A DNA stretch of 34,150 nt from Parcubacteria group bacterium GW2011_GWB1_45_10 (GTDB lineage: Bacteria > Patescibacteriota > Minisyncoccia > UBA6257 > Brennerbacteraceae). The notes beneath the pieces were generated by a model. The model was not told the DNA's origin, made no database searches, and saw nothing but the letters and a program-made list of their open reading frames with translations. The stretch spans positions 1 through 34,150 of the forward strand of contig LCKC01000004.1 of NCBI GenBank assembly GCA_001001185.1, read 5' to 3'. This document shows positions 1-34,150 of the stretch, piece by piece (positions within the stretch are counted from its first letter, which is position 1; every line of letters starts with the position of its first letter). Made by a program: the position numbers and the translations under genes.

Positions 1-344
1 CACCGCCATCCTTTTCCGCCAGTTGGCGGATTCGGAATAGCAACGGCAGAGGTTTAGAGAAGGATTTTAAGGAGGGGCGGAAAAGTAATCCGAAGTTTTA
101 ACGAAGGGTACTCGCCCTCTCCGCAGCAACGAAGTTGCGAGGATGGGAGAGTCCCGCAACTGCTTGCGGGACGTCGGGATTCGAAAGGCGGAGCAGTGTC
201 CCGAGCCCACGAGGGACTGTGAGCCAGGGTCGTGAAATTTTGCGAGCGGCGGCAAGCAAAATATTCCTGACCGAATCTCGCCCTCTCCGTCAGACCTGCG
301 CGGCGATTAAGCAAGGTCGGCTAATTAATTTCAAAAAAACTTTT
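1..344. repeat. Gene-free repeat region with tRNA 3'-end-like direct repeats
   Basis: I see no convincing gene here. The stretch holds a small hairpin (15-30, stem TCCGCC/GGCGGA), two copies of the 13-mer CTCGCCCTCTCCG (111-123 and 277-289), a hairpin GTCCCGCAA/TTGCGGGAC near 151-172, and a palindromic core at 178-277. The 13-mer reads as the T-stem 3' strand, acceptor 3' strand and G73 of a tRNA, most likely a tRNA-Ser. No intact tRNA body is visible before the first copy. The core resembles the one behind tRNA-His at 32714-32789. Confidence 0.6.
178..277. repeat. Palindromic tRNA-associated element, copy 1
   Basis: The core begins GATTCGAAAGGCGGAGC and ends TGACCGAATC, so the ends are inverted (GATTCG/CGAATC). 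It is followed directly by the tRNA-like 3' end TCGCCCTCTCCG. The same start (one base different) and the identical end occur at 32714-32789, where the following sequence is instead the 3' end of tRNA-His. Shared core with differing flanks suggests one repeat family that sits at the T-loop CGAAT of different tRNA genes. This is inference from two copies. Confidence 0.6.
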
Positions 345-473
345 ATGATGCCATATGGTTATAACTGGAGCATGATGTCGGGTTTTGGTTTTTTCTGTTT
401 CATCACCTGGCTGGTGGTGATTGTTGATCTGGTTCTTTTGGGCGCCTGGCTTTGGAAGCAGATAAAGAAATAA
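345..473 (+). CDS. Small Met-rich single-span membrane protein
   Basis: A 42-residue protein starting with two Met codons. Residues 1-14 are rich in Met, Tyr, Trp and Gly, followed by one strong hydrophobic span (about 14-37) and a Lys-rich end (KQIKK), which suggests the C-terminus lies inside the cell. The frame is open upstream to 135, but that part is Arg/Pro-rich repeat DNA, so I place the start at the ATG pair at 345/348. There is no clear Shine-Dalgarno site. A strong terminator follows at 501-527. Small Met/Gly/Trp-rich membrane peptides of this look often occur near heavy-metal genes, and the copper operon starts 560 bp downstream. A role in metal handling is a guess. Confidence 0.55.
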   Translation: MMPYGYNWSMMSGFGFFCFITWLVVIVDLVLLGAWLWKQIKK

Positions 474-500
474 AGCCAAAGTGTTTTGGTTTTGGAAATA

Positions 501-527
501 AAAACCTCCCGCATTGCGGGAGGTTTT
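501..527 (+). terminator. Rho-independent terminator after the small membrane protein
   Basis: A perfect 12-bp stem AAAACCTCCCGC/GCGGGAGGTTTT with loop ATT, ending in TTTT. It lies 27 bp after the stop codon at 473. Confidence 0.8.
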
Positions 528-808
528 CGCCTGATAAAGGCATAAAAAGAGCAAAGCAACGGACGATTCTTGGGACGCAGCCGAGCGAAAACCCTGACTT
601 ATCGGCGGTCTTTCTGATTTAGCGCGCCCTCTTGGCGGGGCGCGATGTTCGGTCAAACATCTTCAGCTGGGCGGGCGGCCCAGCCAGTCACCAGTTATGG
701 AGAATACTTATGGAGTGGGCCGCGGCCCAAACCCATCCGTTGCTGATAAAAATATAACTCTTGTTTTCGGATTTTACAAGCGCCTGGTTTTGTCGGTTGT
801 TTTCCGCT
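528..808. other. Intergenic region without a supported gene
   Basis: I see no credible coding sequence. It contains two GC-rich hairpins: around 622-644 (GCGCGCCC paired with GGGGCGCG) and 666-684 (GCTGGGC/GCCCAGC). A reverse-strand reading frame across 688-963 spans the operator and repeats, has no family resemblance and no ribosome binding site, and is not believed. Confidence 0.5.
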
Positions 809-835
809 GTCAATACCCCCACTGGGGGTATTGAC
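809..835. promoter_or_regulatory. CsoR-type copper operator (dyad)
   Basis: A perfect 12-bp inverted repeat with a 3-base centre; its core is ATACCCCCACTGGGGGTAT. C-tract/G-tract dyads flanked by A/T are the known operator form for CsoR/RcnR-family repressors. The right arm runs into the -35 box TTGACT (831-836) of a promoter pointing at the csoR operon, so bound repressor would block RNA polymerase. Assignment to the csoR at 1037 is by inference. A plain terminator is less likely because no T run follows. Confidence 0.75.
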
Positions 836-858
836 TTTCCGGCAAAGGAAGCGATAAT
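831..858 (+). promoter_or_regulatory. Promoter of the copper operon
   Basis: TTGACT (831-836), 16-base spacer, GATAAT (853-858). It overlaps the operator dyad. The predicted start near 865 would give csoR a leader of about 170 bases that includes the palindrome at 889-911. Confidence 0.65.
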
Positions 859-888
859 GAAAAGATGACCCCGCAGTGAATTTTTGAC

Positions 889-911
889 AGCCTGCCTGTG
901 GCAGACAGGCT
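889..911. repeat. Palindromic repeat in the csoR leader
   Basis: AGCCTG and CAGGCT flank an inner hairpin CCTGCC-TGT-GGCAGA (891-905). The inner part resembles the 15-bp hairpin modules found at 24463, 30233 and 32373, with one mismatch. No T run follows, so it is probably a dispersed repeat, not a terminator. Confidence 0.5.
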
Positions 912-1036
912 TCTCAGTATTTTTTGCTGCCTTGAAGCTGCGGGATAATGATGCTTTAAGCAAGTTTGCACCATATAGAGATAATCAAGTTTATTAACAT
1001 TCGAAGCTAAAAATTAATGAAAAACCTACTGCGGGG

Positions 1037-1318
1037 ATGAAACAAAATCCTTCAACAAAAAAACAAACTTTGATTGCTTTAAGAAAAGCCCAGTCATTGG
1101 TCAAAAAAATCATTCAGATGATTGACGAAGGTGTTTATTGCGTCAGGATTATGGAACAGAACCTGGCGGTTGTTGGGCTGTTGCGTTCGGCCCACGAAAA
1201 ACTTTTGGAAAATCACCTGAATACTTGTTTTCGCGAAGCCATTGGTTCGCGCGACGAAAAACGCAAACAAGAAATGATTAAAGAGATTCTTAAAGTCGTT
1301 AAATTAGCCAATAAATGA
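1037..1318 (+). CDS. csoR: CsoR-family copper-sensing repressor
   Basis: A 93-residue all-helical protein of the CsoR/RcnR/FrmR family (DUF156). The Cu(I) ligand set of true CsoR proteins is present: Cys35, His60 and Cys64 (the C-x24-H-x3-C spacing), in the contexts VYCVRIM and ENHLNTCF. In this family Cu(I) binding to the dimer/tetramer releases DNA and switches on copper export. Length matches the family. The start ATG at 1037 is preceded by GCGGGG. Its stop overlaps the next start (ATGA), so it heads an operon with four membrane or exported proteins ending in a copper ATPase. A matching GC-tract operator dyad lies at 809-835, pointing to autoregulation. A nickel or formaldehyde sensor of the same family is unlikely given the ligand set. 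Confidence 0.9.
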   Translation: MKQNPSTKKQTLIALRKAQSLVKKIIQMIDEGVYCVRIMEQNLAVVGLLRSAHEKLLENHLNTCFREAIGSRDEKRKQEMIKEILKVVKLANK

Positions 1319-2217
1319 TTATGCTGAATAAACTGAAACAAAATTTTTGGCCGCTGGTCGGTGTTTTGAGCATTTTGGGTTTTGCGTTTTGGGGTTATTT
1401 TACTGATTTTGAATCTTTGAAATACAACCTTGACAAAAACAGCGGTGAAAAAGTCGCGGCGCTTGACTTCAAATCTTTGGACGAAGTTCTGCCAGAAGAA
1501 ACAGTGATTCCGGTTAACTGGAATAATCTTGGCAAGCAAATGGTGGAAAACGGCGTCATTGACAAAGCCAAGTTTGAAGAGATTTATCAGAGCCGCGGCG
1601 GTTTGACTGACGAGCAAAAAAACATTTTATTTGCCGGGGATAACAGTTACATTAAAATGACTCAGGAAAATTCGGGTTTCTGGCTGAATGTTTTGTGGGG
1701 ATTTGGCTTGGCGAACAAAAACGAAATTTTGGAAAACGGTCCGATGTCTGAGCGGGGTTCCACCGGTAATTTCGCGTCAACCGGCGGCTGGAGTTTGGCG
1801 AAGGACAAAGCCATGAATCATTACAGCAAGCACCAAATGGTTGTTTTGACGCCGGAACAGCAGAAAAGAGTGGTTAATGTTTCCCAAGGGATTTATCGGC
1901 CCTGCTGTGGCAACTCGACTTATTTTCCGGACTGCAACCACGGCATGGCGATGCTCGGTCTATTGGAGATTTTGGCGGCAAATGATTTTTCCGAAGAACA
2001 GATGTTCCAGGTGGCGCTGAAAGTCAATGCTTACTGGTTTCCGGATACATATCTGACGATTGCCAAGTATTTCAAGGAAAAAGAGAACCTTTCCTGGAGC
2101 CAGGTTGACCCGAAGCTCGCTTTGGGTGAAAGCTTTTCTTCAAGTTTTGGTTATACGAACATTCTTAAACAGGTTGAGCCGGCCGAGTTTAAAAGCGGCG
2201 GCAGCTGCGGAGTTTAA
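1315..2217 (+). CDS. Unknown membrane-anchored Cys/His protein of the copper operon
   Basis: A 300-residue protein with one N-terminal hydrophobic segment (about 12-29), so it is probably anchored with the bulk outside the cell. I do not recognise a named family. The notable region is residues 190-220: a Cys pair (197-198), then DCNHG (206-210) and a Met-containing helix, with one more Cys near the C-terminus (298). Clustered Cys, His and Met fit a copper site. The middle (about 110-175) contains Trp-rich stretches and a GSTGNF segment. It overlaps csoR by four bases and precedes a DUF1573-like protein that also carries a Cys pair. Function is unknown; a copper-binding or copper-transfer role outside the membrane is inferred from context and motif only. 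Confidence 0.7.
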   Translation: MIMLNKLKQNFWPLVGVLSILGFAFWGYFTDFESLKYNLDKNSGEKVAALDFKSLDEVLPEETVIPVNWNNLGKQMVENGVIDKAKFEEIYQSRGGLTDEQKNILFAGDNSYIKMTQENSGFWLNVLWGFGLANKNEILENGPMSERGSTGNFASTGGWSLAKDKAMNHYSKHQMVVLTPEQQKRVVNVSQGIYRPCCGNSTYFPDCNHGMAMLGLLEILAANDFSEEQMFQVALKVNAYWFPDTYLTIAKYFKEKENLSWSQVDPKLALGESFSSSFGYTNILKQVEPAEFKSGGSCGV

Positions 2218-2260
2218 TCTGTTCCTGGCGGATAAAACAAATTAAAAGTAAAATAAAAGC

Positions 2261-2755
2261 ATGAAAATCAGCAACAACGCGATTGTCATTGGCCTGGCCG
2301 CAGTTTTGCTTGGCGGATTGTTTTATTGGCAAAGTAAAGCCAGCCCGTTGCCGGTAAACGCCAATAATCAGCAAGCCCAGGTTGTTCTGGACAGGTTTGT
2401 CGTTGACCTTGGCGAGATGAAGGTTGACGAAGTGAAAACCGGCGAGTTTATTTTGAAAAACAAAGGTGATGGGGCTGTGGTTTTGACTAACTTTGAAACC
2501 AGTTGTAACTGCACTTACGGAAGAGTTGTTTTTGGCGAAGCGGTTTCGCCGACATTCAATATGCGGGCGCATATGGCCCCGGGCGATTTTTGGTGGCGGC
2601 AAGAGTTGAACCCGGGCGAAGAAGTAAAGATTCAGGTGATTTACAAGCCGTCGGTCATGCCGGTTTATGGTAGCGTTGAAAGGTCTTTGCTTTTTAAAAC
2701 TTCCGATCCGAAAATGCCGAGCGTTGAGTTGAAAGTCAAAGCTTTTGTCAAATAA
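2261..2755 (+). CDS. DUF1573-type membrane-anchored protein with Cys/Met motif
   Basis: 164 residues: an N-terminal transmembrane anchor or signal (about 6-23), then a single immunoglobulin-like beta domain of the DUF1573 kind (signature region VVDLGEMKVDEVKTGEFILKN, LTNFETSCNC, and LNPGEEVKIQVIYKP). Typical DUF1573 domains have one Cys near this place; here there is C82-x-C84 and then M101, H104 and M105, which would make a plausible extracytoplasmic metal site. The insert between the Cys pair and the GEEV strand (about residues 88-115) is longer than I would expect. It lies 43 bp after the unknown Cys/His protein and 3 bp before the CcdA-like gene. A role in copper binding or delivery is inferred. 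Confidence 0.75.
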   Translation: MKISNNAIVIGLAAVLLGGLFYWQSKASPLPVNANNQQAQVVLDRFVVDLGEMKVDEVKTGEFILKNKGDGAVVLTNFETSCNCTYGRVVFGEAVSPTFNMRAHMAPGDFWWRQELNPGEEVKIQVIYKPSVMPVYGSVERSLLFKTSDPKMPSVELKVKAFVK

Positions 2756-2758
2756 CTG

Positions 2759-3607
2759 ATGGAGATTTCGATTTTGCTCATTCCTTCAATTGTCGTCGCT
2801 TTTGTTTCCGGCGTGATTGCTTTATTTGCGCCCTGCTGCATCTCTTTTTTGCTGCCGGCGTATCTTTCACAGCTTTTTCAAAGAAGAATTAAAGTGGTTT
2901 TGGGGACGCTGTTTTTTTCTTTGGGCATTGCCGTAGTCATGCTGCCTGTCGCCCTGGGCATCAGAACGATTGTTTTTTGGTTTAATATCTGGCATACCCA
3001 GACTTATGTTGTTGGCGGGCTGATTATGATAATTGCCGGCATCTTATTTCTGGGAAAGTTCAAGCTGCCGATGCCTGCCTGGTCGCCGAAACTTTCTTTG
3101 GGCGATTCAGCCGGCTATGGCTCAATCTTTAGTTTGGGCGTGGTTTCCGGTTTGGCGAGTTCCTGCTGCGCGCCGGTTTTGGCCGGCGCGTTGACAGTGG
3201 TGTCTTTGTCGCCGTCGCTGTTCCAGGCAGTTCTGGTGGCTTTAAGCTATGTTTTGGGCATGGTCTCACCTTTGTTTATCGCGGCGCTGCTGATGAAAAC
3301 AAACTGGCTTTCCGGTTTCAGCCGGGCTCTTGATAAAAACATCAAAGGCGTCAGGCTTGGTGATTTAATCGGCGGCCTGACCATGATTGTTTTCGGCGCT
3401 TTGATAATTTTTTTGGCTTTGACTGGCAAAGTGGTCGTGCCGGAAAAAGGCATGGAGATCGGCCAGAACATTTATTTTTGGGCCATGAACCTGAACCGGT
3501 TTTTGGCCGGAGCTTTCTGGCGCGAAGCAGTTTTTGTTGTTTTTCTTATTGGCTTTGTCTGGTGGCTGGTTTTAATGGTTAAAAAAGAAATAAATAAAGA
3601 AAAATGA
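2759..3607 (+). CDS. CcdA/DsbD-like polytopic membrane protein
   Basis: 282 residues with about seven hydrophobic spans. It shows the two-fold pattern of the CcdA/DsbD transmembrane family: a first conserved motif FAPCCISFLLPAYLS (Cys26-Cys27) and a second SGLASSCCAPVLAG (Cys136-Cys137). In CcdA these Cys residues carry reducing equivalents across the membrane; here each site is a Cys-Cys pair instead of a single Cys. It starts 3 bp after the DUF1573 gene and overlaps the copper ATPase start by four bases, so it is translationally coupled to copper export. It could keep extracytoplasmic Cys sites reduced so that they bind Cu(I), or move metal itself. Family assignment is firm, substrate is not. 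Confidence 0.8.
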   Translation: MEISILLIPSIVVAFVSGVIALFAPCCISFLLPAYLSQLFQRRIKVVLGTLFFSLGIAVVMLPVALGIRTIVFWFNIWHTQTYVVGGLIMIIAGILFLGKFKLPMPAWSPKLSLGDSAGYGSIFSLGVVSGLASSCCAPVLAGALTVVSLSPSLFQAVLVALSYVLGMVSPLFIAALLMKTNWLSGFSRALDKNIKGVRLGDLIGGLTMIVFGALIIFLALTGKVVVPEKGMEIGQNIYFWAMNLNRFLAGAFWREAVFVVFLIGFVWWLVLMVKKEINKEK

Positions 3608-5772
3608 ACACTCGTTCTGAACATCAGGAAAAAAGCCTAACAGCCGGAAATCACGGCGAAAATCTTTACGCCTGCCCGATGCATCCGGAAATAAAATCGG
3701 ATATGCCCGGCAAGTGTCGGCTTTGCGGCATGGTTTTAGTCCGAAATCAGATATCAGATATCCGATATCCGAAATCCGACAAGCACGCGGGACATTCTTT
3801 GGAGATGTTCATTAAAAAATTCTGGCTGAGCCTGGCCTTGACCCTGCCAGTGGTTTTTGTTTCTGACGTGGTCCAGGAATTTTTTGGTTTTAGCGTTGAC
3901 AAAAATGTTTCCCAGATTGTTTCCTTGATTCTCGGTTCCGTCGTGTTTTTTTACGGCGGCAGTATTTTTATTAAAGGCGCAATCTCCGAACTTAAATCAA
4001 AGCTGCCGGGCATGATGAGTCTGATTGCCCTGGCAATCAGCGCTGCGTACATTTTCAGTGTTTTTGCGGTTTTGCTGAAAAGCGGCGAGTCGCTTTTTTG
4101 GGAGCTGACGACCCTGATTACGATTATGCTTTTGGGCCATTGGCTGGAGATGAGAGCGGTTAAAGGCGTTCAGGACGCGCTGAAAGAGCTGTCAAAGCTT
4201 TTGCCGGACAAAGCCGAGCTGGTTTTAAGCAACGAACTGTCAAAAGGAACCAATATTAAAACAAAACTGGTCAATATTTCTGAGTTAAAGGTTGGCGACG
4301 TGATTTTGGTTAAGCCGGGAGAAAAAATTGCTGCTGACGGCAGGGTGGCGCAGGGAAACTCTGAAGTTGACGAGTCAATGGTGACTGGCGAATCTCGTCC
4401 GGTCAAAAAGCAGGAATCAAGCGAGGTTATCGCCGGCACGATTAACGGCGACGGCAGTTTGCTGGTCAAGATTGAAAAAATCGGCGAAAACACTTTTTTA
4501 GCCGGAGTGATGAAGCTGGTGGCTGAAGCTCAAGCGTCAAAATCAAAGCTTCAGGTTTTGTCTGACAAGGCGGCTTTTGTTTTGACCTTAACGGCTTTGG
4601 GCGTTGGCAGTCTGGCGTTCGGCGCCTGGCTGTTTTTGAAAGCCGGGTTTAATTTTGCTTTGGAAAGATTAGTTTCGGTTTTAGTGATTGCCTGTCCGCA
4701 CGCTCTGGGTTTGGCGGTGCCCTTGGTGGCCTCAATCTCCACGACCAAAGCCGCGCAAAACGGTTTTTTGGTCAAGCAAAGACTGGCTTTGGAATCTGCC
4801 CGAAATATAGAGATTGTCTTGTTTGATAAAACCGGCACGCTGACCCAGGGAAGTTTTGGCGTGGCGGGCATTATTCAAAACCCGGAAAGCAAAACCCGGA
4901 TTGACGAAAACTCAATCCTGCAGCTGGCGGCTTCACTTGATTTTTATTCCGAGCATCCGGCCGCCAAAGCGCTGGTTGCTGAAGCGCGAAAAAGAAATCT
5001 TGAGCTCTTGAAAGTTGATAATTTTCAGCGTTTGCCGGGCAAAGGCGTAAAAGGGAACGTCAATGGCAAAGAACTTTTGGTCGGCGGTGAAGAAATTACC
5101 GGCAGTGTTTCAAACAGCAACTTTCAAACAACCAGTGAAGTTAAAAAACTTTCAGCACAGGGGAAAACCGTTATTTTTGTTATTTCGGCAAATGAAGTTC
5201 TTGGCGCGATTGTTTTGACGGATATGATTCGTGATGAATCAAAACAAGCGGTTCACGAACTGAAACAAATGGGAATAAAAACCGCGATGATTACCGGCGA
5301 TTCAGTTGAAGTCGCCCAATGGGTGGCCCGGGAAATCGGCATTGACGAATTCTTTGCCAGAGTTTTGCCCGAACAGAAATCAACAAAAGTCAAAGAGCTG
5401 CAGTCCCGCGGTTTGAAAGTGGCCATGGTCGGCGACGGCATTAATGACGCGCCGGCCCTGACTCAGGCTGACCTGGGCGTGGCCATTGGCGCCGGCACGA
5501 ATGTCGCGATTGAATCAGCCGGAATTATTCTGGTGAAAAACGATCCGCGCGACATCGTGAAGATTATCAAACTGTCCCGGATGACTTATAAAAAAATGAT
5601 GGAAAATCTGTTCTGGGCGACTGGCTATAATGTCGTGGCCATGCCTTTGGCCGCCGGAGTTCTGGTTTTTAAAGGGATTTTGCTTCAGCCGGCGCTGGCG
5701 GCAGTCTTGATGTCTTTGAGCACGGTTATTGTCGCTTTTAACGCTTTGCTTTTGAAAAGGGCGAAACTCTAA
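3604..5772 (+). CDS. P1B-type copper-translocating ATPase (CopA/CopB class)
   Basis: 722 residues. Order: a Cys/His heavy-metal-binding finger (about 22-46, CPMHPE...CRLCGM), a short linker, paired N-terminal spans, actuator domain with TGES (261-264), metal-channel motif CPH (364-366), phosphorylation motif DKTGT (Asp408), the nucleotide-binding HP motif (His451-Pro452), hinge GDGINDAP (610-617) and two final membrane spans. CPH instead of CPC points to the CopB-like subgroup of copper exporters. There is no N-terminal CxxC ferredoxin-like domain. Residues about 48-60 come from a run of near-tandem GATATC-type repeats inserted in the linker. It is the last gene of the csoR operon and would pump copper out of the cytoplasm using ATP. 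Confidence 0.93.
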   Translation: MNTRSEHQEKSLTAGNHGENLYACPMHPEIKSDMPGKCRLCGMVLVRNQISDIRYPKSDKHAGHSLEMFIKKFWLSLALTLPVVFVSDVVQEFFGFSVDKNVSQIVSLILGSVVFFYGGSIFIKGAISELKSKLPGMMSLIALAISAAYIFSVFAVLLKSGESLFWELTTLITIMLLGHWLEMRAVKGVQDALKELSKLLPDKAELVLSNELSKGTNIKTKLVNISELKVGDVILVKPGEKIAADGRVAQGNSEVDESMVTGESRPVKKQESSEVIAGTINGDGSLLVKIEKIGENTFLAGVMKLVAEAQASKSKLQVLSDKAAFVLTLTALGVGSLAFGAWLFLKAGFNFALERLVSVLVIACPHALGLAVPLVASISTTKAAQNGFLVKQRLALESARNIEIVLFDKTGTLTQGSFGVAGIIQNPESKTRIDENSILQLAASLDFYSEHPAAKALVAEARKRNLELLKVDNFQRLPGKGVKGNVNGKELLVGGEEITGSVSNSNFQTTSEVKKLSAQGKTVIFVISANEVLGAIVLTDMIRDESKQAVHELKQMGIKTAMITGDSVEVAQWVAREIGIDEFFARVLPEQKSTKVKELQSRGLKVAMVGDGINDAPALTQADLGVAIGAGTNVAIESAGIILVKNDPRDIVKIIKLSRMTYKKMMENLFWATGYNVVAMPLAAGVLVFKGILLQPALAAVLMSLSTVIVAFNALLLKRAKL

Positions 5773-5810
5773 ACTTTTTGGTCGAAATAATTAAAGCTTT
5801 ATATAAACTT

Positions 5811-6080
5811 ATGCTTTCTTTAAAACGTTATGGTTGGTTGTGTGTTCTGGGAGGCGAGATTGCTTACTGGGCTTGCGTCTTGGGTGGTTATCTGCCCTGG
5901 CGTACGCAAAGGGGAGTGGAACTGCACCATGCTTTATTTGAAACGATTCCCGGATTTGTTTGGGGCAGCTGGTTAAGCTATTTCTGGGGTGCGGCCTTGG
6001 TGTTTGTTTTTGCCTGGGTGTTCGCGTGGTATATGGTTTGGATGCACAACACCAGCTTGGAGAGTTCCGAAAACAGGTGA
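5811..6080 (+). CDS. Small two-span membrane protein
   Basis: 89 residues from ATG 5811; an in-frame TTG at 5778 would add 11. Hydrophobic spans at about 7-26 and 51-76, separated by a hydrophilic loop containing RGVELHHALFE with two adjacent His, and an acidic tail. It begins 38 bp after the copper ATPase and ends 23 bp before a strong terminator, so it may be the last gene of the copper operon. I do not recognise the family. The paired His could bind metal but nothing else supports this. Confidence 0.65.
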   Translation: MLSLKRYGWLCVLGGEIAYWACVLGGYLPWRTQRGVELHHALFETIPGFVWGSWLSYFWGAALVFVFAWVFAWYMVWMHNTSLESSENR

Positions 6081-6102
6081 ATCCTGTTCGGATAATTTCT
6101 TG

Positions 6103-6137
6103 ATAACAAACCCCCGCCTTTGGCGGGGGTTTGTTAT
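6103..6137 (+). terminator. Strong terminator after the copper operon
   Basis: A perfect 16-bp stem with core AACAAACCCCCGCC paired to GGCGGGGGTTTGTT, loop TTT. Its right arm provides part of the extended -10 box of the next gene, so terminator and promoter overlap. Confidence 0.85.
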
Positions 6138-6140
6138 AAT
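6132..6140 (+). promoter_or_regulatory. Extended -10 promoter of the GreA-like gene
   Basis: TGTTATAAT, a perfect extended -10 (TGnTATAAT). Only seven bases separate it from the ATG at 6148, so the transcript should be leaderless. No -35 box is apparent. Confidence 0.7.
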
Positions 6141-6147
6141 TGGTTTG

Positions 6148-6618
6148 ATGAAACCTTTGAATAAACAAAAAATAATCAATTTAGTTTTACAAGAGCTTGA
6201 CAAAAAGAAGCTTGAGCTGAACAAAAGCGTTGAAGATTTAAGAAAATCAGCCAGCGAGTCTTCCAAAAGCATGGAGTCCTGGTCTGATTCTTCAAGGACG
6301 CAGTTTAACATGATGGCTGGCGCGCTTAACCGGGAAGTCGCGACCCTTGATTCAGCCGCGAGTTTTTTGAAAAACCTTGGCGGAAAGTCGGGGCTGACGG
6401 CCGCCCCTGGGTCTTTGGTTGTTGTTAAAGAAAGCGGCAAAGAGAAAAGTTTTTTCCTGGTTCCCGAGGGCAGCGGCGGATTTACAGTTAAAGTTGACGG
6501 CATTGAAGTTTTAGTCGTTGCCCTCACCTCACCAATAGGAGATATTCTGTCTGACAAAAGAATCGGCGAAACCGTGGCTTTTAACGAACTGAGTTTTGAG
6601 ATTGTTTCTTTTGAATAA
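6148..6618 (+). CDS. GreA/GreB-like transcript cleavage factor homolog
   Basis: 156 residues from the ATG that follows a consensus extended -10. Residues 1-80 are charged and helical (a likely coiled coil with many Lys/Glu/Ser), and residues 85-156 are a beta-rich domain with the Gre C-terminal pattern: GSLVVVKESGKEKSFFLVPEG, then LTSPIGDILSDKRIGETV. That last block matches the S-P-L-G-x-A-L-x-G-K-x-x-G-D motif of GreA/GreB with substitutions. Gre factors rescue backtracked RNA polymerase through the coiled-coil tip; the acidic pair at the tip is not obvious here, so this may be a Gre-fold protein with another role at the polymerase. Probably monocistronic. Confidence 0.7.
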   Translation: MKPLNKQKIINLVLQELDKKKLELNKSVEDLRKSASESSKSMESWSDSSRTQFNMMAGALNREVATLDSAASFLKNLGGKSGLTAAPGSLVVVKESGKEKSFFLVPEGSGGFTVKVDGIEVLVVALTSPIGDILSDKRIGETVAFNELSFEIVSFE

Positions 6619-6629
6619 AGTTTCAAGGA

Positions 6630-6658
6630 TTTACAAAACAGAGTTAAGGGTATATATT
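6630..6658 (+). promoter_or_regulatory. Promoter of the small ORF at 6686
   Basis: TTTACA (6630-6635), 17-base spacer, TATATT (6653-6658). Predicted start near 6665, giving a leader of about 20 bases that contains the Shine-Dalgarno site AAGGAGG (6675-6681). Confidence 0.7.
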
Positions 6659-6685
6659 CCCGTAATGGCGACATAAGGAGGCCGT

Positions 6686-6892
6686 ATGTTCCAGGCTTTA
6701 GCAAGATTCAAGGCTTCCTTTCCGGTCCCAACCCGGATTCGGAAATATTCTTCAGTCGCCGAAGATGGCTTTCGCCCGATGACGCCTCGTGGTCTTTGGG
6801 TGATTCACATCTCCAGGCCTTTGTCCTGTGAGCTAAAATTGCTTCGTTGGGAGACGCTCGTTGTCTTGAAGTGCTCGCAGGACATAAGTTAA
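6686..6892 (+). CDS. Small unknown protein with strong Shine-Dalgarno
   Basis: 68 residues, no recognised family. Support is from layout: a near-consensus promoter, a perfect AAGGAGG four bases before the ATG, the frame, and a hairpin terminator right after the stop. The product is basic, with Arg-rich N-terminal half, no membrane span and two Cys in the second half (SCE, KCS). Codon use (many CTC, CGT and GGT) differs from the neighbours, and most genes in this window lack a Shine-Dalgarno site. A structured non-coding RNA whose leader merely looks like a ribosome binding site is an alternative. Confidence 0.5.
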   Translation: MFQALARFKASFPVPTRIRKYSSVAEDGFRPMTPRGLWVIHISRPLSCELKLLRWETLVVLKCSQDIS

Positions 6893-6894
6893 TA

Positions 6895-6920
6895 CAGCCG
6901 CAGGCAACTGCGGCTTTTTT
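6895..6920 (+). terminator. Terminator of the small ORF
   Basis: Stem AGCCGCAG/CTGCGGCT with a GCAA loop (6896-6915), followed by five T. It starts just after the stop codon of the 6686 ORF. Confidence 0.85.
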
Positions 6921-6929
6921 GTTTGTAGT

Positions 6930-6937
6930 GATAAGAT
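6930..6937 (+). promoter_or_regulatory. Extended -10 promoter of recG
   Basis: TGATAAGAT (TG at 6929-6930, TAAGAT 6932-6937). The recG ATG starts six bases later, so the message is probably leaderless. Confidence 0.6.
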
Positions 6938-6943
6938 AAAAGC

Positions 6944-9130
6944 ATGGCAGAGTCTTTGTTAGACAAATCGCTTGAGTCCTTGAAAGGCATCGGGCCCTAT
7001 TACCAGAAAAAGCTGGTTAAACTGCGGTTGAAAACCGTCCGCGATTTGCTGCGTCATTTTCCGTCGCGCTACGAAGATTTTTCGCACTTGAAAAAAATCA
7101 GTGAAGTCAGTTCTGGCGAAGTTTGTTCGGTTTTCGGGAAAATCGAAAAATTAAAGACCAGAAAATCTTTTAAAAAACGTTTGTTTATCACGGAAGCGGT
7201 TTTGCAGGATGAAACCGGGAGCATCGGCATTGTCTGGTTCGGCCAGCCGTTTTTAATGAGAAGCTTGAAAAAAGGAATTTTGGTGATTGTTTCCGGAAAA
7301 CTCGCGGAAAGGGACAAAAAGATATTTTTCCAGTCGCCGGTTTTTGAAGTCATTTCCCGAAACGCGTCAGAGATTGAAGAAACCGAGATTCATTTTGAAA
7401 AATTGAAACATACGGCGGGTTTGATTCCGGTCTATCCGGAGACCAAAGGTCTGACTTCGCGCGGCTTGAGGTTTTTGCTCAAGCCGGCGATTGACGTCGG
7501 CAAAAACCTGCCGGATTTTCTGCCGCGTTCCGTGATTGAACAAGCAGGACTGATTGATTTTAAAACCGCGATTCAGGAAGTTCATTTTCCGAGTTCTTTA
7601 GAAATGGCTTCAATCGCCAGACAGCGTTTTGCGTTTGAAGAGATTTTTCTGACTCAGTTTCTGCTTTTGGAAGCCAGAAGCAAGAACGCTTCTTTCAAAG
7701 CTCCGGAAATTGCCATGGATATTGAGTTTGTCAAAAGCATTTTGGCGGAGCTGGGCTTTGAGCTGACCCAGACGCAAAAACAGGCTTTGTGGGAGATTAT
7801 CAAAGACCTGAACAAGAATTATCCGATGAACCGGCTTTTGAACGGCGACGTTGGTTCGGGCAAAACGATTGTGGTTTTGATTGCTTTGGCTTTAGTCGCC
7901 AAATCCGGTTGGCAGGGTGTGTTGATGGCGCCGACCGAGATTTTGTCGCGTCAGCATTTTCAGACGGCAAGCAGGGTTTTGAAAAATATAAACATTGAGA
8001 TTGCTCTGCTGGTGGCCAAGCAGGCGAAGATTTTTTCGGAAGACATGGAAGGCGAGTTAGCCAAGCCGAGCCTGAAAAAAATCATTGCTTCAGGTAAGCC
8101 GATTATTGTTATCGGCACTCAAGCCGTGCTCCAAAAAGACATTGATTTTCCAAAACTTGGCCTGGTGGTGGTTGACGAACAGCACCGTTTTGGCGTCAAA
8201 CAAAGGCAGCAATTGCTTGTGAATAATGAATCAGGAATAAAGAATAATGAGAAAGACAAACCCGTAACTCACAACTCACAACTCTTAATTCCTCATTTCC
8301 TAAGTATGTCAGCGACGCCGATTCCAAGGACTCTGGCTTTGGGCTTGTGGGGGGATTTGGATATTTCCATAATTTCTGAGATGCCGAAAAACCGGAAAAG
8401 AATTGAAACAAAATTGATGGCGCCGGATAAAAGGCAAGAGCTTTATCGGTTTATCCGCGAACGGGTCAGTCAAGGCGAACAGGTTTTTGTTATCTGTCCG
8501 AGAATTGAAAAACCGGAGCTTGAACTGGATTACCAGAGATTTTTGAATTTAGACGCCAAAGCTGTCAAAGAAGAGTATGAAAAACTGAAAAATGAAATTT
8601 TTCCGGATTTAAGCCTTGGGCTTTTGCATGGAAAAATGAAGCCGAGCGAAAAAGAAAAAGTGATGTTTGAATTTTCCGAAAACAAACTCAACATCCTGGT
8701 CTCCACCTCAGTGATTGAGGTTGGCATTGACGTGCCGAACGCGACGGTCATGGTCATTGAAGGCGCGGAACATTTCGGTTTGGCGCAGCTGCACCAGTTC
8801 CGGGGCCGGGTCGGCCGAGGCGAAAAACAATCTTATTGCTTTTTGCTGACTGAATCAGAGTCCCAAACCAGCCAAAAAAGACTGGAAGCGTTCAGTGAAT
8901 TTTTTGACGGTTTCAGTCTGGCTGAAGAAGATCTGAAGCTTCGCGGTCCGGGCCAGTTTTTCGGCGTTCAGCAGTCGGGCATTCCGGACATGGCGACAAA
9001 CGCGTTGAAAGATTTGAAGCTGGTGATTTTGGCAAGAAAACTGGCCGAAGCGTGTCTGCCAAAGCTTGACCAGTTGTCGCTGTTAAAAAACGAACTCGAA
9101 AGTTTCCGGCAAAGAGTTCACCTTGAATAA
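6944..9130 (+). CDS. recG: ATP-dependent DNA helicase RecG
   Basis: 728 residues, normal length. N-terminal helix-hairpin-helix-like start (LKGIGPYYQKKLVKLRL), wedge/OB domain, then superfamily 2 helicase motifs: Walker A GDVGSGKT (301-308), DEQH box (411-414) with the RecG signature DEQHRFG, MSATPIPRTLAL, and motif VI FRGRVGRG, followed by the RecG C-terminal region (LRGPGQFFG). RecG remodels stalled replication forks and Holliday junctions. Residues about 425-452, between KQRQQL and HFLSMSATP, are an unusual Asn/Ser/His-rich insert made of short AT-rich repeats (AATAATGA, ACTCACAACTCACAACTC); this loop is normally a few residues long. Start chosen at the ATG behind the extended -10 box. Confidence 0.95.
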   Translation: MAESLLDKSLESLKGIGPYYQKKLVKLRLKTVRDLLRHFPSRYEDFSHLKKISEVSSGEVCSVFGKIEKLKTRKSFKKRLFITEAVLQDETGSIGIVWFGQPFLMRSLKKGILVIVSGKLAERDKKIFFQSPVFEVISRNASEIEETEIHFEKLKHTAGLIPVYPETKGLTSRGLRFLLKPAIDVGKNLPDFLPRSVIEQAGLIDFKTAIQEVHFPSSLEMASIARQRFAFEEIFLTQFLLLEARSKNASFKAPEIAMDIEFVKSILAELGFELTQTQKQALWEIIKDLNKNYPMNRLLNGDVGSGKTIVVLIALALVAKSGWQGVLMAPTEILSRQHFQTASRVLKNINIEIALLVAKQAKIFSEDMEGELAKPSLKKIIASGKPIIVIGTQAVLQKDIDFPKLGLVVVDEQHRFGVKQRQQLLVNNESGIKNNEKDKPVTHNSQLLIPHFLSMSATPIPRTLALGLWGDLDISIISEMPKNRKRIETKLMAPDKRQELYRFIRERVSQGEQVFVICPRIEKPELELDYQRFLNLDAKAVKEEYEKLKNEIFPDLSLGLLHGKMKPSEKEKVMFEFSENKLNILVSTSVIEVGIDVPNATVMVIEGAEHFGLAQLHQFRGRVGRGEKQSYCFLLTESESQTSQKRLEAFSEFFDGFSLAEEDLKLRGPGQFFGVQQSGIPDMATNALKDLKLVILARKLAEACLPKLDQLSLLKNELESFRQRVHLE

Positions 9131-9175
9131 TTTTCAATTGCCAATTTACAATTTTCAATGAAGATTTAAGCTCGC
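9131..9175. repeat. AT-rich intergenic repeat of AATTG units
   Basis: A run of CAATTGCCAATTTACAATT-like units directly after recG. Similar CAATT units recur at 32341-32400 and 32558-32583, and in the RluA-family gene at 30222-30320. Confidence 0.45.
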
Positions 9176-9204
9176 TTGTATTTTGGGGAAAAAGTTTTTA
9201 TACT
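9176..9204 (+). promoter_or_regulatory. Promoter of tRNA-Phe
   Basis: TTGTAT (9176-9181), 17-base spacer, TATACT (9199-9204), eight bases before the tRNA. Confidence 0.7.
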
Positions 9205-9212
9205 GGTTTCAC

Positions 9213-9284
9213 GCCGGAGTAGCTCAGTGGTAGAGCGTTGGTCTGAAGAACCAAGCGTCGGTGGTCCGATTCCGCCCTCCGGCA
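9213..9284 (+). tRNA. tRNA-Phe (GAA)
   Basis: 72 nt cloverleaf. Acceptor GCCGGAG/CTCCGGC, D-arm GCTC..GAGC, anticodon stem TTGGT/ACCAA with loop CTGAAGA (anticodon GAA), T-stem GGTGG/CCGCC, discriminator A, no encoded CCA. The T-loop is TCCGATT, with C at position 55 where nearly all tRNAs have U (pseudouridine). Confidence 0.93.
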
Positions 9285-9299
9285 CTTCGACAAGCTCAG
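9285..9299. repeat. CTTCGACAAGCTCAG repeat at the tRNA-Phe 3' end
   Basis: The 15-mer starts on the base after the tRNA discriminator and recurs exactly at 32802-32816, directly after a copy of the tRNA-His 3' end. With the flanking GCAC and GTGC it can form a hairpin. Confidence 0.65.
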
Positions 9300-9312
9300 T
9301 GCGAGCACAAAA

Positions 9313-9951
9313 ATGAAAACTAAAAATTTTAAGACTAATCCTTTCGTTAAGGAGTATGTCTTGTCGCTGGAAAAGCCTAAAAAGAGGATTCAGCCGCAGG
9401 TCATCATTGTTCCTTATGGTCCGTCATGCGTCGGCAAGACCACGGTCATGAAAGTTTTTGCCAAAAAACTGCCATTGGTCAGGATCGCCAATGACGAGCT
9501 GAGAATTCTATTGAGGAGGCGCGGCTTCGATGTCGATTTTATTGAAGCCTTGCTGGAAAGGCGTCATTTGCTGGAAAAAGTCGCAGTTTATCTTTTGAAA
9601 CAAAAACTCAGCCTGGTTATTGATGCGAACTTCGCTTCAAGCTCTGAACACTTGGCGTGGGCGAAAAAACTGATTAAGAAGTTTAACCTCAGGTTGTTTT
9701 TGATTCGTGTGGTCGCGCCGAAAAAATTCGTCATCACCAAATTGAATAACAAAAAATGGTTGTCTCTGAAAAGAGGCGGCTTGTTGGCGACGAGGCAAGA
9801 AGCGGTTGAGCATTTTTTGAGATCTTCAAAGCAATACAACTATGAACGATTAATGCCACAAACTTTTTTAGTGGTAGATTCTTCAAAGCCGATTGCCAAA
9901 CAAGTTAAAAAACTCGTTGAGAAAATAAGAAAAGAATTTACTTTTTATTGA
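9313..9951 (+). CDS. P-loop kinase (AAA_33 / zeta-like family)
   Basis: 212 residues with Walker A GPSCVGKTT (36-44), a conserved ANDELR element after the first strand pair, VIDANFASS (about 102-110) and LIRVVAP, the pattern of small ATP-binding kinases of the AAA_33/zeta/polynucleotide-kinase group. Substrate unknown. The DExR segment and the D-A-N block resemble kinases that act on small molecules or nucleic-acid ends; no second toxin-antitoxin partner is adjacent, so a zeta toxin role is not supported. It follows tRNA-Phe and overlaps the 3' end of rnhB, which runs toward it, by 14 bp. Confidence 0.75.
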   Translation: MKTKNFKTNPFVKEYVLSLEKPKKRIQPQVIIVPYGPSCVGKTTVMKVFAKKLPLVRIANDELRILLRRRGFDVDFIEALLERRHLLEKVAVYLLKQKLSLVIDANFASSSEHLAWAKKLIKKFNLRLFLIRVVAPKKFVITKLNNKKWLSLKRGGLLATRQEAVEHFLRSSKQYNYERLMPQTFLVVDSSKPIAKQVKKLVEKIRKEFTFY

Positions 9952-10576
9952 GTTTTTTCAGAAAAGTTTTGCGATGGACCGGCGATAAGCCGTGTTTTTT
10001 TATTTTTTTGAAATGAAGCTTGGTGCCGTAGCCTTTGTGAATCTCAAATCCGTACTGCGGATATTTTTTCGCCAGACGAATCATGATTTTGTCGCGCGCC
10101 ACCTTGGCGACGATTGAAGCGCAAGCCAAAGAAAATATTTTGGCGTCGCCCTTGACAAACGTAAACTGTTTTTGCAAAAGGTTCGGAATTTTGTCATTGC
10201 CGTCGACGAAAACCGAAAAACTTTTTTGTTTCAATTCCAGTTTTTTAATCGCTTTTTTCATCGCCAAAAAGTTCGCTTGGCGGATGTTTATTTTATCAAT
10301 GGTTCTGTGATTGCTTGAACCGACTGCCCAGTCGAAGTTTTTTTGCTGTTTCAGCCAGGCAAACAAAACCTCTCTTTGGTTTGGCGAGAGCTGTTTTGAG
10401 TCTTTGATCTTTATCGGCGGCTTGAGCGGTTTTGAATTGACCTTTTTGATGAAAAATGCTCCGGCGACAACCGGACCGGCCAAAGATCCGCGGCCGGCCT
10501 CATCAACAGCAATGATGAGCTTTTTTTGATATTGCCAAACTTTTCTTTCTTGTTTAAAATCAGGACTGATAATCAT
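9938..10576 (-). CDS. rnhB: Ribonuclease HII
   Basis: 212 residues. Type 2 RNase H motifs: AVDEAGRGSLAGPVVAGA (catalytic Asp25-Glu26), FVDGNDKIP with the third acidic residue, and ACASIVAKVARDKIM carrying the last acidic residue. It cleaves RNA in RNA-DNA hybrids and single ribonucleotides in DNA. I use the ATG at 10576; an upstream in-frame ATG at 10612 would overlap the divergent dnaE start and lies in dnaE coding sequence. The start sits only 9 bp from the dnaE ATG, so the dnaE promoter is inside the first rnhB codons. Confidence 0.92.
   Translation of the reverse strand: MIISPDFKQERKVWQYQKKLIIAVDEAGRGSLAGPVVAGAFFIKKVNSKPLKPPIKIKDSKQLSPNQREVLFAWLKQQKNFDWAVGSSNHRTIDKINIRQANFLAMKKAIKKLELKQKSFSVFVDGNDKIPNLLQKQFTFVKGDAKIFSLACASIVAKVARDKIMIRLAKKYPQYGFEIHKGYGTKLHFKKIKKHGLSPVHRKTFLKKLNKK
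10532..10560 (+). promoter_or_regulatory. Promoter of dnaE inside rnhB
   Basis: TTGCCA (10532-10537), 17-base spacer, TAAAAT (10555-10560). It lies within the N-terminal codons of the divergent rnhB gene; predicted start near 10567, 19 bases before the dnaE ATG. Confidence 0.65.
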
Positions 10577-10585
10577 CTTCTTACC

Positions 10586-13500
10586 ATGGAATTCACACAC
10601 CTTCATCTTCACTCACACTACTCGCTTCTCGATGGCATGTCAAAAATTGATGACATCATAAAAAGAGTGAAGAGTCTGGGAATGACCTCGGTTGCTTTGA
10701 CCGACCACGGGGTGATGTACGGCGCGGTTGAGTTTTATAAAAAATCTCTGGAGGCCGGCTTGAAACCGATTGTCGGCTGTGAAATGTATCTGGCGTCGCG
10801 AACGATGCATGACAAAGAGCCCCAGCTTGACCGGGGATATTTTCACTTTTTGGCGTTCGCCAAAAATCTGACCGGCTACAAAAATCTGATGAAGCTGGTC
10901 TCGAAGGCCCACCTTGAAGGTTTTTATTACAAACCGAGAATTGATAAAAATATTTTGCGCCAGTACTCGGAAGGTTTGATCGTTACTTCCGGCTGTTTGT
11001 CCGGCGAGATTCCGCGGGCGATTCTGCGCGGCCGGAAACATGATGTCCCGAGGCTGATGGAAGAGTATCTTTCAATCTTCGGTAAAGAAAATTTTTATCT
11101 GGAGCTTCAGCATCATCCGGAAATTCCGGAACAGGAAACCGTCAATCAAGAAATCAGAAAATTGGCGAAAGAGTACGGTTTGCCGATGATTATCACCGCG
11201 GACTCGCACTATCCGTACCCCGAAGACCGCGAAGCCCACGATGTTTTTCTTTCAATCCAAACCAACTCCGAGATTGACGACAAAGAGAGAATGTCAATGA
11301 AGATGGCGGATTTTTCCATTAAAGATCCGGAAGTTATCTGGGAGTATGTCAAAAATGACGCTGATATGGTTTGCGCGTTTGAAAATACAAACAAACTTGC
11401 GCAGCAGTGCGATTTAAAGATAGAGATCGGCAAACCTTTTTTGCCGATCTTTCCTTTGCCCGAAGGCGAAACTTCGGAAAGTTTTTTGAGAAAACTTGTT
11501 TATGAGGGTCTGGCAAAAAGGTATCCGGAAATCAGCCAGGAAATCAAAGACCGGACCGAATACGAACTCGAAGTGATTATCGGCAAAGGATACGCTGATT
11601 ATTTTTTGATTGTCCAGGATTTTGTCAACTGGTCAAGATCGCAGGGAATCGTTGTTGGTCCGGGCCGGGGCTCGGCCGCCGGCTGCGTCGTGTCTTACGC
11701 CGTCGGCATCACGGACATTGACCCGATTAAATACAATCTGATTTTTGAGCGGTTTTTGAACTCTGAACGGAACGACCTGCCGGATATTGACCTTGATTTC
11801 CAGGATAACCGCCGGGACGAGGTGATTAAGTACATTGAACAAAAATACGGCGAAAATAAAGTCGCCCAGATTTTGACTTTCGGCGTCATGAAAGCCAGGT
11901 TGGCGGTCAGGGACGTTGCCCGCGCCTTGGGCAAGCCTTACAGTCTGGGAGACCAGATTTCCAAATTGATTCCGTTTAACTTCACGATTGACCAGGCGTT
12001 GGAATCGTCCAGAGAACTCAAAGAACTTTACGACTCAAACTCCGAGGCCAAAGACGTCATGGACCTGGCGAAAAGATTTGAAGGCGTGGTCAGACATGCT
12101 TCAACTCATGCCGCCGGCATTGTCATTGCTCAAAGCGAGCTGACTGAGTTCACGCCCTTGCAGTTTGCCGCCCGGGGTGACAAAAACATCTGCACCCAGT
12201 ATGAAATGCATTCAATTCAGGACGTTGGTTTGGTCAAAATCGACATTTTGGGCCTGGCAAACCTGACAACCGTCAAAAACGCCCTGAGAATCATCAAAAA
12301 AATCCACGGCCAGGAAATTGATTTCAACAGCGTTCCCGACGACGACAAAAAAACCTTTGCCATGCTCTCCAAAGGCCAGACAATTGGCTTGTTTCAGGTT
12401 GAGTCTTCCGGTATCCAGAGGTATTTGAGAGAGTTGAAGCCGACAAGCTTCGAGGACATTCTTTCCATGATTGCGCTTTATCGCCCCGGCCCGATGGACT
12501 CAATCCCGGATTTCATCGCCGCCAAGCACGGCAAAAAAGAAGTCAGGTATCTCCATCCGGATTTGAAGCCGATTTTGGAAAAAACTTACGGCGTGATTGT
12601 CACCCAAGACCAGGTGCTGGAAATCACGCGGAAGTTCGCCGGATTTTCTTATGCGCAGGCCGACATTTTGAGAAAAGCCGTCGGCAAGAAAATCAAATCT
12701 TTGCTTGACGAGCAAAAAGACAAGTTTATTTCGGGGGCGATGAAAACGAGCAATGTTTCTTTGGAGTTGGCGACAAAAGTCTGGGAGTTTATTGAGCCGT
12801 TCGCCAGGTATGGCTTTAACCGCGCCCACTCGGCTTGCTACGCCCAGATTGTTTATCAAACCGCTTATCTGAAAGCCAACTATCCGAACATTTTCATGGC
12901 GGCGCTTTTAACGACTGATTTCGGCAACCTTGATCGCGTGGCCATGGAAGTCAACGAATGTTATCGCCTGGGCATTAAAATCACGCCGCCGAACATCAAC
13001 AAGTCTTTCGTTGAGTTTGGCGTCGTGCCGGAAACCGGGGAAGTTGTGTTTTCTCTGGCCGCGATTAAGGGCGTTGGTGTCGGTGTCACCGAAGCGGTTC
13101 AAGACGAGCGGAAAAACAACGGTCCGTTTTTGTCTTTAACTAACTTTGTCGAACGGATGCCGAAAAACATCATCAACAAAAAAACCATGGAAAGCCTGAT
13201 TAAGGCCGGCGCCTTTGATGAGTTTGCCGAAAGAGCCCAGCTTCTGGCGGGCCTGGATGAGATTTTAAGATTTGCTTCGGGCTTTTCAAAAAACAGCAAT
13301 CAAAATCAAATGGGGCTGTTCGGTTTGGGCGCGGCAAAATCAGTCATCAGGCTGCCGCAAGTTGAGCCGGCTTCAAAAAAAGAAAGACTGGCTTGGGAGA
13401 AAGAATATCTTGGGCTGTATCTTTCGGACAATCCTCTGTCCGGCTACCAGAATATTTTTGCCAAACTGGCGACGCCTCTGGCCGGAGTGGTTTCAAACAA

Positions 13501-13771
13501 CAAAAACTTTTCCGGAAGAAGAATGAAGATCGGCGGCGTGATTGCTTCGTGCCAGAGGATTTTGACGAAAACCGGCAAGCCAATGCTTTTTTCCAAAGTC
13601 GACGATTACTCAAACACCAGAATTGAGGTGGTTGTTTTCCCGAGCACGCTTGAAAAAAGTCCCCATGTTTGGCAGGAAGACAACGTTATTTTGATTGAAG
13701 GCAAGCTTGATTCCCAGCACGGCGAACTGAAGTTCATCTGCGAAAAAGCCGAGCTGGTGGAGAGCGTCTAG
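10586..13771 (+). CDS. dnaE: DNA polymerase III alpha subunit
   Basis: 1061 residues, a DnaE1-type replicative polymerase. N-terminal PHP domain (FTHLHLHSHYSLLDG, His-rich), palm with PDIDLDF (Asp400, Asp402) and VKIDILG (Asp553), matching the three catalytic aspartates of E. coli alpha (401, 403, 555) nearly position for position. Then the GRGSAAGCVVSYAVGI block, YGFNRAHSACYAQIVYQTAYLKANYP, a helix-hairpin-helix region, and a C-terminal OB fold (GGVIASCQRILTKTGKPMLF). The tau-binding tail appears short. Start is the ATG at 10586; upstream codons lie within rnhB. There is no Shine-Dalgarno site. Confidence 0.96.
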   Translation: MEFTHLHLHSHYSLLDGMSKIDDIIKRVKSLGMTSVALTDHGVMYGAVEFYKKSLEAGLKPIVGCEMYLASRTMHDKEPQLDRGYFHFLAFAKNLTGYKNLMKLVSKAHLEGFYYKPRIDKNILRQYSEGLIVTSGCLSGEIPRAILRGRKHDVPRLMEEYLSIFGKENFYLELQHHPEIPEQETVNQEIRKLAKEYGLPMIITADSHYPYPEDREAHDVFLSIQTNSEIDDKERMSMKMADFSIKDPEVIWEYVKNDADMVCAFENTNKLAQQCDLKIEIGKPFLPIFPLPEGETSESFLRKLVYEGLAKRYPEISQEIKDRTEYELEVIIGKGYADYFLIVQDFVNWSRSQGIVVGPGRGSAAGCVVSYAVGITDIDPIKYNLIFERFLNSERNDLPDIDLDFQDNRRDEVIKYIEQKYGENKVAQILTFGVMKARLAVRDVARALGKPYSLGDQISKLIPFNFTIDQALESSRELKELYDSNSEAKDVMDLAKRFEGVVRHASTHAAGIVIAQSELTEFTPLQFAARGDKNICTQYEMHSIQDVGLVKIDILGLANLTTVKNALRIIKKIHGQEIDFNSVPDDDKKTFAMLSKGQTIGLFQVESSGIQRYLRELKPTSFEDILSMIALYRPGPMDSIPDFIAAKHGKKEVRYLHPDLKPILEKTYGVIVTQDQVLEITRKFAGFSYAQADILRKAVGKKIKSLLDEQKDKFISGAMKTSNVSLELATKVWEFIEPFARYGFNRAHSACYAQIVYQTAYLKANYPNIFMAALLTTDFGNLDRVAMEVNECYRLGIKITPPNINKSFVEFGVVPETGEVVFSLAAIKGVGVGVTEAVQDERKNNGPFLSLTNFVERMPKNIINKKTMESLIKAGAFDEFAERAQLLAGLDEILRFASGFSKNSNQNQMGLFGLGAAKSVIRLPQVEPASKKERLAWEKEYLGLYLSDNPLSGYQNIFAKLATPLAGVVSNNKNFSGRRMKIGGVIASCQRILTKTGKPMLFSKVDDYSNTRIEVVVFPSTLEKSPHVWQEDNVILIEGKLDSQHGELKFICEKAELVESV

Positions 13772-13810
13772 GGCGACGTGATTTTGAATATTTAAACAGA
13801 GTAATAGAGT

Positions 13811-13839
13811 TTGGAAAAACTCGTCTTTTAAGATATAAT
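13811..13839 (+). promoter_or_regulatory. Promoter of ftsH
   Basis: TTGGAA (13811-13816), 17-base spacer, TATAAT (13834-13839); leader of roughly 14 bases. Confidence 0.7.
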
Positions 13840-13859
13840 GTTAATTCTATGACCCCGCG

Positions 13860-15710
13860 ATGAAAATTTTAAACACTTTTTTCAAAAACCTGTTTTCCGC
13901 GCTTTTGATTCTGATGCTTTTGTCATTGGTTTTTTCTTTTTTTACCGGGTCAAAAACCCAAAGCCCGGAAAAAATCTCTTTGTCGGAACTGGCCAGAAAA
14001 ATCCAGCTGGAAGAAGTCGCCAAAATCAAAGTCAGCGACGACACTCTTTTAATCACGGACAAGCAGGGTAAAGAGTTTAACTCGGAAAAAGAAAAAGAAG
14101 CGTCTTTGACCGAAACCCTGGCGAATTACGGCATTCAGCCGAAAGAAATCGCCAAAGTCGAGATTGAGATGAGCTCAAACATTTTTGGCGGGCTTTTCTG
14201 GCTTTCAATCCTGGTTCAGGTGGTTCTGCCGTTTTTGCTGATTTTTGGAATCTTTTGGTACATGTCGCGTCAGGCGCAAAAAGGCATGAGTCAGAACTTC
14301 AGTTTTTCGCGCGCCAATATCAGGCTTTTCGCCAACCCGAAAGAAAAAATCAATTTTAAAGACGTTGCCGGATTGAAAGAAGCCAAAGAAGAGCTGAGAG
14401 AAGTGGTTGATTTTCTGAAAAATCCGCAAAAATTCCTTGACGTCGGCGCCCGGATTCCGCGCGGCGTGCTGTTGATGGGTTCTCCAGGCACGGGCAAAAC
14501 TCTTTTGGCCAGGGCCGTGGCTGGTGAAGCCCAGGCGCCGTTTTTCCATATTTCCGGTTCGGAGTTTGTTGAGCTTTTTGTCGGCGTCGGCGCCAGCCGG
14601 GTGAGAGATTTGTTTAACACCGCGAAAAAAGCTTCGCCGTCAATCATTTTCATTGATGAGATTGACGCTGTCGGCCGGCAAAGAGGCTCTGGCCTTGGCG
14701 GCGGCCATGACGAAAGAGAACAGACTTTGAATCAGATTTTGGTTGAGATGGACGGTTTTGACCGGGAAACAAACATTATTGTCATTGCCGCGACTAACCG
14801 GCCGGACGTTTTAGACCCGGCTTTGCTGAGGCCGGGCAGATTTGACCGCCGGGTGATTCTTGATCTGCCGGATGTCAAAGAAAGGGAAGAGATTTTGCAG
14901 ATTCACATGGCAAATAAAAAATCCGGGCAAAACATCAACATTAAAAGAATTGCCGAACGGACCCCGGGTTTTTCCGGAGCGGATCTGGCCAATCTGGTTA
15001 ATGAAGCGGCTATCTGGGCGGCCAGGAAAAACCGGAAAGAGATTTTTCACGAAGACATGATGGAAGCCATGGAAAAAGTCATTCTTGGACCGGAACGGAA
15101 AAGCCATATTTTGACCCAGAAAGAAAAAGAAATCACGGCTTTTCATGAAGCTGGTCACGCTCTGCTTGCCGGTTTTTTGCCGAACACTGATTCGGTTCAT
15201 AAAATCTCAATTGTTTCGCGCGGACGGGCCGCCGGCTACACTTTGAAGCTTCCGGTTGAAGACACGCATCTTTATTCACAAAAGCATTTATTGGATGAGC
15301 TGGCAGTGATGCTCGGCGGCTACGCCGCGGAAAAAATTGTTTTCAAAGATCTGACGACCGGCGCCAGCAATGATTTGAAAGAAGTTTCCGAACAAGCCAG
15401 GAAATTGGTGATGCATTACGGCATGTCGGAAAAAATCGGTCCGCAGTCTTTCGGCAGGTCGGACGAACTGGTGTTTTTGGGCCGGGATCTGGTGATGGAG
15501 AAAAATTATTCCGAAAAAGTCGCCGAAGAGATTGACGGCGAGGTCAAACGTTTGATTAACGACGCTTTCGTCAAAGCGAAAAAAATCATTTTGCGAAAAA
15601 GAAAGTTTTTGGACAAGCTCGCCAAACGCTTGATTGAAAAGGAAACAGTTGAAAAAGAAGAGTTTGAAGAGATGATGAGGAAAGAAAAAAAGAGAACCAC
15701 TCGTCAGTAA
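13860..15710 (+). CDS. ftsH: ATP-dependent zinc metalloprotease FtsH
   Basis: 616 residues. Two N-terminal membrane spans (about 6-28 and 113-134) around a small extracytoplasmic domain, AAA module with Walker A GSPGTGKT (207-214), Walker B IIFIDEID (Asp266-Glu267) and the second region of homology [19 protein letters not shown], then the zinc protease motif HEAGH (429-433) and the [19 protein letters not shown] block with the third ligand Asp. FtsH degrades misassembled membrane proteins and some regulators. The C-terminus is a Lys/Glu-rich helix. All catalytic residues are present. Single transcription unit with its own promoter and terminator. Confidence 0.96.
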
Positions 15711-15716
15711 ACTGTG

Positions 15717-15757
15717 ATAAAATAATCCCGATGCTAAGCCTTCGGGATTATTTTATT
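15717..15757 (+). terminator. Terminator of ftsH
   Basis: 15-bp stem ATAAAATAATCCCGA/TCGGGATTATTTTAT with a 10-base loop, seven bases after the ftsH stop and immediately before tRNA-Ile. Confidence 0.8.
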
Positions 15758-15759
15758 TT

Positions 15760-15831
15760 GGGCATGTAGCTCAACGGCAGAGCAATCGTCTTATACACGA
15801 TTGGTTCCAGGTTCGAGTCCTGGCATGCCCA
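15760..15831 (+). tRNA. tRNA-Ile (UAU)
   Basis: 72 nt cloverleaf: acceptor GGGCATG/CATGCCC, D-arm GCTC..GAGC, anticodon stem ATCGT/ACGAT, loop CTTATAC giving anticodon TAT, T-arm CCAGG/CCTGG with normal TTCGAGT loop, discriminator A, no CCA. TAT reads ATA codons directly; most bacteria instead use a CAU tRNA modified to lysidine by TilS. A second isoleucine tRNA (GAU) is at 21657. Confidence 0.9.
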
Positions 15832-15840
15832 CTGTCTGTT

Positions 15841-15897
15841 ATGGTGAGGCCGGGGGTTGTTGGGATATCCATGAGGATATCCCAACTCCTCCAGACG
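15841..15897 (+). pseudogene. tRNA-like fragment with hairpin in place of the T-loop (1)
   Basis: GAGGCCGGGGGTT resembles the variable and T-stem part of a tRNA, then a perfect 12-bp hairpin (15859-15886, GTTGGGATATCC/GGATATCCCAAC, loop ATGA), then TCCTCCAGACGCA like a T-stem and acceptor 3' end. It is not a functional tRNA. Confidence 0.5.
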
Positions 15898-15978
15898 CAC
15901 ATGGTTAAGCGGGTAGACATACGATTGGTTCTTGGTTGTTTAATTACCCGTGAGGGTAATTAAACTCTGGCATGCCCA
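15897..15978 (+). pseudogene. Degenerate tRNA-Ile copy with hairpin in place of the T-loop (2)
   Basis: The flanks repeat tRNA-Ile(UAU): CGATTGGTTC before and TGGCATGCCCA after, as in the intact gene. In place of the T-loop is a perfect 12-bp hairpin (15938-15965, GTTTAATTACCC/GGGTAATTAAAC, loop GTGA). The anticodon arm is largely missing. Same architecture as the preceding fragment. Confidence 0.65.
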
Positions 15979-16036
15979 CTTTGATTAAGAACGAATTTTA
16001 TGACTGATGCCTTTTTGATTAGATTATTTTTGTGAG

Positions 16037-16900
16037 ATGATCCAAGAACTGCGCTTGAACAATCATTTGTATCCGGCATTGCTCAAAGAGATTAATGATC
16101 CGCCGGAAAAGATTTTTTTGCGCGGCGAGCTGAAAGCTGATGAGCCGTGTTTTGCGATTGTCGGCACCAGAAAGCCCTCGGCTTACGGCATTGAAGCCGC
16201 CAAATATTTCGCCCGCGGCTTGTGTGAAGCCGGATTCACGATTGTTTCCGGTTTGGCTTTGGGCATTGACGCGGTCGTCCATCAGGAGGTTTTGTCCTGT
16301 AAAAAAAGGACGATTGCGGTTTTGGGTTCTGGTATTGATTCGATTACGCCGATGACCAACCGGAAAATCGGCGAAGAAATCCTGAAAACTGGCGCGATTA
16401 TTTCCGAGTTTCCGGAAAACTACCCGGCGATGAAGCAGAACTTTCCCCAGCGGGACAGAATTATGAGCGGCTTGAGCTACGGCGTTTTGGTGATTGAGGC
16501 CCAGCTTCGGTCGGGCGCTTTGATTACCGCCCGGCTCGGGCTTGAACAGGGCCGTGAAGTTTTTGCCGTTCCCGGAGAGATTTTTTCTTTGAACTCCAAA
16601 GGCGCGAATCATTTGATTCAGGAAGGCGCCAAGCTCGCGGCCTCAATTGAAGACATTTTGGAGGAGTTTCAAAACATTCCCGAGATTCAAAAAATGATTT
16701 TAAAGCAAAACAATCTTTTTGATTTGGATGAAAAACATAAGCGCGTTTTGGAGTTTTTGTCCGAGCCCAGGACCATTGAAGAGCTTTGTGAGATGACCAA
16801 GATGTCTTCAAACGAACTTGGCTCCTTGTTGACAATTCTTGAATTAAAAAATATATTAAAGCGCAGGCAGGACGGAAGGTTTCAGAGAAACAATTCCTAA
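16037..16900 (+). CDS. dprA: DNA processing protein DprA (Smf)
   Basis: 287 residues with the Rossmann-like DprA core: FAIVGTRKPSAYGIEAAKYFA, IVSGLALGIDAVVHQEVL, TIAVLGSGID, SEFPENYPAMKQNFPQRDRIMSGLSYGVLVIEA and GALITARLGLEQGREVFAVPG. A winged-helix-like C-terminal domain follows (about 230-285). The N-terminal SAM-like domain of longer homologs is absent or minimal. DprA loads RecA on incoming single-stranded DNA during natural transformation; together with the PilO-like gene at 20727 this fits DNA uptake, which is common in the suggested group. topA follows 68 bp later. Confidence 0.93.
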   Translation: MIQELRLNNHLYPALLKEINDPPEKIFLRGELKADEPCFAIVGTRKPSAYGIEAAKYFARGLCEAGFTIVSGLALGIDAVVHQEVLSCKKRTIAVLGSGIDSITPMTNRKIGEEILKTGAIISEFPENYPAMKQNFPQRDRIMSGLSYGVLVIEAQLRSGALITARLGLEQGREVFAVPGEIFSLNSKGANHLIQEGAKLAASIEDILEEFQNIPEIQKMILKQNNLFDLDEKHKRVLEFLSEPRTIEELCEMTKMSSNELGSLLTILELKNILKRRQDGRFQRNNS

Positions 16901-16926
16901 TTACCAATATCTGTCTCTTTGGGGCA

Positions 16927-16941
16927 TCTCCCGAAGGGAGA
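16927..16941. repeat. 15-bp hairpin module TCTCCC-GAA-GGGAGA
   Basis: A 6-bp stem with a 3-base loop between dprA and topA. Identical design to modules at 24463-24492, 30233-30299 and 32373-32387. Confidence 0.6.
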
Positions 16942-16968
16942 TAATTTCTAAACAAAAATCCAATTTAA

Positions 16969-18972
16969 GTGACGAAAAAATCAGAGAAAACTTTAATCAT
17001 TGTTGAGTCGCCAACAAAAGCCCGGACCATCTCGGGTTTTCTTGGTTCCGGATTTGAGATTCAGTCTTCTTTCGGTCATGTCCGGGATTTGCCGAAATCA
17101 AAGCTTGGGATTGAGATTGAAAACAATTTTGAACCGGTTTACGTGGTTTCTCCGAAAGCCAAAGAAAATCTCGCCAAACTTCAAAAACTTTCGCAAAACT
17201 CAAAAGCCGTGATTCTGGCGACTGATGAAGACCGGGAAGGCGAAGCGATTGCGTTTCATTTGGCTCAGGCTTTGAATCTGAAAGACAACTACCAGCGGAT
17301 TGCGTTCCATGAAATCACCAAGCCGGCGATAGAAGAGGCTTTGAAAACTCCAAGGAAAATAAACATGGATTTGGTCAACGCCCAGCAGGCCCGCCGGATT
17401 TTAGACCGCTTGGTCGGGTATGAGCTTTCGCCGTTTCTTTGGAAAAAAATCAAATACGGCTTGTCTGCCGGCCGGGTCCAGTCAGCGGCTTTACGGCTTT
17501 TGGTTGAGCGTGAAAAAGAGATTCAGGCCTTTAACCCGGAAAAATATTTCACGATTAAAGCCGAGTTTTCGCGTTTGAAAAGCAAGCCTGAAAGTTTTAA
17601 AGCCGAGCTTTTTAAAATCAATCAAGAAACAATTAAAGAGCCGGGGATTGAGTCTGAAGAAAAATCTCAAGCGATTTTAAAAGATCTTTTTTCGTCAACC
17701 TCTTCCGTCTTTGAAATAAACAAAAAAGAGCTGAAAAAATCTCCCCAAGCGCCGTATACCACCAGCACCCTGCAGCAAGACTCTTTTGCCCGGCTGCGCT
17801 ATTCAGCCAAACAAACGATGATGCTTGCCCAGCGGCTTTATGAAAAAGGCTTTATCACTTACATGAGGACTGATTCAGTCAATCTCTCAAAAGACTCGGT
17901 TCTTCAGGCAAGGAGCTTTGTTCAGCAAAGTTTCGGCAAAGACTATCTTCCGGAAACTCCGAATTTTTACAAAACCAAAAGCAAAATGGCGCAGGAAGCC
18001 CACGAAGCCGTCAGGCCGACAAACGCCTTTTTGAATCCGGAAGAGTTTAAACTGAAAAACGACGAAGCAAAAGAAGCAAAACTTTACGAGCTTGTCTGGA
18101 GGAGGTTTATTGCTTGTCAGATGGCAAAAGCCGTGATTGTCCAGGAAGCCGCGGTGGTTGAGTCAAAATCCGGGAAAAACAATTATTATTTCAAAGCCAA
18201 CGGCCAAAAAATCGTTTTTGACGGGTTCTTGAAAGTTTCCAATAACTCCGCCAAAGAATTGATTTTGCCAAGGCTTGAACCCGGCGAAGCTCTGGAAATC
18301 AGAGAGCCGGAATCGGAAGAACACTTCACCCAGCCGCCAGCAAGGTTTAACGACGCGTCTTTAGTGAAAACTTTGGAACTGCTCGGCATTGGCCGGCCGT
18401 CAACTTACGCTTCAATCATCAGCACTTTGGTTTTGCGCGATTATGTTTCCCGGACCGAATCAAAGTCTTTACAGGCAACCAGCCTTGGATTTTTGGTGAC
18501 CGAGCTCTTGGTCAGCCATTTTAATGACATTGTTGATTATCAGTTCACCGCCAAGATTGAAGATGAGTTTGATGAGATTGCCGAAAAAGGCACAAACTGG
18601 CAAAAAATGATAAAGAACTTTTACGAGCCGTTTCATGAAAATCTGGTGAAAAAAGAAACTGAAGTCACTCGCGCCCAGGCGACAGAACGGCCGTCAGAAG
18701 AAATCTGCGACAAATGCGGCAGCCCGATGGTGGTGAAATACGGTCGGTTCGGCGAGTTTTTGGGTTGTTCAAAATACCCTGAATGTTCAAACATCAAAAA
18801 ACTGCCGAAGCAAAACCATGACCTTGGAATTTTATGCCCCGAGTGCGGCGCGAAAGAAGGCGGCAAAGTCGTTCTGCGTCGGACCAAAGCCAAGAAAAGG
18901 GTTTTTTACGGCTGTTCCCGCTGGCCGGCGTGTAATTTTATGAGTTGGAAAAAACCAGCTGACGACGAGTAA
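16969..18972 (+). CDS. topA: DNA topoisomerase I (type IA)
   Basis: 667 residues starting at GTG 16969. Toprim domain with IIVESPTKA and ATDEDREGEA (catalytic Glu and DxD), the active-site Tyr298 in ITYMRTDSV, the conserved QEAHEAVRPT block and GIGRPSTYASI. Two C-terminal zinc ribbons follow: CDKCGSPMVVKYGRFGEFLGC...C and CPECGAKEGG...GCSRWPAC, each with four Cys. It relaxes negative supercoils by single-strand passage. It runs into parB with a 27-bp gap and no obvious shared terminator. The GTG start is set by the homologous N-terminus MTKKSEKTLIIVESP. Confidence 0.95.
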   Translation: MTKKSEKTLIIVESPTKARTISGFLGSGFEIQSSFGHVRDLPKSKLGIEIENNFEPVYVVSPKAKENLAKLQKLSQNSKAVILATDEDREGEAIAFHLAQALNLKDNYQRIAFHEITKPAIEEALKTPRKINMDLVNAQQARRILDRLVGYELSPFLWKKIKYGLSAGRVQSAALRLLVEREKEIQAFNPEKYFTIKAEFSRLKSKPESFKAELFKINQETIKEPGIESEEKSQAILKDLFSSTSSVFEINKKELKKSPQAPYTTSTLQQDSFARLRYSAKQTMMLAQRLYEKGFITYMRTDSVNLSKDSVLQARSFVQQSFGKDYLPETPNFYKTKSKMAQEAHEAVRPTNAFLNPEEFKLKNDEAKEAKLYELVWRRFIACQMAKAVIVQEAAVVESKSGKNNYYFKANGQKIVFDGFLKVSNNSAKELILPRLEPGEALEIREPESEEHFTQPPARFNDASLVKTLELLGIGRPSTYASIISTLVLRDYVSRTESKSLQATSLGFLVTELLVSHFNDIVDYQFTAKIEDEFDEIAEKGTNWQKMIKNFYEPFHENLVKKETEVTRAQATERPSEEICDKCGSPMVVKYGRFGEFLGCSKYPECSNIKKLPKQNHDLGILCPECGAKEGGKVVLRRTKAKKRVFYGCSRWPACNFMSWKKPADDE

Positions 18973-18999
18973 TGTTTGGCGAGTAAGCTTTAAAAACTC

Positions 19000-19917
19000 T
19001 TAAATAACGAACGGCTGACCGTTTTCCTCTTTTTCTTTCAGAGACGGTTCTTCGGCCGGTTTTTGATTTTCGTCGAAATTGAAGTCAAAATCGTTTTCAA
19101 CGCAGATTTTTTTGATGATATTTTCCAGCTCTTCCTGGGAGTTGAAGTTAATGGCAATAATTCCTTTGGCGCCTTTTTTCCGGAGCATCACCTTGGCGTT
19201 TAATGTTTCTTCAAGCTTGTTTTCCATTTCTTTCAACTCAAGCTCGCTCGTCAGGCCAAACTCATTTTTCGGCGCGTTGAAGCTGGTTTCTTTCATCAAC
19301 TCTTTTCCGGCAATCTCCGCCTGCCTGACCGTCAGGCCGTAAGAAAGAATCCGTCCCAAAAGCATTCTTTGTTTGTCAGAACCCGGCAGAGACAAAATAA
19401 TTCTGGCGTGGCCTTCACTGATTTTCTTTTCTTCCAGCGCTTTTTGGATTTCCGAAGGCAGCTGTAAAAGTCTCAGGGTGTTGGCGACGGCTTCACGCGA
19501 GTTGCCGACGCGGAAAGCGACCTCTCTTTGAGTCAGGCCGAACTGATCCATTAAGCCGGCAAAGCCTTTGGCTTTTTCAATCGGATTCAGGTCTTCTCTT
19601 TGAATGTTTTCAATTAAAGCAATCTCAAGTCTTTCCTGGTCCTGAATGTTTTCTTTGATGATTGCCGGCACGGTTGAAAGCCCGACGAGTTTGGCGGCCA
19701 TTAACCGGCGTTCGCCGGCCAGAAGCTGGTACTCGACGTTTCGGCCGGATTCGGTTTCCGATTCTTTGCGCGTGACGATTAACGGTTCAAGAACGCCGAA
19801 CTCACGGATGGTGTCCGCCAGTTCTTTTAAAGATTCTTGGTCGAACTCGCGCCGCGGCTGAAAAGGATTCGGCTTGATTTTTTCGGTTTCCAGATAAAAA
19901 ATTGAGCTTGATTGCAT
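19000..19917 (-). CDS. parB: Chromosome partitioning protein ParB (Spo0J family)
   Basis: 305 residues. N-terminal ParB/Srx CTPase domain (KIKPNPFQPRREFD, LLAGERRLMAAK with GERR at 68-71, ENIQREDLNPIEKA at 103-116), a central helix-turn-helix (about 127-150, GLTQREVAFRVGNSREAVANTLRLL) and a more variable acidic C-terminal dimer region. It loads at parS sites and clamps on DNA. No parA is in the window and I found no clear 16-bp parS palindrome. The ATG lies six bases after an extended -10 box. Confidence 0.94.
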   Translation of the reverse strand: MQSSSIFYLETEKIKPNPFQPRREFDQESLKELADTIREFGVLEPLIVTRKESETESGRNVEYQLLAGERRLMAAKLVGLSTVPAIIKENIQDQERLEIALIENIQREDLNPIEKAKGFAGLMDQFGLTQREVAFRVGNSREAVANTLRLLQLPSEIQKALEEKKISEGHARIILSLPGSDKQRMLLGRILSYGLTVRQAEIAGKELMKETSFNAPKNEFGLTSELELKEMENKLEETLNAKVMLRKKGAKGIIAINFNSQEELENIIKKICVENDFDFNFDENQKPAEEPSLKEKEENGQPFVI

Positions 19918-19923
19918 AAACAG

Positions 19924-19932
19924 ATTATATCA
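19924..19932 (-). promoter_or_regulatory. Extended -10 promoter of parB
   Basis: On the reverse strand TGATATAAT; six bases then separate it from the parB ATG, so the transcript is probably leaderless. Confidence 0.7.
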
Positions 19933-19954
19933 CGCCAATCAGGGACCCAAATTG

Positions 19955-19983
19955 TTGAGTTTTTTCCAAGAAGAAGCTAAAAT
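19955..19983 (+). promoter_or_regulatory. Promoter of tRNA-Leu(CAA)
   Basis: TTGAGT (19955-19960), 17-base spacer, TAAAAT (19978-19983), 13 bases before the tRNA. It is back to back with the parB promoter. Confidence 0.65.
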
Positions 19984-19996
19984 GAAATCACATTTT

Positions 19997-20078
19997 GCCT
20001 AGGTGGCGGAATTGGTTTACGCGCACGACTCAAAATCGTGTGCCGCAAGGCATGTGGGTTCGAGTCCCACCCTAGGCA
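19997..20078 (+). tRNA. tRNA-Leu (CAA)
   Basis: 82 nt class II tRNA. Acceptor GCCTAGG/CCTAGGC, anticodon stem CACGA/TCGTG with loop CTCAAAA (anticodon CAA), long variable arm TGCC-GCAA-GGCA, T-arm GTGGG/CCCAC with TTCGAGT, discriminator A, no CCA. A LAGLIDADG gene starts ten bases after its end. Confidence 0.95.
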
Positions 20079-20088
20079 CTTATTTTTA

Positions 20089-20685
20089 ATGGACAAAAGA
20101 AATCGTCCCAAAACAATCAGTCTCGATCCGGCGCTTCGCGCCTATGTTGTGGGAGTTGCTCTCGGCGACGGCAATCTTTCCAATCCCAACGGTCGAGCTG
20201 TCAGGTTGCGGATAACCTGTGATACGGCTTACCTAAGATTAATAGAATCTATTTGCGCGGCGTTGAGAAAACTGCTTCCGGAAAATAAGATTTCTGTCCA
20301 TAATCAGAAAGGTAACTGTGTTTACGTAAGCTGTTATTCAAATCACTGGGAAAAATTATTGGGATGGAGGGCGTCCGGTGGCAGTAAGGCGAAACAAAAA
20401 ATTCGCGTGCCGCACTGGGTCATGAATCGTAGAAACACCATGATTTCTTGTTTAAAGGGTTTAGTGGAAACAGACGGCCCTGTGTATTTTGACAGGGGTT
20501 ATCAGATGGTGAATTTTACGAGCAATGTTAAATATTTAATCAATGACGTTTACTCTTTGTTTTCGGAATTAGGTTATCAACCCAATTTGTATTCAAGAAG
20601 GATTAGAACTGGCACAAAGTATACAATCCGATTGTCAAAAAACGTTCCTGATTTTTTGGCGGAATTTAAGCCATTAAAACAGTGA
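20089..20685 (+). CDS. LAGLIDADG homing endonuclease next to tRNA-Leu
   Basis: 198 residues with two LAGLIDADG helices: YVVGVALGDG (19-28, Asp27) and CLKGLVETDG (121-130, Asp129). Two motifs about 100 residues apart match single-chain, pseudo-dimeric homing endonucleases. The open frame continues upstream through the tRNA, so I take the first ATG after the tRNA (20089). There is no intron or intein around it: the neighbouring tRNA is intact and the protein has no splicing motifs. Codon use (more CGA, CCC, AGA; less GGC and GCG) differs from the adjacent host genes, pointing to transfer. It may cut tRNA-lacking or variant alleles and be inherited by repair. A maturase function is not excluded. 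Confidence 0.88.
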   Translation: MDKRNRPKTISLDPALRAYVVGVALGDGNLSNPNGRAVRLRITCDTAYLRLIESICAALRKLLPENKISVHNQKGNCVYVSCYSNHWEKLLGWRASGGSKAKQKIRVPHWVMNRRNTMISCLKGLVETDGPVYFDRGYQMVNFTSNVKYLINDVYSLFSELGYQPNLYSRRIRTGTKYTIRLSKNVPDFLAEFKPLKQ

Positions 20686-20714
20686 TTGGGGATTTTCTAA
20701 TTCTCTGTTAAAAT
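20686..20714 (+). promoter_or_regulatory. Promoter of the PilO-like gene
   Basis: TTGGGG (20686-20691), 17-base spacer, TAAAAT (20709-20714) with an upstream TG (extended -10). The ATG is 12 bases downstream. Confidence 0.6.
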
Positions 20715-20726
20715 ACGGGTATATCC

Positions 20727-21254
20727 ATGTTGTCACAAATAGATTTTAAAAAAGATCTCAAAAAACAGCTTTTTATCGGCGGCTCAATCAGCCTGCTTCT
20801 GGTCGGGATTTTGATTTTTCTGTTTTTCCAATTGAACAGCCTGGCCAAAGAGATTGCTTCTCTGGAAGAAGAGATTTCCCGCAACCAGCAGATGTTCGCT
20901 AATTTTTCGATTTTGAAGATTCAAAAAAAGCAGGTTCTTCCGATTCAGGAAAAGATTTTTAAAATGCTGCCGTCAAAAGATGAAGTTCTGGCGATTGTCG
21001 GCTCAATCGGCGATTGGGCCAGGGAGTTCGGTCTGAAGCAGTCATTCGCGTTCGGTTCGGAGCACGAAGACAAAGAAACCGGCCTGAACAGCATTGGCTT
21101 CAACCTGACTTTGAACGGTAGCCTTGATTCTTTTTCCGGTTTTTTGAGAAAACTGGAAAGCGCGCCGCAGTTCATTCAGATCAGCTCCGTGGAAATCATC
21201 AGAGCGGAATCCGGTTATCAAATTAACTCCAGCGGCAAAATTTACAAAAAGTAG
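20727..21254 (+). CDS. PilO-like type IV pilus inner-membrane protein
   Basis: 175 residues: short cytoplasmic start, one membrane span (about 17-36), coiled coil (about 37-60), and a compact alpha/beta C-terminal domain (SIGFNLTLNGSLDSFSGFLRKLESAPQFIQISSVEI), which is the PilO/GspM-like arrangement. PilO is part of the alignment complex linking the pilus motor to the envelope. No other pil genes are in the window, which is unusual because pilO normally sits in a pilMNO cluster. Assignment rests on topology and the conserved F-x-F-L-R-x-L-E-x-x-P-x-F pattern. Confidence 0.7.
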   Translation: MLSQIDFKKDLKKQLFIGGSISLLLVGILIFLFFQLNSLAKEIASLEEEISRNQQMFANFSILKIQKKQVLPIQEKIFKMLPSKDEVLAIVGSIGDWAREFGLKQSFAFGSEHEDKETGLNSIGFNLTLNGSLDSFSGFLRKLESAPQFIQISSVEIIRAESGYQINSSGKIYKK

Positions 21255-21302
21255 TTCGGCTGGCCTCACCATAAATAATTCAGTAAAACTCACATAAACA
21301 AT

Positions 21303-21617
21303 ATGCAAAAAACCGGCGGCTTCAAATTGGCAGTTGAAAAAACAAGGAATTATTATTTTGAGATTTCAGCCGTGGTCATCAGCCTGCTTTTGCTGAGCCT
21401 GGTGGTTTATTCAATATTTTTCATTACCGGAATAATCGCCAAAGTGTTTTCCAACAAAGAAAATATTTATTCTCCGGACACGGCTTACAATCTGGAGAAA
21501 GCCGCAAGTTTAAGAAAAGTCAAAGACGCTTCAATTTTTGCCTCTCCGGTTCCGACGCCCTCACCCTCGCCGGTTTTTCAAACCTCTCCGAGCCCGAAAG
21601 TTTCGCCAAAGCCCTGA
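21303..21617 (+). CDS. Small single-span protein with Pro/Ser-rich tail
   Basis: 104 residues: a basic N-terminus, one membrane span (about 20-46), then a polar segment and a C-terminal tail of repeated Pro-Ser-Pro (PSPSPVFQTSPSPKVSPKP) that should extend outside the membrane. No family recognised. It is 48 bp behind the PilO-like gene and probably cotranscribed, so an envelope or pilus-related role is possible but unsupported by motif. Similar Pro/Ser/Thr tails end the protein at 27883 and form the linker in the one at 27567. Confidence 0.65.
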   Translation: MQKTGGFKLAVEKTRNYYFEISAVVISLLLLSLVVYSIFFITGIIAKVFSNKENIYSPDTAYNLEKAASLRKVKDASIFASPVPTPSPSPVFQTSPSPKVSPKP

Positions 21618-21646
21618 TTGATTTTTGAGGTTGTTTGAAATAGAAT
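21618..21646 (+). promoter_or_regulatory. Promoter of tRNA-Ile(GAU)
   Basis: TTGATT (21618-21623), 17-base spacer, TAGAAT (21641-21646), ten bases before the tRNA. Confidence 0.65.
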
Positions 21647-21656
21647 GGGTCTTATT

Positions 21657-21728
21657 GGGCGACTAGTTCAGCGGTAGAACGCTTCTCTGATAAAGAAGAG
21701 GTGGAAGGTCCGACTCCTTCGTCGCCCA
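21657..21728 (+). tRNA. tRNA-Ile (GAU)
   Basis: 72 nt: acceptor GGGCGAC/GTCGCCC, D-arm GTTC..GAAC, anticodon stem CTTCT/AGAAG with loop CTGATAA (anticodon GAT), T-stem GAAGG/CCTTC, discriminator A, no CCA. The T-loop TCCGACT has C at position 55. Confidence 0.93.
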
Positions 21729-21741
21729 CAAAAGGTTTGTC

Positions 21742-21778
21742 AAGAAAAACACGCCCAAAACGGCGTGTTTTTCTTTTT
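21742..21778. terminator. Bidirectional terminator between tRNA-Ile and tRNA-Arg
   Basis: 14-bp stem AAGAAAAACACGCC/GGCGTGTTTTTCTT with a 6-base loop and flanking A and T runs. It can serve tRNA-Ile(GAU) on the plus strand and tRNA-Arg on the minus strand. Confidence 0.8.
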
Positions 21779-21781
21779 CAG

Positions 21782-21853
21782 TACCCCCAGCAAGAATCGA
21801 ACTCGCATCTACTCCTTAGAAGGGAGTCGTTCTGTCCATTGAACTATGGGGGC
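21782..21853 (-). tRNA. tRNA-Arg (UCU)
   Basis: 72 nt on the reverse strand: acceptor GCCCCCA/TGGGGGT (G1-U72 wobble), D-arm GTTC..GAAC, anticodon stem ACTCC/GGAGT with loop CTTCTAA (anticodon TCT), T-arm GCGAG/CTTGC with TTCGATT, discriminator A. Confidence 0.9.
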
Positions 21854-21862
21854 GAAATGCCT

Positions 21863-21890
21863 GCGAAAAATAAACTGCTTTATTTTTCGC
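21863..21890. terminator. Hairpin, probable terminator downstream of tRNA-Pro
   Basis: Perfect 12-bp stem GCGAAAAATAAA/TTTATTTTTCGC, loop CTGC. It lies downstream of tRNA-Pro (reverse strand) and upstream of tRNA-Arg. Confidence 0.5.
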
Positions 21891-21900
21891 ATGCCTTTCG

Positions 21901-21941
21901 CGCGTTTTGTTTGTCTCGTTTGGCGAGACAAACAAAACGCG
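21901..21941. terminator. 18-bp hairpin, probable terminator of tRNA-Pro
   Basis: A perfect 18-bp inverted repeat (CGCGTTTTGTTTGTCTCG and its complement) with loop TTTGG. Two strong hairpins in a row between two reverse-strand tRNAs is more than a terminator needs, so one may be a dispersed repeat. Confidence 0.5.
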
Positions 21942-22018
21942 GGTGAATCTTTGCCCGGCTTCTATTGTTTCGCTTTACAGAACCAGAAACGATGGGCCTA
22001 TTTTAATAGTAAGACCAG

Positions 22019-22089
22019 TCGGGCTGCCGAGATTTGAACTCGGACTAAATCTTCCCAAAAGACTCGTGCTGCCATTACACTACAGCCCG
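22019..22089 (-). tRNA. tRNA-Pro (UGG)
   Basis: 71 nt on the reverse strand: acceptor CGGGCTG/CAGCCCG beginning with C1 as usual for Pro, anticodon loop TTTGGGA (anticodon TGG), T-arm CCGAG/CTCGG with TTCAAAT, discriminator A. Confidence 0.92.
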
Positions 22090-22159
22090 TTTTTCAGCCG
22101 CAACAGCGAATAAAAGTCCGCAATGGACTCATCTTAACATCTTTCTTTAAAAGTTAAAC

Positions 22160-22855
22160 CTATTCAATCACCGTGCCGACAAACTTTTCTTTGTTCAAAA
22201 ACTTTTTGAGATTGTCGAAATTACGGCCGTTTAAAATCGTGACGCGAAGCTTGAGTTTTTCCGCCAACTTTGAAGCAATCGGGTCAAACGGTGCGTTCAT
22301 GCCCGGTCGCCACTGGTTGCCGACGATTTTTCTGAAGTTTTTCCAGGAAATCCTGTCGATTGGTTTGGCGCGGCGATTTTTTTTCGGGTCTTTGGTGTAA
22401 GCGCGGTCAATCACTGAAAGATTAATCACGTTTTTGGCGCCGTAGTCCTGGGCCAGCAAAACTGCGCAGTAATCCGTTGACCAGCCTGGTTTCCAGCCGC
22501 TGGCGACAACAATCGGCTCTTTTACTTTTCTGATAATCTCGTAGTGTTTGATGATAAAAGGGTGGGCTTTGTCCCGAAAAATTGTTCTGATTAAATGAGC
22601 GTTGAGCCTGGTGGCGTGGATGCCAAGCCAGTCAAGGTCGTCTTTTGTCAGTTCGTGTTTGAGGATTTTTCTGCCGGCGTCGCGGTAGTGGCGGGCAAGT
22701 GTGCCGCCGCCGACAACAATAAAAAACTGCCGGTTTTTGTCCGACAGCTGTTTTCTGATAAAAAGATTGAATTGTCTCAAAAACAAAACATCAATCTCGC
22801 CGTTCGGCACAATCAGCGAACCGCCGAGGGAGATGATTGTTTTTTCAGTATTCAT
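22160..22855 (-). CDS. pyrH: UMP kinase (amino acid kinase fold)
   Basis: 231 residues with the amino-acid-kinase fold of UMP kinases: IISLGGSLIVP at the N-terminus, FIVVGGGTLARHYRDAG, VVASGWKPGWSTDYCAVLLA and the nucleotide-binding DRAYTKDPKKN. It phosphorylates UMP to UDP. The sequence (GWKPGWSTDYCA, short N-terminus, no IsGEAL-type start) looks more like the archaeal-type enzyme than like E. coli PyrH. A related carbamate or acetylglutamate kinase is less likely given the TKDP motif. Probably monocistronic. Confidence 0.85.
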   Translation of the reverse strand: MNTEKTIISLGGSLIVPNGEIDVLFLRQFNLFIRKQLSDKNRQFFIVVGGGTLARHYRDAGRKILKHELTKDDLDWLGIHATRLNAHLIRTIFRDKAHPFIIKHYEIIRKVKEPIVVASGWKPGWSTDYCAVLLAQDYGAKNVINLSVIDRAYTKDPKKNRRAKPIDRISWKNFRKIVGNQWRPGMNAPFDPIASKLAEKLKLRVTILNGRNFDNLKKFLNKEKFVGTVIE

Positions 22856-22925
22856 ATGGCGTTGCTCTATTTTTCCATATTTTTTCCGGAAGTCAAACCT
22901 GATTTTTGTCCGGCGCGATTTGAGC

Positions 22926-22931
22926 TATAAT
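22926..22931 (+). promoter_or_regulatory. -10 box of yvcK
   Basis: TATAAT, 34 bases before the chosen ATG at 22966. No good -35 element is visible. Confidence 0.4.
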
Positions 22932-22965
22932 AAAGCAGTTGATATTCTTCAAATTTTTGCGGAAA

Positions 22966-23973
22966 ATGGTCAAAAAAAGCAGAAAAATCGTTGCCGTCAT
23001 GGGCGGCGGCACTGGCACCTATACGGTGCTGTCTTCGCTGAAACAGTACTCAAACTTTGATTTGAAAGCGATTGTCGCCATGACTGACGACGGCGGTTCA
23101 ACCGGAGTTTTGCGCGACGAGCTTGGCGTTCTGCCGCCGGGAGACATCAGGCAATGCCTGGTGGCGCTTTCAGAGTCGCCCCGCCTGATTCGGGAACTGA
23201 TGAACTATCGTTTTGAAAACGGCGTCTTGAAAGGCCACAGCTTCGGCAACTTGTTTTTGTCGGCGCTGGAAAAAGTTTCCGGGTCTTTTGATCGGGCGCT
23301 TGAACAGGTTTCGGAAATCATCAAAATCAAGGGCGAAGTGGTTCCGGTGACTTTGCACGACGTCACGCTGGAAATGGTTTTGAACAACGGTTCGGTTTTG
23401 AAAGGCGAAAAAACCATCACGCCTTCGGAAGTGATTAAAGCCATTGGCATCAAAAAATACACTGTCAGGCCGGAAGCGAGAATCAACTTTAAAGCCCAAA
23501 AAGCGATTATTGAAGCTGATTACGTGGTCATTGGGCCGGGCAATCTTTACACCAGCATTATTCCGCTGTTTTTGATTAAAGGCGTCAAAGAAGCCCTGGC
23601 TTATTCAAAAGCCAGGAAAATTCTGATTGTCAATCTGGTGACGCGGTTCGGGCAGAACGACAGCTCGTCAATCTTTGATTTTGTGGACGAGGTGGAAAAA
23701 TATCTCGGCAAAAATGTCATCAACAGCGTGGTTTTTAACCGCGAAGACCCGCCACGGTATTTGAAGCACCGCTACTGGTTTTATCAGAAAGCCAGGCCGA
23801 TTATTTACAAACAGAAAGAAAAGTTTGTTTTTGACGGCAAAAAGTTTTTCGGCGGCAATTTCATTGATTTAAAAATTTCCAAACAGTCCAAAAACGACTC
23901 TTTGATAAAACGCAACCTTATCCGGCACCATCCGGAAAAGCTGGCAAAGTTTTTAATCAAATTGATGAGGTAG
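22966..23973 (+). CDS. yvcK: YvcK/CofD-family protein (gluconeogenesis factor)
   Basis: 335 residues. N-terminal MGGGTGTYTVL (12-22) nucleotide-binding loop, MTDDGGSTGVLRDELGVLPPGDIRQCLVALS, GHSFGNLFLSAL, and ADYVVIGPGNLYTSIIPLFLIKGV, all typical of the YvcK branch of the CofD family. YvcK binds UDP-sugars and links central metabolism with cell-wall precursor supply. I use the ATG at 22966; an in-frame TTG at 22939 would add nine residues. uppS follows after 39 bp but has its own promoter. Confidence 0.9.
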   Translation: MVKKSRKIVAVMGGGTGTYTVLSSLKQYSNFDLKAIVAMTDDGGSTGVLRDELGVLPPGDIRQCLVALSESPRLIRELMNYRFENGVLKGHSFGNLFLSALEKVSGSFDRALEQVSEIIKIKGEVVPVTLHDVTLEMVLNNGSVLKGEKTITPSEVIKAIGIKKYTVRPEARINFKAQKAIIEADYVVIGPGNLYTSIIPLFLIKGVKEALAYSKARKILIVNLVTRFGQNDSSSIFDFVDEVEKYLGKNVINSVVFNREDPPRYLKHRYWFYQKARPIIYKQKEKFVFDGKKFFGGNFIDLKISKQSKNDSLIKRNLIRHHPEKLAKFLIKLMR

Positions 23974-23977
23974 CCGG

Positions 23978-24006
23978 TTGTAAAAACAAGCCTTGGGGTT
24001 TATATT
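23978..24006 (+). promoter_or_regulatory. Promoter of uppS
   Basis: TTGTAA (23978-23983), 17-base spacer, TATATT (24001-24006). The ATG at 24013 falls at the expected transcription start, so the message is leaderless. Confidence 0.7.
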
Positions 24007-24012
24007 TGATAA

Positions 24013-24750
24013 ATGCCGACCATTCTGCCAAAACACGTAGCAATCATGCTTGACGGCAACCGCCGCTGGGCAAAGAAAAGAAAACTGCCTTCATTCCGCG
24101 GGCATTACCAGGGAGCCAAAACCCTTGAGTCTTTGATTGAAAACGCGGAAAAACTTGAGATTCCCTTTTTGACTTTTTGGGGCGGTTCAGCCGGCAACCT
24201 TTCAAAAAGGCCGGCCAGAGAAGTCAAAGCGCTGTTTGACGTTTACGGTACGTATTTCAAAAAGCTTTTGCGGCGCAAAGAAATTTTTGAAGAAAAAATT
24301 CGGGTGAGAATCATCGGCAGATGGGAGAACATGGTGCCTCAAAACGTCAAAAAGATTTTCCGCGAAGCGATTGAAAAAACGAAAAACCACAAAAAATATA
24401 ACCTGACGTTTTTAATCGCTTACGACGGTAAAGAAGAGATGCTAAGCGCTATCACTAAAATCTCCGCCAGAGGCGGATCTGCCGTAGGCAGAAAAAATCA
24501 GAAATCAAAAGCCAAAATTACCGAAGCCGAGCTTAAGCAAAATCTCTGGACCGGGGAGCTGCCGCCGGTTGATTTAATGGTTAGGACTGGCGTAGAAAAC
24601 GATCCGCACTGGTCAGCCGGATTTATGATGTGGCATTGCGCTGATACGCAGTTTTATTTCAGCAAAACTTTGTGGCCGGATTTCACGGTGAAAGAGTTTA
24701 AAAAAGCCTTGAAAAACTACGCCAAAACCCAGAGGCGGTTCGGAGGATAA
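24013..24750 (+). CDS. uppS: Isoprenyl (undecaprenyl) diphosphate synthase
   Basis: 245 residues, cis-prenyltransferase family. Conserved HVAIMLDGNRRWAK (catalytic Asp14), FRGHYQGAKTLE, the NLSKRPAREV block, LIAYDGKEE (NYGGR equivalent), and DLMVRTGVEN...FYFSKTLWPDF. It makes the C55-type lipid carrier for cell-wall and glycan export. Two oddities: the segment usually reading RTSGExRLSNFLLWQ is RTGVENDPHWSAGFMMWH, so the second diphosphate-binding Arg is not evident; and residues 151-160 (SARGGSAVGR) are encoded exactly by two 15-bp hairpin repeats at 24463-24492. The insert lies in a loop before the last helix block. Confidence 0.9.
   Translation: MPTILPKHVAIMLDGNRRWAKKRKLPSFRGHYQGAKTLESLIENAEKLEIPFLTFWGGSAGNLSKRPAREVKALFDVYGTYFKKLLRRKEIFEEKIRVRIIGRWENMVPQNVKKIFREAIEKTKNHKKYNLTFLIAYDGKEEMLSAITKISARGGSAVGRKNQKSKAKITEAELKQNLWTGELPPVDLMVRTGVENDPHWSAGFMMWHCADTQFYFSKTLWPDFTVKEFKKALKNYAKTQRRFGG
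24463..24492. repeat. Two 15-bp hairpin modules inside uppS
   Basis: TCCGCC-AGA-GGCGGA (24463-24477) followed directly by TCTGCC-GTA-GGCAGA (24478-24492). Both are in codon register, giving Ser-Ala-Arg-Gly-Gly and Ser-Ala-Val-Gly-Arg. Confidence 0.85.
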
Positions 24751-24847
24751 GCTTTCCCCCTGATTATCCCGACGTTCTTTCGGAGAGCCGACAGCTACGT
24801 CGGCTTCGGGACTCCGACCGCAAGCGTCGGAGCTGATGACTGTTTTA
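24751..24847. repeat. Palindromes between uppS and tRNA-Ala
   Basis: Two GC-rich hairpins: AGCCGAC/GTCGGCT (about 24786-24805) and CTCCGAC/GTCGGAG (about 24813-24833). No T run follows either, so they look like dispersed repeats that might also stop transcription. Confidence 0.5.
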
Positions 24848-24918
24848 GGGCCTATAGTTAAGTGGTATAACAGCACATTCGCATTGTGCAGTCGGCGGTC
24901 CGACTCCGCCTAGGTCCA
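24848..24918 (+). tRNA. tRNA-Ala (CGC)
   Basis: 71 nt: acceptor GGGCCTA/TAGGTCC with the G3-U70 wobble pair that marks tRNA-Ala, anticodon stem GCACA/TGTGC with loop TTCGCAT (anticodon CGC), T-stem GGCGG/CCGCC, discriminator A, no CCA. The T-loop TCCGACT again has C55. Confidence 0.92.
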
Positions 24919-24947
24919 CTTCAATTTATTTAAAACGTGCCATATTT

Positions 24948-25265
24948 ATGACTATTAAAGAACTTCAGAACAAAATCGCGGCATTTTCAAAAGAGCATCA
25001 TCTTGATTCTGCTCCGGAATATAAAATTCTTGATGCGGTTTCCGAACTGGGGGAAGTCGCAAAAGAAATGCTTAAAATGACGGATTACGGCAAAAGCGGG
25101 ATGAAATTCAGGGAAGAAATAAAATCAGAGCTTGGCGATTTGCTTTATTCCGTCACCACCATTGCCAACTCGCTGGATATTGATTTGGAAGAAGCGGTTA
25201 ACAGTGTTTTGGTCAAATACGAGAAGCGGCTGAAAAAAGGCGGCGCTGGTTCGGAAAACGATTAA
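24948..25265 (+). CDS. MazG-like nucleotide pyrophosphohydrolase
   Basis: 105 residues, all-alpha NTP pyrophosphohydrolase of the MazG superfamily. The metal-binding pattern E-x2-E...E-x2-D is present as Glu33, Glu36, Glu61 and Asp64 (SELGEVAKE and KSELGDLLYS). Single short domain, as in small MazG-like house-cleaning enzymes that hydrolyse non-canonical dNTPs. It lies between tRNA-Ala and the glycosyltransferase fusion, 24 bp upstream of the latter, and may be cotranscribed with it. Confidence 0.85.
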   Translation: MTIKELQNKIAAFSKEHHLDSAPEYKILDAVSELGEVAKEMLKMTDYGKSGMKFREEIKSELGDLLYSVTTIANSLDIDLEEAVNSVLVKYEKRLKKGGAGSEND

Positions 25266-25289
25266 CCCGGTTGGTTGGTTCAATAAGTC

Positions 25290-27485
25290 ATGCGCATTCT
25301 TTACATCACTGGTTCGTATTTGCCGTATCTGAGCGGTGTGACCATTTCTATCAGGGATTTTAAGCAAGAGCTGGAAAAGCTCGGGCATGAAGTTGTTTTG
25401 CTGGCGCCGTTCGCTCCCGGCTACAAAGACATTGAACCCGGCGTTGTCCGCTACCCATCTTTGCCTTTGCCGTTTTTCCCCGATCTTTCAATTCCTTTGC
25501 CGTTTTTGTCGTCCTGGATTTTGCGGCGGCTGTTTAAAGAAAAGTTTGACCTGGTTCACGTTCACCATCCGTTTTACATCGGTTCCTTTGCCGCGTTTGT
25601 CGCTTCCTTGAAAAAAATTCCTTTGGTTTACAGCTTTCACACCCGCTACGACTCGGAGTTCTTGGGATTTTTCCGCTGGCGGTTCGTCAAAAAATTCATT
25701 GTCAACTGGGTGAACCGGTTTTGCCGCCGCGCCGAACTGATTATTGCCAACTCCAAGTTCACGGAAAAATACTTGAGGGAAAAAGACAAAAGTTTGAGCC
25801 TGGTGGTGATTCCGAACGGCATTAAAAAGCTGGCGCCGTCAAAACTTTCCAAAAAAGATTTTTTGAAAAATCACGACCTGCCGGAAAACGCGGTTGTTTG
25901 TTTGTCGGTCAGCCGGCTGTCTCGGGAGAAAAATCTTGAACTGGCGATTAAAGCGTTTTCCCTGCTTCCGGAAAATTATTTTTTGCTGATTATCGGCAGC
26001 GGTTTTCACGAAAAAAAACTCAAAGAGCTGGCAGAACACTTGAAACTGGCTTCAAGAATCAAGTTTCTGGGCAAGCAGTCGCACGAAGAGCTGAACCAGT
26101 CGTACCAGAACGCCGATGTTTTTGTTTATCCGTCTTATTCAGAAACCCAGGGTTTGGTGGTGTTTGAAGCCGGCAGTTTCGGCCTGCCGATTGTCACGGT
26201 TGATTCTGATTTATGCGGTGAGGTTTTTTGCCCCGAAATAAAAGATTTGGCAAGTTTTGATTTCACTGGTTTCGCCAAAGCCATAGAAAAAGCCAGCTTA
26301 ATCAGCAAGGAAAACTCCAACGCCATCAAGCTTTGGGCGGAACGCTTCACCACGGAAAGTTTGGCGAAAAAACTTTTGCAGGAATACCGAAAAACCGTTG
26401 AGATTTACGATTTGAATCGGACTGGCTGGCAGTCTTGGAGCGTTGCCCAGGATTCTTGGCTGCGGTTTCCGAAAAACCGGTTTAACCCGCTTTCAAGGAA
26501 CAATTACGAGCTGGCGATTAAAAACATTCCGCCGCAAAAAAAGAAAATCACCGGCTGGAACTCCTGGAACGCTTTTGGCTTTGATGTTTCCGAAGAAAAA
26601 ATCATTAAGCAGGCTGATTGGATAAAACAAAACCAAGAACATCTGTCTTTGGAATACGTCGTCATTGACGACGGCTGGACCAGGTGGGGCGATTGGCTGG
26701 CGGAAGACCGGAAAAAATTCCCGCAGGGTTTGAAAAAGGTTGTTGAGGAAATAAAACAAAAAAACCTGAAGCCGGGCATTTGGCTGGCGCCGTTTTTGGT
26801 TGAGGAGAAATCAGAGCTTTTCCAGCGCCGTCAGCTTTGGCTGGCAAAATACAAAGACGGCCCGATTTCCGGGTTGCAGATGGTGCCGATTGTTGAGTCT
26901 TTGTCTTTGTTCATGCCGGAGATCGGCCGGTATTTGGCGGATATTAAAAAGATTGAGGTCTGGAACTATATCTTCAAATCGGTTGATTATTTGCTTTCTG
27001 ACCTTGGCTTTGAGTTGATTAAGCTTGATTTTCTGTTCAGCCCTTATTTTTATCCCGGCATCAATTCCCGCGAAGCTTCAAAAGCCGTCAGAAAGCTTTT
27101 GACATACATTAAAGAAAAATATCCTAAAGTTTTTGTCATTGGCTGCGGCTGTCCTTTGGGCGACGGCATTGGTTTGGTTGACGCCATGAGAATCGGCCCC
27201 GATGTTCTGGCGGGTCCGTTTTTCAACAGATTTACTTTTCCGATTAACCGCTGGAAAGTCAAAAAAATCGCGGAAAACATCGCCAAAAGAAAATGGACAA
27301 AAAAATTCTGGCTGCTTGACCCGGACGCTTTCGTCTGCCGCCGCGGCGTTGGTTTGACGGAGCGCGAGATTCTGTCGTTGCAGAATTCAATTAAAGAAGC
27401 CGACGGCCTGGTTTTCCTTGGCGACGATCTGACCCAACTCAAGCAAAAAGAGATTGAAAAGTTCATCAAGCCGCTTTTCAGATGA
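25290..27485 (+). CDS. Fusion: GT4 glycosyltransferase + GH36/GH27-like glycosidase domain
   Basis: 731 residues with two full catalytic domains. Residues 1-375 are a GT-B glycosyltransferase of family GT4: YLPYLSGVTISIRDFKQEL at the start, HVHHPFY, VVIPNGIKK and the acceptor-site E-x7-E (Glu285, Glu293) in SETQGLVVFEAGSFGLP. A short Trp-rich linker (about 378-418) leads to a TIM barrel of the alpha-galactosidase clan: TGWNSWNAFG, VVIDDGW, KPGIWLAPF, the nucleophile in KLDFL (Asp580) and the acid/base in RIGPD (Asp638). Both active sites look intact. No signal peptide, so it is cytoplasmic or membrane-associated. Such a fusion of synthesis and hydrolysis or transglycosylation is unusual; the substrate cannot be read from sequence. 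No frameshift or internal stop is visible at the junction. Confidence 0.85.
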   Translation: MRILYITGSYLPYLSGVTISIRDFKQELEKLGHEVVLLAPFAPGYKDIEPGVVRYPSLPLPFFPDLSIPLPFLSSWILRRLFKEKFDLVHVHHPFYIGSFAAFVASLKKIPLVYSFHTRYDSEFLGFFRWRFVKKFIVNWVNRFCRRAELIIANSKFTEKYLREKDKSLSLVVIPNGIKKLAPSKLSKKDFLKNHDLPENAVVCLSVSRLSREKNLELAIKAFSLLPENYFLLIIGSGFHEKKLKELAEHLKLASRIKFLGKQSHEELNQSYQNADVFVYPSYSETQGLVVFEAGSFGLPIVTVDSDLCGEVFCPEIKDLASFDFTGFAKAIEKASLISKENSNAIKLWAERFTTESLAKKLLQEYRKTVEIYDLNRTGWQSWSVAQDSWLRFPKNRFNPLSRNNYELAIKNIPPQKKKITGWNSWNAFGFDVSEEKIIKQADWIKQNQEHLSLEYVVIDDGWTRWGDWLAEDRKKFPQGLKKVVEEIKQKNLKPGIWLAPFLVEEKSELFQRRQLWLAKYKDGPISGLQMVPIVESLSLFMPEIGRYLADIKKIEVWNYIFKSVDYLLSDLGFELIKLDFLFSPYFYPGINSREASKAVRKLLTYIKEKYPKVFVIGCGCPLGDGIGLVDAMRIGPDVLAGPFFNRFTFPINRWKVKKIAENIAKRKWTKKFWLLDPDAFVCRRGVGLTEREILSLQNSIKEADGLVFLGDDLTQLKQKEIEKFIKPLFR

Positions 27486-27490
27486 TTTTT

Positions 27491-27499
27491 TGTTATACT
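27491..27499 (+). promoter_or_regulatory. Extended -10 promoter of the 27567 gene
   Basis: TGTTATACT, extended -10 form, just after the fusion gene stop. Leader of about 60 bases. Confidence 0.5.
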
Positions 27500-27566
27500 A
27501 TCCAGTAGTTGGTTTTTGTTTTCAGGGAATGGGTCGGTTCTCTGATTAATTAATCTTACTAATCGT

Positions 27567-27902
27567 ATGAGTTTAAATCTTAAAATCGGTTTGGCTCTGG
27601 GAGTTTTGGCCTTGATTTTGGGCGTGGGTTTTGGTTATCTGCAGCTGACAAAAAACAACGGTCAGTTGGTTTTAATCCCGACGCCGGCGCTAAGTGCGCA
27701 GCCTTCGCCAAGCGTCCCGGTCCAACCCCAACCTCAACAGCAACTCAGTTCCGTGGACCAGCTGGTTGATTCCCTGCTGTCTGACGCTGTTTTTGAAAGC
27801 AGTCTGTCCAGCCAGGAATCCGGCAGTCTTGACCAGAGTTTGACCACTGACTCTCAAGCGATTAGCAATCTTGGAAAAAGCTATGACCCAAGCGAACTTT
27901 AA
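27567..27902 (+). CDS. Membrane-anchored or secreted protein, unknown
   Basis: 111 residues: short basic start, one hydrophobic span (about 7-26), a Pro/Gln-rich linker (PTPALSAQPSPSVPVQPQPQQQ) and a Ser/Asp-rich acidic end. No Cys, no family recognised. Its last 20 bases overlap the start of the next gene, which is also exported, so the two are probably translated together and may act together at the cell surface. Confidence 0.65.
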   Translation: MSLNLKIGLALGVLALILGVGFGYLQLTKNNGQLVLIPTPALSAQPSPSVPVQPQPQQQLSSVDQLVDSLLSDAVFESSLSSQESGSLDQSLTTDSQAISNLGKSYDPSEL

Positions 27903-28674
27903 AAGAATCATTGTTTCCGCGATAATCTTTGGCTTTTTGGGGTCAAATATTTCTTTGGCCGCGACCTCAACTCCGGGTTTTGCCGGACAGAACGTCTGCG
28001 ACCGCTTGACTGGCTTTATCTCAAAAATGGAGACCAGGGTTGCTGAACGAGAACAGAAAATAACTTCGCGCAAGCAGGAGAAACAGGAAAAATGGTCTGA
28101 CAAAGCTGTTCAATGGGATGAAAAAAGAGAAGAAAAAAGACAGCAAGCCGAGACCAGGCAATCTGAGTTTTTGACAAGGCTGGAAAATCAGGCCCAGACA
28201 GAAGCTCAAAAGCAGGCTGTGGTGAATTTCAGGACAGCGGTTCAGGCCGCGATTGAGGCAAGAAAAAAAGCGGTTGACGACGCCATCAAAGCGTTCCGCA
28301 GTGGCGTTGACCAAATGCTTCAGGCAAGGAAAACTTCGACTGATGCTTTGGTCACGGTTTTTAAAGCCGCCCAGAAATCCGCTTTTGACAAAGCTAAATC
28401 AAGTTGTGGCTCAGGCATTGAGCCGAAAACAATTTTGGAGACGCTGAAAACCGAGCTCAAAGCGGCGCAGGACAAGTTCCAGTCTGACCGCCAGGCAATT
28501 GAAAAAGCCGCGGAGCAAGTAAAAACTTTGAATCAGACGAAAAAGAACGCTTTTGAAAAAGCGCATCAAGATTTCAAAACCGCTTTGGAAAAAGCCAAAG
28601 CTGATCTGAAAGCTGCTTTTCCTCAGCCAACCCCGGGCATTAGCTCAGCTCCGGTAGCGACTCCGACTCCGTAG
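27883..28674 (+). CDS. Exported coiled-coil protein with Pro/Thr tail
   Basis: 263 residues from ATG 27883; an in-frame TTG at 27871 would add four. A signal peptide (about 7-27, ending near LAA) is followed by a long, highly charged helical region (about 45-245) rich in Ala, Lys, Glu and Gln with heptad-like spacing, so probably a coiled coil or helical bundle. Two Cys (in NVCDR and SSCGS) could form a disulphide. The tail is Pro/Thr/Ser-rich (PTPGISSAPVATPTP). No family recognised. It overlaps the preceding exported protein by 20 bp and is followed by a strong terminator. Confidence 0.75.
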   Translation: MTQANFKRIIVSAIIFGFLGSNISLAATSTPGFAGQNVCDRLTGFISKMETRVAEREQKITSRKQEKQEKWSDKAVQWDEKREEKRQQAETRQSEFLTRLENQAQTEAQKQAVVNFRTAVQAAIEARKKAVDDAIKAFRSGVDQMLQARKTSTDALVTVFKAAQKSAFDKAKSSCGSGIEPKTILETLKTELKAAQDKFQSDRQAIEKAAEQVKTLNQTKKNAFEKAHQDFKTALEKAKADLKAAFPQPTPGISSAPVATPTP

Positions 28675-28684
28675 TCAATCGGCA

Positions 28685-28736
28685 TTTTTAAACAAAGAAC
28701 CCCTGACTTTCATCAGGAGTTCTTTGTGTTTAAAAA
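28685..28736 (+). terminator. Terminator after the exported coiled-coil protein
   Basis: Long stem around ACAAAGAAC..CCTGA paired with TCAGG..GTTCTTTGT, continuing into TTTAAA flanks, loop CTTTCA. It overlaps the 3' end of the reverse-strand gene at 28730-28958 and may serve both. Confidence 0.75.
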
Positions 28737-28958
28737 ACCGCGTCTTCCGGTTTTGGCGGCCGTGAGCCGGTGAGTTTCGTGTCCGGCGAGCCCTTGCCTT
28801 TCATCTCAAAAGCGGCGTTTTTCTTCACCGAAAAAGGCTTGGTTTCAAAAGTGTCTTCCTGGCCCTCTTTGCGCAGTATTTTTGCCTGGGGTTTTTTCTT
28901 TTTCTTTTTTTTTCTGTTGCTCTTCCAGGTACTTTTCGGCGTTAAAATCAAAAGCCAT
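28730..28958 (-). pseudogene. Frameshifted small gene (Lys-rich, about 75 residues)
   Basis: On the reverse strand an ATG at 28958 opens a frame reading MAFDFNAEKYLEEQQKKK and stops after about 39 codons. A second frame continues from the same A-rich tract with ILRKEGQEDTFETKPFSV and runs to a stop at 28730. Together they read as one small, charged protein. The break falls at A9-G-A5-G-A6 (about 28894-28916). This could be a homopolymer sequencing error, a real lesion, or slippage-based frameshifting. No family recognised. Confidence 0.5.
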
Positions 28959-28977
28959 AGTTTTTGTTTAATTCTGG

Positions 28978-29059
28978 TGCCCGGGAGAGGATTTGAACCT
29001 CCACGCCTTGCGGCACTACCACCTCAAGGTAGCGTGTATGCCAGTTTCACCACCCGGGC
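28978..29059 (-). tRNA. tRNA-Leu (GAG)
   Basis: 82 nt class II tRNA on the reverse strand: acceptor GCCCGGG/CCCGGGC, anticodon stem CTACC/GGTAG with loop TTGAGGT (anticodon GAG), variable arm TGCC-GCAA-GGCG, T-arm GGAGG/CCTCT with TTCAAAT, discriminator A. Confidence 0.93.
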
Positions 29060-29100
29060 ATTTCTGGCGTTTTAATTATAGATAAAATTAAGCTTGTTTT

Positions 29101-29129
29101 CAAACCCCCCGCTGGTAGCGGAGGGTTTG
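29101..29129 (-). terminator. Terminator of rplS
   Basis: Stem CAAACCCCCCGC with GCGGAGGGTTTG (one mismatch), loop TGGTA, followed on the reverse strand by AAAAC; it lies 10 bases after the rplS stop. Confidence 0.65.
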
Positions 29130-29138
29130 ATGTTTGGT

Positions 29139-29531
29139 TTACTGCTCCTCAACAGCTTCAACTTCTTTCTTTTTTGGGGTTGTTTTCAGTTTTGCCCGGA
29201 CCTGTTTTCTTGACCGTTCGCGCAGGTAATAAACTTTGGCGCGTCTGACTTTCGGCTTTTGCAAAACCTGAATCTTGTCAATAATCGGCGAATGCAAAGG
29301 CCAGGTCATTTCCACGCCGATATTGTCAACCGCGATTTTTCTGACCGTGAAAGTGCTGTTCAAAGTTTTTTGGCCGTGTTTGACTGAAATGACAATGCCT
29401 TCAAAAAAAGTCGTTCGCCACTTTTCGTTTTCTTTGATTTTGTACCAGACTTTGACCTTCATACCCGATTTAATCTCCGGCAGTTCGGTTTTCGCCAGGC
29501 TTTTGTGAATTTCCAGTATTTTTGAGTCCAT
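29139..29531 (-). CDS. rplS: 50S ribosomal protein L19
   Basis: 130 residues. The L19 fold is clear: PEIKSGMKVKVWYKIKE, FFEGIVISVKHGQKTLNSTFTVRKIAVDNIGVEMTWPLHSPIIDKIQVL and KVRRAKVYYLRERSRKQVRAKL. L19 sits at the interface of the ribosomal subunits. A Lys/Glu-rich tail (about 115-130) extends beyond the core. The usual bacterial partners (rpsP, rimM, trmD) are not adjacent. It follows the RluA-family gene by 27 bp but has its own promoter inside that gene's 3' end. Confidence 0.95.
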   Translation of the reverse strand: MDSKILEIHKSLAKTELPEIKSGMKVKVWYKIKENEKWRTTFFEGIVISVKHGQKTLNSTFTVRKIAVDNIGVEMTWPLHSPIIDKIQVLQKPKVRRAKVYYLRERSRKQVRAKLKTTPKKKEVEAVEEQ

Positions 29532-29546
29532 GTTTAAAGTATTTGG

Positions 29547-29575
29547 AATATAGCATAATCACTCGCTGATTTCAA
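29547..29575 (-). promoter_or_regulatory. Promoter of rplS
   Basis: Reverse strand: TTGAAA (29575-29570), 17-base spacer, TATATT (29552-29547), 15 bases before the rplS ATG. The -35 box lies within the last codons of the upstream pseudouridine synthase gene. Confidence 0.7.
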
Positions 29576-30404
29576 CGAGCGAGCTTAAAAACCCTGTAAG
29601 CTCTTTTGGCGTTTCCGCTTCAAAAGCATAATCCGTGTCGCCGTACCTAAACTCCAAAGATTTGGCGTGCAGAAAAATTCTTGGCAAGTCGTTTCTGAAA
29701 GACTTGGTCGTTTTTCTGCCATAAAGGTAATCACCCAAAACCGGATGGCCAATCGCCGCCAAATGAACCCTGATTTGGTGGGTGCGGCCGGTTTTTGGCT
29801 CAAGCTCAAGCAAGGAAAAAAAGTTTCCGTTTTTGTCTTTAAAGGTTTTTAAAAGCCTCCATAAAGTCCGGGCTTCCGAGTTTTTCTGCCCGGGCCTGAC
29901 CCTGGTGGTTCTTTTGGTTGAGGTTTTTGCTTTGGCAATCGCCAGGTTTATTTCGCCAAAGTTTTTGTTCATTTTTCCCAGAACCAAAGCCAGATAAGTT
30001 TTTTTAATCTCGCGGTTTTTAAAGATGTTTTTCAAAATCTCGAAAGCCTCCTGGGTTTTGGCGACAATCATGACGCCGGAAGTTTCTTTGTCCAAACGAT
30101 GGACAATTCCCGGACGGATCTCGGGATCGTCTCCGACAGATAATATCCCCGGGTATCTTTGCTTTAACCAGTCAACCAATGTGGAAGATTCCGGATTTAA
30201 GATTTTAGATTCAGGATTTTCATTGGAAATTGTCTCCCTTCGGGAGATCTGGCGTAGCCAGAAAAATTGTCCGCCAAGGGCGGATCCGCCTTTGGCGGAA
30301 GAATTGGAAATTCCTGTTGACGGAGAGTGCGTCAACAGGTTCGCTGGTTTTGAAATAACCAAAAACTCAGGGTTTTCAAAAATAACTTTTATGCTGGCGT
30401 CCAT
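29559..30404 (-). CDS. RluA/RluD-family pseudouridine synthase
   Basis: 281 residues. Catalytic motif GIVHRLDKETSGVMIVAKT (Asp105), then KTYLALVLG, the LELEPKTGRTHQIRVHLAAIGHPVLGDYLYG block and a final PRIFLHAKSLEF segment, all typical of the family that isomerises uridines in 23S rRNA or tRNA. The N-terminal S4 domain is missing. Residues about 31-74, between LLTHSPSTG and LVDWLKQ, are an insert not expected in the family: it is encoded by four 15-bp hairpin modules and AT-rich repeat DNA (30185-30312) and stays in frame. Which uridine is modified cannot be told. Confidence 0.9.
   Translation of the reverse strand: MDASIKVIFENPEFLVISKPANLLTHSPSTGISNSSAKGGSALGGQFFWLRQISRRETISNENPESKILNPESSTLVDWLKQRYPGILSVGDDPEIRPGIVHRLDKETSGVMIVAKTQEAFEILKNIFKNREIKKTYLALVLGKMNKNFGEINLAIAKAKTSTKRTTRVRPGQKNSEARTLWRLLKTFKDKNGNFFSLLELEPKTGRTHQIRVHLAAIGHPVLGDYLYGRKTTKSFRNDLPRIFLHAKSLEFRYGDTDYAFEAETPKELTGFLSSLVEISE
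30233..30299. repeat. Four 15-bp hairpin modules inside the pseudouridine synthase gene
   Basis: TCTCCC-TTC-GGGAGA (30233-30247), TCTGGC-GTA-GCCAGA (30248-30262), a 7-base spacer AAAATTG, TCCGCC-AAG-GGCGGA (30270-30284) and TCCGCC-TTT-GGCGGA (30285-30299). On the coding strand the last two read Ser-Ala-Lys-Gly-Gly and Ser-Ala-Leu-Gly-Gly, the same register as in uppS. Confidence 0.85.
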
Positions 30405-30510
30405 TTTCAGGTTGTTGTATAATTAACTCCGGGCCAAAAACAAGAGTTTTTAGGCTTTATTTATTTTATCCGCCTTCGCTAGTAACTACAATTGCTTCGG
30501 CGGGACGAGT

Positions 30511-32331
30511 ATGGAAACCGAGAAAAAAGAAAAATTCAGCATAAAAGGGTTTAGGGAGATGTTTGAAAACTCATTCCGACTGAGCCGGATAATCTGGGCC
30601 GAAAGAAAACCTCTTATTTTTTCTTTTCTGGCAGTTTCTTTTGTTTCTTCAATTTTTCCGATTTTAAGCTCGGCTGTCAGGGGTGGATTAATCAACGAAC
30701 TTGTCCAAGCGGCTCAGCTTAAGGTATTTTCAAATCCACTGGTCATTTTTGTAATCCTTAATCTTTCTTTGATTTTTGTTCGTTCGCTTGTTGGTAGCCT
30801 TGATCAGTATCTAGACAAAGTTTTTTATATGTATCTTGAAGAAAAATCGCAGTTCATGATGCTCGAAAAGTTCGGCAGTCTTGATATTGATTCGTTTGAA
30901 AACCCCAAGCATCAAAACTTGATTCAAAAAGTAAAAGAAAGCGGCACCTGGAGAATCCAAAACTTTGCCGAAAAGCAGTTTTATCTTTTCAGGAGACTGA
31001 TCGAGCTTATTTCAGCGATTATAGCGTTAAGTTTTGCTGAATGGTGGATTTTCATTATTGTTATCATTGGCGTTGTCCCGAACTTGATTGTTGAGTTGAG
31101 ATACGGCAGAAGGGCTTGGACAATCCATGATTCAAAAGCGGAAACAAAAAGGAGGTACTGGCATTTAAGCAACAAGCTTTCAAACATTAATTCCGCGGTT
31201 GAACTGAAGATTTTTCAGAACACCGCCAAGTTTATTTCTTTGGTTAAAGACCTTTTTTCCGGGTTTCAAAAAGATCAGTTTACCATTGATAAAAAGCACC
31301 TAAAGGAAGAAACTCTGGCTTCCGCGTTTGGCCAGATTGCTTCGGGAATCATTTATGTCTATCTTGTTAGGAAAGTGATTTTTGAAGGTTTACAGATTGG
31401 CAGCTTCACTTTTTTTGTCGGCGCGGTCGGAACCTTGGAAGGTGCGCTTTCAGGGTTGTTCTGGATCCTGGGAAGGAATTATCAGGACAGTCTTTTCGTA
31501 ACCGACGTTTTCAAGTTTTTGGATATCAAGCAGGTGGTTAGTAAGCCGGTTGAAGGAAAGGCTCTTGATCCAACGAAGACTCCCAAAATCGTTTTTGAAA
31601 ACGTTTCTTTTTCTTATCCGGACTCAAAAGAACGGGTTTTGAAAAATATTAACCTGGAAATTAATCCCGGCGAAAAAGTCGCTTTGGTCGGCGTTAACGG
31701 CGCCGGCAAAACCACGCTCATTAAGCTTTTGTGCCGGTTTTACGACCCGGTCAAAGGCAGAATCCTGATTGACGGCCAGGATCTGAAAGAGATTGATTTG
31801 GAAAGTTATTATTCTTTGCTCGGCGCGCTGTTTCAGGAATATTCAAACTACAGGTTTTTGGTTAAAGAAGCGATCGGCATTGGCCGAACTTCGGAGGAGC
31901 TGAGTTCCAGCAAAGTCGGCCAGTCTGCCAGAAAAAGCGACTCCGATGACTTCATTGAGAGATGGAAAGACAAATACAGCCAGCAGCTCGGCAAAGAGTT
32001 TACCGGCGGCGTTGAGCCGTCAATCGGCCAGTGGCAAAAACTGGCTTTGGCCAGGGCGTTTTATCGCGACCCGAAGATTTATATTCTTGACGAACCGACT
32101 TCGTCAATCGACGCTCAGGCTGAAGCCAAGATTTTTGAGAAACTCGGCAAACTGCCGAAAGACAGAACCGTGGTTTTGATTTCTCATCGTTTTTCCACGG
32201 TCAGAAAAGCCAACCGGATTATTGTCATTGAAAACGGAAAAATTACGGAAAACGGCTCTCACGAACGGCTGCTGAAAAACAACAAAACTTACGCCAAACT
32301 CTTCAAGCTTCAGGCAAAGGGCTACCAGTAA
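30511..32331 (+). CDS. ABC transporter, fused permease and ATP-binding protein
   Basis: 606 residues, an exporter half-transporter. Membrane domain with about six spans (residues 30-320), then the nucleotide-binding domain: VSFSYPDSKERVLKNINLEI, Walker A GVNGAGKTT (394-402), Q-loop FQEYSNYRF, a modified signature VEPSIGQWQKLALARAF where LSGGQ is PSIGQ, Walker B IYILDEPTSSID (Asp527-Glu528) and switch His in ISHRFSTV. It should work as a homodimer since no partner gene is near. Substrate (lipid, peptide or drug) is unknown. The N-terminal half is more AT-rich than the ATPase half. A TATAAT at 30418-30423 may be its promoter. Confidence 0.92.
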   Translation: METEKKEKFSIKGFREMFENSFRLSRIIWAERKPLIFSFLAVSFVSSIFPILSSAVRGGLINELVQAAQLKVFSNPLVIFVILNLSLIFVRSLVGSLDQYLDKVFYMYLEEKSQFMMLEKFGSLDIDSFENPKHQNLIQKVKESGTWRIQNFAEKQFYLFRRLIELISAIIALSFAEWWIFIIVIIGVVPNLIVELRYGRRAWTIHDSKAETKRRYWHLSNKLSNINSAVELKIFQNTAKFISLVKDLFSGFQKDQFTIDKKHLKEETLASAFGQIASGIIYVYLVRKVIFEGLQIGSFTFFVGAVGTLEGALSGLFWILGRNYQDSLFVTDVFKFLDIKQVVSKPVEGKALDPTKTPKIVFENVSFSYPDSKERVLKNINLEINPGEKVALVGVNGAGKTTLIKLLCRFYDPVKGRILIDGQDLKEIDLESYYSLLGALFQEYSNYRFLVKEAIGIGRTSEELSSSKVGQSARKSDSDDFIERWKDKYSQQLGKEFTGGVEPSIGQWQKLALARAFYRDPKIYILDEPTSSIDAQAEAKIFEKLGKLPKDRTVVLISHRFSTVRKANRIIVIENGKITENGSHERLLKNNKTYAKLFKLQAKGYQ

Positions 32332-32344
32332 GCCGGAGGCTTAC
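32328..32344 (+). terminator. Hairpin at the end of the ABC transporter gene
   Basis: GTAAGCC-GGA-GGCTTAC overlapping the TAA stop codon. There is no T run, so terminator function is uncertain. Confidence 0.35.
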
Positions 32345-32400
32345 AATTATCAATTTTTCTGGTTACGTCAGATCTCGCACAGCGAGACAATTTTCAATTA
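32341..32400. repeat. Intergenic AATTG repeats framing two 15-bp hairpin modules
   Basis: CAATTATCAATTTT precedes and CAATTTTCAATT follows two adjacent 15-bp units: 32358-32372 (TCTGGTTACGTCAGA, imperfect) and 32373-32387 (TCTCGC-ACA-GCGAGA, perfect). The same combination of AATTG flanks and paired modules occurs inside the gene at 29559-30404. Confidence 0.65.
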
Positions 32401-32411
32401 AACCAAAAAAG

Positions 32412-32440
32412 TTGAGATTTTGGTTTTGGATTGATATAAT
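32412..32440 (+). promoter_or_regulatory. Promoter of tRNA-Val
   Basis: TTGAGA (32412-32417), 17-base spacer, TATAAT (32435-32440) with TG extension, ten bases before the tRNA. Confidence 0.75.
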
Positions 32441-32450
32441 CCGGTTATTC

Positions 32451-32524
32451 GGACGATTAGCTCAGTTGGTTAGAGCGCGTCATTGACATTGACGAGGCCA
32501 CAGGTTCGAGTCCTGTATCGTCCA
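32451..32524 (+). tRNA. tRNA-Val (GAC)
   Basis: 74 nt: acceptor GGACGAT/ATCGTCC, D-arm GCTC..GAGC, anticodon stem CGTCA/TGACG with loop TTGACAT (anticodon GAC), T-arm ACAGG/CCTGT with TTCGAGT, discriminator A. Confidence 0.94.
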
Positions 32525-32600
32525 CCGCCACGATTTTAACGTTTGTTTTACGCTGAAAATTGAGATTTGGAAATTGGAAATTTGCCGCAAGGCGGCTCAT

Positions 32601-32676
32601 GGTGGCTGTAGCTCAGTCTGGTTAGAGCGCCAGGTTGTGGCCCTGGAGGCCGGGGGTTCGAATCCCCTCAGTCACC
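32601..32676 (+). tRNA. tRNA-His (GUG)
   Basis: 76 nt including the extra 5' G(-1) that pairs with discriminator C73, the identity mark of tRNA-His. Acceptor GTGGCTG/CAGTCAC, anticodon loop TTGTGGC (anticodon GTG), T-arm GGGGG/CCCCT with TTCGAAT. Its 3' part is repeated twice downstream, at 32784-32802 and 33154-33170. Confidence 0.95.
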
Positions 32677-32682
32677 CATTAT

Positions 32683-32708
32683 AAAACGCAAACTGCTTTG
32701 CGTTTTTT
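32683..32708 (+). terminator. Terminator of tRNA-His
   Basis: 10-bp stem AAAACGCAAA/TTTGCGTTTT, loop CTGC, T run ending at 32708. The T run joins directly to the inverted copy of the tRNA-His T-arm. Confidence 0.8.
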
Positions 32709-32713
32709 GAGGG

Positions 32714-32789
32714 GATTCGAAAGACGGAGCTTGTCCCGAAGGGACGCGAGGCGGGGTCGCGAGTTGCGAAGCAAACTTGTGACCGAATC
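32714..32789. repeat. Palindromic tRNA-associated element, copy 2
   Basis: Begins GATTCGAAAGACGGAGC and ends TGACCGAATC, as at 178-277. Contains an internal hairpin GTCCC-GAA-GGGAC and GC-rich dyads. Flanks are tRNA-His T-arm sequence, inverted on the left and direct on the right. Confidence 0.65.
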
Positions 32790-32836
32790 CCCTCAGTCAC
32801 CCTTCGACAAGCTCAGGGTTTACTGAGTTTTGAAAT

Positions 32837-33109
32837 ATGAAATGGTTTGTTTACATACTTCTTTGTGATGAAAAAGCTTATTACGTAGGTCTAACTTCTG
32901 ATATTGAACAGAGATTAAAATCACATCATGCAGGTTACAACTTGGGGACTAAAGAATTTTCTAAAGTTCAATTGTTATATACTGAACAATATCAGAAGCG
33001 AATAGATGCAGAAAAACGTGAGAAACAGATAAAAGGCTGGGGCAGGAAAAAGAAAGAAGCTCTGATAATGCACGATTTGGAAAGCTTGAAAAAACTCAGT
33101 AAATCTTGA
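32837..33109 (+). CDS. Small GIY-YIG nuclease
   Basis: 90 residues, a stand-alone GIY-YIG domain of the UvrC/YhbQ-like group: WFVYILLCDEKAYYVGLTSD (the VYI and YVG strands), conserved Arg26 in DIEQRLKSH, and Glu60 in RIDAEKREKQIKGW. It has no DNA-binding or helicase extension. The gene is clearly more AT-rich than its surroundings. The right inverted repeat (33091-33112) runs through its last codons. Its position inside tRNA-derived repeats suggests it serves the spread of that element by cutting at tRNA-like sites; a general repair role, as proposed for some homologs, is the alternative. Confidence 0.88.
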   Translation: MKWFVYILLCDEKAYYVGLTSDIEQRLKSHHAGYNLGTKEFSKVQLLYTEQYQKRIDAEKREKQIKGWGRKKKEALIMHDLESLKKLSKS

Positions 33110-33172
33110 GCTGGCGACGCGACGAGGGGAATAATAGTGAGCCTGTCGAACCTATCCCCTCAGTCACCCAAG

Positions 33173-33201
33173 TTGTAAAAGTAAACTAGTTGTGGTTTAA
33201 T
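33173..33201 (+). promoter_or_regulatory. Promoter of the 33227 gene
   Basis: TTGTAA (33173-33178), 17-base spacer, TTTAAT (33196-33201), three bases to the right of the last tRNA-His repeat. Confidence 0.5.
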
Positions 33202-33226
33202 TGTGGCAGCTTGAAAGGAGGCGCGA

Positions 33227-33541
33227 ATGGAACCGCTTACAATACATTTCTGGGATAACCTTGCCAGCATTCTGACTATTTTTGCTTTTTCGTTTACTAC
33301 AACTTCATGGTTGAACGAAAAACGAGATAAGGGAACAGCAAGAAAATTAGAAATAATTGCTGCCGGCATCTTGCTTGCGGCACTGGCAATTACGACGCTG
33401 GTCGTAAGAGATTATTCTTTCTGGACAGTGGTTGAGGCGGGGATTTGCCTGATAATCCTTGTCGGTCTCAACAACATGAAATCCTTTGTTCGCTGGCTGA
33501 AGAAAACGCTCTTTAGTCTGACTGAAATGAATACAGATTAA
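33227..33541 (+). CDS. Small three-span membrane protein with strong Shine-Dalgarno
   Basis: 104 residues with hydrophobic spans at about 10-27, 42-61 and 66-82 and a basic/acidic tail. A basic loop (NEKRDKGTARK) after the first span suggests it lies inside. No family recognised. AAAGGAGG (33214-33221) sits five bases before the ATG, with the leader CTTGAAAGGAGGC shared with the reverse-strand gene at 34027. A terminator follows three bases after the stop. The gene forms a complete single-gene unit. Confidence 0.7.
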   Translation: MEPLTIHFWDNLASILTIFAFSFTTTSWLNEKRDKGTARKLEIIAAGILLAALAITTLVVRDYSFWTVVEAGICLIILVGLNNMKSFVRWLKKTLFSLTEMNTD

Positions 33542-33544
33542 CAC

Positions 33545-33572
33545 AAATGACCGCCATAACTGGCGGTCATTT
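33545..33572 (+). terminator. Terminator of the 33227 gene
   Basis: 12-bp perfect stem AAATGACCGCCA/TGGCGGTCATTT, loop TAAC. Confidence 0.8.
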
Positions 33573-33615
33573 CTCCTATGGTTTACAACATGCCGCAGAC
33601 GTATTCAAATAAAAG

Positions 33616-33644
33616 AAAAAGGTCGGCTTTGCGCCGACCTTTTT
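33616..33644 (-). terminator. Terminator of the 34027 reverse gene
   Basis: AAAAAGGTCGGC paired with GCCGACCTTTTT, loop TTTGC. It abuts the stop codon of the reverse-strand gene and, with A and T runs on both sides, can work in either direction. Confidence 0.8.
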
Positions 33645-34027
33645 CAGTCGTTGATTTTCATTCCGCATTTCTTCGCGCAGATTTTCCAGAAATACTCAAA
33701 GCATTGAATAAAGTGATTCTGAGAAGCAGATCTGCGATAAGGGAAGTCATTGGGTATCGTATCCAGGAGGATATTCATGCTTTCGGTGAAAGCCAGAACA
33801 TCATCGTCCATAGCCTCAATGAACTCCAGCATTGGCATTCGGGCGACCCTCATCATTTCTGCCAAGATGAGTTGTCCGGATTGAAAATATATATCCTTTG
33901 GATCAACGGGGTCTTGGGATAACTCCTCTTTAACCCCACTCAATCGGCTCTCCTTATCTGTCTTTGCGTAAGCAGCGGAAAGCATGCCATGAATCCTTTG
34001 TTTTAATTGATCCTCTGAGCTTGTCAT
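33644..34027 (-). CDS. Unknown soluble protein with strong Shine-Dalgarno
   Basis: 127 residues, no membrane span. The sequence is mostly helical and charged in the first half, with several Met in the middle (AEMMRVARMPMLEFIEAM) and two Cys pairs near the end (QCFEYFWKICAKKCG). No family recognised. Reverse-strand leader CTTGAAAGGAGG lies five bases before the ATG and a promoter TTGATT-N17-TATGGT is upstream (34092-34064). A forward frame at 33578-33922 overlaps it but lacks such signals. The C-terminal Cys cluster could bind metal. Confidence 0.7.
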   Translation of the reverse strand: MTSSEDQLKQRIHGMLSAAYAKTDKESRLSGVKEELSQDPVDPKDIYFQSGQLILAEMMRVARMPMLEFIEAMDDDVLAFTESMNILLDTIPNDFPYRRSASQNHFIQCFEYFWKICAKKCGMKIND

Positions 34028-34063
34028 CTCTGCCTCCTTTCAAGGATTTGATTACTGGAACAA

Positions 34064-34092
34064 ACCATATCACACAACCTTGCGAGAATCAA
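34064..34092 (-). promoter_or_regulatory. Promoter of the 34027 reverse gene
   Basis: Reverse strand TTGATT (34092-34087), 17-base spacer, TATGGT (34069-34064). The -10 is weak. Confidence 0.45.
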
Positions 34093-34096
34093 TCTG

Positions 34097-34145
34097 TTGT
34101 GGTATGGTCTAGCCAGCAACTATATTTTCAAATCTGAAAAGGAGG
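34097..34145 (+). promoter_or_regulatory. Promoter and Shine-Dalgarno of a gene starting past the window end
   Basis: TTGTGG (34097-34102), 18-base spacer, TATATT (34121-34126), then AAAAGGAGG ending at 34145. The start codon must lie just beyond 34150. It would be a third gene of the same Shine-Dalgarno-driven type in this corner. Confidence 0.55.
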
Positions 34146-34150
34146 TTCGT

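Follow-up and report, generated by a model that had tools for sequence, protein, structure and literature searches.

A 30-bp double-hairpin palindrome inserted in frame in uppS of a Parcubacteria bacterium, and its copies in many bacterial phyla

Rickettsia palindromic elements (RPE), reported from Rickettsia, are 105-146 bp long with long stem-loops, are open in the reading frame that is used, and occur also in RNA genes (PMC2229807). Together with their Wolbachia equivalents they are palindromic mobile DNA that lies between genes as well as within them, in frame in genes for conserved proteins. The element described here likewise occurs in frame in conserved protein genes, and it behaves like RPE. 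It differs in that the insertions are of exactly 30 bp, made up of two 6-bp hairpins instead of one long stem-loop, and in that it is found in many phyla. The original prediction had drawn the same parallel for a freely modular 15-bp hairpin; the similar behaviour and the far shorter length held up, while the free modularity did not.

REP sequences and REPINs are hairpins of 20-40 bp, often in inverted pairs and some of them inside genes, and include RPE-4 and RPE-6, short CGTC repeats found within genes (PMC3733652, PMC3116915). In contrast, the present element carries no GTAG or CGTC tag, has no linked RAYT and no sequence between its hairpins, and has a high coding share, with 90 of 183 copies in ORFs of at least 200 aa where REP/REPIN are mainly extragenic. 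Bacterial MITEs such as NEMIS, RUP and ERIC are about 100-200 bp, mostly with target-site duplications (PMC2229807). They too are non-autonomous, with palindromic ends, and are moved in trans; the element here is of 30 bp, and comparisons in genes and tRNA fragments gave no target-site duplication. The small dispersed repeats (SDR) of cyanobacteria, cited in PMC3116915, are very small mobile repeats; they are described from cyanobacteria, none of which is among the matches listed here.

We file the element as a variant within the small-palindromic-element kind. In the window the only Rfam model match was to tRNA. No description of the 30-bp element was found in the openly readable literature that was searched, and searching for the element sequence returned unrelated papers only, as judged by title. 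At 30 bp it would rank among the smallest mobile elements described. Our main reading, to which we give a probability of about 0.78, is that the uppS insert represents one copy of a non-autonomous mobile element of very small size, a palindrome of 30 bp whose enzyme is supplied in trans.

The uppS insert and its 30-bp unit

The whole stretch of DNA analysed (the window, 34,150 bp) is contig 4 of a 496-kb genome that is 93% complete. Both its genes and the range of organisms in which the element occurs indicate a member of the Candidate Phyla Radiation. Its uppS gene (undecaprenyl/isoprenyl diphosphate synthase; 24013-24750, + strand) carries a 30-bp double-hairpin palindromic element at 24463-24492 (+), composed of TCCGCCAGAGGCGGA followed by TCTGCCGTAGGCAGA and occupying codons 151-160 in frame as SARGGSAVGR. 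Both halves, TCCGCC-AGA-GGCGGA (24463-24477) and TCTGCC-GTA-GGCAGA (24478-24492), form a perfect 6-bp stem with a 3-base loop, and the two adjacent hairpins first noted at residues 151-160 were exact in sequence and coordinates. When uppS was aligned with 17 relatives (best about 60% identity) the insert was missing from all 17 homologues, which indicates that it was gained in this lineage; the contrary case, an insert conserved across the family, is contradicted by its absence from nearly all homologues. The left flank AAAATC (24457-24462, +) is repeated on the right at 24494-24499, forming an imperfect 7-bp direct repeat (6/7), and because the flanks read AAAATC...AAAAATC an insert of 10 codons and one of 12 are each compatible with the sequence. 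In the AlphaFold model of UppS the mean pLDDT is 90.3; residues 151-170 drop to about 62, with values under 50 at 157-160. This low-confidence stretch, mainly residues 151-170, sits at a helix end, and the drop in model confidence at the insert fits an added flexible loop.

Three further full elements are present in the window. Two lie in an ORF for an RluA-family pseudouridine synthase (29559-30404, - strand; translation ...NSSAKGGSALGGQFFWLRQISRRE...), at 30233-30262 (-) and 30270-30299 (-). The latter, of the exact TCCGCC type and encoding SAKGGSALGG, starts 37 bp after the former (30 bp plus AAAATTG). In a covariance model built from 12 local copies the element at 30233 scores 66.9 bits and the uppS copy 52.7 bits (E 3.3e-15). 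The fourth, at 32358-32387 (-), is intergenic; it lies upstream of tRNA-Val (32451), with heptamer-like CAATTTT repeats on either side. The modules that had been proposed in the RluA-family gene and before tRNA-Val are thus full pairs, two and one respectively. The module proposed before topA is there as a hairpin, though as a half-unit only: a single 15-bp half-element (16927-16941, inverted repeat I4, no strand assigned) directly precedes the gene, and its flank resembles that of 30233.

The hairpin itself is in clear excess, as had been anticipated. Perfect TC-N4-nnn-N4'-GA hairpins number 12 in the window against a mean of 0.8 and a maximum of 4 in 100 first-order Markov sequences, and 34 against 6.3 expected in 233 kb of the same genome, window included. 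The TC bias of the window hairpins is confined to 3-base loops, other loop lengths being without it. Tandem pairs, with up to two mismatches allowed over the pair, are enriched too: four occur in the window, none in the reversed sequence and none in any of 60 shuffles. The pattern TCN11GATCN4GTAN4GA had seven matches in the genome and none in the reversed control. Most of the single modules that stand free can be put down to chance together with decay.

What recurs as an insertion is the 30-bp pair, a near-perfect palindrome, and not the 15-bp module. A free 15-bp module as the mobile unit was rejected, since copies are fixed pairs and genes gain 30 bp (10 codons) instead of 15. The earlier argument that fifteen bases keep the frame gave the wrong reason; what preserves the frame is that 30 bp go in and the target site is not duplicated. 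From all loci fetched we gathered 193 distinct 30-bp copies, with the pair consensus TCCGCC-nnn-GGCGGA-TCCGCC-nnn-GGCGGA; TCCGCC was the common stem (323/374), a form that is favoured where loci were picked by pattern. The palindrome's loops vary, one being purine-rich and the other pyrimidine-rich, and the ancestral form was therefore probably a perfect 30-bp palindrome. Stems in the window's own genome have drifted to TCTGGC, TCTCGC, TCTCCC and others, with compensation. Across the stem covariation analysis 96.5% of cells were paired, and both sides had changed in 21 cells as against 7.5 in shuffles. Stems are kept, and loops are free to vary.

Spread and insertion sites

Of 61 genomes belonging to the same order, 41 contained the element when searched with the covariance model. 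Model matches, in which both strands of one copy are counted, number 33 in the window's own genome, 59 in G005, 55 in G018 and 46 in G003. The exact TCCGCC form (24 fixed bases) was found in at least 118 genome stretches from many phyla; the matches listed include many Patescibacteria, Omnitrophota, Kiritimatiellae, Lentisphaerae, Ignavibacteria, Auribacterota, Firestonebacteria, Chloroflexota and others. Among 287 genomes drawn as a sample of the phylum it was present in 17, and the reversed control gave 0 of 287. The genomes were sampled in part and nearly all are metagenome-assembled. Loops differ between the copies of one genome, and no recent identical copies or within-strain mobility were seen. 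Carriage by viruses was rejected, one viral contig in 2.9 million having the element.

Comparison with empty sites shows that the element enters cleanly, as exactly 30 bp with no target-site duplication, near dyad sites of the form TTY|RAA. An exact gain of 30 bp was found in RecG, DnaK, NifS, tRNA fragments and a tandem repeat. RecG of a same-genus genome reads KEF-SAKGGSASGG-GIEIALL where that of the window reads KNINIEIALL, and ten-residue gaps relative to homologues occur in many genes, including NifS, TsaD and the Ignavibacteria NYPNPF|NP sorting motif. At locus L159 a 54-bp tandem repeat has one copy broken by 30 bp and the other intact. About 12 copies break up tRNA-gene fragments, in most cases with an uninterrupted version close by, and the tRNA sequence is continuous across the junction. 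Interruption of complete tRNA genes was rejected: excision of any of the 193 copies never yields a full tRNA, the copies being in fragments. Empty targets include a tRNA-Cys anticodon loop, the T-loop GGTTCAAATCC and the recG site. The flanks show a preference with dyad symmetry, T at -2 and A at +2 in 82%. Paired flank positions had no covariation beyond this dyad preference, and TTY|RAA is therefore a choice of target and not a longer stem. In Ignavibacteria, different proteins (L160, L205, L215) are hit at the same NYPNPF|NP motif.

In DnaK, 2 of 60 genomes have a segment that is longer by 30 bp, and the rest are without the extra length. The surface loop concerned (L264, L277, L292) has the 30-bp palindrome in two genomes and other inserts in two more, 24 bp of unrelated sequence (around CCTTCGGCTGGCTCAGGACAAGG) in one and a 12-bp insert in the other; it is a hot spot at which tiny inserts of several kinds are found. 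Because G050, of the same family as G031, is without the insert, the DnaK pair probably represents independent insertions at the hot spot. At synonymous sites of the DnaK and L094/L145 pairs the stems differ at 1 of 16 codons, as against about half in the flanks. Constraint on insertions that two species have in common was set aside as evidence here, the DnaK pair being probably independent.

Seven-bp direct repeats flank about 31 of 186 copies (2 expected), mostly within 7-bp tandem arrays, and may reflect a duplicating mode for some copies. A 7-bp target-site duplication, an idea drawn from the 37-bp tandem units and the 7-bp flanking repeats, was rejected: the empty sites in genes and tRNA fragments show none, and the 7-bp arrays are a separate repeat class. 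These 7-bp-period arrays (AAATCCT, CAATTTT, TGGCAAA and others) are distinct and abundant, occurring in the window, L008-L018 and L078-L097, with 31 in 601 kb as against 5-7 for periods of 6, 8 and 9. Palindromes are often placed exactly between two heptamers.

Reading frame and protein context

The 90 copies in non-overlapping ORFs of at least 200 aa fall into the three phases as 80, 7 and 3, and the 80 read SAxGGSAxGG. Target preference alone predicts 49, 19 and 33%, and the bias is significant over this expectation (p about 1e-15). Within genes, copies outside the SAxGGSAxGG phase hardly ever survive, so that the in-frame placement and preferred codon register of small flexible residues, originally proposed from uppS, hold for the copies in long ORFs. 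In its other registers the TCCGCC form gives proline-rich or arginine-rich peptides. With 80 of 90 copies in one phase, selection accounts for most of the register, and we infer selection for a soft SAxGGSAxGG linker: purifying selection would remove the other registers and retain the linker. UppS, RecG, DnaK, NifS and similar proteins presumably stay functional with an extra surface loop.

The core proteins that carry the element are UppS, RecG, DnaK, NifS, ATP synthase beta and TsaD, in bacteria with very small genomes. The insertions constitute a natural experiment in how proteins tolerate inserted linkers, and a warning for the annotation and modelling of proteins from uncultured bacteria.

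Candidate mobilising enzymes and alternative origins

If the main reading holds, an enzyme supplied in trans would move the 30-bp palindrome of two hairpins (6-bp stems, 3-base loops), and the folded hairpins may be the feature that it recognises. What moves so small a piece of DNA without duplication is the question that this raises, and GIY-YIG genes and tRNA fragments offer a starting place. Of the enzymes that were tested, the small GIY-YIG endonucleases come out, tentatively, as the strongest candidates for making the break or for moving the element. GIY-YIG is the only nuclease family that recurs near elements, and no transposase recurs near the 183 copies. Seven elements lie within 300 bp of a GIY-YIG gene, where 1.5 are expected, although most elements are not near such a gene. 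At five loci (L017, L082, L012, L057, L181) the 5' part of a tRNA with the palindrome inside it is followed by 5-8 tRNA bases, a GIY-YIG gene and the intact tRNA, and a sixth adjoining fragment (L243) holds a 20-bp palindrome instead. The tRNA fragment usually ends 5-8 nt past the 30-bp palindrome, even where no GIY-YIG gene is present. The layout of the six loci suggests that GIY-YIG enzymes may cut where palindromes insert, but the association may also arise since tRNA fragments are neutral ground. Across 61 genomes the number of GIY-YIG genes is correlated with that of the element (rho 0.56, p 3e-6), and the window's own genome has 8 GIY-YIG genes and no Y1, IS110 or tyrosine recombinase match; the correlation may, however, be no more than a sign of genomes with much mobile DNA.

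A narrower form of the main reading would have small GIY-YIG homing endonucleases cut tRNA genes and TTY|RAA sites similar to them, with the palindrome carried or captured at the break. Known GIY-YIG homing needs flanking homology, and we regard this form as a tentative possibility. The fullest version, a new and gene-free kind of minimal mobile DNA of many phyla that does not duplicate its target, that tRNA-colonising GIY-YIG enzymes move in trans and whose register, coding for a flexible linker of ten residues, makes it protein-compatible, we consider doubtful.

The pair of inverted hairpins looks like a REPIN, and the element might be a REP/REPIN-type sequence reduced to two minimal hairpins and moved by a RAYT or another Y1 (HUH) transposase. 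Y1 genes are found in 16 of 61 relatives, where element numbers are somewhat higher (p 0.02). No Y1 gene, however, was found in the window's own 93%-complete genome or in the element-rich genomes G007, G029, G031 and G048, and none of 10 Y1 loci had an element within about 1.5 kb. Flank and element frequencies revealed no unpaired GTAG or CGTC tag, and GTA, the second loop of the uppS copy, takes that position in no more than 10 of 187 copies. Y1 enzymes use a one-sided target, unlike the symmetric target here. Taken together we judge this origin unlikely. Mobilisation by IS110 was rejected, an IS110-type recombinase being present in 0 of 61 genomes, and tyrosine recombinases are mostly one per genome, with none detected in the window's own genome.

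Ordinary transcription terminators or mRNA-stabilising hairpins of local origin are a highly improbable source: some single hairpins of the window do look like terminators (e.g. 507-521) and many copies are intergenic, but one and the same 30-bp motif turns up in different phyla and within housekeeping reading frames, is without a T-run, and leaves exact 30-bp gaps that local origin cannot yield. A conserved structural segment of the proteins, palindromic by chance, would accord with the single frame in 80 of 90 cases, yet this is scarcely credible for a sequence that is missing from nearly all homologues and is found between genes and inside tRNA fragments.

The window has its own example of the candidate mobiliser family. 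A small GIY-YIG endonuclease gene (32840-33055, +; E 2.6e-16) lies between two copies of the tRNA-His 3' end (32784-32802 and 33151-33169), the whole arrangement, led by tRNA-His, spanning 32602-33169; it is a tRNA-associated endonuclease cassette without the 30-bp palindrome. The short repeat TTCGACAAGCTCAGG (32803-32817) adjoins the tRNA-His fragment and occurs also at L016:8333. At L243 (440-600) a tRNA-Lys 5' fragment that directly precedes a GIY-YIG gene is interrupted by another perfect palindrome, of 20 bp, CCTGCCTGCCGGCAGGCAGG, and this 20-bp palindrome is found once more at L011:4853.
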